The position numbers were made by a program, and so were the translations under genes. DNA of 52,755 bases from Candidatus Undinarchaeales archaeon (GTDB lineage Archaea > SpSt-1190 > JASMDC01). The notes under the pieces are model-generated. The model was given only the letters and a program-made list of their open reading frames with translations. It made no database searches and was not told the DNA's origin. The DNA lies in NCBI GenBank assembly GCA_030753015.1, contig JASMDC010000024.1, positions 1 to 52,755 of the forward strand, given 5' to 3'. Positions within the stretch are counted from its first letter, which is position 1, and each line of letters starts with the position of its first letter. Positions 1-52,755 of the stretch are shown here, piece by piece.

Positions 1-2
1 AG

Positions 3-197
3 AACTACGAGAAGTTCTTTATCCAGGACGACGTCCTCGTGTGTGGTAAGTGCGGCACCACATGGACACTGGAGCAGCTGAACGGTATCCAAGGTGGCTG
101 CATGGCCTACCCGCCCGACGAGCTCCCCAACATCATCCGCGGCAAGTCCGTGCTCATCAAGAAGTCCGACCTCGAGGCCTGGAAGGAACGGAGGTAG
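3..197 (+). CDS. C-terminal fragment of a DUF2318 (FtrD-like) Fe-S protein
   Basis: The gene enters from the left edge; only its last 64 codons are visible, ending in TAG. The fragment carries VCGKCG (CxxC) followed by a GGC motif about 14 residues later, which resembles the end of the DUF2318 / FtrD-like family, predicted to bind iron-sulfur clusters and found with membrane metal-transport genes. Codon use looks like that of a real gene. It is followed after 5 nt by a double-HMA membrane protein whose ribosome-binding site (GGAGGT) lies inside the end of this gene, so the two are probably co-transcribed. The family call rests on one short motif and is moderately sure; that this is a coding 3' end is much surer. 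Confidence 0.6.
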   Translation, partial: NYEKFFIQDDVLVCGKCGTTWTLEQLNGIQGGCMAYPPDELPNIIRGKSVLIKKSDLEAWKERR

Positions 198-202
198 GTC
201 CT

Positions 203-1270
203 ATGCTATGCGTCGCCTGCATCCTGGCAGCATCTGTCCTTGGCGTCGGTGCCTGGTGGATCGCGGGTCCCATGGCGGCGCTCTTCGTTTCCATGGGGAT
301 CGTGGGCGTCTATCTCTCCCACATTACGTGTGTGGAAGAGGGATGCCAGCCGTCCAAGTCCGTGCTCGAGGAGGGTTCCAAGATCGCTCTGGTGGTGGCG
401 GGCAGCCTTCTGCTGTTCGTCCTCATCGACGGAACGGCGGCCCGATCGACGGGAAGTGAGGCCGGCGGGAGCTTTCTTCGTGAGATGGTCGGCGGGATCG
501 AGACGCAGAGCCCTCCCAGTGACACTGGTGGAACGGTCTCGAGCGGTTACCTGGAGATCCAGGTCGAAGGGCCTCCGATGTCAGAGACACCGGTCGCGAG
601 CGATGGCACGTCGGTGTACTCCCCCGATCAGATCCGGGAGATGACCGACGACTTCTCTGGAGCTGCCACTCCTGATGAAGAGACGCTCGCCCTAATCGAG
701 GCCATGAGGCGTGGTGATACGCCATCGATGGCCCCTCCTTCAGATGAGGCCGAGAAAGGCCTGTCCACGGTGTGGCTCAATATCCAGGGGATGACCTGCG
801 GTGGTTGCGAGGCGGAGATCGAGTACAGCACGGGCAAGCAGCGCGGCGTGGCCTTCGTGGACGCAAACTATCGTGGCAAGTCGGGTATCGTGAAGTACGA
901 CTCGGGCGTCATCTCTGCCGAGGAGATCGCGACCTATATCACCGAGCGGATCGGCTACCCAGCGCAGGTCGACAGGACCGAGATCCTTGCCTCCACGGGC
1001 GAGTACGAGGAAGTGGAGGAGACGAAGGTCACGGGCATGCGACAGGTAACGTTCGAGGTCATAGGCATGTGCTGCGGCGGGTGCGCTGTCGGGCTCACGC
1101 GGCTCTGGGACGGGACACCGGGCGTCATCTCTGCTGAGGTCAGCTTCAAGCAGCGCAGGGGCATCGTCGAGTACGATCCCAAGGTCACCGATCCAGAGAA
1201 ACTCATCAAAGCGATCTCTGCTCGCACGCGCAAGTACCGCATCAGCGTCCAAGAGGACGTGGAGATATAG
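203..1270 (+). CDS. Membrane protein with two heavy-metal-associated (HMA) domains
   Basis: This 355-residue protein has two hydrophobic N-terminal segments (about residues 1-45 and 65-85), a low-complexity linker, then two HMA-type domains. The first carries GMTCGGC (near residue 195) and the second GMCCGGC (near residue 295). In HMA domains the CxxC pair binds soft metals such as Cu(I) or Hg(II); the topology suggests a membrane-anchored metal carrier, a little like a MerT/MerP fusion. The ATG at 203 has GGAGGT seven nt upstream. It lies between a DUF2318-like gene and a CcdA/SafE-like gene, so this looks like a metal or thiol transport operon. The metal itself cannot be read from the sequence. 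The second motif has an extra cysteine (CCxxC), which is unusual. Confidence 0.82.
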   Translation: MLCVACILAASVLGVGAWWIAGPMAALFVSMGIVGVYLSHITCVEEGCQPSKSVLEEGSKIALVVAGSLLLFVLIDGTAARSTGSEAGGSFLREMVGGIETQSPPSDTGGTVSSGYLEIQVEGPPMSETPVASDGTSVYSPDQIREMTDDFSGAATPDEETLALIEAMRRGDTPSMAPPSDEAEKGLSTVWLNIQGMTCGGCEAEIEYSTGKQRGVAFVDANYRGKSGIVKYDSGVISAEEIATYITERIGYPAQVDRTEILASTGEYEEVEETKVTGMRQVTFEVIGMCCGGCAVGLTRLWDGTPGVISAEVSFKQRRGIVEYDPKVTDPEKLIKAISARTRKYRISVQEDVEI

Positions 1271-1283
1271 GATATAGGTCCCC

Positions 1284-1985
1284 ATGGGATTCTTCCCTGT
1301 CGCGCAACTGGGCGAGCTGAGCCTTGCCGGAGCTCTTGTCATGGGGCTCGTGTACGGGATCGGGCCGTGCATCGCGGTGTGCGGCCCGGTCATCCTCCCC
1401 TACACCATCGCCACCTCGCGGAGCGGGCGTAAGGTGTTCTACACGAACCTCGCCGTGGTGACTGGGAGGGTGCTCTCCTTCATGGTGCTCGGGTTCCTCG
1501 GTGGTCTTCTGGGCCAGATCGTCGTGGAGCGGTACAACTCGGCAGGTATCTTCCGCGGCGTCCAGCTCCTCCTTTCCCTGATGTGCATCCTCGTCGGGGG
1601 CCGTTTCATCCTCAGACGGGAGGAGCGTGAGTACTGTGTGGAGGGATTGTCACGGTACGTCAAGACCCCACTCATCTTTGGTGTGGTCATGGGATTCGTC
1701 CCCTGTCCGCCGCTCCTCGCCATCCTATCGTATGTCGTCCTGCTCTCGAATCCCTGGATGGGGATGCTCCATCTATTCCTCTTCGGTATCGGAACGGGGC
1801 TCCCTCTCCTGGCCCTCGGTGGAGGCGGTGGTTGGCTAGCGGGGCGGTTCATGGACCTTAATGACGGTGGTGGGATGAACGTCAGCGCCCGACGGGTGTC
1901 CGGCGTCCTCCTCATCATGGCAGGGATCCGGTTCCTCCTTATCTATGTAGGTTCAGGGGACGCTATCGCGACCACGTGGCAGTGA
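1284..1985 (+). CDS. CcdA/DsbD or TauE/SafE-like transmembrane protein
   Basis: A 233-residue integral membrane protein with about six hydrophobic helices. It carries GPCIAVCGP in the first helix region and VPCPPL near the middle, the paired Pro-Cys motifs seen in the CcdA / DsbD transmembrane superfamily and in related SafE/UreH-like proteins. Family members move electrons (thiol-disulfide exchange) or metal ions across the membrane. It begins 13 nt after the double-HMA gene and is probably the last gene of that operon. The first motif keeps two cysteines and the second only one, so classic CcdA electron transfer is not assured; metal export or import is the alternative. Confidence 0.8.
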   Translation: MGFFPVAQLGELSLAGALVMGLVYGIGPCIAVCGPVILPYTIATSRSGRKVFYTNLAVVTGRVLSFMVLGFLGGLLGQIVVERYNSAGIFRGVQLLLSLMCILVGGRFILRREEREYCVEGLSRYVKTPLIFGVVMGFVPCPPLLAILSYVVLLSNPWMGMLHLFLFGIGTGLPLLALGGGGGWLAGRFMDLNDGGGMNVSARRVSGVLLIMAGIRFLLIYVGSGDAIATTWQ

Positions 1986-2016
1986 GGCGACCAAAGGTTT
2001 TTTGAGTGATCGTAGC

Positions 2017-2406
2017 ATGAGGGGAACTCTGTTGCAGGATGGACCGAAAATGAAGTGTAAAGGTTCACGACAGCAAGTCCGTCGCACGGATGGCAACATC
2101 TCCCGGGCCGAGCGCTGGGACCACTTCCTGGCCCGGTGGGGATATGATCGCATGGGACACCGGGTGGAACCGGGGCTGTACGCCCTTGACGAGCCCGGCA
2201 ATGATTCGCCGGTGCTAGTCACCGGCAACTATACACTGAGCTTCGACGCCCTCCGATCGGCCATGGCGGACATGGATTGCTTCATCCTCGTGCTCGACAC
2301 CAAGGGCATCAACGTCTGGTGCGCTGCCGGCAAGGGCACGTTCGGCACCGACGAGCTCGTGGAGCGCTCGTCCTATCCTACGCACGCTGCCAGCCCCGGC
2401 TCGTAG
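2017..2406 (+). pseudogene. hgcA: Truncated HgcA-like mercury-methylation corrinoid protein
   Basis: The translation runs through RWGYDRM, EPGLYAL, SPVLVTGNY, LSFDALR and VLDTKGINVWCAAGKGTFGT. The NVWCAAGK segment (residues 99-106, Cys102) is the cap-helix signature of HgcA, the corrinoid protein that passes a methyl group to Hg(II); the related CFeSP subunit lacks this cysteine. Full HgcA is roughly 300-340 residues and has a C-terminal transmembrane domain. Here similarity stops about ten residues after the motif, where the reading frame runs into the end of the convergent thioredoxin gene (34 bp overlap). No HgcB ferredoxin follows. It looks like a remnant left by a deletion or rearrangement. 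The start is uncertain: ATG at 2017 or 2050, or TTG at 2002. Confidence 0.72.
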
Positions 2407-2846
2407 CCGCACACGACGCCCTTGAGCTGAGAGTAGGATGGGATGCCCACCTGCGCCCGGTCGCAGTTGAACACAAACGTCGGCGTAGCGCGGATGCGGT
2501 ACTCATTGGCCTTGGCCATTGCTTCCTGATAGCCTGCTTCACCTATCTCCTCGGGGCAGAGGATGGCGTCCTCCCCGTGGATGCGGATGCAGCGATGGGC
2601 AAAGGTGATGGTGTCGCCGAACTCGGCCACTAGTCGATCTATGGTGGGCTTGGCATTGATGCAGGCAGGGCATGTCGGGCTGTAGAAGTAGTCCACACGG
2701 ACCGTACCTGGGGTAATGCACCCTGGCTGGCCCGCAACGATCTCGAGCCCACGCTCGTCCTTTTCCGGGGCAGGTCCGCCGCCACCACCAGGGCCTGCCA
2801 TAAGGAGAATACCAGCGAGCACACCACCCATCACGACCGCGAGCAC
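2373..2846 (-). CDS. Membrane-anchored DsbA-like thioredoxin-fold protein
   Basis: The protein has one hydrophobic N-terminal segment followed by a thioredoxin fold with SPTCPACINAKP (CPAC active site), a second cysteine pair about 20-30 residues later, and ATPTFVFNC containing the cis-proline strand. It probably oxidises or isomerises disulfides outside the membrane, which would suit the many Cys-rich exported proteins in this window. The GTG at 2846 is the first usable start, yet the same frame stays open upstream to about 2945 (a hydrophilic, Pro-rich tail) without any ATG, GTG or TTG. A well-placed leaderless ATG at 2941 lies one frame away, so the true N-terminus may be longer and cut off by a frameshift or sequence error. 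Confidence 0.8.
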   Translation of the reverse strand: MLAVVMGGVLAGILLMAGPGGGGGPAPEKDERGLEIVAGQPGCITPGTVRVDYFYSPTCPACINAKPTIDRLVAEFGDTITFAHRCIRIHGEDAILCPEEIGEAGYQEAMAKANEYRIRATPTFVFNCDRAQVGIPSYSQLKGVVCGYEPGLAACVG

Positions 2847-3020
2847 GACCGTGAGGCCCTCGCTTCTTGGATCGATCGGAGGTTTCGGTGGTTCTGGTAT
2901 ATCGTCAATCGTATCGGATTCCTCTACTATTGCGATAACATGGGATTACGTGGTATTGGCTTAAAAGCTGATACCCAGCAAGTTGCTGAATCTACTCCAG
3001 TCTTTGCGGGAGCGGTGGTC

Positions 3021-4130
3021 CTATCTGCTCATTGAGGGCGCGTCACGCTTCCCCTTATGCCCTCTTCGCACTGCGGTCATTTCGGCCACCACACTGAGCG
3101 CGATCTCCTCGGGTGTCTTCGATCCTATGTCGAGGCCGATGGGCGCATGGACCTCTTCCAGACGTTCGCGGGGGATCCCACGCTTCGTCAGTTCCTCGTA
3201 GGTCAAGTGGATTTTCCGCCGGCTGCCGATCATCCCGATGTATCGGGCTGATGTCCCGAGTGCCTGCTCGAGGACCACGAGGTCGTGCCGGTGGCCGCGT
3301 GTCACGATCACGATGAAGGATGATGGCGCGATGGGGAGAGATGGAACGATGGTCGTAAGGTCGGTCACGACGGTCTCGCTCGCCAGGGGGAACCTTTCCG
3401 TATTGGCGAAGGGCTCCCTGTCATCTATGACCACCGTGCGGAATCCCACGGTACGAGCGAACGATTCTAGAGGGAGCGATACGTGACCGCCACCGAAGAT
3501 GAACACCATCGGAGCGCTGGACACAGGTTCGATGAGGATCTCTTTCTGTTCCTCGCCGTCATCGGTCGAATCAAGCTTGATAATGTCCAGACGACCAGTG
3601 GTCATCGCATCCTTCATGGCCTTGACAAATGCTCCCCTATCGAGGCCGGGAGGTATTCGCCCAACCTCCTCACCGTCCTCGATGAGCATGAAGGTTAACG
3701 GGTCATCAACCGGGATAGTCCCATCTACTGACGGCAGGATTGTAGCAACCACTGCCGAGCGGCCTTCATCGAGAATGGAATGGAGCCGGCATATGACCTC
3801 TGTGCGATGCTTCCTTTCCCATGATATCGGCTCCATGAGCACATCCACCGTCCCACCGCAGACCAAGCCCTCCTCCTCGGCCAGGTCACCTGACAGGGAG
3901 AATATACGTCGACGGAGCTCCGTGCGCCCCATCATCTCCATCGCATCCTGCCATATCTCAGCCTCAAGGCATCCGCCACCGATCGAGCCGGCGGTGGAAC
4001 CATCCGCTTTGACGAGAAACCTGGAGCCGAGAGGGGGTGGTGCGGATCCCGTCCTCCTGATTAGAGTAGCAAGTACCATGGACACCTTATCATCAATGCC
4101 CCTACGGACCTGCTCAATCACTTTCATCAT
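3021..4130 (-). CDS. xdhC: XdhC/CoxI family protein
   Basis: A 369-residue protein with the two domains of the XdhC/CoxI family. The N-terminal part has LATLIRRTGSAPPPLG and SIGGGCLE (about residues 20-56), and the C-terminal Rossmann part has VFIFGGGHVSLPL and YIGMIGSRRK. Family members deliver or sulfurate the molybdenum cofactor of xanthine dehydrogenase-type enzymes; selenium-dependent relatives also exist. No molybdenum hydroxylase gene is in the window, so the client enzyme is unknown. The start is the ATG pair at 4130. It is the outermost gene of a minus-strand group with the HMA, cysE and cysK genes, and sulfur transfer would be a logical link to cysteine metabolism. Confidence 0.9.
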   Translation of the reverse strand: MMKVIEQVRRGIDDKVSMVLATLIRRTGSAPPPLGSRFLVKADGSTAGSIGGGCLEAEIWQDAMEMMGRTELRRRIFSLSGDLAEEEGLVCGGTVDVLMEPISWERKHRTEVICRLHSILDEGRSAVVATILPSVDGTIPVDDPLTFMLIEDGEEVGRIPPGLDRGAFVKAMKDAMTTGRLDIIKLDSTDDGEEQKEILIEPVSSAPMVFIFGGGHVSLPLESFARTVGFRTVVIDDREPFANTERFPLASETVVTDLTTIVPSLPIAPSSFIVIVTRGHRHDLVVLEQALGTSARYIGMIGSRRKIHLTYEELTKRGIPRERLEEVHAPIGLDIGSKTPEEIALSVVAEMTAVRRGHKGKRDAPSMSR

Positions 4131-4246
4131 ACGATCGCCACCACCAATCCGAACGGTACGTTGTCAGGAAGTGGACCGGACTGATCGCGGCGTCTGCGGT
4201 CGCGTCAACAAACACTGCAATCCTGTCCCTATTTATCGGTCCCTGA

Positions 4247-4450
4247 CTAGAGTACCTCGTACCCGGCTTCTACTATCGCTTTCTTCATCGTTTTCTCGTC
4301 CACGGACTCGGGATCGAATTTGATCTTTGCCGAGCCGATGGCGACGTCCACGTCGTCCACGCCCTCGAGCTCCGTAAGGGCCCGCCGGACGTGCATGACG
4401 CAGTGGCTGCAACTCATGCCGCCTATCTTGATCTCTTTCTCTTCTTTCAT
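4247..4450 (-). CDS. CopZ-like small HMA metallochaperone
   Basis: A 67-residue soluble protein that is essentially one HMA domain, with GGMSCSHC near residue 10 and the usual GYEVL end. Such proteins carry Cu(I) or a similar soft metal to a P-type ATPase or regulator. The ATG at 4450 is preceded by GAGGT with seven nt of spacing, which favours it over the in-frame ATG at 4474. It lies 31 nt after cysE in the same direction, so it is probably the third gene of a cysK-cysE-HMA operon. No copper ATPase is present in the window. Confidence 0.88.
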   Translation of the reverse strand: MKEEKEIKIGGMSCSHCVMHVRRALTELEGVDDVDVAIGSAKIKFDPESVDEKTMKKAIVEAGYEVL

Positions 4451-4481
4451 GTCTCTTACCTCGTTCATTCTCATGTGATTA

Positions 4482-5237
4482 TCAAATACCTTCGCCCTGG
4501 AATCCCCGCTCGATCCGGTCGAGCTCACCACGAATCCCGGTATCGTTGTGGGATGTGGCCTTGATGACGGTCGAGCCGCCGTTCCCGTTCTTGGTAAGTG
4601 TGTGCTCAAGGGCCTGGAATCGGCTCTCGAGGAGACCTATCTCGTGAATGAGCACCTTCACCGCGTCCGCGATAGGGTCCGGGAGGTTCCCGTGGTCCAG
4701 GTCACTGGCACGCTTTGGTCCATCGCTCACGATCCGTCCGGGGACGCCCACGACCGTGCTCCCGGGGGGTACGTCATTGACGACCACCGAGCCCGCACCG
4801 ATGCAGGCATCGTCACCAACGGTGATGGCACCGAGCACGGTCGCGCCTGTCCCGATCACCACGTGATTACCGATTGTAGGATGGCGTTTCTTCTTCTTGT
4901 GGCTCGTTCCCCCGAGGACCGCGCCCTTGTACATGAGCACGTCGTCCCCGATCTCCGAGGTCTCGCCGATGACAACGCCCATCCCATGGTCGATGAAGAA
5001 CCGGTGGCCGATGGTGGCACCGGGATGTATCTCGATACCCGTAAGGAACCTCCCGATATGGGAGATGAACCGAGGGAGCACCACCCAGCCCCGCTTCCAG
5101 AGCACATGGGCGAAACGGTGGATCCAGAGCGCGTGAAGACCCGGATAGCAGGTGACGACCTCCAGGATGTTCCTGGCCGCAGGATCCTCTCTGATGACGG
5201 TGTCCACATCCTCACGCATGCTCGGGATGATACTCAT
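4482..5237 (-). CDS. cysE: Serine O-acetyltransferase
   Basis: This 251-residue enzyme acetylates L-serine with acetyl-CoA to give O-acetylserine, the substrate of cysteine synthase. The left-handed parallel beta-helix is clear: hexapeptide repeats from [19 protein letters not shown] through [17 protein letters not shown] to VVGVPGRIV (about residues 65-170), including the DHG catalytic histidine and the [10 protein letters not shown] loop. The short N-terminus is like the EpsC-type enzymes rather than E. coli CysE. The C-terminal tail of about 70 residues after the beta-helix is longer than usual. It starts 4 nt after cysK ends, which indicates tight co-expression. Confidence 0.95.
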
Positions 5238-5241
5238 ATCC

Positions 5242-6174
5242 CTATACCTCGATGTTCTCGAAGAGCCAGCCCGTAAGGTATCTCTCTCCAGTGTCGGGAA
5301 GGATGACCACGATGAGTTTGCCCTTGCTGGATGGACGCTTCGCGACCTCCAGGGCCGCGGTCATGGCTGCTCCCGAGGAGATCCCGACAAAGATCCCCTC
5401 CTTCCGGGCTAAGGCCTGGGCCGTGGCCCGTGCATCCTCTCCGGTCACTGGGAAGATCTCGTCAATGATGTTCGTGTTGAGCACCCTGGGCACGAATCCG
5501 GCGCCAATGCCCTGGATCCTGTGGGGGGCGGGATTGCCCCCAGAGAGTACAGATGATGCTTTGGGCTCCACGGCCACAGCCTGGAAGGACGGCTTGCGGG
5601 TCTTTATGACCTCGGCCACGCCAGTGATGGTGCCGCCCGTCCCGACGCCCGCTACCAAGATGTCCACCTGCCCGTCGGTATCGCGCCAGATCTCCTCTGC
5701 CGTTGTCCGACGGTGGATATCCGGATTCGCCGGGTTCTCAAACTGCTGGAGCATGAATGAGTTGGGCGTGCTCTTGACAAGCTCCTCGGCCTTCTCCACA
5801 GCACCCTTCATATCCCTAGCACCCGGGGTGAGGACGATCTCAGCGCCTAATATCTTCAGGATTCTGCGTCTCTCCAAGCTCATGTTGTCGGGCATCGTGA
5901 GCACGAGCTTGTAGCCACGTGCAGCCGCCACGAAGGCCAGCCCGATGCCCGTGTTCCCCGAGGTTGGCTCGATGAGGGTGGTCCCTTCCTTGATGAGCCC
6001 GAGCGTCTCTGCCTTGTCTATCATTGCCGCCCCGATGCGGTCCTTCACGCTGAAAAGCGGATTCCGGGACTCGATCTTCGCGACCACCCTCCCCGGAAGG
6101 CCTTCTGACAATCGGTTGATACGCACCAACGGCGTCCCGCCTATCAGCTTCGTCATGTCATTTGCGATGTTCAT
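5242..6174 (-). CDS. cysK: Cysteine synthase (O-acetylserine sulfhydrylase)
   Basis: A 310-residue PLP enzyme that makes cysteine from O-acetylserine and sulfide. Visible motifs are NPLFSVKDR with the Schiff-base lysine, EPTSGNTG for the substrate carboxylate loop, [10 protein letters not shown] for the PLP phosphate, and FVGISSGAA near the C-terminus. The ATG at 6174 has AGGTGG about seven nt upstream. A ten-codon open frame (ATG at 6203, [10 protein letters not shown]) ends in TGA overlapping the A and TG of this start codon, so a short translated leader is possible but has no clear promoter of its own. First gene of the cysK-cysE-HMA operon. Confidence 0.95.
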
Positions 6175-6763
6175 CGTCGTTCCACCTGCCATTCGTCATT
6201 CATGTCTTTTTCGCTCCAAGTCATCCGTCCGTGCTGAACGTTCGAGGGGGCCGGGATGTCGGGGGCCAGAACTCTGGTACCCAAGCAGCAAAGGGAAGGT
6301 GGACGCCGCTCAAGGTAGTGGTCAATAGCATGTACCGACCTACACCTTGATCCCGAAAGGAGCACACTGTAGGGAAAGGTATTGTCGGTGACAAAAACGA
6401 TCCCTCCAGCGCATAATACTAATGTATCGGACGCGGATTTAAATAGATTTTCTTTCGGGAAACGGCCTTCCCGCAGGAAAGGAATGATGGAACCTGGGCC
6501 AAGATTCGAGCATAGTTGTGCCAAGGTCTGCACTTCAGGACTGCAGCCGGTGGCATGGCCACTCTGCCAGCCCGGTTTTTTCGAAACATTGGTACAAATC
6601 CTCTTTTCACGAGTGGTCGGTATGGTCGTACCGGCATGCTTAACTATGGTCTTTTTTCCCGATACAAGGACCATTCGATTCACCGGCGAAGGCAAAGGGA
6701 AACAAATATAACGATGGTTTTTTTGGATTTTCACATTAACAGCGACGTGGAGTCTGAGCAACA
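6175..6763. other. Long intergenic region with a possible small RNA
   Basis: This 589-nt stretch separates the divergent cysK and HTH-regulator genes. No tRNA and no convincing protein gene was found on either strand. On the plus strand a TATA-like ATTTAAAT (6437-6444) is followed, about 130 nt later, by small hairpins (CTGCA/TGCAG at 6528-6546 and GTGGC-ATG-GCCAC at 6550-6562) and a run of six T at 6576-6581, which together look like a short terminated transcript. A second AT-rich block (AAATATAAC near 6705) is a likely promoter for the regulator gene. The small-RNA reading is an inference from promoter and terminator placement only. Confidence 0.35.
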
Positions 6764-7165
6764 ATGAAGCTTCCCTGTGAGATCATCGTGTGGTACCTTC
6801 TACCGAGTATCCGTGGTGAGCTCGCCAAGGAGCTGTCCCGTCAGGGTCTTCAGCAGAAGGAGATCGCTTCACGCCTGGGGATTACCCAACCTGCTGTCTC
6901 CCAGTACCTCAAGGACAAGCGTGGCCAAGAGCTTAAGCTCTCGAAGGAAACGCTCACCCGGGTGCGTGCGCTGGCCGCAAAGATGATTGACAGTGTCGAT
7001 GAGTCGATGGTCCGCACCGAGGTATGCGCCATCTGCGATATGGCAAAGGAGGGAAACCTCCTATGCGACCTCCACCACAGCCTGGAGAAGGTCCCTGATG
7101 ACTGCTCCGTTTGTTTGAAGGACGGGGACTGTATGCTCATGGGCGGCGGAGGGGAAGGGATTTGA
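6764..7165 (+). CDS. HTH regulator with C-terminal cysteine cluster (COG2522-like)
   Basis: A 133-residue protein with an XRE-like helix-turn-helix at the N-terminus (QKEIASRLGITQPAVSQYL, about residues 31-49) and a cysteine-rich tail: CAIC, a single Cys, CSVC and a last Cys between residues 85 and 125. It resembles archaeal predicted regulators of COG2522. Its stop codon overlaps the TTG start of the cysteine desulfurase, so the two are translationally coupled. An attractive inference is that the cysteines hold an Fe-S cluster or metal and that the protein senses cluster or sulfur supply, a role like that of bacterial IscR, although it is not homologous by visible features. Confidence 0.82.
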   Translation: MKLPCEIIVWYLLPSIRGELAKELSRQGLQQKEIASRLGITQPAVSQYLKDKRGQELKLSKETLTRVRALAAKMIDSVDESMVRTEVCAICDMAKEGNLLCDLHHSLEKVPDDCSVCLKDGDCMLMGGGGEGI

Positions 7166-8346
7166 GGAGGATCTACCTCGACCACGCAGCGACCACACCT
7201 GTCGATCCGGATGTCGTTGCGGCCATGCTGCCCTGCTTTGAGCGGGACTTCGGGAATGCTTCCTCTATCCATTCTTTCGGTCAGGACGCGAAGCATTTAA
7301 TCGAAGATGCCCGTGAGCATGTCGCTGCCCTCATGAACGCAGGCTCCGAAGAGGTCATCTTCACCGCCGGGGGCACGGAGAGCGACAATATGGCGCTCAA
7401 GGGTATCGCTGCCCTCCACCACGACAGCGTGCGTGACAATCCCGAGGGTCCTCATATCATCACATCCTCTATCGAGCACCCTGCAATCCTCAGGACCTGT
7501 GAATGGCTTGAGACGCGAGGGTTCGTGGTCCGCTACCTGCCTGTTGACAACCAAGGTATGATCGACGTGGGCTCGCTGGAGGACGCGATCGCTACAGGGA
7601 CCTTCCTCGTCTCCATCATGTTCGCCAACAACGAGATCGGGACCATCGAGCCGGTCAAGCAGCTCGGGGCGTTATGTCGGGAACGAGGTGTGCTCTTCCA
7701 CACCGACGCGGTCCAGGCATGCGGCAAGGTTCCCGTTGACGTACGGTCCATGAACATCGACCTGCTCTCCCTCTCCTCGCACAAGCTCCACGGCCCCAAG
7801 GGCATGGGCGCGCTCTACCTGCGGGAAGGTGTGGAGCTGGAGCCGCTCGCCCACGGCGGTGGCCATGAGCGCGGGCTGCGCTCGAGCACCGAGAACGTAT
7901 CCGGGATCGTCGGCCTGGCAAAAGCCGCCGAGCTGGCCAAGATGCGGATGGGCGAGGACATGGCGCGACTGATGAGCATGCGTGACCGCCTCATCAGTGG
8001 TGTGCTCGATACGGTACCCGCCTCCCACCTCAACGGCCACCCGACCAAGAGGCTCCCCCACAACGCCCACTTCCGCTTCGACGCCGTAGAGGGCGAATCG
8101 CTGGTTCTGTCGCTGGACCACGAGGGCATCGCCAGCTCCTCTGGCTCGGCATGCTCATCGAAGAAGTCGGGGCCATCGCACGTGCTCACTGCCATCGGCA
8201 TGGACGGTATCCAGGCCCAGGGCACCCTCAGGCTCACCCTCGGCCGCGGTAACACCGACGAAGACATTGATCGAACACTCGAGGCACTGCCCCGGGTAGT
8301 GGCGAAGCTACGTGAGCTCTCTCCGCTGTGGGAGGGAGAAGAGTGA
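7162..8346 (+). CDS. iscS: Cysteine desulfurase, NifS/IscS class
   Basis: This 394-residue PLP enzyme takes sulfur from cysteine and holds it as a persulfide for Fe-S cluster or thio-cofactor assembly. It begins with the typical RRIYLDHAATTPVD, has the PLP lysine in LSSHKLHGPKG, and the persulfide cysteine in SSGSACSSKKSG. The start is taken as the TTG at 7162, which overlaps the upstream stop and is preceded by GGAGGGG at suitable spacing; no ATG fits the conserved N-terminus. The SACSS loop places it in the class I (NifS/IscS) group, distinct from the second desulfurase that follows 18 nt downstream. Confidence 0.94.
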   Translation: MRRIYLDHAATTPVDPDVVAAMLPCFERDFGNASSIHSFGQDAKHLIEDAREHVAALMNAGSEEVIFTAGGTESDNMALKGIAALHHDSVRDNPEGPHIITSSIEHPAILRTCEWLETRGFVVRYLPVDNQGMIDVGSLEDAIATGTFLVSIMFANNEIGTIEPVKQLGALCRERGVLFHTDAVQACGKVPVDVRSMNIDLLSLSSHKLHGPKGMGALYLREGVELEPLAHGGGHERGLRSSTENVSGIVGLAKAAELAKMRMGEDMARLMSMRDRLISGVLDTVPASHLNGHPTKRLPHNAHFRFDAVEGESLVLSLDHEGIASSSGSACSSKKSGPSHVLTAIGMDGIQAQGTLRLTLGRGNTDEDIDRTLEALPRVVAKLRELSPLWEGEE

Positions 8347-8364
8347 GAAGGAGGTCGTGAGTCA

Positions 8365-9570
8365 ATGGTCGACTGGAACACGATACGCGAGGACTTCCCA
8401 ATACTAAAGGAGGTCGTATACCTCGACAGCGCTGCAACTTGCCTCACCCCCATCCCCGTGCTGGATGCCGTGAGGGAGTATTACATCCGTTACCGGGCCA
8501 ACGTCCATCGTGGCGCCCACCGCCTCTCGGTGAAAGCGAGTGATAAGTACGACGAGGCCCGCGCGAGGGTCGCCCGGTTCATCGGGGCCGACGACCCGGT
8601 CGAGATCATCTTCACCAAGAACACCACCGATGGCCTGAACATGGCCGCCAACGGGCTGCGCCTGCGCTCTGGCGACAAGGTCGTCCTTACGTCCCTGGAG
8701 CACCACTCCAACCTCATGCCCTGGCAAGTTCTCCATCACCGCCACAATGTGGACCTGGCGTTCCTCGAGACTGATGAACAGGGCAGCTTCGACCTGGAAA
8801 AGGCAGCTGAGGTCATCGACGAAAAGACCGCGGTAGTGAGCATCGCCCACGGATCCAACGTGCTCGGGAGCATTTGCCCGGTCAATGAGATCGCCAAGCT
8901 CGCTCACGACGCGGGCGCTCTGGTGTGCGTCGATGCCGCCCAGACCGTAGGCCACTTGCCAGTCGACGTCGACGAGCTAGGTGTGGACATCATGTCGTTC
9001 TCGGGTCACAAGGGCCCACTGGGACCCACTGGGATCGGCGTGCTCTATGTGAGGGGCGAGCACCTGGAGAAGCTCAATCCCGTCGCGCTCGGTGGCGGAA
9101 CTGTCAAGGACGTGGAGTCCGGGGGTTTCACGCTTCTGGGGCCGCCCGACAGGTTCGAAGCAGGGACGCCCAATATCGGTGGTGCCATCGGGCTCGGAGC
9201 AGCCGTCGAGTACGTCTCACGTATTGGGATCCAGAACATCGAACAACGGGAACGCAATCTCCTAACGACCATGCTCAATGGCCTCCTCGACATCGACAAT
9301 CTCATCGTGTACGGGCCGAAGGATCTCGAGCTCAAGACCGGGGTCATGTCCTTCAACGTGAAGGGCATCAATCCTCACGACGTCGCGATCATTCTCGACG
9401 AGATGGACGCCATCGCCGTTCGTTCTGGCCACCACTGCGCAATACCGCTGGTGAAGCGTCTGGGAGCGCCCGACGGCACGGTGCGTGCGTCGCTCGGATG
9501 CTACAATAACGAGGAGGACGTAGACACCTTCCTCTCACGTGTCGCGGATGTAGCGCAGGGGCTGACATAA
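8365..9570 (+). CDS. sufS: Cysteine desulfurase, SufS/CsdA class
   Basis: A 401-residue class II cysteine desulfurase. The N-terminus (REDFPIL, VYLDSAAT), the substrate loop EHHSNLMPW, the PLP lysine in SFSGHKGPLGPTG and the catalytic cysteine in RSGHHCAIPL are all visible. Class II enzymes usually need a SufE/SufU or similar acceptor; none is seen here. Two different desulfurases in one operon suggest separate sulfur destinations, such as Fe-S clusters and molybdenum cofactor or thio-modified RNA. The following MOSC gene and nearby XdhC gene support a molybdenum link. The window holds no SufBC scaffold genes. Confidence 0.94.
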   Translation: MVDWNTIREDFPILKEVVYLDSAATCLTPIPVLDAVREYYIRYRANVHRGAHRLSVKASDKYDEARARVARFIGADDPVEIIFTKNTTDGLNMAANGLRLRSGDKVVLTSLEHHSNLMPWQVLHHRHNVDLAFLETDEQGSFDLEKAAEVIDEKTAVVSIAHGSNVLGSICPVNEIAKLAHDAGALVCVDAAQTVGHLPVDVDELGVDIMSFSGHKGPLGPTGIGVLYVRGEHLEKLNPVALGGGTVKDVESGGFTLLGPPDRFEAGTPNIGGAIGLGAAVEYVSRIGIQNIEQRERNLLTTMLNGLLDIDNLIVYGPKDLELKTGVMSFNVKGINPHDVAIILDEMDAIAVRSGHHCAIPLVKRLGAPDGTVRASLGCYNNEEDVDTFLSRVADVAQGLT

Positions 9571-9584
9571 GGAGGTGCGTATCT

Positions 9585-10031
9585 ATGGAAACAGCGAAGG
9601 GAACAGTGGTCTCGGTCAACACGAGCTCAGAGAAGGGCGTCCCCAAGGTACCGCAGGACAAGATATCCCTTCTTGAGGAGCACGGTGTGGAGGGCGATGC
9701 CCACGCATCGTCGACATGGCACCGCCAGGTGAGCCTGTTGTCCATGGCATCCATCGAGCGGATGCGGGAACAGGGAGTCAAGGTCGCTCCCGGGGACCTT
9801 GCAGAGAACATCACCATCGAGGGCATCGACGTGCACAACCTCCCCATAGGCACAAGGCTCCGGGTCGGTCGGGACGTTCTGCTCGAAATCTCCCAGATCG
9901 GAAAGGAGTGCCACACCGGATGCGCCATTCAGAAGCGGACGGGGAAGTGCATCATGCCCACCGAAGGCGTGTTCGCCCGTGTGATCGCTGGCGGTACTGC
10001 CAGGGCCGGGGACACGGTTACGCTCGCCTAG
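9585..10031 (+). CDS. MOSC-domain protein
   Basis: A 148-residue protein made of a single MOSC domain, the domain found at the C-terminus of molybdenum-cofactor sulfurases and in small stand-alone proteins thought to carry sulfur. Features include the GVEGDAHA loop, HRQVSLLS, GDLAENITIEG and the conserved cysteine region IGKECHTGCAI. It starts 14 nt after the SufS-type desulfurase, with GGAGGT upstream, so the pair could pass sulfur from cysteine to molybdenum cofactor. Together with xdhC on the other side of the island this suggests a molybdoenzyme somewhere else in the genome. Confidence 0.9.
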   Translation: METAKGTVVSVNTSSEKGVPKVPQDKISLLEEHGVEGDAHASSTWHRQVSLLSMASIERMREQGVKVAPGDLAENITIEGIDVHNLPIGTRLRVGRDVLLEISQIGKECHTGCAIQKRTGKCIMPTEGVFARVIAGGTARAGDTVTLA

Positions 10032-10037
10032 GCAAGC

Positions 10038-11411
10038 TCACTCCGGATCGGAGCAGCAGCGGAAGCCAGCATACGGCTCGGCCTCCGTCGGCTGGCGATG
10101 GAGATGTAGGGTGAAGCATCCCGCCCACGGTGACATACTCTCCGATTGTGTATGGATGCCGCCTCGGAGGAAGGGTGTGCCGATAATCGTGAGGGCATGA
10201 TGTCGGTGGAAGCCATCCTGGCCGTACTTATCCTCGTCCTCACCGAGGATGGAAGCGATGGAGTTACCCACGTTCTCGCCCCACTCATCACTGGGTACTT
10301 GTGCGTCCGTCCATTCCAACACGTTGCCGATCATGTCGTACACACCCTCGGCCGACCGGCATTTGGGATTCGTACCACCAGGGCAGTTCCGTTCAGGGCA
10401 CCATAACATCCGCTCCCCACCGATGTGACATTCCGGGAATGGGCACTTATCATTAGTGTTGCAGCCGAAGGTCTCGTTGTCCTCCTCCTCAGTGAGATAG
10501 TACCTATCCCCACCCAGGTTGCATGCTGACATCCACTCGAAGTCCTTGCACAACCGCTTGCCTGCAGTCTCGCACGCCTCCTTTGCCTCGTAGAAGGTTA
10601 TGTTGATCCAAGGCCGAACCCCCTCTTTGGACTCGGCAGCGCCATCCTCACCCTTCGATGTCTCGTACTTGTCGATGCAGTATCCGCCGCATTGCCGGAT
10701 GAAGGCCATGCCCTCAGAACACGTACCTTCCTCCACTAGTGGTTCGGCGCATACGGGGTCCAGGGCGGTCGCGAAATCGGGGTACGTTTCCATCTGCTCC
10801 CGGGAGAGCGGCGGATTTGGCGACGTGCGCTCGGATTGCGAGGTGTCGGTGGGCGAGGATTGTGCCGTTGGAGTAGGCGGCTCATCCGTCGGGACTGGCG
10901 GCTCATCTGTCGGGACTGGCGGCTCATCTGTCGGGACTGGCGGCTCATCCGTCGGGATTGGTGGGATCGACTTGGTCTGACGCTCGTCTACGTACACCGC
11001 GCCGTCCTTGATGACTATGGGGATGATCCTGAGCGGAGACTCATCGGAATCCTGGAGCACCGCGCCGGTCTTGGGATCGAACGTGGCCTCGTTCCCCTGG
11101 CAGTTTAGTGTGTCGCCCTCCAGCAGTACGAATCCTCCCTTACCGCAGGTGTTGATATAGGCTTTCAGCTTGCCGTCAGTGTTGACGAGGATGGCCGCGA
11201 TCGATTCCCTGAACACGAAGTGGTACTCCGAGCCCGGCGGCAGGTCGGCCATTTTGAGAATGAGCCCGTCCGATCCGATTGGATTCGCTTGAGGCCCTTG
11301 TGGCAGGCGTACTTCTGTGCAGCCCGCGAGAATGACGAGAATCCCGATGAGAATCAGAGCCCTCACCCTAATCCCAATGGAGGAATCTTTCAACTCTTTG
11401 CCCGTTTTCAT
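10038..11411 (-). CDS. Lipoprotein with FGE/SUMF1-type domain
   Basis: A 457-residue exported lipoprotein. The N-terminal signal ends in the lipobox ILAGC. Residues 45-150 form a small domain with scattered similarity to Rieske/DUF2318-like folds (NTCGKGGF, FDPKTGAVL) but without a full cluster-binding set. A spacer with four TDEPPVP repeats follows. The C-terminal half is a formylglycine-generating-enzyme (FGE-sulfatase) type domain, recognised by CIDKYETSKG, AGKRLCKDFEWMSAC, YDMIGNVLEWTD and GFRCCSDPE. FGE domains activate sulfatases or act in other oxidations; many are only binding domains. It ends 6 nt from the convergent MOSC gene. The number of cysteines suggests several disulfides. Confidence 0.85.
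   Translation of the reverse strand: MKTGKELKDSSIGIRVRALILIGILVILAGCTEVRLPQGPQANPIGSDGLILKMADLPPGSEYHFVFRESIAAILVNTDGKLKAYINTCGKGGFVLLEGDTLNCQGNEATFDPKTGAVLQDSDESPLRIIPIVIKDGAVYVDERQTKSIPPIPTDEPPVPTDEPPVPTDEPPVPTDEPPTPTAQSSPTDTSQSERTSPNPPLSREQMETYPDFATALDPVCAEPLVEEGTCSEGMAFIRQCGGYCIDKYETSKGEDGAAESKEGVRPWINITFYEAKEACETAGKRLCKDFEWMSACNLGGDRYYLTEEEDNETFGCNTNDKCPFPECHIGGERMLWCPERNCPGGTNPKCRSAEGVYDMIGNVLEWTDAQVPSDEWGENVGNSIASILGEDEDKYGQDGFHRHHALTIIGTPFLRGGIHTQSESMSPWAGCFTLHLHRQPTEAEPYAGFRCCSDPE
10876..10959 (-). repeat. Four 21-bp in-frame coding repeats (TDEPPVP linker)
   Basis: Four head-to-tail copies of a 21-bp unit (plus-strand form GGCGGCTCATCYGTCGGGAC plus T), differing at only one or two bases, encode the seven-residue unit TDEPPVP inside the FGE lipoprotein. 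Near-identity at the DNA level points to recent slippage or unequal exchange, so copy number may vary between strains. The extended, acidic, Pro-rich linker would hold the FGE domain away from the membrane. Confidence 0.9.
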
Positions 11412-11499
11412 ATTTGTTCCACACCAGGGGGGTTTTCGGACGGATGCTCTCGCAAGAAGCTATAACTATTGTTATACTTTGACGTTAATATAATTTCCG

Positions 11500-11637
11500 T
11501 TACTGGATCGGATGCCGGAGGGAGGGCGTCCCGGTGGGACAGTAGCTACTGATAGCATGGAGGAAGTAGGCCTCTGAGATCACCTCCTTGACTTCATCTT
11601 CCTGGCGGTAGGATCAGGTCAAGCCTATCTTCTTCAT
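11500..11637 (-). pseudogene. 46-codon mini-gene with one in-frame TGA
   Basis: Reading from ATG at 11637 gives MKKIGLT, one TGA (11616-11614), then 37 further codons (YRQEDEVKEVISEAYFLHA and so on) to TAA at 11500. Codons after the TGA have about 75 per cent G or C in the third position, like neighbouring genes. A TATA-like ATTTATAAC lies about 28 nt before the ATG, the right place for a leaderless transcript. Either this is a small gene broken by one mutation or sequencing error, or the TGA is read through (for example as selenocysteine). I do not recognise the product. It fills the gap between the FGE lipoprotein and the SWIM-finger gene, all on the same strand. Confidence 0.45.
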
Positions 11638-11666
11638 CGGCCCGGAACGGATGTGACCCGCCGACG

Positions 11667-11936
11667 TTATAAATCCTTCCCCTGGGGTTCCTTACCCTCA
11701 CGCTTTTCCTTGATGGCCTTGTCGAGGAAGAGGCGGGCGGCGACTATGTGGTAACACTCGCTCTGGGTGAGCGTGTTGTATCGGCATGTGCACGACCATC
11801 GGCGCTTCCGTCGGTGGTACACCACCTGATACTCCTTCACGTCTAGATGGACGCGTTCTGGACCGGTCGATTGGAGGCTCACACGCCCGTCCCTGACGAG
11901 AGCGGCTGCCTTGTGCCGTCTGGCAACGGAACCCAC
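11667..11936 (-). CDS. Small SWIM zinc-finger protein
   Basis: An 89-residue basic protein with a SWIM zinc finger: WSCTCRYNTLTQSECYHI gives the CxC...CxH ligands (about residues 47-64). SWIM domains bind DNA or protein partners and are common in small archaeal proteins, some encoded beside recombination or repair factors. The GTG at 11936 sits about 25-34 nt from the TATA-like TTTATAATTA (11961-11970), which fits leaderless expression. It is divergent from ileS across the same AT-rich block. Confidence 0.8.
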   Translation of the reverse strand: MGSVARRHKAAALVRDGRVSLQSTGPERVHLDVKEYQVVYHRRKRRWSCTCRYNTLTQSECYHIVAARLFLDKAIKEKREGKEPQGKDL

Positions 11937-11956
11937 GGTCTGGGAAGGCCACGGAT

Positions 11957-11972
11957 AACCTTTATAATTATG
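11957..11972. promoter_or_regulatory. Shared AT-rich promoter between SWIM gene and ileS
   Basis: The block AACCTTTATAATTATGG reads as a TATA box on both strands. On the minus strand it is about 25-34 nt from the GTG of the SWIM gene. On the plus strand it is about 50 nt from the ileS start, leaving room for a short leader with a G-rich ribosome-binding site (12005-12013). Confidence 0.55.
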
Positions 11973-12019
11973 GTCAGTTTTGCGCCCACCGCCCCTCGCT
12001 CCATAGGGGGGGGTACGTG

Positions 12020-15000
12020 ATGCTCATGACAGCCAAAGCCCAGGTCCGACCGTACAATCCCCATACCGTGGAGGAGGATGTCATCCAGTTCTGGAAGGAG
12101 AACGACACCTTCACCAAGGTCAGGGAGCGGGTGAAGGATGGCAAGCCATTCTACTTCCTCGACGGCCCACCCTTCCCCTCGGGCGAGACACACCCGGGAA
12201 CGGCGGCAAACAAGGTCTCAAAGGACTTCCTCATCCGCTACAAGCGGATGCGCGGCTTCAACGTACGCGACCAGCCCGGCTGGGACATGCACGGCCTTCC
12301 CATCGAGCAGAAGACCGAGCTGCAGCTCGGGCTCAAGGACAAGCGTGACATCATCGACAAGGTGGGCATCGACAAGTTCATCGACGAGTGCAAGAAGTTC
12401 GCCCTGCGCCACATGGGCGCCATGGAGCGCGACTTCATGCGCCTGGGCGTCTGGATGACCTGGGAGAACGCCTACCGAACCATCACCCCTGAGTACATGG
12501 AGTCGGTATGGTACGCCCTGAAGTGCGTGCACGAGCGCGAGCTCCTCTACCGAGGGAAGAAGGCCCTGTCCTGGTGCCCACGGTGCGCCACCATCCTTGC
12601 CAAGAACGAGCTGGAGTACAGAACGGTGGAGGACGACTCCATATTCGTCAAGATGCCGGTGGAGGGCAAGGATAAGGAGTTCCTCATCATCTGGACCACC
12701 ACACCGTGGACCATCCCCTTCAATATGGCCATCATGGCCAATCCCGACCTCGACTACCTCCGGTTCAAGGTGGAGGACGAGGTGTGGATCATGGCCAAGC
12801 GCCTGACGGGTATATTCATGGGCTCCATCGTGGAGAAGAAGTACGAGCCGATCGAGACCATCAAGGGATCCGAGCTCGTGGGCATGAAGTACCGCCATCC
12901 ATTCTACGAGGAGATGCCCTACCACCAGCAGGAGAAGAACGCCTACATGGTGGTCCCGTCCACACAGTTCGTGTCCGCCTCCGCCGGATCCGGCCTTGTG
13001 CACTGCGCTCCCGGGTGTGGTCCCGAGGACTTCCAGATCGGTCTAGATATGGGCATCCCCATCTTCAACGAGGTCGACGAGAACGGCTATCTCGCAGGCG
13101 AGAGCGGCGAGTTCGTCGGGCTCAAGGCCAAGGACGACGACCAGCAGTTCGTTGACAAGCTCAAGGAGAAGGGCTACCTGCTCGCCGGCACGCCGGTGGA
13201 GCACGAGTACGCTCATTGCTGGCGCTGTGACTCGCCCATCATCTACCGGGCAACTGACCAGTGGTTCATCGCTGTATCCAAGATCCGCGAGGAGATCCTC
13301 GAGGAGATCAAGCAGCTGTACACCGTCCCCGCCGAGGCCAAGGAGATCTTCCTGGAGTGGATCGGTAACTTTTCGGACTGGTGCATCACTCTCCAGCGGT
13401 TCTGGAACATCCCGGCGCCCATCTGGGTGTGCGACCAGTGCGACAACTACGAGATCTTCGGCAGGATCAAGGAGCTGGAAGAGCGGTCGGGTGTGAAGCT
13501 CGACGACATCCACCGGCCGAAGGTGGACCCGCTCACCTGGAAATGCTCGTGTGGTGGCACCATGAGCCGCATCCCCGACGTGCTCACTGGATGGCTGGAC
13601 TCGGGAGCGGCGCCGTGGGCCTCGCTCGCGTACCCCCAGCGCCAGGACCTCTTCGACCAGTACTTCCCTGCTGACTTCGTCATGGAGGGACGCGACCAGA
13701 TCCGCGCGTGGTTCTCTGCCATGATGAACTTCTCCATGGCCGCGTTCGGACGCAGGCCGTATAACGCTGTTTACTGGCACGGGTTCTTCAACGACCAGGA
13801 TGGCCGCAAGATGTCCAAGAGCAAGGGCAACTTCATAGCTGTCCAGGAGATCGCCAAGAAGATGGGCGGGGATCCCGTCCGCATGAAGTTCATCGAGTGG
13901 ATCGCTCCTGGCCAGGACGTGCGGTTCAATATGCGCGACATCGAAGAGAACGCCAAGGCGCTCAACGTGCTCTGGAACATGCACAACCTCATCGTCCGCT
14001 CGGCGCGTGCCGCGGGGATCGATCCCACGAAGGCGACGTTCAAGGACGAGGACTTGGACTTCACCGACCGCTGGCTGTTGTCGGTGTACAGCTCGCTCGC
14101 CGATACGGTGACCGAGAAGTTCGATAGCTTCCATCTCTCGGACATCCCAACGCTCTTGCGCCACTTCTGGCGCGAGGACCTCTCACGCTGGTACGTGCAG
14201 AACAAGCGGCCCCAGATAGCCGCTGGCGACGAGACAACCCTGGCGGTGCTCTCGCACGTCTACCTGGGCTTGCTCCGTTTGGTGAGCCCCATGGTGCCCA
14301 TGACCGCAGAGGCGATCTACCAGGATCTGCGCAAGGAGTACGGCCTCAAGGAAGAAACGATCCACCTCCAGGAGTGGATCGAGGCCGATACATCGCGCAT
14401 CGACAAGGACATTGAGCGCGACATGGAGATCCTCCGCGACGTGACAACCAACGTGCTGGCTGCCCGCGAGAAGGTGAACCGCGGCGTCCGCTGGCCCCTG
14501 CGGAACGTGGACGTCATCACCCGGGACAAGCGTGTGATCTCCACCCTGGCCAAGCAAGGCGAGCTCGTCAAGCGCCTCACCAATGCCTGGGAGCTTGTGG
14601 TCAAGCAGCACGAGGAGAGCCTCACTCATGTGGTGAAGCCCGACTTCTCACGCATCGGCCCCAAGCACAAGGGCCTGGCCGGCGCCATCACCAAGGCCAT
14701 CCAGGCCGCGGATTCCGAGAAGGTCGTCGAGTCACTGGACCGTACCGGGACCTTTACCATCACCGCCGACGACCACGAGATCGTCATCGAGCGGGACGAA
14801 GTGTTCATCGAGGAGACCGTCCCGGATACGATCTACTCCATCCCCGGAACCCGGTTCTCAATCTACGTGGACCTGGAGGAGAACGAGGACATGCTCTCGG
14901 CGGGCCTTGCGCGCGAGGTCGTCCGCCACGTGCAGTCGCTGCGGAAGAAGGCCGAGCTCGTGCGGACCGACCGCATCAAGGTCACCATCGCTAAGAATGT

Positions 15001-15148
15001 CTCCGAAAAGCTCGAGCCCCACACGGACGAGATCACGTCAACCGTGGGCGCCGATGAGCTGGTGTTCGGTACGGTCGATGGACGGGAGTTCACGACTACA
15101 TTCACGTCCCGCGAGACGAAGGTCACCGTGGGGTTCGACAAGGCGTAG
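12020..15148 (+). CDS. ileS: Isoleucyl-tRNA synthetase
   Basis: A class I aminoacyl-tRNA synthetase of about 1042 residues that charges tRNA-Ile and edits valine. The HIGH motif is in the archaeal/eukaryotic form ETHPGTAANKVSKDF, followed by GWDMHGLPIE. The CP1 editing domain contains TTTPWTIP and GSGLVHCAPGCGPEDF; the catalytic loop is KMSKSKGNFI. The C-terminal part has the DUF5915-like region of archaeal IleRS. A zinc-binding type sequence (CSCGGT and CDQCDN) lies in the middle. ATG at 12020 and ATG at 12026 are both possible starts. Confidence 0.97.
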   Translation: MLMTAKAQVRPYNPHTVEEDVIQFWKENDTFTKVRERVKDGKPFYFLDGPPFPSGETHPGTAANKVSKDFLIRYKRMRGFNVRDQPGWDMHGLPIEQKTELQLGLKDKRDIIDKVGIDKFIDECKKFALRHMGAMERDFMRLGVWMTWENAYRTITPEYMESVWYALKCVHERELLYRGKKALSWCPRCATILAKNELEYRTVEDDSIFVKMPVEGKDKEFLIIWTTTPWTIPFNMAIMANPDLDYLRFKVEDEVWIMAKRLTGIFMGSIVEKKYEPIETIKGSELVGMKYRHPFYEEMPYHQQEKNAYMVVPSTQFVSASAGSGLVHCAPGCGPEDFQIGLDMGIPIFNEVDENGYLAGESGEFVGLKAKDDDQQFVDKLKEKGYLLAGTPVEHEYAHCWRCDSPIIYRATDQWFIAVSKIREEILEEIKQLYTVPAEAKEIFLEWIGNFSDWCITLQRFWNIPAPIWVCDQCDNYEIFGRIKELEERSGVKLDDIHRPKVDPLTWKCSCGGTMSRIPDVLTGWLDSGAAPWASLAYPQRQDLFDQYFPADFVMEGRDQIRAWFSAMMNFSMAAFGRRPYNAVYWHGFFNDQDGRKMSKSKGNFIAVQEIAKKMGGDPVRMKFIEWIAPGQDVRFNMRDIEENAKALNVLWNMHNLIVRSARAAGIDPTKATFKDEDLDFTDRWLLSVYSSLADTVTEKFDSFHLSDIPTLLRHFWREDLSRWYVQNKRPQIAAGDETTLAVLSHVYLGLLRLVSPMVPMTAEAIYQDLRKEYGLKEETIHLQEWIEADTSRIDKDIERDMEILRDVTTNVLAAREKVNRGVRWPLRNVDVITRDKRVISTLAKQGELVKRLTNAWELVVKQHEESLTHVVKPDFSRIGPKHKGLAGAITKAIQAADSEKVVESLDRTGTFTITADDHEIVIERDEVFIEETVPDTIYSIPGTRFSIYVDLEENEDMLSAGLAREVVRHVQSLRKKAELVRTDRIKVTIAKNVSEKLEPHTDEITSTVGADELVFGTVDGREFTTTFTSRETKVTVGFDKA

Positions 15149-15165
15149 GGTTTACCACCGGGCCC

Positions 15166-16593
15166 TCAGAGGTTCCCACCGCAGTGAGGGCACCGTGCCA
15201 TCTTGGTGATGAACATGGACCCGCAGTACGGGCACACGCTCCCCCCCTGAGGTGCTGCAACCTGCGGTTCTGTCGGTTGGGTGGGGTAATAGGCCGATGA
15301 GCTGTTGTAGCTCTGGTCCCAGTAGCCGCTGTAATCCGCGTCCTGGTAAGCTGACTGCGGTGCTGCGTTCCAGGCGGCTGGCGCGGCGGGAGGCTGCTGC
15401 TGGGCGGCGTTCCAGCCCTCCGCGGCCACCGGGGCCTGCTGTTGGACCAGCGCGGGTTGGGTACTGCGCCGCCTGCCGAAGAATGCTGCTAGCGCGCCTA
15501 TCCCCGCCATGACGAGAATACCCACCTCGATGATCTCCTTGTAGCGGATGATCGTGTCAATAAAACCACGGGGCTCGGCGGTCACGGGCTCGCCCTCGGG
15601 GCCAACACAGTAGAAGCGCTCGGTGTCGCAGCTGTCCTCTTCCGTGCAGTGGGCATCACTCGTGCAGCAGACATAGCCCCCCATGCAGCAAACAGTGTTA
15701 CAGTTGCCAGTGGCGCACTCTGTGTCTGAGCTGCAGAGCTTGCCCACGACCTTCTTGACCGAGCCCAGCGCCCTCTCAACCCGTATCCGCGCGTCGAAGG
15801 CGAGTCGGTAGGCCTGTACTACGTTCTCTGCCACAAGCTCCCTTTCGGCTTCGGCGACGACGGCCTCGATGACCCTGTCGGTCTCGTTGCGGATGTGGGC
15901 CACGAAGAAGCCGTTGTGCTGCGCGACGATGCGGGCCAGATGGTCCAGCTCCTTGAAGTCGGCGAACATGGCCGGCTCATAGATGAGGCCCGTGGAGAAT
16001 CCGAAGGCGCCCTCATGCATGGCACGCTTGACCACTTCTCCCATCTGAAGACGGTCGCGGATGTTGGCCTCCCGGTCCGTGGGGCCCATGACGTACTCGC
16101 GTACCGTGCAGTGGCCCACGAGGAAGGCCATGTTCACTGCGAGCCGCCCCTCGGCCTTGGCGAGGTAGTCGGACACCTGCTCCCAGTCCCAGGGATCGTC
16201 GATGACACCGCACAGCCCTGACATCTTGGTGGCCAGGTCCACCCGGGCTACAGGGCGCACGGGGGCCAGGCTCAGCCCGTCCTGCCCCACCACCTGGAGG
16301 GTCACTCCCTGCTTGATCTTGGGAAGATCGCCCCGGTTTACGTGAGATGTCGGATCATCGGAGAATATCATGAGGTCCGAGTGGCTGTGCATGTCGACGA
16401 AGCCGGGGCTCGCGACGAGCTTGCCCTTGCAATGGAACTCGAGGACCGCCTTGGCCTGCTTCAGGTCGCCGATGAACGCCACGCGCTCGTTCAGGATGCC
16501 GATGTCCGAGACAAAGCGCTTCCTGCCCGTGCCGTCGATGACGACGGCGTTCTTGATGATGATGTCGTAATAGGCAGGGGCCGCGGGCTGCAT
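15166..16593 (-). CDS. Chimera: truncated N-acyl-D-amino-acid deacylase joined to a Cys-rich membrane protein
   Basis: Residues 1-245 match the first half of an N-acyl-D-amino-acid deacylase (amidohydrolase): GFVDMHSHSD metal motif (69/71), GHCTVREYVMG, GAFGFSTGLIYEP and VAHIRNETDR (His233). The second half of that enzyme, with the remaining metal ligands, is missing. Instead, after about residue 255, there is a ten-cysteine module (287-329), one transmembrane helix (about 355-372), a Q/A/Y-rich linker and a C-terminal zinc ribbon (CPYCGS...CPHCGG). A true deacylase is about 480-530 residues, so the catalytic part should be inactive. This may be a deletion joining two genes, or an assembly error. 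The ATG at 16593 fits; a TATA-like TTTTTATTA lies about 30 nt upstream. Confidence 0.78.
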   Translation of the reverse strand: MQPAAPAYYDIIIKNAVVIDGTGRKRFVSDIGILNERVAFIGDLKQAKAVLEFHCKGKLVASPGFVDMHSHSDLMIFSDDPTSHVNRGDLPKIKQGVTLQVVGQDGLSLAPVRPVARVDLATKMSGLCGVIDDPWDWEQVSDYLAKAEGRLAVNMAFLVGHCTVREYVMGPTDREANIRDRLQMGEVVKRAMHEGAFGFSTGLIYEPAMFADFKELDHLARIVAQHNGFFVAHIRNETDRVIEAVVAEAERELVAENVVQAYRLAFDARIRVERALGSVKKVVGKLCSSDTECATGNCNTVCCMGGYVCCTSDAHCTEEDSCDTERFYCVGPEGEPVTAEPRGFIDTIIRYKEIIEVGILVMAGIGALAAFFGRRRSTQPALVQQQAPVAAEGWNAAQQQPPAAPAAWNAAPQSAYQDADYSGYWDQSYNSSSAYYPTQPTEPQVAAPQGGSVCPYCGSMFITKMARCPHCGGNL

Positions 16594-16652
16594 GGGAATG
16601 TCCCCCGAAAGGACCAAGTAATAAAAAGTGCAACACCGTATTGCGTCTCTTA

Positions 16653-16678
16653 ATGTTACTACTACTAAATAGTAACAT
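16653..16678. promoter_or_regulatory. Perfect 8-bp inverted repeat between divergent genes
   Basis: ATGTTACT (16653-16660), ten nt, then AGTAACAT (16671-16678) forms a perfect inverted repeat directly abutting the TATA box of the M28 peptidase gene (ATATATATA, 16677-16685). It lies between that gene and the divergent chimeric deacylase gene. Position and symmetry suggest a repressor or activator operator; the binding protein is unknown. Confidence 0.5.
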
Positions 16679-16719
16679 ATATATACCTGGAACGCTACAT
16701 AATAACGGGTAGCTTCTCT

Positions 16720-17895
16720 ATGAACGAGCTCTACGCACCAATTCGCGAAGACGCAGTCGCTCTGTACGAGGGACGCCAGCGCCTCGGTGAACTGGAAACG
16801 CTATACGAGGCGAAGCAGGTAGAGCTAAAGAACGCAGGTAACTTCCGGGAGAGGAACCTGGGTGGACTTTTCGGTGGCGACAAGGAGAAGGCCCGGACCT
16901 GCAAAGGGCTTAAGGGGGAGTTGAACGACCTCTTCAACGAGAAGTACGATCAGCCATCCGTCATTAACGGCACACGACAACGACTGTACGGTCACTCGCG
17001 CAAACTGGCGTACTCGGAAGGGACCGATGAACGTGTCATCGACAAGGACCGCTCGCTCGGGCACATCAAGGAGCTGGCCTCACGCGACAACGATGGCCGA
17101 TCGAGCTACATGGCCGATAGCTTTCGCGATCTCGGGTACGAGGTCAAAGAGCAGTCCATAGGTGGCTACCACCCGGGCGCTAACGTAATCGCCGAGTACA
17201 AAGGTGATCCCTCGAGCGACCGCTACGTACTCGTGACGGCACATGCGGACAAGGTATCAAACTTCTGTCCCGGGGCCAACGACAACGCTTCTGGATCTTC
17301 ACTCATCCTCGAACTTGCACGGGCCGCCAAGGAGAACGGCCCGAAGGTCAACATGCGATTCGTATCGTTCGGTGCCGAGGAGACCGGCCTCAACGGTTCA
17401 AAGGCGTATGTCAGATCCATGCCTGACCGTGAAAACGCCAAGGCGATTGGGGCTATCAACCTGGACAGTGTTGGAGCTGGGAACCAGCTGAGCGTCCTGA
17501 TATCCCATGCGCAAAGTGGTTTCGACGGCTACAGCGAGTACGTGGGCACAGGTTACACAACAAAGTGGGTGAACGAACTCATCGAGGGGACCGGCAAGCG
17601 ACTGGGGATACCGGTCCAGCGGATGGACTGGTCCCGTGGGAACAGCGATCATGACCCGCTCATCAGAAATGACATTCCTGCCACCACTTTACTCCGGCGC
17701 CAGAACGGACGCATCCCTAACTACCACAGCGAGTCCGACAAACCGGAAGGGATCAATCCTGACCAGCTGGCCGAAGTGGGGGACCTGAGCTACCATTCCC
17801 TTATCGACATGTACCGGTCACGGAACGTGTACAGCAACCTTACTGGGGCCAAGTCCGTCGAGGATATCGACACACTTCTCGAACAGATGAAGTGA
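16720..17895 (+). CDS. M28-family metallopeptidase
   Basis: A 391-residue zinc aminopeptidase-like protein. After a helical N-terminal stretch of about 90 residues, the M28 domain shows the usual metal and catalytic residues: TAHADK (His), GANDNASGS (bridging Asp), FGAEETG (Glu-Glu), NLDSVG (Asp) and NYHSESD (His). No signal peptide or membrane segment is seen, so it probably acts in the cytoplasm, perhaps in peptide turnover. A strong TATA box about 35-42 nt upstream is flanked by a perfect inverted repeat. Confidence 0.92.
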   Translation: MNELYAPIREDAVALYEGRQRLGELETLYEAKQVELKNAGNFRERNLGGLFGGDKEKARTCKGLKGELNDLFNEKYDQPSVINGTRQRLYGHSRKLAYSEGTDERVIDKDRSLGHIKELASRDNDGRSSYMADSFRDLGYEVKEQSIGGYHPGANVIAEYKGDPSSDRYVLVTAHADKVSNFCPGANDNASGSSLILELARAAKENGPKVNMRFVSFGAEETGLNGSKAYVRSMPDRENAKAIGAINLDSVGAGNQLSVLISHAQSGFDGYSEYVGTGYTTKWVNELIEGTGKRLGIPVQRMDWSRGNSDHDPLIRNDIPATTLLRRQNGRIPNYHSESDKPEGINPDQLAEVGDLSYHSLIDMYRSRNVYSNLTGAKSVEDIDTLLEQMK

Positions 17896-17919
17896 TGGTC
17901 GACTGCCACAGGATGGTGA

Positions 17920-18444
17920 CTATCCCTTCTCAGGGCTCTTGGTGAGCATGACCTTCCAGCACGTGAGACGCAAATAAATGAGCACGGCGGAGACGAGGGG
18001 GTCCTTCATGATCAGGTCGATGGCGTTGGTGAGGACCTGGACGGGTGGCTGCGCAAGAACGGCAGTTGAGCTCACGGGGATGATGACCACCAGATCGAAG
18101 ATCTCGATCAGGTAATCGTTCTTGCCTGCCAGATGGGCGCCGAACATCCCCATGATCGATAGGCCCAGCAGCACGAAAGGGAGCAGTATCTTGCGCTTCG
18201 CTTTAGTGGGAATGGAGCCGATGAACTTCAGGCCGAAGACCGCCGAGAGAACGGCGAGGAGCTTGAATGTGAAGGCGGCCGTCGACGAGGAGGAGACCGC
18301 CATCCCCGTAAAGACCGCGGAGATGCGCAGGATGATCGACACGAGCTCGCCGTAAATCCCGTTGGAGACCACGAGCCAGACGAACACCACACCGAGCACA
18401 GCGATATTACCGGCCAGCCCCTCGTCATCGCTTTCCTCGGCCAC
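17920..18444 (-). CDS. Hypothetical integral membrane protein
   Basis: A 174-residue protein with an acidic N-terminus and four to five hydrophobic helices (about 12-32, 35-55, 58-78, 88-108 and 115-165 with breaks). I do not recognise the family. GTG at 18444 is preceded, 25-30 nt upstream, by TTATAAATC (18465-18475), consistent with a leaderless message. It converges with the M28 gene. Confidence 0.68.
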   Translation of the reverse strand: MAEESDDEGLAGNIAVLGVVFVWLVVSNGIYGELVSIILRISAVFTGMAVSSSSTAAFTFKLLAVLSAVFGLKFIGSIPTKAKRKILLPFVLLGLSIMGMFGAHLAGKNDYLIEIFDLVVIIPVSSTAVLAQPPVQVLTNAIDLIMKDPLVSAVLIYLRLTCWKVMLTKSPEKG

Positions 18445-18693
18445 CGGACGGTTGACCGCGATTGAGATTTATAAGGGTACCCATGGCGGGCAGGGCCTCG
18501 GTACGGCTGCCGAAAGGTTGAAAAGGATGGTGGCCCCACCGGGTCAGCACGGTTGGTTAGGTCATCGGGTGCGCCCGCGAGGGACGCCTCCTACCGCCAG
18601 AATCCTTTCATCATCCCCGGGGGGCCGTCATGATAGATGGCCTCCGGGGGTGATATGCTTTCGTTACGACCGCCAGTAGTACCCTTTGCAGGC
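18445..18693. other. Intergenic region with a long GC-rich hairpin, possible non-coding RNA
   Basis: Between two minus-strand genes lie about 249 nt with no good protein gene. A TATA-like TTTATAAG (18467-18474) also reads on the plus strand. Near the far end is a strong stem: 18610-18626 pairs with 18639-18654 (16 pairs, one bulge, two G-U) around a 12-nt loop. The minus strand also contains GATGA followed after about 14 nt by CTGA, reminiscent of C and D' boxes, but the rest of a C/D guide was not found. It may be a structured RNA or a terminator for the 173-residue hypothetical gene. Confidence 0.35.
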
Positions 18694-19215
18694 CTACTCC
18701 TTCCAGATGAAGGTGACGACAGACTCCTCAGTGCGGGTACCGTCCGCGTCGGTGTACTCCTCGCGGTCCCATATCTCCTCGACGTTCTCGATGAGCTCGT
18801 ACGAGATGTGGAGCGCCTCGCGGAAACCGATGTACGCCTCGAGGCTCACGCCCTCCTCGGGCGGGAAGTTCGGTGAGGGCCGTCCGTGCTCGGCGGTGGC
18901 GGTCCGGGTGATGAGCTGATCGAGGCCCGCCAGGTCGCCGATGTAGGTGACACGGATCCCACGCTCCTCACCGCTGGTGGGCACGCTGCCCTCGCCCTCG
19001 TAGAGGTCCTCGAGGTCCTTTGTGTACTCCTTGACGACGATGTCCGCCTCGTACCCATCATCGCGCAGCTCTTCGGAGAGTGCCCCGATGTACCCTGCCA
19101 GCTCGTCCCGCTGGGGGAATGTCGCCAGATACCGGTCGTCGCCGTGGTCGGTGTGCACCGTTAGGTCGAAGTTTGTCCGGTAGTCGAGCTCGGCGTGGAG
19201 ATTATCGATGTCCAT
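18694..19215 (-). CDS. Hypothetical acidic cytoplasmic protein
   Basis: A 173-residue, strongly acidic, soluble protein without cysteines, signal or membrane segment. It begins MDIDNLHAELDYRTNFDLTV and holds many Asp and Glu throughout. No motif known to me is present. Good codon bias and a clean ATG support that it is real. It stands alone between a structured non-coding stretch and a methyltransferase gene. Confidence 0.75.
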   Translation of the reverse strand: MDIDNLHAELDYRTNFDLTVHTDHGDDRYLATFPQRDELAGYIGALSEELRDDGYEADIVVKEYTKDLEDLYEGEGSVPTSGEERGIRVTYIGDLAGLDQLITRTATAEHGRPSPNFPPEEGVSLEAYIGFREALHISYELIENVEEIWDREEYTDADGTRTEESVVTFIWKE

Positions 19216-19294
19216 GATGATCGTGCTCCTGATATGGTGAATCCTAACTGGACACCGCTTTTATGGTTCGACCCTCCGGCGAACGTAGGAACGA

Positions 19295-20047
19295 CTACAA
19301 GTCGGTCCCGCGCAGCACGAAGAAGCAGTAGCCGTAGTAGTCCTTGTACCGCTCGTACATTGTGACCTCGTCCCGTAGTGTCCTGAGGAATCCCTGGGCA
19401 TCTGGATTTCCCTCATACTTCTTCTCGAGCACTGGAACCCGTTCCATCAATGGGGCGTAGAGGTTCTCGGTCCAGGCCGACTGCGGGAGGACGAAGTGTC
19501 CCACGACTTCGAGCTCCAGGCCGGCGATCAGCTTGAGGTTCGCATCGATTGTCCGGATGTCGGGGTACTCAGCGTCCCAGAACGCACGGAGCTTGTTGGG
19601 AGGATCGTCACGCAGCCACACGATCTCCGTGGCGGCGATGTAGCCTCCCGGTCTGAGAAGCATACGACAGGCCTTCAGGCCGTTGATGAAGCCCATGAGG
19701 TACAGCGCTCCCTCCGACCAGACGACGTCGAAGGTCCCGGGGTCGAAGTTCATGTCGGTCATGGACCTGTTCACTGTCCGTACCCGGTCGGCCACGCCGA
19801 GATCCTTTGCCTTGGCCATGAGCTGGTCCAGAAAGGGCTGGTGGATGTCGAGGGCCGTGACGGTCCCGTTCGAGATGCGAGCGAGCTCGATGGTCTGCTT
19901 TCCCGGACCGCAGCCGATGTCCAGGACCGCCGGATTGTCAGACCGTCCCTTCATCATGCGGTAGGCACGACGGGTGGACTCGTCGTCGCCGGGACCCGCC
20001 CGGGGGAGTCCAGTGAACACCTCGAAGAGCATCTCCATCTCGTCCAT
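19295..20047 (-). CDS. SAM-dependent class I methyltransferase
   Basis: A 250-residue protein with the Rossmann-fold methyltransferase signature AVLDIGCGPGKQTIELA (motif I, about residues 40-56), TALDIHQPFLDQL (motif II acidic residue), FDVVWSEGALYLMGF (motif IV) and LRPGGYIAATEIVWL (motif VI). The substrate is not evident; similar proteins act on small molecules. A TATA-like CATAAAAAGG lies about 37-45 nt upstream of the ATG. Confidence 0.88.
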   Translation of the reverse strand: MDEMEMLFEVFTGLPRAGPGDDESTRRAYRMMKGRSDNPAVLDIGCGPGKQTIELARISNGTVTALDIHQPFLDQLMAKAKDLGVADRVRTVNRSMTDMNFDPGTFDVVWSEGALYLMGFINGLKACRMLLRPGGYIAATEIVWLRDDPPNKLRAFWDAEYPDIRTIDANLKLIAGLELEVVGHFVLPQSAWTENLYAPLMERVPVLEKKYEGNPDAQGFLRTLRDEVTMYERYKDYYGYCFFVLRGTDL

Positions 20048-20119
20048 GGTAGTGCACCGCGCTTGCTGGCACGCGTCACCTTTTTATGCCCATGCTCAGG
20101 CGAGGAGTTACGCTCCCCG

Positions 20120-20257
20120 TCAGTCCCCGTCGTCATCGCTGCCCTTGAAGTAAACGTAGGCCCCTAGGAGACAGACGCCCACGAACAGCGGGAAGGTGAT
20201 CTCCTCGGGCACTCCCAGTCACTCCAGGATCCGCAGATACGAAAAGATAGTTGACAT
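20120..20257 (-). pseudogene. 46-codon mini-gene for a small membrane protein, with one in-frame TGA
   Basis: From ATG at 20257 the frame reads MSTIFSYLRILE, one TGA, then LGVPEEITFPLFVGVCLLG and on to an acidic end (GSDDDGD) and TGA at 20120. The part after the internal TGA is one clear transmembrane helix with a charged tail, and GTG at 20212 could start a 30-residue protein on its own. A TATA-like ATTTATCA is about 31 nt before the ATG. If the TGA replaced a TGG (Trp), the whole would be a normal 45-residue membrane protein. Options are a nonsense mutation, a sequence error, selenocysteine or start at the internal GTG. Confidence 0.45.
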
Positions 20258-20333
20258 GATAGTTTCCCGGGCAACAAAGGAGGTTCAATGATAAATAGCT
20301 GATATCGGGAAGGTCGAAAATGATGATGGTATA

Positions 20334-20359
20334 CCGTCCGGCCCCGAAGGACCGGACGG
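20334..20359 (-). terminator. Hairpin after hppA
   Basis: A perfect 8-bp stem, CCGTCCGG (20334-20341) with CCGGACGG (20352-20359), around a 10-nt loop starts 13 nt after the hppA stop codon on the minus strand. Only a weak T-rich stretch follows, so it may stabilise the 3' end rather than end transcription by itself. Confidence 0.5.
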
Positions 20360-20372
20360 AGCTCCATCCCAA

Positions 20373-22667
<2,295 letters not shown>

Positions 22668-22959
22668 CCCTTTCCTCGAACTGCCGGGGCGATGGCTCTA
22701 TCCCTTATAAAGTTTACCGGGGGCCTCCGAGCGAATTCCAAGTTTCTTTTCCTTGCACTTGAAGGGATATATGTAACTTTCTTTTCATTCAGGATACAAC
22801 TCGTGTGACCTGGTGAAAAGGGGAGAGGATTATTGGCTCGTGTGTATTGCATGGATAAAAATCATTTTTCGCTCGCTCCCATACTTCGACCGCGGAAGAT
22901 AGTTTGAAAAAATAACACCCACAAGATGTCTGATATCGCTCTTGTCGGGAATTGATACC

Positions 22960-23652
22960 ATGGCTGACCGTGCTCGAGTGTTCATAGCCGTCCTCCTCTG
23001 CTTCGCTCTAGTGGGGCCGAGCATGGCACTAGCGGGACCATTCGGCCGCGACCTGGGCGGCCTCGGTGACTTCGGTGGGATGGACGAGAGCGGTGCGGGC
23101 GGGGAATGTGAGGATCCTGATGATTGTACGACAGGTAACTGCAAGAACGGCGTCTGCTGCATCAAGGGGAAAGCATGCTGCAAGTCGAACGCCGAGTGTG
23201 ACGAGGGTCTGGTGTGCGACAAGGAGTCCGGTAAATGCGACATCTCCTGGCACACGATCAAGGAGCAGGGCATCGATGCCATCACGCGCAGGGCCCTTGA
23301 ACGCACGCCCACCGAGGACGTGTACGTTACCGTGGACCTGGACGTGCTCCATGGAGCGTACGTGACCACTGACTGGGACAACGGCGAGATGAGCTTGGAT
23401 GAGCTGCTCGACTCGATCAACCAGGTCCGGGAGAAGAAGAACATCATCGGACTGGACGTGAACGGTACCGACGGTACAGACAACGACGTCCACACCCAGT
23501 ACACCATCGCCGCCATCATCAACGAGATCACCGACGGACCGTACGAACGACAGTTCTTCATGGATAAGATCAGGGATAGCTATGGCGCCCCGCGCCCGCC
23601 ATCACAAATGAAGGAGAACCTCTGGGACAAGGTCTGCAAGATCTTCTCCTAG
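22960..23652 (+). CDS. Chimera: secreted Cys-rich module joined to the C-terminal part of a ureohydrolase
   Basis: The 230-residue product starts with a signal peptide (about residues 1-26, ending ALA), then a short Gly-rich stretch and a ten-cysteine module (50-93). Residues 97-190 then match the C-terminal third of the arginase/agmatinase family: ITRRALERTPTEDVYVTVDLDVL has the second metal-binding DxD, and IIGLDVNGTDGTDN with TQYTIAAIINEI is the family's end. The N-terminal two-thirds with the other metal ligands (GGxH and DAHxD) is absent, so ureohydrolase activity is not expected, and the enzyme normally works in the cytoplasm. This looks like an in-frame deletion junction or an assembly join. 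Confidence 0.75.
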   Translation: MADRARVFIAVLLCFALVGPSMALAGPFGRDLGGLGDFGGMDESGAGGECEDPDDCTTGNCKNGVCCIKGKACCKSNAECDEGLVCDKESGKCDISWHTIKEQGIDAITRRALERTPTEDVYVTVDLDVLHGAYVTTDWDNGEMSLDELLDSINQVREKKNIIGLDVNGTDGTDNDVHTQYTIAAIINEITDGPYERQFFMDKIRDSYGAPRPPSQMKENLWDKVCKIFS

Positions 23653-23671
23653 GTGATACTCCCAAGGACCG

Positions 23672-24250
23672 ATGGAGATGCCAGGACACCGACACCATCA
23701 CGCTGGCCGGTCGAGCCGGGACATCCTGAACGCCGATGAGGTGGCCGCCGGGCTCGGGCTCAAGAACGGCATGAGCGTCCTCGACCTGGGATGCGGTGAC
23801 GGCCATCTTTCCCTGGGAGCGTCCCGCGTCGTCGGTGACAGGGGCGTAGTCCACGCTTTCGATGTGGACGAGCACGCCATCACCTCGCTGCGTAGTGAGA
23901 TCGAGGAACGAAACATCCAGAACATCCATCCCATGATTGCGGATGTCACGCGGAGGCTCCCCTTGGACGACAGGAGCATCGACTGCGTACTCGTGGCGAA
24001 CGTGATGCATGGATTCGCGGCTAACGGCGAGCTGGATGTCGTTCTTCCCGAGGTCAGGAGGGTGCTCAAGGAAAGTGGCCTTCTCGGCGTTGTCGAGTTC
24101 AAGAAGGTCAAAGACACTCCTGGGCCACCTCTCTCGGTCCGGCTCTCCCCCGCCGAGCTGGACAGCGTTATCACACCATTCGGATTCCGACTAATGGGAA
24201 CAGTAGGTACAGGGCAGTTCCATTATCTCGCCCTCTACGGACCGTGCTAG
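23672..24250 (+). CDS. SAM-dependent methyltransferase (UbiE-like)
   Basis: A 192-residue class I methyltransferase with a His-rich start (GHRHHHAGRS), motif I SVLDLGCGDGHLSLGA, motif II HAFDVDEHAI, motif IV DDRSIDCVLVANVMHGF and motif VI LKESGLLGVVEFKK. This group includes many small-molecule and metalloid methyltransferases, but no cysteines typical of arsenite methyltransferase are present. It starts 19 nt after the chimeric ureohydrolase gene, in the same direction. Confidence 0.88.
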   Translation: MEMPGHRHHHAGRSSRDILNADEVAAGLGLKNGMSVLDLGCGDGHLSLGASRVVGDRGVVHAFDVDEHAITSLRSEIEERNIQNIHPMIADVTRRLPLDDRSIDCVLVANVMHGFAANGELDVVLPEVRRVLKESGLLGVVEFKKVKDTPGPPLSVRLSPAELDSVITPFGFRLMGTVGTGQFHYLALYGPC

Positions 24251-24253
24251 GGC

Positions 24254-24964
24254 TCAGTCCGATGTGCTCTTGTAGGCTCGCTTCACCGCTGCAAGATAGG
24301 TGTCCAGCTCTGCAAGGAACCGACCGCGGCCCAGGTCCATACCGTTTCGCATGGCCAGGGCACGGTGGGCCAGGTGCGCCCGGTCCTTCTCCCGTCTTGC
24401 AACCTCCCGGTAGTCCAGGGTGAAGGGATGGCCGCGCAGCTCCTGCTCTGATTCCACCAACATGAGGAAGGTTTTGAGGTAGTCGCCGAAGGCAAACGGG
24501 AGCTCTCCCCGTTCGGCCGCCTCACGGTGCTCGAGGAGACGGGCCAGGTCGTGCGCCAGCTCCTCCCGGGCAGTAGCGGGTCGCACGATGATGTCCTCGG
24601 GTGCGAGCGGCTTACCGGCCAGATGCCTCCAGGACGGGAGCCCGCGAAGGAGGACGGGGAGGGGGATGTACTTAGTGAGTGTACCATGCTGGGGACCGTC
24701 GGCCAGCTCGCTCGCAGCGATGCCGCGGAGACGGACGGGCTCCCCGGCGGCCTCGGACAATGAACTGTTGCGCGCCTCCTCACCATCGAAATCGTACGTG
24801 TCTTCCACGATGCCGAACAGGTCCCAGTCGGACGAGGGAATGCCCGCTCCGATGGCCCGGCTGCCACCGAAGTAGAGCGAGCGCAGTGAGGCCCCTACCT
24901 GTCTGACGGTATCGCGGGAAAGACGTTCGAGGAACGCGTCATGGTCCATCATCGGGCGGGACAT
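24254..24964 (-). CDS. Nucleotidyltransferase-fold protein
   Basis: About 236 residues. The region LYFGGSRAIGAGIPSSDWDLFGIV (near residue 30) is the DNA polymerase beta-type nucleotidyltransferase signature (GS...DxD), and the remainder is helical, as in MNT/HEPN-like or aminoglycoside-nucleotidyltransferase-like proteins. It could modify a small molecule, RNA or protein. No HEPN toxin partner is present next door. The start is ATG at 24964 or 24952; it follows the GH130 gene by 4 nt in the same direction and ends 3 nt from a convergent methyltransferase gene. Confidence 0.75.
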   Translation of the reverse strand: MSRPMMDHDAFLERLSRDTVRQVGASLRSLYFGGSRAIGAGIPSSDWDLFGIVEDTYDFDGEEARNSSLSEAAGEPVRLRGIAASELADGPQHGTLTKYIPLPVLLRGLPSWRHLAGKPLAPEDIIVRPATAREELAHDLARLLEHREAAERGELPFAFGDYLKTFLMLVESEQELRGHPFTLDYREVARREKDRAHLAHRALAMRNGMDLGRGRFLAELDTYLAAVKRAYKSTSD

Positions 24965-24968
24965 GGTC

Positions 24969-25895
24969 CTAGTCCTTCTCGGCCACCGCGAGCCCGATGC
25001 AGGTGTCGGCGGCGCCGTAGTACACGTACACCCTCTCGCCGTCGTCCACAAGTCCCTCCGAGAAGGTCACGTTGGGGACCAGTCCACCGGTCTCCCAGGG
25101 CTCGGTAGGCTCGAGGATGGGATCGTCAGTGCGTCGGATCACGCGCCCGGGATCGTTTCGGTCGAACATCACGACACCGGTCCGGTGTACCTTGTCAGCG
25201 TCCCAACCGTTGTAGACGAGGAGGATGCCCTCATCGGTCACCACCGGTGTGGCCCCGGGCTCGACACCCATGGAGTCCCAGTTACCCTCCCTGGTGACGA
25301 GCACCGGCTCGGGCGCCTCCTCCCAGTGGACGAGGTCGTCGGAGTAGGCCACTCCGATGGCAGTGTGCCATGGCTCGCTCTCTCCGAGGAAATACATCAC
25401 GTACCGTCCGTCCACCTTCTCAGGTACGATGACTGCGGCCTTCTTGTTGCCGGCGTCCCAGTCCTCCACGCCCTCAGTGAGCACCGGCCCCAGCTTCTCC
25501 CAGGAACGGAGGTCAGTGGACGTGGCCAGACAGATGTGGGACGTGCCATAGGTGGGATTGATACCGACGTACGCGAGGACGTACGTGTCGTCGATCTTTG
25601 CGATACGCGGGTCCTCCACCCCCTGGAACTCGTAGGGCTGGTCCGGCCGCATCACGGGCTCCGGCTCCTTTGTGAAGTGCACGCCATCGGTGCTGGTGGC
25701 AAGCCCCAGCTGGGCGGTGTATGGTGTGCGGTCGTCGTAGGCGCGGTAGAGCATGTAGAAGGTGTCGCCTTCCTTGACGACGGATGGATTGAGCACACCG
25801 TCACGGTCGAAACCGTCGCCCTCGGGGATCATGATCGGTTCCGCGAACTTCTCCAAGTGCTGAAGTCGTTCATAGAGTCCTTCGACCTGTTCCAT
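24969..25895 (-). CDS. Glycoside hydrolase family 130 protein (mannoside phosphorylase-like)
   Basis: A 308-residue five-bladed beta-propeller with repeated Asp-containing blades: FDRDGVLNPSVVKEGDTFYM, QGVEDPRIAKIDDTY, WDAGNKKAAVIVPEKVDGRY, GVEPGATPVVTDEGIL and VYVYYGAADTCIGLA. These fit GH130, whose characterised members phosphorolyse beta-1,4-mannosidic bonds; others hydrolyse beta-1,2-mannosides. No signal peptide, so cytoplasmic. Distinction between phosphorylase and hydrolase would need alignment of the phosphate-binding Arg/Lys residues. A TATA-like CATATAAACC is about 50 nt upstream. Confidence 0.88.
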   Translation of the reverse strand: MEQVEGLYERLQHLEKFAEPIMIPEGDGFDRDGVLNPSVVKEGDTFYMLYRAYDDRTPYTAQLGLATSTDGVHFTKEPEPVMRPDQPYEFQGVEDPRIAKIDDTYVLAYVGINPTYGTSHICLATSTDLRSWEKLGPVLTEGVEDWDAGNKKAAVIVPEKVDGRYVMYFLGESEPWHTAIGVAYSDDLVHWEEAPEPVLVTREGNWDSMGVEPGATPVVTDEGILLVYNGWDADKVHRTGVVMFDRNDPGRVIRRTDDPILEPTEPWETGGLVPNVTFSEGLVDDGERVYVYYGAADTCIGLAVAEKD

Positions 25896-25987
25896 CCGGT
25901 CAGCCCTTCCTGCCGTGGCAGGCGAGTTGGAGGCCCCGGGGCCGGTTTATATGCTTTGCCCCTCTCGTGGCCGAACCGGGGTCCCGT

Positions 25988-26416
25988 TCAGGCGGAGATC
26001 TCGACGACCTTGAGCTTGAAGTTCAGGACCTTGCCCGCGAGCGGGTGGTTGAGGTCGATCTTGACCTGCGTATCTCCGACCTCGAGGATCTTGGCAGGGA
26101 GCTGGATCCCGTTGGGGAGACCGATGGCGATCATCATCCCGGGCTTCGGTTCCTCATCCTTGGGGAACATGTCACGCGGGACAGGCCTCACCTTCTCGGG
26201 ATCGGGATCACCATAGGCGTCGTCCGACTCGATCTTGACGGCCTTCTCCTCGTCCTTCTCCATACCGAGGACGGCCTTCTCGAAACCAGGGATGACCTTG
26301 CCCTCGCCGACCTTGAACTCGATAGGACCGTGACCTTCCGAACTGTCGAACACGGTCCCGTCCTCGAGGGTTCCCGTGTACTCAATCTTAACCGTGTCGC
26401 CTTCTTTTACTGGCAT
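25988..26416 (-). CDS. FKBP-type peptidyl-prolyl isomerase (SlyD-like)
   Basis: A 142-residue FKBP with the archaeal/SlyD layout: VKIEYTGTLEDGTVFDSS at the start, GEGKVIPGFEKAVLGM, an inserted-flap chaperone domain (about residues 75-120) and DLNHPLAGKVLNFKLKVV at the end. It isomerises Xaa-Pro bonds and helps folding in the cytoplasm. ATG at 26416 (MPVKEGD) matches the usual N-terminus of the family; the in-frame upstream extension does not. Confidence 0.94.
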   Translation of the reverse strand: MPVKEGDTVKIEYTGTLEDGTVFDSSEGHGPIEFKVGEGKVIPGFEKAVLGMEKDEEKAVKIESDDAYGDPDPEKVRPVPRDMFPKDEEPKPGMMIAIGLPNGIQLPAKILEVGDTQVKIDLNHPLAGKVLNFKLKVVEISA

Positions 26417-26548
26417 AGTATCATATCCCACATCAGAAAGAAGCACGACCCCAAATGGACTGGACCCCTTTGAAGATGTTGGGCTCCCCGTCAGGGTTAT
26501 GTTATTAATGCCTTTGCCCGCTCTTGCCTCTTCGGAGGATTAGAAGGG

Positions 26549-27682
26549 ATGATCGATTTCGGTCGTGTACGGTCCGCCCGGGTATTCATGTTCGCCATCC
26601 TGATGGTGTTCTTCGTTTGGGCGACATTTCTGCTCCTTCCTTTCTTCGAGCCCGTGTTCGTCGGCTCGGTCCTGGCCATCGTGTTCTACCCTGTGTTCAA
26701 GCGGCTCCTTGAAGTCATCGGCTCCCGCCGTCTGGCCTCGTTCGGGACCATCCTCGTCATGCTCACCATTTTCTTCGGTATAACCAGTGTGTTCCTCTCC
26801 TCCCTGGGGTCCGCAGCCACGGAGATCGGTAACAACGCAGATGAGAACATCTCCAGGCTCATGGATCGGTACGTGAGCGTCACCGGCGATCGCGCTCTCC
26901 TCGAAAAGTACACATGGGGGAAGCTCAGCGAGAAGGAGATCGCCAAGCAACTCCAGGACCTCGTCGCAGGCAACCAGGGCGTGCTCATTAAATTCGTCGG
27001 AGGCCTCGTCGGTGCCGTCGGCGACATCGTCCCCACACTCATCGTCATCTTCTACCTCATCTTCTACGTGTATGTTGACGAGGAGAGCATCCTTGAGGTC
27101 ATTCACAACATCATACCCCTCGATCCGTCGAACACCGCGTCCTTCATCAACGAGATCTCCAACAACGTACGCGGAATCGTGATCGGTCAGGGGTTCACCT
27201 CCATCGTTTCAGGTCTTTCAGGAGGTCTTGGCCTGTGGCTCTTCGGATTCAACGGCGCTGCGTTCTGGGGGTTCGTGATGATGTTCTGTGCTTTCCTCCC
27301 CATGGTGGGCACTAACCTGATATGGATCCCCGCAGGCATCATCGCCCTGGTCTTCGGCGACTATTTCTCGGGCGGAGGCATCATCATCTGGGGCTTCACC
27401 GTGCAGACCTACGTGGACAACATCTTCACACCGCAGGTCATCGGCCGTTACATGCGCTGCCATCCCGTGTTCGTGCTCCTCGGGGTGTTCGGTGGCGTGG
27501 TATCCTACGGCCTAATCGGTGTGTTCCTCGGCCCCCTGGTGCTCGTGACCTTGATGACGTGCTTCACCTACTACCAGAAGCAATGGCTCGAGATCGAGGA
27601 AGAGGATGAGGTCGAGGGGGATGAGCTCGAGGCGGAGGGGACAGAGGAAAGTGAAGCGGAGGACGAGGATGACGAGGAATGA
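26549..27682 (+). CDS. AI-2E/PerM family membrane transporter
   Basis: A 377-residue membrane protein with the AI-2E (PerM/YdiK) layout: two helices at the N-terminus, a soluble stretch of about 90 residues, then five to six helices with the family end (PQVIGRYMRCHPVFVLLGV and FGGVVSYGLIGVFLGPL). The last 40 residues are almost entirely acidic. Some bacterial relatives are Na+/H+ antiporters or exporters; the substrate here is unknown. ATG at 26549 follows GGAGG at good spacing. Confidence 0.88.
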   Translation: MIDFGRVRSARVFMFAILMVFFVWATFLLLPFFEPVFVGSVLAIVFYPVFKRLLEVIGSRRLASFGTILVMLTIFFGITSVFLSSLGSAATEIGNNADENISRLMDRYVSVTGDRALLEKYTWGKLSEKEIAKQLQDLVAGNQGVLIKFVGGLVGAVGDIVPTLIVIFYLIFYVYVDEESILEVIHNIIPLDPSNTASFINEISNNVRGIVIGQGFTSIVSGLSGGLGLWLFGFNGAAFWGFVMMFCAFLPMVGTNLIWIPAGIIALVFGDYFSGGGIIIWGFTVQTYVDNIFTPQVIGRYMRCHPVFVLLGVFGGVVSYGLIGVFLGPLVLVTLMTCFTYYQKQWLEIEEEDEVEGDELEAEGTEESEAEDEDDEE

Positions 27683-27746
27683 TGCGGTTCACGGGCTCTC
27701 CTGGAGCGTACTATAGTAATATAACGCATTTGTAACTTTGTATAGG

Positions 27747-27769
27747 TTCATATATATTATTTATATGAA
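27747..27769. promoter_or_regulatory. Inverted repeat and AT-rich promoter of the TFB-like gene
   Basis: TTCATATA (27747-27754), seven nt, TATATGAA (27762-27769) is a perfect inverted repeat inside a very AT-rich block (27715-27800). The TATA-like elements here and at 27789-27795 precede the ATG at 27805. The repeat could be an operator or simply reflect overlapping TATA elements. Confidence 0.4.
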
Positions 27770-27804
27770 ATATTTAATTAGATTGCCGGATATATACTTA
27801 GTTG

Positions 27805-28374
27805 ATGTGCAATCGAAACGAAGCCGAACAGCGGCTCCTCAGGTTCCTGGAGAAGCGGGGGTGCGATGAATACTTCGACGAGATCATCGACACAACCGAC
27901 TCCTTGACCTGCGGCAACGGTTTCTACTCCTATCTTCCTGCGGTCACCTATGTCATCCTCCGTGACCGACACGGTATGGTCGTCTCACCGGCGGAGGTCA
28001 CGAGCGAGGGACCGGGACAGGCCCGGTTCAAGTTCATCCAGAAGGTAAGGCGGGCTTTGGACATATCGAGGGAGCGGTGCGTGGCGTGCGACGCGGCGAT
28101 CAACGAGACCATCGCGAGCATCTGCCGCGCACTCTCCCTCACCCATCCGGTGCAGAAGGAGGCAGGCCGCCTCAACGACACGATCCCGGCCTCCCAGCGA
28201 GCACGGGTCAAGGAGATGTTCTACTACTGCGCCACCCTTGTCTATCTTGCTGCCGCACGCTTCGATCATGTCAGTTCATCGCGTGAGCTCGCCCATGGTC
28301 TTGACATCTCCCATAACTACCTGCGCAAGTACGAACGCTTCATCAGACAGGAGATGTCCGGTGCGGGCATCTAG
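27805..28374 (+). CDS. Cyclin-box protein resembling TFB without zinc ribbon
   Basis: A 189-residue protein formed by two cyclin-like helical repeats: the first around SYLPAVTYVILRDRHGMVVSPAEV (about 40-85) and the second around YYCATLVYLAAARFDHVSSSRELA (130-180). This is the arrangement of the core of archaeal transcription factor B, but the N-terminal zinc ribbon and B-finger are absent; only isolated cysteines are present (CVAC near residue 92). It may modulate transcription by binding TBP or DNA without recruiting polymerase. Similarity is by pattern and should be treated as tentative. Its stop overlaps the convergent stop of the giant Cys-rich gene by 4 bp. Confidence 0.6.
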   Translation: MCNRNEAEQRLLRFLEKRGCDEYFDEIIDTTDSLTCGNGFYSYLPAVTYVILRDRHGMVVSPAEVTSEGPGQARFKFIQKVRRALDISRERCVACDAAINETIASICRALSLTHPVQKEAGRLNDTIPASQRARVKEMFYYCATLVYLAAARFDHVSSSRELAHGLDISHNYLRKYERFIRQEMSGAGI

Positions 28375-31300
28375 TCGAGCTGTTGGACGCTACAGGTGCA
28401 ACCGCAGTGATGGACGTCCACTCGGCAAGCATCCGTGTCCACCTTCAGCTCGCATGAAGGGACGCATCCGTTGCATCTGACCTCCAGTGCGCAGTCGCCA
28501 ACCTCGATGTCCTGGAGGATGTCCACCCGATCGCCCTCCACTGCCTCGTAGCCGCCGATGAGCTTGGCGCCGGGATGGACGGACTGGTCTATGTAGCTGT
28601 CCGCCCAGGCGAGGTCTTCCTCGTCCTTGGCCTTCACCTGGAGAACATAGGTCGCGCCCTCTTGGATCCGGAAGGGCATGGTCGCCACGGTTATGTTCGC
28701 ACCGGGAGCTATCCCGCGCACCAGCTCGCCGCCGGTGGCCATCACGGCCTCTCCCAGATTGGAACCCGTACCGATCACCTTCAGGCCGATGTTACCACTG
28801 AAGGGGACACGGGCCAGGTTGCGCATAACAACGCGTGCGAAAACACGGCCGCCCGGCTCCACGTTCACCACTGAAGCATCCCCGGCCAGGAACCTGGCCT
28901 CGACGGCCTCCAGGCGCGGGAGCACGACCTCTGCGTAGGCCTCGGGATAGGAGCGACCGGCGGGAGTGGCGGCGTCCCGGCAGGCAGTGGTGAGATGCGG
29001 GAGGGCGCAGGCATCCTTGCCGGTCCCGTACACTGTAAGAGGTCCCTGGAACAGGATACCGCTCGCGGCCCGGGCCGTTGCATGGATCCCCAGCACGAGA
29101 TCGGCCCATTCGCTGCTGACGATGACCGGATCGGTCTTCAGGGCGACACCGTCCTCCTCGCTCCAGAGGGTGTGGGTCTGGACCGTGCCCTGAAAGCGTC
29201 CCCCTGCGGTGATGGCGAGCTCCACCTTCACCGGCGCGGTCCTGCTCGAGAGCCGCACCTCTCCCACAACGCTCATCCCGGGATATACCCGATTGACCGG
29301 TTCACCGTCGGCGAGCACCCGTGCCGATACAATCATGGCCTCAGGCGGATGGTCGTAGGCGCGGATCGGACCCATTGCCTGGGCCACGACCACCCCGTCG
29401 CGGTCACGTACGTTGATCAACGATCGTAGGTAGGAGCCCACCTGGTCGGATCCCAGGGTGAGTGGTGCTGTTGTGAGGATCTTGATGTCACCAGGGTCCA
29501 TGGTGGGAATGGTGAGGGTGGTCACGGTACCTGTCCGGCGCTCCTTGCAGGTGCACTCGCACGAACGGTCCGAAGGGCACTCACCGCACCGGCACTCGGT
29601 CAGCACCAGGAGCGAGAGCTCTGCCGAGCCCGAGAAGCTGGTGATACCGAGGTTCTGGACGCGTAAGGAGGCGGTCACGGCCTCGCCGACGACGAGCAGC
29701 TCGGCAGGCTCACCGGCCAGGAGCAGGTCGGGCACTATCTCAACAACGGGAGCGCGTGCCCGACACATGCGACCGCACAGTTCCGGTAGGTCCTCACCCC
29801 GGCAGCTGAGAGTGCACTTGAGTGCCGCAAGGGGGAGGGTAGCACAGGTCTCGATGCATCCCTTCCAGAGGTCCGGGCTCCGGCGGAGGCACTCCCGCTC
29901 GCAGGATATGTCGGCGGTCTCGCACGCCGTTGTGCACCGGTCGACCAGGGCCCTGTCGCCCCGGGCCATCTTCTGGCAGTCGGTCAGGCAGCTGTCCTCC
30001 CCGACGAGGCAGCCCTCGTCCACCGGCACCTCCCTCAGTCCCAGACGACAACACATCCCGGTGGATGACGTGGCGGTCTGGCACCGGTCGTAGGTGAGAC
30101 CGTAGAGCTCGGCAAGGTCGCAGCTGGCACCGTCACCTGATGCCTTGACACCACCGAGAGCGTTCGTGGGGAAGAGGCGTCGGCAGCACGCTTCGACGTC
30201 AGGGCGCGGACGGGGGACACATCGCTGGAGTGTACGACGCCACTCGTCCCCCATCTCGCACACGCAGGTTCCGGTCTGGGGATGACAGTGGGAGCGTCGG
30301 GTCCGGTAACAGTCCATGCAGTGGGTCTCGCAGGGAGCGGCAGGGAGTGGTCTGACGAAGGTGTCATCCAGGCACTGCGTCTCGTTCACGAAGAGGCTGC
30401 GTCCCGAGGCCCGGGTGAACACCTCCAGGAGCCGGAGCAGGTTGGCTGACCAGGGGTCCACGTTGCCATCCCTTACTTGCCGGCCGTAGGTCTCCTCCTT
30501 GCATAGCTTGAAGGTCGTGCAGAACGCGCTCTCTGCTCGGGAGCTGCCCCCGGCACCGTCAGATGTGGCGGAGCATGCCTCCACTCCAAAACCCTCGCAG
30601 CATTCCCGGGCGCGCGTCAGCACGTCGTCGCACTCATCAATGCCCTGGTCCTTGCAGAACCGCCACACCTTGGCCTCGTCCACTACCAGACGGACCATGG
30701 TGGCGGGCCGTGAGAAGTGATGTGTGGTGACGTCATCCCTGAGAACGGGGGATGCAAGGGTGGTCACATGTCGGGACACGGCCTGCTGGTAGGCGTTGAT
30801 GTCCATCCCCCCCACAGGCTCCGCGGAGCCGAGCACCATGTCAAGGATTATATCTAACTCGGCTTGGGCCTCGCGGGCGGAGTCACCGTCCAGCGCCCCG
30901 GTCCGCATGGCGGCCTCCAGCTTTCCCCGGAGCACGCCAAGGCGCTCGAGCACGATAGGGTATCGTTCGAGGACGTTCCTCTCCATGAACCTCAGCGCTA
31001 AAGCCAGCTCTGCGGCGCCGGCGCAGGGGGCCATCCCCGGATTCTCTGCAAGGAGGCAGGCGTCCCGCAGGTCGATCGTCTTTAGCGAGCACTCATGCAC
31101 GCCCGTGGGCGATCGATAGCGGTCCACACAGAAAGCATCAGAGGGGCACGATGCGGCCACACCAGCGCATCCTTCCGGGAGCGCTTTACCGCCGGCATCG
31201 GCCGATGTGGTGCCCAGCGTTGCCACGCCGTACCCGCCTCCTCCGATGTCACCCACCGAGGCCTCGCATCTCGCACAATGGACGATCAGCGCCAGGTGTT

Positions 31301-31565
31301 CGAGCTTCAGGTCGGCGTACATGTCGGTGTAGAAGGCTATGTAGCGCTCGAACGCCCGCTCGACCTCGCTGATGTATGCGGCGATATTGGTATGGGCGGC
31401 CGGGGGGCAATGGAGGAGGGTTGTGTCCAGGTCCTCGGGCTCACCAGGAACGCTCACGGTACCGGTCTTCACACCGTGGCCGCAGGGCCCGGCAAGGGCT
31501 GGAACGAGGAGGAGCGTGAGGACTAGGGTGATGGTGATCACCGAAGGTCCACGTAGCCGTTCCAT
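28371..31565 (-). CDS. Large secreted cysteine-rich protein
   Basis: A 1064-residue protein with a signal peptide (about residues 1-25, VPALA end) and no clear C-terminal anchor. The first 380 residues contain paired cysteines in a helical context. About 380-620 is a dense cysteine region, with clusters such as CMDCYRTRRSHC and CRCGECPSDRSCECTCK. From about 620 to 1000 there are two or three beta-rich, CARDB-like segments (SLRVQNLGITSFSG, VMRNLARVPFSGNIGL), followed by a last short cysteine cluster with CTC. It is probably an extracellular or cell-surface protein. The ATG at 31565 is preferred to the upstream in-frame TTG. Confidence 0.82.
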   Translation of the reverse strand: MERLRGPSVITITLVLTLLLVPALAGPCGHGVKTGTVSVPGEPEDLDTTLLHCPPAAHTNIAAYISEVERAFERYIAFYTDMYADLKLEHLALIVHCARCEASVGDIGGGGYGVATLGTTSADAGGKALPEGCAGVAASCPSDAFCVDRYRSPTGVHECSLKTIDLRDACLLAENPGMAPCAGAAELALALRFMERNVLERYPIVLERLGVLRGKLEAAMRTGALDGDSAREAQAELDIILDMVLGSAEPVGGMDINAYQQAVSRHVTTLASPVLRDDVTTHHFSRPATMVRLVVDEAKVWRFCKDQGIDECDDVLTRARECCEGFGVEACSATSDGAGGSSRAESAFCTTFKLCKEETYGRQVRDGNVDPWSANLLRLLEVFTRASGRSLFVNETQCLDDTFVRPLPAAPCETHCMDCYRTRRSHCHPQTGTCVCEMGDEWRRTLQRCVPRPRPDVEACCRRLFPTNALGGVKASGDGASCDLAELYGLTYDRCQTATSSTGMCCRLGLREVPVDEGCLVGEDSCLTDCQKMARGDRALVDRCTTACETADISCERECLRRSPDLWKGCIETCATLPLAALKCTLSCRGEDLPELCGRMCRARAPVVEIVPDLLLAGEPAELLVVGEAVTASLRVQNLGITSFSGSAELSLLVLTECRCGECPSDRSCECTCKERRTGTVTTLTIPTMDPGDIKILTTAPLTLGSDQVGSYLRSLINVRDRDGVVVAQAMGPIRAYDHPPEAMIVSARVLADGEPVNRVYPGMSVVGEVRLSSRTAPVKVELAITAGGRFQGTVQTHTLWSEEDGVALKTDPVIVSSEWADLVLGIHATARAASGILFQGPLTVYGTGKDACALPHLTTACRDAATPAGRSYPEAYAEVVLPRLEAVEARFLAGDASVVNVEPGGRVFARVVMRNLARVPFSGNIGLKVIGTGSNLGEAVMATGGELVRGIAPGANITVATMPFRIQEGATYVLQVKAKDEEDLAWADSYIDQSVHPGAKLIGGYEAVEGDRVDILQDIEVGDCALEVRCNGCVPSCELKVDTDACRVDVHHCGCTCSVQQLD

Positions 31566-31680
31566 TGACAATCCTCACTCTATGCCCATCTAGTGCCGTG
31601 GAAGTATTATCAAGGTTTCGCCGAGGTCCGACCGAACAGGTCACGCTCTGAACCGTAGTCAGTGTGAAAAAGAAGGGCAG

Positions 31681-31705
31681 GGCCCCCCGGGAGTGCCGGG
31701 GGGCC
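31681..31705 (-). terminator. Strong hairpin terminator after the carbamoyltransferase gene
   Basis: GGCCCCCCGG (31681-31690) pairs perfectly with CCGGGGGGCC (31696-31705) across a five-nt loop, 24 nt past the stop codon on the minus strand. It is followed on that strand by CTTCTTTTTC, so it has both a GC stem and a T-rich tract. Confidence 0.75.
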
Positions 31706-31728
31706 TGTTTAACGCCTATCTAACTACC

Positions 31729-32832
31729 TTACTCCTTCTTGCCCATGATGGCCGTCATGAGGGCCTTCTGGGAGTGGAGGCGGTTTCCGGCCTCGTCGAA
31801 GCAGATGGAGTTAGGTCCGTCAATGACCTCGTCGGTGACCTCCTGGCCGCGGTCGGCGGGCAGGCAGTGCATGTACTTGACGTTCTTGTTGGCAAGGTCC
31901 ATCTTACGCTGGTCGCAGATCCAGCCGCGAGCCTGCAGGGCGAGCTTGTTCGCAAGCTCCTTGTCAGGCACGGTGCGGTTGTTCCAAGGGCCCACGAGGG
32001 CGTCCCGCGGCGCCCACGCCTTGGGGTAGACGATATCGGCCCCCTCGAAAGCGGCCTCCATGTCCTCCGTCTCCTCGAAGGAACCGCCGAACATGTCCGC
32101 GTACTCCTTGCAGCGTGCGATGATGGAGTCCTCGAGCTCGAATCCCTTGGGCCGGGCGAACACGACGTCCATTCCCATCATGGTGGTGTGGAGAACGCAG
32201 CTCGTGGGAACGGCCAGTGGCTTGAGACCGCCGGAGAAGGCGTAGCTCATAACGTACTTCTTCTTCTCGTACTTTCCGTTGAGGTGCTCGTCGATGGCCT
32301 GCCAGTCAGCGAGCGCCTGGCATGGGTGGAATATGTCGTCCTCCATGTTGATGAGGGGGACATCCGCCCACCGGGCGAACTCCTGGATGATCTTGTGGCC
32401 CTTTGCGTACTTCCACTCCACGGGATCGCCGTAGATGCGAATGGAGATGGCGTTGCCCATCTCGGAGAGCACACGCCCAACATCGGCGATGCGCTCGGTC
32501 TTGTAGGGTACGTCCTCGCCAGGGAGCGCGGGCTTATAGATGGCCGAGGGATCAAGGAAGTGGGCATGGCCGCCCAGCTGGGTCATTCCTGCCTCGAAGG
32601 AGTTGCGGGTCCTCAGCGAGTCGTTGAAGAACAACATGAAGAGGGTCTGACGGGTCATGTAGTCGTGAGGGACTCCCGCCTTGAACTTCTTCTTCAGATC
32701 CTTTGCAATCTCTATGAGCAGTTTCCAGTCATCTATGGACCAGTCGTCGTTAATGCGCGGATCCTTGTTCTTGCCGAGCATCTCAGGCTCGATCCAGTCT
32801 CGTCCTTCGAAAATACCGACATTGTCTGGCAT
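31729..32832 (-). CDS. Carbamoyltransferase of the ornithine/acetylornithine type
   Basis: A 367-residue aspartate/ornithine carbamoyltransferase family protein. Carbamoyl-phosphate residues are seen in FNDSLRTRNSFE (in place of STRTR) and HPCQALADW; the C-terminal HCLPADRG motif binds the second substrate. The sequence GMTQLGGHAHFLDP and the longer length resemble N-acetyl- or N-succinyl-ornithine transcarbamylases and other non-standard members more than plain ArgF. The second substrate is therefore uncertain. A strong TATA box (TTTAAAAATG on the minus strand, 32884-32893) precedes the gene, and a strong terminator follows, so it is probably monocistronic. Confidence 0.85.
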   Translation of the reverse strand: MPDNVGIFEGRDWIEPEMLGKNKDPRINDDWSIDDWKLLIEIAKDLKKKFKAGVPHDYMTRQTLFMLFFNDSLRTRNSFEAGMTQLGGHAHFLDPSAIYKPALPGEDVPYKTERIADVGRVLSEMGNAISIRIYGDPVEWKYAKGHKIIQEFARWADVPLINMEDDIFHPCQALADWQAIDEHLNGKYEKKKYVMSYAFSGGLKPLAVPTSCVLHTTMMGMDVVFARPKGFELEDSIIARCKEYADMFGGSFEETEDMEAAFEGADIVYPKAWAPRDALVGPWNNRTVPDKELANKLALQARGWICDQRKMDLANKNVKYMHCLPADRGQEVTDEVIDGPNSICFDEAGNRLHSQKALMTAIMGKKE

Positions 32833-32919
32833 CTGTAATCACCTTTCGCTAAACCCTTTTGGGCGGGCCTGAGAACTGACCGACATTTTTAAAGGCTTTG
32901 GTGATGGGTGCGGGATTGT

Positions 32920-33645
32920 TCACTCCATGTAGGCCCGGGTGATGACCACGTCCTCCACGGGAACGTCCCCGTGACCCGCCTTTGAGGCAGTGTCCACCGC
33001 AGCGATGGCGTCCACATTATCCATGCCCTCGACCACCTTGCCGAACACAGCGTAGCCGTTACCGTCCGGGCTGGGGTAGTCCAGCATGGCGTTGTCCTTG
33101 TGATTGATGAAGAATTGGCTGCTGGCACTGTCAGGAGCGCTGGTGCGCGCCATCGCGATGGTGCCCCGCTCGTTCTTGAGGCCGTTCTTCCCCTCGTTCT
33201 TGATGGACGCCCGACCAGGCTCTTTGCGCTGCATACCGGGGAGGAAACCACCACCCTGTATCATGAAGTCCGGGATCACGCGGTGGAAGATGAGGCCGTC
33301 GTAAAAGCCATCCTCGACGTACGCGACTATGTTCTTGACGGTGATGGGGGCTTTCTCCTTGTCGAGCTTCACCTTGATCGTGCCCTTGGTGGTCTCCAGG
33401 ACCATGATGCCCTGTGGACCTGCGGGGGCGACGGGTGCAGCAGAGGCCACCGGGGGTCTAATTGGGCCAGTCGTCTCGATCTCGGAGGATTTCTTGGTGG
33501 TGGCTGCGCCTTCCTTTGCCGTTGGTGCGTCCACCGGTCCGACGACCGCCCAGAACACGATGGCGAAGGCCACCATGCCGCATAGGGCAGCAAGCACGTT
33601 GATTGCATCGTCCGTTGGAGTACGTTGAGGAGTGTGTTCCATCAT
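32920..33645 (-). CDS. Membrane-anchored cyclophilin-type peptidyl-prolyl isomerase
   Basis: A 241-residue protein: one N-terminal transmembrane helix (about 18-38), a Pro/Ala-rich linker, and a cyclophilin domain from about residue 80. The catalytic region FHRVIPDFMIQGG, the ARTSAPDSASSQFFIN segment and GYAVFGKVVEGMDNVD are typical. It probably helps proteins fold on the outer side of the membrane. The ATG at 33645 lies about 25 nt from TTTTTTAAATC, suggesting a leaderless message. Confidence 0.93.
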   Translation of the reverse strand: MMEHTPQRTPTDDAINVLAALCGMVAFAIVFWAVVGPVDAPTAKEGAATTKKSSEIETTGPIRPPVASAAPVAPAGPQGIMVLETTKGTIKVKLDKEKAPITVKNIVAYVEDGFYDGLIFHRVIPDFMIQGGGFLPGMQRKEPGRASIKNEGKNGLKNERGTIAMARTSAPDSASSQFFINHKDNAMLDYPSPDGNGYAVFGKVVEGMDNVDAIAAVDTASKAGHGDVPVEDVVITRAYME

Positions 33646-33757
33646 GACCGCCCTTAACCTGAGAGGTTTGATTTAAAAAACTGGCCCTAGGAAAGGACAT
33701 TAACCCGAGGATTTTTATAGCATTACTGTTCCATTATTTGATGCGAGAATAGGTGGT

Positions 33758-34384
33758 ATGTCGATGAAACGCGCTCGTCACACCATTTCCAACGCCAAAG
33801 GTCAGGCTGGACCCATCCTCCTTGTGCTCGGGCTAGTCATCGGCCTCATGGTGGTCTCGTTCGTCGGGAAATATATCAAGGACACTGCTGGCCAAGCCAT
33901 GACAAAGGGCAAGCAGGAGAGCGACCAGCTCCACAAGGTCATCTCTGGCCGTCTTGAGATCACTTCGATCTACCCGACCGTGGACAATCTCAAGAACGGC
34001 TTCTGCGGCGATCCCAACTTGTGCGAGTTGTCAAGCACGAACGTGAACGCCGCCAAGCTCCTGCTCCAGATAAAGAACTCGGGCGACAACACCATCCGCG
34101 CGTCACAGCTTTGGGGGATGAGCCTGTACATCAACGAGGTGCCCCTGGCGAACGCCACGGGCTGGGGCATCACCCAGGGCTTCGATACGCCCTGGAATCC
34201 CAAAGACACCAAGACCATCGCTCTGAACATCGACTGTGGAACGCTCGCCGACCGACCTGACGGTCTCATGAGCATCAGGATCATGCCCTCGGTGGGGAGC
34301 CTCGCCACGGCAGATATCACATGCGAGGCCTGCTGCAAGCGTCAACCTGACTACCATGCCGAGTGCCTGGAGCTCTGTAAGTAG
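33758..34384 (+). CDS. Type IV pilin-like or single-helix anchored surface protein
   Basis: A 208-residue protein. A basic N-terminus (KRARHTISNAKGQ) leads directly into one hydrophobic helix (AGPILLVLGLVIGLMVVSF), the pattern of archaeal class III (pilin/archaellin) signal peptides with cleavage after KG. The remainder is soluble with several cysteines, ending in CEACCKRQ and CLELCK. No pilin assembly genes are nearby, so a simple anchored protein is possible. Its last 34 bp overlap the convergent hypothetical gene. Confidence 0.65.
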   Translation: MSMKRARHTISNAKGQAGPILLVLGLVIGLMVVSFVGKYIKDTAGQAMTKGKQESDQLHKVISGRLEITSIYPTVDNLKNGFCGDPNLCELSSTNVNAAKLLLQIKNSGDNTIRASQLWGMSLYINEVPLANATGWGITQGFDTPWNPKDTKTIALNIDCGTLADRPDGLMSIRIMPSVGSLATADITCEACCKRQPDYHAECLELCK

Positions 34385-35331
34385 GATTCCGGCCCCTGCA
34401 AAGGCACCTCGAAGGACAGCACTGCCCGTAGGAACTCCTCTCGGCTCGCGCCCCAGTGGAGCACATGACCTTGAGCATCTTCGATGACTGTAGGCCCCGT
34501 GCGTGACGTGCGGCAGCATCGGGTGATGAACGGCCCCTCAGGGTCCGAGAGCCGTTCATGGGGGCAGATGGTCACGGTCCTTACGTCCTTGGCCCCGAGC
34601 GTTTCGAGGATGTCCCTGCCGAGAACGCACCCGAAGGCGAGGGTGTCACCCGAGGGGAGCGAGACGACGGTCTTCCGGTCGCACTGGTCGAAGAAGAGCA
34701 CACGCCGCCCGGGGAGGTCCACCTGGTCCGCTGCAACGGAGCAAGGGAGCACGACCGTGCCCTCGGACGCCCCCAGTGCCTCGTCGGTCAGGTCACGGAG
34801 GTGGAGCTCGAACCGCACAGGGAGCAGGGGCTCCGTCTCTTTGACAAAGCGGATGAGTCGGGTGGGCCCGGGGGGTACGATGTCGTATACATGAATGACC
34901 GAGAGCGAGGTGCGCAGGTCCACGAAAATCACATGGTCCGTACGGCCGAAGAGCACCGTCACGGGGGCGCCCGATCCATCGACGGCAGCCAGCACATGAA
35001 AGGCATCGTGCACCTCCACATCCGCTGTCACGACCGCCGTCTCGTCCCATCCGGCCAGGCATGTCACCCGCTCGACGGGTTGGAGTGTGCCATCGGCACC
35101 AGGTTCACGCACCAGCTGGAACACGCACGCCCGTTCGCGGTCCTCGGTCGTGACGACGACGAAATCGGTGCGGAAGAAGGCCAGGTCGGCGGCGAACCGG
35201 TCAGCCAGCTCGTCCTCAGGTAGGGGACGGGGGACGGTCTTGTGGGCCACATGCTTGCAATGCGTTGGGATGTACACGGCGTCCACCCCGCCGGGACCGG
35301 CGGATGGTGGTAAAGAAGGGGGAACAGACAT
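34351..35331 (-). CDS. Hypothetical protein, about 326 residues
   Basis: No family recognised. From ATG at 35331 the protein begins MSVPPSLPPSAGPGG and continues as a mixed alpha/beta, rather beta-rich sequence with several cysteines (HCKHVAHK near the start, CVFQL, LPCSVAADQ, FDQCDRK, ICPHE, CCRTSRTG). No signal peptide or membrane segments. Good codon bias over the whole length supports it. It is divergent from the TPR gene, with 52 nt between the starts. Confidence 0.7.
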   Translation of the reverse strand: MSVPPSLPPSAGPGGVDAVYIPTHCKHVAHKTVPRPLPEDELADRFAADLAFFRTDFVVVTTEDRERACVFQLVREPGADGTLQPVERVTCLAGWDETAVVTADVEVHDAFHVLAAVDGSGAPVTVLFGRTDHVIFVDLRTSLSVIHVYDIVPPGPTRLIRFVKETEPLLPVRFELHLRDLTDEALGASEGTVVLPCSVAADQVDLPGRRVLFFDQCDRKTVVSLPSGDTLAFGCVLGRDILETLGAKDVRTVTICPHERLSDPEGPFITRCCRTSRTGPTVIEDAQGHVLHWGASREEFLRAVLSFEVPLQGPESYLQSSRHSAW

Positions 35332-35383
35332 AAATCTTGGCCCCTTCGAATTGACCATGGGCCATGCAGGAGGTGACTGAAAA

Positions 35384-36466
35384 GTGGCAGGAGAGCCTGA
35401 GACCGTCGAGGGGTGGATGCACCTCGGGAACGAGGTGAGAGAGCGGGGTGACCTGCGTCGCGCTATCATGTGCTACGTCAAGGCTGTCGAGATGGAACCG
35501 GACAACGTGGAGATCCATAACATCCTCGCTCTGGCCTTCCTCGAGGATGGTGCCATAGATCAGGCCGCCAAGGCGTTCAACAATGTGCTCAAGCTCGATC
35601 CCGAGAACGTGATGGCCCTTACCAACCTCGGCGTCGTGCTCCATCGGATGGGACGGCTAGAGGAGGCCATTGAGGCATTTGCGAAAGCATTGAAGTCGGA
35701 GCCGGGACATGCTGAAGCCCTCAACAACCTCGCGGTCATCATTGCGGACAAGGGCGACGTCGACAAGGCCATCGACATGCTCAAAGGAGCGGTGAAGTCC
35801 GATCCCAAGTACGTCGAGGGCTGGTACAATCTCGCCGTGTTCCTTGAACGTAAGGGAGCTTTGCAGGACGCGGAGCAGGCCGCACGAAAGGCTATCTCAC
35901 TGGACCACGATCATGTCAAGGCACAGTACATCCTCGGTGTCGTGCTCTCCGATATGGGGCGGACCGATCCTGCTATCGAGGCTTTCACCCAGGTGCTCAA
36001 GCAGGCCCCGGAAATGGGGCGGGCGTGGTACAAGCTGGGCATCCTGCAATCGCGCAGAGAACGGCACGAGGAAGCCATTGGGTGCTACGACAGGGCTCTC
36101 AAGTACGATCCGAACGACGCTGACGCCTGGATCAACCTGGGAGCGGCCTACCATCTGAACCACCTCTACGACAAGGCGATCGACTCCTATATCAAGGCGA
36201 TCAACCTCAGGCCCGACCTCCACGAGGCCTGGTTCAACAAGGGCACCGCCTACCTAGCAAAGGGCTATGAGGACAAGGCCATCGAGGACTTCAAGCGGGC
36301 GCTCTCCATCAAGCCCGACTACGTGGATGCCCTGGTCAACCTGGGGGTCGTGCTGCGCAGGCGCGGGGGCATCGACCAGGCACGGGCCCTCTTCCTCAAG
36401 GCCCTTGATATCCAGCCCGAGAACGAGCAGGCCAACCGCAACATCATCGAGCTGGAGGGATCCTGA
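35384..36466 (+). CDS. TPR-repeat protein
   Basis: A 360-residue protein made of about ten 34-residue tetratricopeptide repeats, e.g. GWMHLGNEVRERGDLRRAI, ALTNLGVVLHRMGRLEEAI, AWINLGAAYHLNHLYDKAI and ALVNLGVVLRRRGGIDQAR. TPR arrays are protein-binding scaffolds. No signal peptide or other domain. GTG at 35384 is preceded by GGAGGTG (35368-35374). The stop overlaps a possible CTG start of the HAD gene that follows, so they may be coupled. Confidence 0.92.
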   Translation: MAGEPETVEGWMHLGNEVRERGDLRRAIMCYVKAVEMEPDNVEIHNILALAFLEDGAIDQAAKAFNNVLKLDPENVMALTNLGVVLHRMGRLEEAIEAFAKALKSEPGHAEALNNLAVIIADKGDVDKAIDMLKGAVKSDPKYVEGWYNLAVFLERKGALQDAEQAARKAISLDHDHVKAQYILGVVLSDMGRTDPAIEAFTQVLKQAPEMGRAWYKLGILQSRRERHEEAIGCYDRALKYDPNDADAWINLGAAYHLNHLYDKAIDSYIKAINLRPDLHEAWFNKGTAYLAKGYEDKAIEDFKRALSIKPDYVDALVNLGVVLRRRGGIDQARALFLKALDIQPENEQANRNIIELEGS

Positions 36467-36495
36467 CCATCGCCAGAGCATACCCCCGGTATGGT

Positions 36496-37131
36496 GTGGC
36501 CCTCTTGGATATGGACGGTACCCTCATGGACTCGGGGGAAGCCCACTTCGTCTCTTGGAAGGCGGCATTCGAGGCCAACGGCCATCCCTTCACTCGCGAG
36601 CATTGGAACGTCCTGTTCGGAAGGACGGCCAACGACTTCTTCGACCTGGTGATGCCCGGCTCCACTTCCACTGAGCGTGCGGCCGTTCTGGCGGAAAAGA
36701 GTCGCCTATTCCTTGGAGATGCGGTCCGGAGCGTACAGCTCTGCCCGGGTGTCCGTGACCTGTTCGCTGTGTTCGCCGAACAGGGTATCGCGCCATACGT
36801 CGTATCCTCATCCTCCAAGGCCAACGTCGAGGCCATGCTGCATATGCACGGGCTCGACCTGCCCTCGGTGCACGCCGCCGACGTCAAGCACGGAAAACCA
36901 GCTCCGGACATGTTCCTGCTTGCCCTGGAGCGTGCCCGTGACGAGGGTAACGATGGACGTGCTCTCGTACTGGAGGATTCGCTTTCGGGTGTGCGGGCAG
37001 GTGTGGCCGCCGGGCTCGACACCTATGGTGTGCTCACCGGTGGCTTCCCCGAGCAGGAGCTCGTGGCGGCCGGCGCCCGACAGGTGTTCCCGGACGCTGG
37101 CGGCCTCGCTCAGGCCCTCCAGCGCGGATGA
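36496..37131 (+). CDS. HAD-superfamily phosphatase (beta-phosphoglucomutase-like)
   Basis: A 211-residue HAD hydrolase. Motif I is LLDMDGTLMDS, motif II VVSSSSKAN, motif III KHGKPAPD, motif IV LEDSLSGVRAG. The cap inserted after motif I is helical, as in the phosphoglycolate phosphatase / beta-phosphoglucomutase branch. The substrate is unknown. GTG at 36496 gives the shortest complete fold; a CTG at 36463, overlapping the TPR stop, would add eleven residues ending in the usual YGV beta-strand. Confidence 0.9.
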   Translation: MALLDMDGTLMDSGEAHFVSWKAAFEANGHPFTREHWNVLFGRTANDFFDLVMPGSTSTERAAVLAEKSRLFLGDAVRSVQLCPGVRDLFAVFAEQGIAPYVVSSSSKANVEAMLHMHGLDLPSVHAADVKHGKPAPDMFLLALERARDEGNDGRALVLEDSLSGVRAGVAAGLDTYGVLTGGFPEQELVAAGARQVFPDAGGLAQALQRG

Positions 37132-37134
37132 GGC

Positions 37135-37947
37135 TCACTCGTCCTCGCCCGTGGTCTCCTCGAGCCGTTCGAAGATTATCCGGCGGCGCCGGGTCAGGAG
37201 CAGGGAGTAGCCCATGGCCACACACCCGATCGCCAGGAGGACCGGACCGATCGGACTGGTCCTGCGAGAGGCACTGACCGGCAACTCCTCGGGGACACCC
37301 CGTTCACTCTTCGACTTTGCGATGGAGGTCCCCTCATCCTCGACGGTCGCTCCTTTATCGACCTCAACGGCCATGTCCTCGTTGGCAGCAGCGGCACGGG
37401 GCGCGGCGACGGCCATCATGGTAGGCGCTGGCGCGGGCATATCGGCATCGGCCATCTCCGGTTCTTGCATTCTCTCGAGCGGTGGGTCTTTTCCAAGGGA
37501 ACCACCAGCAGCTCCGGTCATGACCTGTCCATCCTCGCGCGGTACTTCTTGTACCGATTTGATCCTCACGGGCTCTACCGCCCGGTCCATCGGCATGGCG
37601 CCCTCGAAAGCGGGGCCGAAGGGAGCGATGAGGTTCTGGATCCCTCCGGCCATCACCAGAAAGCCGATGAGGAAGACGACCGAGACATCGCTTATGAAGG
37701 GTAGGAGGATGCGCGAACCTTCATTGGAGAGGGTGTAGAAAACGAACTTCCTACCGGGTTGCTTGTCCTTTTCCACTAATCCGACCCTCTCCAGGACCTG
37801 CAGGTGCTCCTTGACCGTTGTCACATGCTTCCCAAGAGCGCGGGCGAGGTCCGACAGGATGATCCCGTGGTGGTCCTTGAGCGCATGGAGGATGTCCCTC
37901 CGGGTACCGGATGACAGCGCCTTCATCAATGATGCGTCAAGCCTCAT
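37135..37947 (-). CDS. Membrane-tethered winged-helix (ArsR-like) regulator
   Basis: A 270-residue protein. The N-terminal 80 residues are a winged helix of ArsR type (SGTRRDILHALKDHHGIIL, LARALGKHVTTVKEHLQVLE, GLVEKDKQPGRKFVFYTLS). A transmembrane helix (about 86-108) follows, then a long Ala/Pro/Glu-rich region (110-230), a second transmembrane helix (232-252) and a basic tail RRRRIIFERLEE. A DNA-binding domain on a double-spanning membrane protein suggests a one-component sensor that reads an external or membrane signal. It is convergent with the HAD gene, only 3 nt apart. Confidence 0.85.
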   Translation of the reverse strand: MRLDASLMKALSSGTRRDILHALKDHHGIILSDLARALGKHVTTVKEHLQVLERVGLVEKDKQPGRKFVFYTLSNEGSRILLPFISDVSVVFLIGFLVMAGGIQNLIAPFGPAFEGAMPMDRAVEPVRIKSVQEVPREDGQVMTGAAGGSLGKDPPLERMQEPEMADADMPAPAPTMMAVAAPRAAAANEDMAVEVDKGATVEDEGTSIAKSKSERGVPEELPVSASRRTSPIGPVLLAIGCVAMGYSLLLTRRRRIIFERLEETTGEDE

Positions 37948-37989
37948 CGTCCATATTCACCTCAGTGGGGGGCCGTGGTCGGCCAGGGG

Positions 37990-38187
37990 TCACTCCACGC
38001 CAGTCCCGATCTCGCCAAGGTCTGCTGTGTTGGATATCCTTTTTATCCTTGTACCTAAGGCGGGGGTCGCGACGTCGAGGAGCACGTGACAGGTGAGGAA
38101 GCAACCGTAGGCGAGTGCCGCGTCGTCCGGTACGTCGTTATTGGCCGCAAGGCTCTGAAGGAGCTCGATTGTGGCGTCCATCTCCAT
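37990..38187 (-). CDS. Small hypothetical protein
   Basis: A 65-residue protein (MEMDATIELLQSLAANND...) with CFLTC in the middle. A strong TATA-like TTTTTATATTCC lies about 25-30 nt before the ATG, consistent with a leaderless message. The length and the VPDD...TRIKRISNTADLGEI pattern recall the small helical UPF0147 family of archaea, but the resemblance is weak. Confidence 0.6.
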   Translation of the reverse strand: MEMDATIELLQSLAANNDVPDDAALAYGCFLTCHVLLDVATPALGTRIKRISNTADLGEIGTGVE

Positions 38188-38297
38188 AGATATTCCATGT
38201 CTCGGGGAATATAAAAAGCCCCCAAAGTTGGTTTGGTGACCGCCCTAGAAAACGTGTTCACTGGTGAGTGAGGATTTCTACACGATAATTGTCTTAT

Positions 38298-38864
38298 CTA
38301 TTCGGGACCGAGCACCTCGACCTTGATGTCGCTGGGATTCGGATTGCACCAGTGCCGGTCCGGGCACGCCGACAGGCCGACGGTCACATCACGCTCCGCT
38401 CGCAGCACGACGTAATCATCCTTCTCAGCGGTCTTGTGGATCGTGAGCGCCATGTCCTCGTCCACGAACATGAAGAACGTGGTCGTGGGAGGGAGTGATG
38501 CCAGTGAGATGTCCAGGGCGCTGGCGAGCATGTCCCTACAACCGTCGAGCTCGCCCTCGTATATATCCGAGCGGCAGCCAGGGAAGAGCAGGTCATGGGG
38601 TGCCTCTGTATGGTTCTCAATAAGAGTGAGCACAGCCTCGCCGGCACCGTCATAGAGCGCCATGTCCAGGTCCAGAGTGGACACGAGCTTTGGGAAATCG
38701 AACCGTTGAATCCCGTTCAGATCGCGGCTGAGCGACTGGTTGAAGTCCTTGAAGCAGAGGTCGACAACCTGACCGCCCTCGAGTGTAGTGATCCTCAGCC
38801 GCTGACCCTTGGTAAGCTTGAATGCACGGGTAGTTCCGTGCGCCAGGACCACATCCTCTCCCAT
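38298..38864 (-). CDS. DUF1989 (urea-carboxylase-associated) family protein
   Basis: A 188-residue protein with the DUF1989 layout: AFKLTKGQRLRITTLEGGQVVDLCFKD at the start (the GQ and D residues are typical), then PHDLLFPGCRSDIY, a cysteine/histidine-containing metal-binding region, and FFMFVDEDMALTIH. Family members are found with urea carboxylase/allophanate systems, and some are guanidine- or carboxyguanidine-processing subunits; others have unknown roles. No urea carboxylase is in the window. ATG at 38864, with TTTAAAAATATT about 22-32 nt upstream. Confidence 0.82.
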   Translation of the reverse strand: MGEDVVLAHGTTRAFKLTKGQRLRITTLEGGQVVDLCFKDFNQSLSRDLNGIQRFDFPKLVSTLDLDMALYDGAGEAVLTLIENHTEAPHDLLFPGCRSDIYEGELDGCRDMLASALDISLASLPPTTTFFMFVDEDMALTIHKTAEKDDYVVLRAERDVTVGLSACPDRHWCNPNPSDIKVEVLGPE

Positions 38865-38964
38865 GGTGGGCACCCCTCGGTTAATATTTTTAAATCCCAC
38901 CTTTCCACAGACAAAAAATAACATTGAAAAACCTATTTCTTCTCCCGAGAACCGGCGAACAGAA

Positions 38965-39621
38965 ATGGGTGACGCGGACGATGAAGATAACATGGCGTGC
39001 GAGACCGGTATGGAACCGGATACCCAGGAAAAAGTTGGACCAAAAATGGTGACACAGGACGGTAAAGCCGACACGCGCATCGAAGACTTGAGGAATACCC
39101 TCGATGAGCATGAGCGCGAGAGCAAGGAACAACTCGACCGGCTCGTTCGTGTCCAAGCCGACTTCGATAACTTCCGCAAGCGTGTCGAACGCGATCGGGA
39201 TGATCTCGCCAAGACCGCAGCCGAGGGCCTTATACTCAGGGTCCTCGAGGTGGTCGACAACCTCGACCGTGCGATCGAGCACATGCGGACTGACGAGCGT
39301 ACGCAGGAGCACACACGCGGTGTGGAGATGATCAAGGACCAGCTGCTGGGCGTGCTCGCCGTCGAAGGCCTTCAGGAGATGGAGTGCCTCGATAAACCCT
39401 TCGATCCCCTCTACCATGAGGCCATAGCTCGTGAGACGATGGACGATGTCGATGCGGAAACGGTCTCGGAGGTGTTCCAGAAGGGTTACACCCTCAAGGG
39501 CAAGGTCATCCGCCATGCCCGCGTCAAGGTCACAGTGCCCGTCGCCAAAAAGGAAGGATCAGGGAAAGAACGCTCAACGACTAATGCTAACGGATCACAG
39601 GAGAACGATAAGGAGGAATGA
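38965..39621 (+). CDS. grpE: GrpE nucleotide-exchange factor
   Basis: A 218-residue GrpE: acidic N-terminal tail, long coiled coil (about 50-110, with [18 protein letters not shown]), and the beta-domain with [12 protein letters not shown] and [23 protein letters not shown]. It releases ADP from DnaK. ATG at 38965 is chosen because the sequence upstream is AT-rich promoter. The TGA stop overlaps the region of the dnaK ribosome-binding site, as in a tight operon grpE-dnaK-dnaJ. In archaea this set was acquired from bacteria. Confidence 0.95.
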
Positions 39622-39623
39622 AC

Positions 39624-41468
<1,845 letters not shown>

Positions 41469-41511
41469 GTCCGCTCCACCGTGGGGCGGCCTGGGAACCA
41501 TGTGAACGACC

Positions 41512-42741
41512 GTGGCCAAAAAGAACAAGCGGGACTATTACGAGGTGCTGGGCATCCCCCGGTCCGCCTCCAAGGAAGAGATCAAGAAGTCGTTCCGCCA
41601 GCTCGCCCGCAAGCACCACCCTGACGTGAACCCTGATGATCCCGAGGGCGCTACCGAGCGGTTCAAAGAGGTGCGGGAGGCCTACGAGGTGCTCTCCAAC
41701 GAGCAGAAGCGCGTCCGGTACGACAAGTTCGGGCACGCTGGTGTCGGCGGCCGCGGTGGTGCGGGAGGGTTCGACTTCGGCGGGTTCGAGGACATCTTCG
41801 CCGGGTTCGGCGATATCTTCAACGTGGGGGCGTCCGGTAGACGACGACGTCCGACCGGTCCCGTCCGTGGGAACGACCTAAGGTACGACCTGGAGGTCAC
41901 TTTCGAGGACGCCGCGGCCGGGCTCGAGACGACCATCCACGTCCCACGTCACAAGGAGTGCACCACCTGCAACGGTACTGGCGCCAAACCGGGTACCGAG
42001 AAGCGTAGATGCACCCAGTGCAACGGCACGGGTAAGGTGGAGAACCGCCGGCAGGCAGGATTCACGACCTTCGTATCCGTTTCGGCCTGTCCCACCTGCC
42101 GTGGGGCCGGCGAGGTCGTGGACGATCCGTGCACGGAGTGCGGTGGCGACGGCACCGTGCAGGTGAAAGAGACCATCGAGATCAAGATCCCTCCTGGTGT
42201 GGATACGGGTTCGCACCTTCGGGTACCGGGTCGTGGCGAAGTCGGTCATCGCGGAGGGCCCTCCGGCGACCTCTATGTGGTCATCCACATCCGCGCTCAC
42301 GATTTCTTCCAGCGGGACGGCTTCGACATCTACTGTTCGATCCCCATCACCTTCGCACTGGGTTCCCTTGGCGGGGAGACGCGAGTCCCTACTCTCGACG
42401 GGGACGCGATCATCAAGGTCCCGGCCGGGACGCAGAGCGGGCAGGTCTTCTCCATGAAGGGCAAGGGCTTTCCACACATCCGTGGTGGCGGGCGAGGAGA
42501 CCAGTACGTGAAGGTGCGCGTCACTGTGCCCTCAAAGATGTCCCCGACCCAGCGTCGCAAGCTCCGCCAGTTCGCCGCCTCCATGGGATGGGAGGCCGAG
42601 GGGGTCATCTCCGAGGACGGGCTCGATGATGCCGTTCGCGTCGATGCCGAGCTGGCCGATGGCGAGAGGAAGGGTTTCTTCGAACGGGTCTTTGGCGGTT
42701 GGGGCGGCGGTACAGACGAGAGCTCGGACGAAACCTCCTAG
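41512..42741 (+). CDS. dnaJ: Hsp40 co-chaperone DnaJ
   Basis: A 409-residue type I DnaJ: J domain with the KHHPDVN (HPD) motif, Gly/Phe-rich region ([15 protein letters not shown]), four zinc-binding repeats of CxxCxGxG type ([32 protein letters not shown]) and the C-terminal client-binding domain. A C-terminal extension of about 50 residues is acidic and Gly-rich ([13 protein letters not shown]). It starts with GTG at 41512, 43 nt after dnaK. It stimulates the DnaK ATPase and passes on unfolded clients. Confidence 0.97.
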
Positions 42742-42801
42742 TTTCCCGCGCGCAGCCCTACCACTGATATTCCGAAGTGTCAGCGTTCCGGAAGTGACGG
42801 A

Positions 42802-43890
42802 TCAGCCCCAGAGCTCGTAGGCGGGATCGCCTTCATCGCCATCGATTGCCTCGATGGCCTCCGTCTCGGGAGAAACGTTCCCGTAGATGTCGAGCTGGTG
42901 TGTGCCGCTGTCGTACTCGCGGGCCCGCATGTACCCGAACACACCCTTCTTGAGGGCGTTCTGGTTCAGGTAGGTGGTGGTCTCCCACTCACGCTCGTTG
43001 AAGGTGACGTGGGTTTCCCGCTCACGGCGGTTCTCCCTGATCTGGAGGCTGCCCATGTCGATACAGTAGCCGCCCCCGTCCATCTTGGTGAGCTTGATCT
43101 CCTCGCCGTCGATCTTCACACCGTTCTCGAGCTGTTCGTAGTCGAGGGTGCGCCTGTAGCCGTTCTCTTTCTTGAGCTTGACCTCCTTGCGGTCCAGGTC
43201 GAAGAAGAGCTCGAAGTCATCCTTGTAGGCCCGCACCTCACACCCGTAGGCGTGGGTGTGGCCAGACACCGAGAGCAGCGGGCGGATCTCGTCAGTAAAG
43301 GCGCGCAGCTCGCTCTCGTAGTTGTTGCGGAAGCGTTGGTAGCCGGTGCCCTTGGGCGGGGCGTGGCTGATCACGATGGTGTCCTTCCCCGTGCTCCCCG
43401 AGTCCTTGGCCAGCTTGTAGCCGTCATCGAGCCATCCGCGGATGATGTCGTTATCGTGGTGTCCGGGTGTGTGAGGGTGGTCGGTGGGGCCCTCGCCGCC
43501 CATGGCGACGAAGGAGTAGCCTCCGGCCTTTCGGTGGTCTCCCACGACGTAGTCGATGTTGTCGAACCTGTCGCACGCCTTCACCACGTTCTCCATGCGG
43601 TCGTGGTTGCCGTGGATGGCGTATACAGGCTTCCCGACGGCGTTCAGCTTCTCGAACGCGAAGTCGAGGTGCTTTCCCTCCCAGAACGGCGTGTCATAAT
43701 CGGTGTAGTCACCGGCGGTCACGATGGCGTCGACTTCAAGCTCCTTCGCCTTGTCGTCGATGTCCTGGAAGTAGGTCTCCAGCTCCTTGCGGTTTGAGAC
43801 CGGACGATCGCGGACGTGCACGTCAGTAACAAAGAGCATCTTGACGTCCTTTGTCACGTCCTGATCTTTCGGTCCGTAATCCTCGAACAT
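42802..43890 (-). CDS. Calcineurin-like metallophosphoesterase
   Basis: A 362-residue protein whose first 200 residues hold the metallophosphoesterase motifs: DVH (LFVTDVHVRD), GDYTDYD, GNHDRME, VISHAPP and SGHTHAYG. The remaining about 150 residues are beta-rich and not recognised. Substrate unknown; relatives act on cyclic nucleotides, phospholipids, nucleic acids or protein phosphates. No signal peptide. Convergent with dnaJ. Confidence 0.9.
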   Translation of the reverse strand: MFEDYGPKDQDVTKDVKMLFVTDVHVRDRPVSNRKELETYFQDIDDKAKELEVDAIVTAGDYTDYDTPFWEGKHLDFAFEKLNAVGKPVYAIHGNHDRMENVVKACDRFDNIDYVVGDHRKAGGYSFVAMGGEGPTDHPHTPGHHDNDIIRGWLDDGYKLAKDSGSTGKDTIVISHAPPKGTGYQRFRNNYESELRAFTDEIRPLLSVSGHTHAYGCEVRAYKDDFELFFDLDRKEVKLKKENGYRRTLDYEQLENGVKIDGEEIKLTKMDGGGYCIDMGSLQIRENRRERETHVTFNEREWETTTYLNQNALKKGVFGYMRAREYDSGTHQLDIYGNVSPETEAIEAIDGDEGDPAYELWG

Positions 43891-43918
43891 GGTGTATCAC
43901 ACTGTACCGCAGGAGTTA

Positions 43919-44890
43919 CTACTCTATAGTAGTTCCAGCTATATAAACCTTTTCCTTTTCGGCCTCAATCGTCGCACGCAGCCCCCCCTCAAGGGTGGTT
44001 CGAGGGACGAATCCCAGAGCTTCCCTGGCCGCTCTGACATCCGCACTGCTCTCGTGGATGTCCCCCGGGCGGGGCGGGTCGTGCTCCACTCCCACAGGTG
44101 CGTCCAGGGCATTGTTCACGGCCTCCGCGAGGTCGTTCACCGTCACCGGCGCGCCCGGTGCGATGTTGAACGCCCGTCCAGGATAGTGCCCTGCCCGCTC
44201 CAGAGCGGTCACGAACGCATCGCATACGTCGCCCACGTACACCAGTTCACGTGTCTGAGTACCATCCCCGTGAACCTTCATCGGTTCGCCAGCGAGCCCC
44301 GCTGACACGAACGCCGGCACCACCGCTGCGTACTCGGAGTCCGCACGCTGCCGTGGGCCGTACACGTTGAAAAGTCGCAGGGAGATGCCCATAAGCCCCC
44401 GCTCATTTGCGAACATACGCACCAGGGACTCGGCAGCGAGCTTGGAGGCGCCGTAGGGCGAAAGCGGGCGTAAGGGCGAGTCCTCTGACAGTGGAGGTGG
44501 CGTGTCACCGTACACGGCTGCTGATGAGGCAAATGCCAGGGATCCTACTCCGGCATCAGCGGCAGTCTCGAGCACCGCCAGTGTGCCTCTGACGTTTGCA
44601 TCGAAGGTCGCCCAAGGATCCTTCATGGAAGCGCCCACGCTCACGTCCGCTGCCAGATGCACGACGCCGTCCACATTGCGTAACTCGCGCGATGTAACAT
44701 CTCGGATATCCATACTATATACCGATACCCGCTCCTCGGGAAGAGGTGTAAGATTCTCGAGCAGGCCCGTGGAAAGGTCATCGATGACCAGCACCTCCGT
44801 GGCACCACGATGGAGCAAGGCCCCTACAAGATGGGAGCCTATGAAACCGGCCCCGCCGGTCACCAGGATACGCGATCCGTCGACCTGCAT
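43919..44890 (-). CDS. NAD-dependent sugar-nucleotide epimerase/dehydratase
   Basis: A 323-residue extended short-chain dehydrogenase of the UDP-glucose 4-epimerase type. NAD motif GGAGFIGSHL near the N-terminus, FASSAAVYGD, catalytic YGASK (Tyr-x-x-x-Lys), and RLFNVYGPRQRADSEYAAV. It interconverts or dehydrates nucleotide sugars for glycans or surface polymers. The ATG at 44890 matches the family start and is about 21-28 nt from the palindromic TATA box at 44911, so it is probably leaderless and divergent from aroD. Confidence 0.92.
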   Translation of the reverse strand: MQVDGSRILVTGGAGFIGSHLVGALLHRGATEVLVIDDLSTGLLENLTPLPEERVSVYSMDIRDVTSRELRNVDGVVHLAADVSVGASMKDPWATFDANVRGTLAVLETAADAGVGSLAFASSAAVYGDTPPPLSEDSPLRPLSPYGASKLAAESLVRMFANERGLMGISLRLFNVYGPRQRADSEYAAVVPAFVSAGLAGEPMKVHGDGTQTRELVYVGDVCDAFVTALERAGHYPGRAFNIAPGAPVTVNDLAEAVNNALDAPVGVEHDPPRPGDIHESSADVRAAREALGFVPRTTLEGGLRATIEAEKEKVYIAGTTIE

Positions 44891-44909
44891 GGAAGACGTG
44901 ACCGAGTGG

Positions 44910-44919
44910 CATTTAAATG
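44910..44919. promoter_or_regulatory. Palindromic TATA box shared by epimerase gene and aroD
   Basis: CATTTAAATG is a perfect palindrome that lies 20 nt from the minus-strand ATG at 44890 and 23 nt from the plus-strand GTG at 44942. With both genes leaderless by position, one symmetric TBP site could serve both directions. Confidence 0.65.
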
Positions 44920-44941
44920 GTTTTGCTGCGACCTCCGGGCC

Positions 44942-45628
44942 GTGGAGGACACGGACAAGGCACGGGCCCGTATCTGTGCGGTGGTCGCCGCCGATACGGT
45001 CGAGGAGATGGTGGACCGGGCCATGGAGGCAAGAGAGGACGCCGACCTCGTTGAATTCCGTATCGACCATCTTGTCTCACTTGAGCAGCTTGAGGGACTG
45101 AAGGAGTTCACCGCTCTCCCAGTGATCCTCACCCTCCGCTCCGCTATCCAGGGCGGACGGAGCGAACTGGAAGGGGACGCACGTCGAGCGGTCCTGGAGC
45201 GCATCATAAACCTCGGCCCGGCGTACATCGACCTAGAGTTCGGTAATGCTGACATGGAGCTCATTGCCGTTGCCAAGTGCGCCGGTGTGGGCACTATCCT
45301 CTCATTCCACGACTTCGAGGGAACCCCAGAAGGGATCGCTGACGTTGCTCAGGTGATGGCGGCCACGGACGCCGACATCATCAAGCTGGTCACTACTGCC
45401 GGCTCATGGAGGGACGAGCTTACAATGCTAACCATTGATCAACGGTACACCGATCGGGGGATCGTTGCCTTCTGCATGGGCGAACTCGGAGTGCTCTCCC
45501 GCGTGCTCTGTCCACTCATAGGGGGTCGGTTCACCTATGCCTTCGCGGGCAGGAGCACTGCAAATGGCCAGATTTCGTTAATTGACCTACGTATTACATA
45601 TAATACTGTGCAAATTCATTACGAATAA
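44942..45628 (+). CDS. aroD: Type I 3-dehydroquinate dehydratase
   Basis: A 228-residue enzyme of the shikimate pathway that dehydrates 3-dehydroquinate. Motifs: DLVEFRIDHL at the start of the barrel, ILTLRS, ILSFHDFEGTP (catalytic His) and DIIKLVTTAGS (Schiff-base Lys), then FCMGELGVLSRV and FTYAFAGRSTANGQIS. GTG at 44942 is favoured: it fits the family's N-terminus and is about 25-30 nt from the TATA palindrome. It is the only aromatic-pathway gene in the window. Confidence 0.94.
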   Translation: MEDTDKARARICAVVAADTVEEMVDRAMEAREDADLVEFRIDHLVSLEQLEGLKEFTALPVILTLRSAIQGGRSELEGDARRAVLERIINLGPAYIDLEFGNADMELIAVAKCAGVGTILSFHDFEGTPEGIADVAQVMAATDADIIKLVTTAGSWRDELTMLTIDQRYTDRGIVAFCMGELGVLSRVLCPLIGGRFTYAFAGRSTANGQISLIDLRITYNTVQIHYE

Positions 45629-45657
45629 CGTAGGAGTATATACAATCCTACCGGAAG

Positions 45658-45666
45658 TTATATATA
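45658..45666 (+). promoter_or_regulatory. Strong TATA box upstream of structured leader and micro-genes
   Basis: TTATATATA preceded by the purine-rich GGAAG (BRE-like) is the best promoter in the 334-nt gap after aroD; start of transcription would be near 45690. A second TATA-like TATATTAG at 45723-45730 would place the start near 45750, just before the first hairpin. Confidence 0.6.
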
Positions 45667-45759
45667 CCATACCGTGCTAACTAATAGCATAATCATTCCC
45701 GGAGCAGGATAACATGACAGCGTATATTAGAGGAAAGGTATTGGTACCGACCTTTATTA

Positions 45760-45886
45760 TTGCGCGCAATCATGCCTGCATGCGCTGGTTGTAGCGCAAG
45801 GGGATGATGAAAACAACGCCGTGATTGTTTTTTGACCCTTTTCTTAAGTCGCTATGCGACTATCAGTCGTCCTCATCGCGGCGTTG
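45760..45886 (+). ncRNA. Structured leader or stand-alone RNA with competing hairpins
   Basis: Hairpin I: TTGCGC (45760-45765) with GCGCAA (45794-45799), extended by CAATCA (45767-45772) with TGGTTG (45786-45791). Stem II: CAACGCCGTGAT (45814-45825) with ATCGCGGCGTTG (45875-45886), 12 pairs with one G-U, enclosing AGTCGC-TAT-GCGACT (45847-45861). An alternative hairpin, AAAACAA (45810-45816) with TTGTTTT (45825-45831), shares bases with stem II and leads into six T, so it looks like a terminator that excludes stem II. The arrangement suggests an attenuator or riboswitch-like leader for the micro-genes, or an independent RNA. It does not match any RNA family I know. Confidence 0.5.
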
Positions 45887-45962
45887 GGGGCGCACGCGCC
45901 GATATCCGAACTCAACGAGATAACCGAGAGAACGACAAGGACGACACAAGGAGGTAATGACT

Positions 45963-46100
45963 ATGTCACTTGAAGAGACCATGGAACTGATCATAAACGT
46001 CATGCAATTCGCTGACTCGTGGGAGACCCGCCGCGCTCAGGCCCCTGAGGAACAGGCCAGTGCCCCGCTCTTCCTCGCGTACGAAGGCATGCTCTCCTGA
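45963..46100 (+). CDS. Micro-gene 1: 45-residue peptide, first of a tandem pair
   Basis: The peptide begins MSLEETMELIINVMQFAD and ends LFLAYEGMLS. A strong ribosome-binding site GGAGGT (45950-45955) is seven nt before ATG 45963; the in-frame ATG at 45957 is too close to it. It is 67 per cent identical (30 of 45) to the next gene, with the first 24 residues nearly invariant and a conserved LAYEG-x-L end around a variable middle. No cysteines, no membrane segment, acidic; probably an amphipathic helix, a linker and a conserved tail. It could be a regulatory peptide, an adaptor or a modified-peptide precursor; function unknown. Confidence 0.8.
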   Translation: MSLEETMELIINVMQFADSWETRRAQAPEEQASAPLFLAYEGMLS

Positions 46101-46138
46101 GCAAGCCCACACCATCAACCACACAAGAGGTGCAGATC

Positions 46139-46276
46139 ATGTCAATTGAAGAGACGATGGAGCTGATCATCGACGTAATGCAGTTCGCTGACTCATGGGA
46201 GACCCAGCGGTACGAAGAGAATGCGCCGATGGCCGAGACTCCCCTCCTACTCGCCTATGAGGGCTTCCTCACCTAG
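46139..46276 (+). CDS. Micro-gene 2: 45-residue paralogue of micro-gene 1
   Basis: The peptide begins MSIEETMELIIDVMQFAD and ends LLLAYEGFLT. It has exactly the same length as its neighbour, with conserved N-terminal 24 residues (three changes) and conserved end. Most differences in codons are synonymous or lie in the middle, which is what selection on the protein would leave. AAGAGGTG (46125-46132) about seven nt before the ATG at 46139 serves as ribosome-binding site. The 38-nt spacer from gene 1 suggests one transcript. A GC-rich hairpin follows after 15 nt. Confidence 0.8.
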   Translation: MSIEETMELIIDVMQFADSWETQRYEENAPMAETPLLLAYEGFLT

Positions 46277-46291
46277 GTGAGAAACATCAAT

Positions 46292-46333
46292 GTGCCGGGG
46301 CGGAACCCTTCCCTCCTTCCCCGCCCCGTGCAC
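46292..46333 (+). terminator. GC-rich hairpin after the micro-gene pair, with two more hairpins behind it
   Basis: GTGCCGGGGCGG (46292-46303) pairs with CCGCCCCG-T-GCAC (46321-46333), 12 pairs with one bulged T. GTGGTCC-GTG-GGACCAC (46344-46360) and CCGGGCC (46362-46368) with GGCCCGG (46386-46392) follow. None has a long T tract, so they may fold the 3' end of the micro-gene transcript rather than act as simple terminators. Confidence 0.5.
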
Positions 46334-46406
46334 TAACTCTACGGTGGTCCGTGGGACCACACCGGGCCGCCGCACCTCTTTCTTGGGCCCGGCCGGGCAC
46401 CGACCC

Positions 46407-46416
46407 TTTAATAAAG
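46407..46416 (+). promoter_or_regulatory. TATA box of the Cys-hairpin membrane protein gene
   Basis: TTTAATAAAG lies 25-34 nt before ATG 46441, the distance expected for a leaderless archaeal message; this supports 46441 as the start rather than an upstream codon. Confidence 0.65.
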
Positions 46417-46440
46417 ATTGGCCCCCTCTTTCGTTCTAGG

Positions 46441-47172
46441 ATGCATGAGGTGTCCAAGGTCGCCAGAGCTTGGCCAGTCGTGTTGACGGTGGTTGCACTC
46501 ATCCTCACCCTGGTAGCTGCAGATTCCGTCCTCGTTGAGTGCGAGGACCTGCAGGGACGTGAGCTCGACCATTGCGTCAGGGACGCTATCGCCACCATCC
46601 CACTCAACCTGTCCAAAGAGATGCTCGGCTCCTGCGTCACTGTCCAGGACGAGTACCTGAGGGCAGAGTGCACCGCTATCGTCGCCTATCGCCTCCTCCC
46701 ACACAATGCGAGCCGTGCGCTCGACGCGTGCAATTCCATCAAATCCGAAGCACATAGGAGCGCATGCCTCGGGCTCATAGCTGCTCGACGCGCAGAGAAC
46801 GATCCTGCCGTCGTCGCACAAGAAAGCGCACGGCTGCCATCGGATGAGGCCCGCATCTGGCTGGTGGCGCTCCTGCGCGACTACACCGACAGACATGGCG
46901 CTGCCAAAGGGCTCGAGCTGTGCGCTACCTTCGCCCCTAAGCTCCAGCGCTATTGTGTCGACCTCAGCGTATCCTGGCTGAACACGTCCCACGCCAACCT
47001 GTGCGAGGGCATCCAGTACTCGGACATCAAGCGACAATGCCAGGCCCGGACATCGGGGGACCTCCTGGCCGAATCACAAGCCGACGGTACGACATTCGCT
47101 GTATTCGTGCTCCTGATCGTCTCAGTAGGGACACTGGGGATCATGCACATCGAAGTGAAGCACTACTCCTGA
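46441..47172 (+). CDS. Membrane protein with five C-x10/11-C helical hairpin repeats
   Basis: A 243-residue protein with a signal-anchor helix (about 8-27) and a second transmembrane helix close to the C-terminus (about 213-233). Between them lie five repeats in which two cysteines are separated by 10 or 11 residues: CEDLQGRELDHC, CVTVQDEYLRAEC, CNSIKSEAHRSAC, CATFAPKLQRYC and CEGIQYSDIKRQC. The even spacing suggests alpha-hairpins each closed by a disulfide, facing outwards, and would need an oxidase such as the DsbA-like protein at 2373-2846. I do not recognise a named family. The gene follows the micro-genes with its own promoter and overlaps coaD by 10 bp at the 3' end. Confidence 0.78.
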   Translation: MHEVSKVARAWPVVLTVVALILTLVAADSVLVECEDLQGRELDHCVRDAIATIPLNLSKEMLGSCVTVQDEYLRAECTAIVAYRLLPHNASRALDACNSIKSEAHRSACLGLIAARRAENDPAVVAQESARLPSDEARIWLVALLRDYTDRHGAAKGLELCATFAPKLQRYCVDLSVSWLNTSHANLCEGIQYSDIKRQCQARTSGDLLAESQADGTTFAVFVLLIVSVGTLGIMHIEVKHYS

Positions 47173-47654
47173 TCATCCATCGAGGGGACCAGCCGGCCCT
47201 CCCGGTCGATGACACCCTCCCTGATGCGCGTGGACGAGATCCGCACGCTATCATCGGCCATCACGAACTCGATGGTGACTATGTCCATAGGCGAGAGGCC
47301 GTTGCTCTGTCGCTGCTCGTTGATACCGAGGGCGACGGGCTCCGTCTCAGGTGATACCACCAAGGCATCAATCGCGGGATCGGTAGCAGTCGGTCCCGCC
47401 GTATCGGTGAGGACGATGATCTCGGCCCGCACATCGAGCCCGCTGGAGGACAAGAATCTTTCCACTGCCTTCCTGCGCGCTTCGATTCCCTCGAGTTGGT
47501 GGCCTGCTCGTTTCCGACCGAGCATCTCGTCCGTAGTTACACCGATGAGCACGCGGTCGCCCAGGTCGAAGGCCTTCCTGAGGATCGCCTCGTGGCCTCG
47601 ATGGAAGCGGTCGAAGGTGCCTCCAACCGCCACCCGGGCGTATCGGCGTGTCAT
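47163..47654 (-). CDS. coaD: Archaeal phosphopantetheine adenylyltransferase
   Basis: A 163-residue nucleotidyltransferase of the archaeal/eukaryotic CoaD (PPAT) type that makes dephospho-CoA from 4'-phosphopantetheine and ATP. VAVGGTFDRFHRGHEAIL contains the T/HxGH region (HRGH), DRVLIGVTTDEM follows, and ISSTRIREG is the second ATP-binding motif. Start at ATG 47654. Length is normal for the family. Confidence 0.95.
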   Translation of the reverse strand: MTRRYARVAVGGTFDRFHRGHEAILRKAFDLGDRVLIGVTTDEMLGRKRAGHQLEGIEARRKAVERFLSSSGLDVRAEIIVLTDTAGPTATDPAIDALVVSPETEPVALGINEQRQSNGLSPMDIVTIEFVMADDSVRISSTRIREGVIDREGRLVPSMDDQE

Positions 47655-47715
47655 GTGCCAAGGGAAATCGGGGAGGTTTTAAAAAACGTGGGGCGGCCGG
47701 TCCTGGTCGGTCGGT

Positions 47716-48162
47716 TCACGTTGACGGGAATGCGTCCAGCGAACCTCTGGAACCACGACGTCGTTTTCCCTGGGCCCGACCGCTCCGCCAGATGAACACG
47801 TACCGTGAGGGAACCCCGCCCTCGGCGCCCATGTGCAACCCGCAGGCCGTACACACGCGCCCTTGGAGGCGCCGCTTCCCGAAGAGGTCCTTACCCCATC
47901 GGGCATGGAGACGAGCCCCGCAGCAGGGACAGCCGTCCAATTTGGCATCACCGCCCTGGCGCAGTTCCACCTGCACCTCGACCTGCGGGATGCGTAGGGC
48001 TATGCGTCGGAGGCGTCCCTCACCTACGGCGTAGGCAGGATCTAGGTCACGGAGCCGTGCGGCCACCATCTGGGCCAGCTTCCGCTGGGAATGGATCACA
48101 CCATGGGAACGGAGGACCTCTATGATGGCCCAGGAAACTATGTCATCGGACGGCCTGCGCAC
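47716..48162 (-). CDS. HTH plus zinc-ribbon protein, possible autoregulator
   Basis: From GTG 48162 the protein has 148 residues: an N-terminal helical domain of winged-helix type (DIVSWAIIEVLRSHGVIHS, QRKLAQMVAARLRDLDP), a short beta stretch, a zinc ribbon with CPCC and CTAC, and a basic Arg/Lys/Gly-rich tail. It resembles archaeal conserved HTH/Zn-ribbon proteins of unknown role. The start is decided by a TATA box (TATACATTTA on the plus strand, 48181-48190) 20-28 nt away and by the palindrome between; the reading frame further upstream looks non-coding. The perfect operator-like palindrome makes autoregulation an attractive inference. Confidence 0.72.
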   Translation of the reverse strand: MRRPSDDIVSWAIIEVLRSHGVIHSQRKLAQMVAARLRDLDPAYAVGEGRLRRIALRIPQVEVQVELRQGGDAKLDGCPCCGARLHARWGKDLFGKRRLQGRVCTACGLHMGAEGGVPSRYVFIWRSGRAQGKRRRGSRGSLDAFPST

Positions 48163-48180
48163 GGTGGGGAGTTCCCCACC
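48163..48180. promoter_or_regulatory. Perfect 8-bp palindrome between TATA box and start codon
   Basis: GGTGGGGA (48163-48170), GT, TCCCCACC (48173-48180). It fills exactly the space between the TATA-like element (48181-48190) and the GTG start at 48162 of the HTH/Zn-ribbon gene, so a protein bound there would block the transcription start. A hairpin at the 5' end of the mRNA is the alternative. Confidence 0.62.
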
Positions 48181-48214
48181 TATACATTTAATCCTTGCGG
48201 ACGGGCACGCTCGG

Positions 48215-49252
48215 CTAGGCCCCGACCAGGGTCTCGTAGAGGTCGATGATGCCAGCGCCGTACTCGTGATCGTTGTACTCGGCAGGCTGTCGGGCCCCAC
48301 CCTTCAGTGAGCCCATGATGTCGTCCGGTGTCATGCTCGCGTCCTTGCCCTTGAGCAGGGCGGCCGCACCTGCTGCGTGCGGTGACGCGAACGAGGTCCC
48401 GGAACCAAGTCGATAGCCACCGCCCACCTTGGGCAGGGTGACCTTCTCCCCCGGGGCCATGAGGTCGAGACCGGTCGTCTCCCCGTAGCATGAGAACGAT
48501 GATCGCTTCTCACCACTGTTCACAGAGCCGACGCTGAGGTTCCAGTCGTAGGCAGAGGGATAGTGCCAGATGTGGTCGGTGCCATAGTTACCCGACGAGC
48601 ATGCAACCGTGATGCCTGCATCGTGCACACGCTTGTACACCTCCTTCTCGGCCGAGCTCTCCCGTCCGTACCTCCCGAACGAGCAGTTGATCACGTCCAC
48701 ATCGAGGTCCATGGCCTTGTCGATGCCCTTGAGGGTCGTCGAGAACTTCGTGTCCGAGGTATTGGTGCCGAACACCTTTATCGAGTAGACCTCGACGTCA
48801 GGGGCGACCTGGGCCACGAGACCTGCCGTGCCCGTACCATGACCGTGGGTGTCGCGCACATTGTCGGAATCATCGAGCACATTGTAGCCGTAGACGTTCA
48901 TGCCGTTGAAGACCTCATGAGAGAAGTCGCATCCCGTATCGACGACAGCTACTTTCACCCCGGCCCCGGTATAGCCGGCATCGTGGGCGTCTTGCACTCG
49001 AAGCATGTCGAGGTTCCATCCGGACTCCGGTACGTTCGTCGGATCATCGGGCTGGTCCTCAAGCTCCTCGAGGTGAACGTCGAAGTCCTCCACGACCGTC
49101 CCGTAAGCCTTGAGGGCGGTGTCGTCCTCTGCCCTTACCAGGGCGGCCCGCAGGTGGGTATAGGTCTCGACGATCTTCGCTCCAGTGGCCTCGATATCCC
49201 GAAAGGACTTTGAGGCCACGCCATCTCTCGCAAGGACGATATATTCTCGCAT
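48215..49252 (-). CDS. Subtilisin-family serine protease
   Basis: A 345-residue S8 protease. An N-terminal 70-residue I9-like pro-domain (MREYIVLARDGV...) leads to the catalytic triad: VAVVDTGCD (Asp), DTHGHGTGTAG (His) and GSGTSFASPHAAG (Ser), with the oxyanion Asn in CSSGNYG. No signal peptide or membrane helix is visible, so it is either intracellular or exported by an unrecognised route. Its own TATA box (ATTATATACC on the minus strand, near 49300) suggests separate transcription. Confidence 0.94.
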   Translation of the reverse strand: MREYIVLARDGVASKSFRDIEATGAKIVETYTHLRAALVRAEDDTALKAYGTVVEDFDVHLEELEDQPDDPTNVPESGWNLDMLRVQDAHDAGYTGAGVKVAVVDTGCDFSHEVFNGMNVYGYNVLDDSDNVRDTHGHGTGTAGLVAQVAPDVEVYSIKVFGTNTSDTKFSTTLKGIDKAMDLDVDVINCSFGRYGRESSAEKEVYKRVHDAGITVACSSGNYGTDHIWHYPSAYDWNLSVGSVNSGEKRSSFSCYGETTGLDLMAPGEKVTLPKVGGGYRLGSGTSFASPHAAGAAALLKGKDASMTPDDIMGSLKGGARQPAEYNDHEYGAGIIDLYETLVGA

Positions 49253-49316
49253 CACACAGTCCCCGTCCCAGCGAGAATCAGCGGGTCAGCCGGTATATAA
49301 TCTTTTCGAAAGGATG

Positions 49317-49940
49317 TCAGGACACCATCCCCGCAAGTATCCCTGCGACCGAGGGGAAGGCGATCTCAACACCACCTTGCTTGTGCGGGAGGAAGTAGGC
49401 ACGCTCTCGGTCCACGATGAGGATGTCCGCCTCACCCTCTACCTGACGCACCGTGACAGGGATGCGCTCCGACAGCTCGTTGAGCGTGCGCCGGAACTTC
49501 TTCTCCGTCCCGTTGGCATTGAGCAGGATCAGTTCACGCTTGGCCGAGCGCATCATGTCCCGGAGACGGCCCCGGGCTACCTCCTTCATGGTGTGGTACC
49601 ACACGCCCGCCGTCTCGGGGGACTCACGGGATATCGAGCCGGCCCGCTGGACGAAGTCGTGCTTGAGCTCGTCCTTCTCCCGCCGCCGGACCTCAAGGAG
49701 CCGTTCGATGCACAAGCGCGGCTCCTCTGCGCGGTAGACGAAGGGGGAGCGGACGGAGCGGGTGACGAAGCTGAGCGACTCCAGGCCCCGGGCTGCCTCG
49801 TAGCACTTGTTGCTCGGGATGCCGCCATATCTGGAGATGCGTGATGCCGTCAGGTCGCCGTACCTCAGGAGGGTGAGGTACACACGCGCCTGGTACGTTG
49901 TGAGCCCGAGCTCGTTCAGATTCGCGATGAGCTGCTTCAT
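49317..49940 (-). CDS. TrmB-like transcriptional regulator
   Basis: A 207-residue protein with the TrmB-type N-terminal winged helix (LGLTTYQARVYLTLLRYGDL, SRISRYGGIPSNKCYEAARGL) and a C-terminal region beginning near residue 105 that is weakly similar to the PLD-like or sugar-binding half of TrmB proteins (KEVARGRLRDMMRSAKRELIL). Such regulators often control sugar or general metabolic genes. No effector is apparent. Confidence 0.86.
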   Translation of the reverse strand: MKQLIANLNELGLTTYQARVYLTLLRYGDLTASRISRYGGIPSNKCYEAARGLESLSFVTRSVRSPFVYRAEEPRLCIERLLEVRRREKDELKHDFVQRAGSISRESPETAGVWYHTMKEVARGRLRDMMRSAKRELILLNANGTEKKFRRTLNELSERIPVTVRQVEGEADILIVDRERAYFLPHKQGGVEIAFPSVAGILAGMVS

Positions 49941-50027
49941 GAAGGTGGATTCGCTCGCCGAAGTTTAAACGCCTGACAGAGGTATGGTTCCGGCAACGTG
50001 CGTGAAGTGGAACGTTCCCCGGACGGC

Positions 50028-50921
50028 TTAAGAAGGTTGCTCTCCCGGAGCGCTCCCCACGAGCCGGCGCGGACGGTCGACCACCATCCTCACGAGCTCA
50101 TCTTCCGGGACACCCGTTCTTGCCAGCTCTTGGCAGTACCGGGCGAGGGCGTCGGGGGAAAGGGGGTTACCGACCTGCCCGGTGTCGCTGACCATTATCC
50201 ACTGGGCGTCGGGCAACGCGGTGACAGCAACTGCCACCTGTGTGGGTGTCGTTGCACGAGCGAGGGGCGACACGGAGTAATAGGAGAGCTCGAACCAGGT
50301 CCGATCGTCGATGAGCTCCCGGATCTGGTCGATGGAGAGCGAGGGAACGGTAAAGAACACGTGGTCAACGAGCAGCCTAAGGGACGATCGCTCCTCACGA
50401 GCGTAGTCGTGGACGGCCAGGACCTCCCGAGGCGATAGGTGCCCGGTGGCAAGGACGGCACCCCGGTCGGCCACTAGATCGATGATGGTGCGCGTCTCAG
50501 GCAACAGCTCGCCCGAACGGTCGAGCACAGTAAGGCCCTTTCCCGCGCCGAGAGAGGCGTGAGTAGTGTGCGACGGCGACATGGCCTGCCCCTCGAACCG
50601 CTCGATGTGGTGCCTTGCGTGGATGGTGGGCAGCCAGACGATCCGTCCGCCGAGGGCGAGTGCGCACTCAACCGCAGCGGGGTTCAGGCCTCCTGTGAAG
50701 TTGTTGAGTGTGACGCCACCATATACAATTATATCCGGATACCGCTCACGAGCGAGCGTAGCGACCTCGACGCTGCTCCCGTGGTGGGACTTTAGCACGA
50801 CACCGCCCATACCGGCGTCCCTGCACAGCCGGACGAGCTCGAACGCATCGGTGGCACGCGGGAAGAGGCTTGGGGCCGCATGGACATGGATGTCCCACGC
50901 ACCCTCCACCGGACCGTTCAC
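50028..50921 (-). CDS. DUF6282-type amidohydrolase
   Basis: A 297-residue metal-dependent hydrolase fold. DIHVHAAPSLFPR near the N-terminus gives the HxH metal motif, with VLKSHHGSS, WLPTIHARHH, VLATGHLSP and VDHVFF supplying further histidines. The family (DUF6282) is uncharacterised. The GTG at 50921 overlaps the stop of the upstream glutamine-amidotransferase gene by 4 bp (GTGA), so the two are translated together and probably act in one pathway. Confidence 0.82.
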   Translation of the reverse strand: MNGPVEGAWDIHVHAAPSLFPRATDAFELVRLCRDAGMGGVVLKSHHGSSVEVATLARERYPDIIVYGGVTLNNFTGGLNPAAVECALALGGRIVWLPTIHARHHIERFEGQAMSPSHTTHASLGAGKGLTVLDRSGELLPETRTIIDLVADRGAVLATGHLSPREVLAVHDYAREERSSLRLLVDHVFFTVPSLSIDQIRELIDDRTWFELSYYSVSPLARATTPTQVAVAVTALPDAQWIMVSDTGQVGNPLSPDALARYCQELARTGVPEDELVRMVVDRPRRLVGSAPGEQPS

Positions 50922-51556
50922 GCACGCGCCCCCCCGTGCAGCACCAGTCGTTCGAAGTTCCTGAGCAATTGTGCGGAGGTCCCCATGCCGGGGAGCTCCT
51001 CGGCGTTCTCGAGATGTAGCTGCGAGCCGTAGATCGGCCGTGCAGGGTGCCGCATCAGCGCCACGGAGCAGAGCTCTGTAGCGGCCAGGAGCACGAAGCC
51101 CTCGGGCAAGGTGATGGTGTCCCGATGATGGGCGCAGGACATGAAGCAGGGCCGTTCCTCACGATCCTCGAGCTCGACGTCCTTGAAGAGCGGATCCCGG
51201 ACCCCTTCCTCTGTTACGAACACGGGATACAGTCCGAGCGGTTCGGAATCATTACGTCGTAGGTCGGCACCAAAGATGAGCCCGATGACCTGGTGGCCAC
51301 CACAGATGCCGATGAGGGGGACCTCGACGTCTGCCACCCAGCCGAAGTTCTCGTTCACCATCTCCTGTGTATGCGAGGGATCTGTAACGGGCTGGCCGGA
51401 CAGCACGATGCCGTCGACATCATCGAGGGCCTGCACATCGGACCAGTGGACGACGGTCACGGGGCTCGCGAACGCTTGGCGGAACGGCTCGACGTATCGC
51501 AGTTCGTGTCGGTCTAAGGCGAGGTTCACGACGACGATACCTGTCCGCTTCGCCAC
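50918..51556 (-). CDS. Class I glutamine amidotransferase-like protein
   Basis: A 212-residue GATase-fold protein. GICGGHQVIG carries the nucleophile cysteine, VLSGQP is the oxyanion strand and LHLENAEEL may hold the His and Glu of the triad, although the usual HPE is altered to HLE. Relatives include peptidase-like GATases as well as glutaminases. GTG at 51556 lies about 25-33 nt from the minus-strand TATA-like ACATATAACG, which favours it over ATG at 51574. It overlaps the following DUF6282 gene. Confidence 0.8.
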   Translation of the reverse strand: MAKRTGIVVVNLALDRHELRYVEPFRQAFASPVTVVHWSDVQALDDVDGIVLSGQPVTDPSHTQEMVNENFGWVADVEVPLIGICGGHQVIGLIFGADLRRNDSEPLGLYPVFVTEEGVRDPLFKDVELEDREERPCFMSCAHHRDTITLPEGFVLLAATELCSVALMRHPARPIYGSQLHLENAEELPGMGTSAQLLRNFERLVLHGGARA

Positions 51557-51660
51557 GGGCCGACATGCCCCCATTCACCGTTATATGTGTTGTCTTGCCC
51601 CACCGTGACAGAATATACCATGGAAACGCTTATTAACCACCTATCGAGCCCGACGTCGTG

Positions 51661-52230
51661 ATGCGGGACGTGGACGCGCTCCTCGATGAGATGGACTCCT
51701 ATGAATGGGACGACGTCAAGGACTACTCGCATCCAGGATACGAGGCCGCGGCCCCTAAGCGGTTCAAGGAGGACATCGAAAGGTACGGCCTCGAGTTGAA
51801 CGGTTCGGTCCTCGACGTGTGCTCAGGACCGGTGTCCCTTGCCTCAGTGTACGACGACGTGGTGGCCACCGACGTAGATCCGAGCATGGTCAAGAACATG
51901 CGTGAGCACGGGATCCGGGCCATCATTGCTGACATGCGCGACCTGCCCTTCGATCCCGACTCCTTCGACTACGTTATGAGCTTTTGGCCGCCCATGGCCA
52001 TCTACGAGGACAAGTCCCAGGGTGTCGAGGACTTCATTGAGGATCTTTTCACCATCGCGCGCGATAAGGTGATCATCCAGTCGACACCCATGTCACGCTA
52101 CCTCCCAGAGCGGTTCAACGATTACCTTGAGTCCAGCGATGGGCGGATGATCGTGTACGACGTGGCCGCTTACAAGCAGGATATGGCAGCAGAAGAGATG
52201 CTGAACGACGTCTACGGTATGGTCGCCTGA
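51661..52230 (+). CDS. SAM-dependent methyltransferase-like protein
   Basis: About 189 residues with a class I methyltransferase core: SVLDVCSGPVSLAS (motif I, with CSGP in place of GCG), VVATDVDPSMVKNM (motif II), FDPDSFDYVMSFWPPM (motif IV). Substrate unknown. Start at GTG 51658 or ATG 51661, with TTATTAACC (51631-51639) upstream at leaderless distance. It stands alone, divergent from the GATase gene. Confidence 0.83.
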   Translation: MRDVDALLDEMDSYEWDDVKDYSHPGYEAAAPKRFKEDIERYGLELNGSVLDVCSGPVSLASVYDDVVATDVDPSMVKNMREHGIRAIIADMRDLPFDPDSFDYVMSFWPPMAIYEDKSQGVEDFIEDLFTIARDKVIIQSTPMSRYLPERFNDYLESSDGRMIVYDVAAYKQDMAAEEMLNDVYGMVA

Positions 52231-52359
52231 ACGAGCTTGACACACCCTCGTCGTTGAGAGCACATTTCAACCACTTATTCCCTGGAAACCATGCATTTTT
52301 CAGAAATATTTATATTCGGGGACCGCCACAGAACCCGCGGGACGGACAGGGGTACAAGG

Positions 52360-52707
52360 ATGGTACCATTACTAAGAGCTAGGAGAGGATGTGGGGCCCT
52401 CCCCATCGATGAGGCGTTCTACGTCATCCTCATCCTGATCGTCGTGTTCGGTTACGAGCCCTTTGACGCTTTAATGCTCACCGGACGTATCGGCTACTGG
52501 ACCTTCGTGCTCATAGTCGCCCCTCTGGTCCTGTTCCTCCTCTTCTTCCTCTCCTACGACGGCGAGCCCATCGGTGGCGAGCGGGAGGAGTGGTGGGCAC
52601 CGTACGCAAGCCAGGTCAACCATCGCGTGGGGATCGAGCACCTCAACGCCATCAACTTCAGCGGTCAGGGCCACGATCACCATCAAGGCTGCTCGCACAA
52701 CCATTAG
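52360..52707 (+). CDS. Small membrane protein with His-rich tail
   Basis: A 115-residue protein with two hydrophobic helices (about 19-38 and 45-68) and a C-terminal His/Cys tail, GHDHHQGCSHNH, which could bind a metal. No family recognised. The ATG at 52360 is placed about 45-55 nt downstream of ATATTTATATTC (52307-52318); the frame continues upstream, but with sequence that looks non-coding. Confidence 0.68.
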   Translation: MVPLLRARRGCGALPIDEAFYVILILIVVFGYEPFDALMLTGRIGYWTFVLIVAPLVLFLLFFLSYDGEPIGGEREEWWAPYASQVNHRVGIEHLNAINFSGQGHDHHQGCSHNH

Positions 52708-52734
52708 GGGACCGAATCCCGCGGACCCCAGGGA

Positions 52735-52755
52735 AACGTTTTTAAACCCGTTCCA
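52735..52755 (+). promoter_or_regulatory. TATA-like element at the right edge
   Basis: AACGTTTTTAAACCCG near the window end resembles the promoters seen elsewhere here and probably belongs to a gene that begins just beyond the edge. Confidence 0.35.

Follow-up and report, generated by a model that had tools for sequence, protein, structure and literature searches.

Two retained tandem paralogues of 45 residues lie downstream of a predicted structured RNA in an archaeal contig

Layout of the locus

We analyzed a 52,755-nucleotide stretch of an archaeal contig (hereafter, the window), in which an earlier note made from the letters alone had drawn attention to two tandem micro-genes of unknown family. 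As described there, both genes are exactly 138 bp, stop codon included, and pairwise comparison confirmed that their products are identical at 30 of 45 positions, with 95 of 135 bases the same in the genes. The near-constant beginning amounts to 21 identities among the first 24 residues, the ATG-encoded Met counted, and both products carry the LAYEG-x-L end. Good ribosome-binding sites had likewise been claimed; Shine-Dalgarno-like sites do precede both genes, although they are of unequal strength (Table 1). The DNA repeat starts at these sites and recurs at 176 nt, which indicates that the duplication copied the ribosome-binding site along with the gene, and a 79-nt duplicated stretch includes the GAGGTG site of micro-gene 2. 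The flanks contain neither a third copy nor a remnant, the best local score there (32) being close to the mean for shuffled sequence (31). A scan of the whole host genome (3.85 Mb, 117 contigs) found the AYEG-x-L pattern confined to these two genes, which are its only members of the family.

Table 1. Features of the micro-gene locus, in window coordinates
Feature	Position	Strand	Details
Probable TATA box of the micro-gene transcript	45657-45666	+	GTTATATATA; from sequence; predicted start near 45688
Structured RNA, predicted three-way junction	45692-45808	+	9-bp closing stem, long interrupted arm, short hairpin
A/U-rich hairpin with T run, terminator-like	45809-45833	+	High-probability predicted pairs; directly after three-way junction
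Second leader hairpin, GTCGTCC...GGACGAC	45865-45948	+	Whole-leader minimum free energy fold; ends just before Shine-Dalgarno site
Shine-Dalgarno site GGAGGT of micro-gene 1	45950-45955	+	From sequence; 7 nt before ATG1
Micro-gene 1	45963-46100	+	138 bp with stop, 45 aa; MSLEETMELIINVMQFADSWETRRAQAPEEQASAPLFLAYEGMLS
Shine-Dalgarno-like site GAGGTG of micro-gene 2	46127-46132	+	6 nt before ATG2; weaker than GGAGGT
Micro-gene 2	46139-46276	+	138 bp with stop, 45 aa; MSIEETMELIIDVMQFADSWETQRYEENAPMAETPLLLAYEGFLT
Hairpin spanning the end of micro-gene 2 and its stop codon	46250-46281	+	Predicted; z -5.65 for 46248-46372
Three G+C-rich hairpins, micro-gene 2 to next gene	46292-46404	+	Predicted fold

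Upstream of the pair lies aroD (44966-45628). Downstream is a gene for a 243-residue Cys-rich protein (46441-47172) that lacks a Pfam match, followed on the other strand by a coaD-like cytidylyltransferase-family gene. The 243-residue protein has hydrophobic segments at its N- and C-terminus and regularly spaced Cys pairs; its sequence suggests that it is probably an extracytoplasmic Cys-repeat protein. A Pfam scan of ten neighbors (42.8-51.6 kb) returned phosphoesterase, epimerase, DHquinase_I, cytidylyltransferase, subtilase, TrmB, DUF6282, and GATase matches, with two proteins unmatched. TATA-type promoters and neighbors such as TrmB, the type I DHquinase, and the archaeal-type pantetheine-phosphate adenylyltransferase lead us to read the host as an archaeon.

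Purifying selection and the search for relatives

Preserved ends around a variable center had been taken as a sign of selection on the peptides, and comparison of the two copies bears this out. The Nei-Gojobori method gave a dS of 1.18 and a dN of 0.25, hence a dN/dS of ~0.2 rather than a value near one, the dS of ~1.2 being imprecise because it rests on two sequences. Half of the 40 base differences (20) fall at the third codon position. By segment, dN/dS was ~0.07 in residues 1-24 and 0.17 in residues 35-45, and the center was saturated. When 40 differences were placed at random, 19.4 identical residues were expected (Met aside), against 29 observed, a number that 0 of 20,000 simulations reached. 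The same simulations located the excess: residues 2-24 hold 20 identities versus 15.3 expected (p = 0.00075), residues 35-45 hold 8 versus 5.4 (p = 0.024), and residues 25-34 hold 1 versus 0.8. Residues 2-24 and 35-45 are under purifying selection.

These data also weigh on the reading that the frames are open by chance, in non-coding DNA that was duplicated. The frames are short and homologues were not found, as such a reading would have it, but it leaves unexplained the synonymous bias that the simulations never matched, the preserved Shine-Dalgarno sites, and the equal lengths. Codon usage, too, favors both reading frames: with scores trained on long genes of the window itself, the micro-genes reached 10.8 and 15.1, against 3.3 and -14.1 for overlapping antisense ORFs. 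Chance frames, which we find barely credible, are already refuted as far as two sequences allow, and we are nearly certain that both micro-genes are real protein-coding genes. They are genuine, old, retained paralogues.

The center behaves differently from the ends. There, 0.64 of non-synonymous sites have changed, compared with 0.54-0.58 of synonymous sites in the flanks; divergence this close to that of the flanking synonymous sites means that diversifying selection need not be invoked. The earlier picture of a variable center between preserved ends therefore stands as far as divergence goes, with the qualification that the center evolves in a neutral-like manner. Its length is unchanged, at ten residues in both copies, and it resembles a linker free of constraint and not a core that has been diversified.

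This pattern is central to a further proposal, that the products are precursors of modified or secreted peptides. In a RiPP-like arrangement, a conserved, acidic 24-residue leader would precede a core that is cut and modified by enzymes encoded elsewhere in the genome. Graspetide, lanthipeptide, and other RiPP precursors are encoded by short genes, sometimes in tandem, and combine a conserved N-terminal with a variable part. Tandem precursor pairs are common in RiPP-type clusters, and the micro-genes, which also stand in tandem, match this outline with their conserved 24 N-terminal residues and the variable stretch that follows. They depart from it in that the C-terminus is conserved where a diversified core is expected (p as above for residues 35-45) and in that the variable part diverges in a neutral-like manner and resembles a linker. 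Cys and a double-Gly site are absent from both proteins, and the Pfam scan of the ten neighbors found no modification, transporter, or recognition-element gene; the one protease among them, the subtilase, is encoded on the opposite strand at a distance of 2 kb. The precursor proposal thus fared poorly, and we regard it as very unlikely.

A dS above 1 implies an old duplication, so orthologues would be expected in sister species. Neither protein matched a family in Pfam-A, NCBIfam, or PHROGs at E values up to 10. PDB sequences yielded no relative (the best match, AcrIF25 at E = 0.55, is at chance level), tblastn against phages and plasmids gave only chance matches at E = 3-9, and viral contigs contained no relative of the proteins. 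Across 85k species genomes, the short conserved patterns produced only two matches of 14-15 residues, which we take as chance. HMM and protein searches of ~740 other whole genomes gave chance-level matches only; among these genomes, relatives and members of the phylum gave one chance match (E = 0.14), and three other phyla (23, 151, and 115 genomes) gave none. A match at E = 0.006, covering 24 residues within a long frame in a set of 389 genomes, was rejected as within chance expectation over the 389.

The nearest genomes searched were nine that share only the host's class and are reduced (0.6-1.1 Mb), and aroD, the micro-genes' neighbor, also has no match in these nine. Because the class genomes are reduced and lack an aroD match, finding no relatives says little about the spread of the family in its own lineage. 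The absence of homologues anywhere, which the earlier note would have counted against the family, is therefore no refutation given how poorly the host lineage is sampled, and the 'orphan' status of the pair partly reflects this sampling. At the sequence level, the micro-genes make up a small family that is new and unnamed; as a kind, a lineage-restricted small protein that has a paralogue in tandem is ordinary. Separately, the host genome carries 5% contamination and is far larger than those of its class-mates; either its placement or the assignment of this contig to the bin would merit checking.

Predicted RNA structures around the gene pair

A folded leader had been described ahead of the genes, and prediction gave a stronger one than was then stated. 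If the TATA box in Table 1 belongs to the micro-genes, their leader is ~275 nt long; in several genes of the window, a TATA-like box stands just 30-40 nt ahead of the start codon, which implies short or no leaders. The segment that contains the three-way junction (45688-45812) has a minimum free energy of -50.4 (z = -5.68), with 0 of 200 shuffles as low, and among 500 random windows the only equally extreme one fell on the junction itself. The - strand of this segment reaches only -37.7, and the better fold on the + strand fits transcription of the RNA from that strand. For the whole leader, the fold gave z = -3.7. The full-transcript fold largely pairs both Shine-Dalgarno sites, but at 589 nt it is too unreliable to build on.

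On these models, the leader RNA could act in cis as a regulatory element or be an RNA in its own right, and the terminator-like hairpin may separate leader from micro-genes; a bacterial-type terminator scan did not call this hairpin. Were 45692-45833 a separate structured non-coding RNA gene, the micro-genes would be under another promoter. The junction begins a few bases past the predicted transcript start and runs at once into the hairpin with its T run, and possible internal A/T boxes occur at 45753 and 45839, all of which suits a separate gene. However, such a gene would have no Rfam family (across the whole window nothing matched at the gathering score, and the best hit near the micro-genes, at E = 0.12, was far below the cut-off), no second copy was found in the host genome, and a single-sequence model of low sensitivity found none in 194 other genomes. 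It would also leave the selection on the proteins unexplained and could be at most an added component. We consider a separate RNA gene unlikely.

The three hairpins reported after the micro-genes also appeared in prediction, at about 46292-46333, 46342-46373, and 46383-46404, together with one spanning the micro-gene 2 stop codon; the segment 46288-46410 alone gave a z of only -2.66. The stop-codon hairpin is stable and may constrain synonymous sites there. As for the earlier view of the locus as a dedicated, regulated peptide unit, a transcription unit of its own is favored by the TATA-like boxes here and at the next gene, where the box (46407-46415) lies ~30 nt before the start of the 243-residue protein gene. 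Regulation through the leader is something that we infer from the predicted fold.

Candidate functions and known counterparts

The two proteins, of 5.1 and 5.3 kDa, have calculated charges of -6.5 and -9.5 and a pI of ~4.05, and neither sequence shows an evident signal peptide or membrane segment. AlphaFold2, run on the two-row alignment, predicted a helix at residues 3-24 in both copies (block pLDDT 92-94 for residues 1-20), with low confidence in the C-terminal half (pLDDT ~60); copy 1 was modeled as helix-break-helix, and copy 2 as one continuous helix that is weak past the N-terminal helix. The N-terminal helix has an amphipathic moment of up to 0.5, and a broad hydrophobic face is part of what is conserved. 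An arrangement in which a tolerant linker connects a helix to another conserved, hydrophobic segment would be compatible with a helical hairpin or with a module that binds at two points.

DNA mimics commonly take the form of small, acidic, helical proteins, and the charge of the micro-gene products invites the idea of inhibitors that cover a basic surface or one at which nucleic acid binds, in anti-restriction or antitoxin-like fashion. The proteins encoded in the window are acidic in general, however (median pI 5.3), and the broad conserved hydrophobic face better suits protein binding. Pfam found no toxin, phage, or defense gene adjacent to the pair, PHROGs and phage genomes provided no match, and the similarity to AcrIF25 is of the chance level given above. 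Mimicry is, in our estimation, distinctly unlikely. A type II toxin-antitoxin pair was also considered and rejected, the products being paralogous to each other and not unlike partners; neither protein matched a toxin or antitoxin profile in Pfam or NCBIfam.

Our preferred reading, which we hold tentatively and at a little under an even chance, is that the locus encodes a pair of small cytosolic partner-binding regulators with their own promoter and a structured 5' RNA. The two-gene unit would produce anciently duplicated, acidic small proteins of the cytosol, in each of which an amphipathic N-terminal helix (residues 3-24) and a C-terminal PLxLAYEGxL segment would be joined by the tolerant 10-residue linker. 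The proteins would most likely act through their two conserved segments, which would bind a partner protein or assemble the two products into a hetero-oligomer, and this binding would tune how active an enzyme, transporter, or regulator is. Transcription would start at the pair's own promoter, behind the structured 5' RNA, which may set the amount of protein made. A peptide regulator or adaptor, as originally suggested, accordingly remains the best guess as to kind, with partner binding as its conjectural part; the aroD, epimerase, coaD-like, and subtilase neighbors provide no pointer to a binding partner. A bolder version, in which 45692-45833 represents a new class of archaeal cis-regulatory RNA that controls a new family of paired hetero-oligomer small regulatory proteins, strikes us as improbable. 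If the locus holds a surprise, it most likely lies in the leader RNA and not in the peptides.

To our knowledge, archaeal small proteins are under-annotated, and few have known partners. At this locus the duplication supplies the comparison by which selection can be demonstrated from a single genome, and the likely micro-gene transcript begins with an unusually strong predicted RNA fold. A regulatory role for the leader, if confirmed, would enlarge the short list of regulatory RNAs described in archaea; failing that, the locus adds one more lineage-restricted small protein family.

Among known systems, riboswitch-like leaders resemble the micro-gene leader in having a structured 5' region and a terminator-like hairpin ahead of an ORF; the micro-gene leader differs from them in having no Rfam match or homologues. 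For the proteins, the closest parallels are of kind, drawn without sequence comparison or claim of homology, and come from Methanosarcina mazei. MtrR (ORF16, 49 aa), archaeal and of similar size, oligomerizes and tunes an enzyme complex (PMC13370731); it is membrane-located, whereas the micro-gene proteins are probably cytosolic. The longer sP36 (61 aa) is likewise an archaeal small protein that acts via partners, binding GlnK1 and AmtB1, and differs in its role, which is in ammonium transport (PMC10714827).
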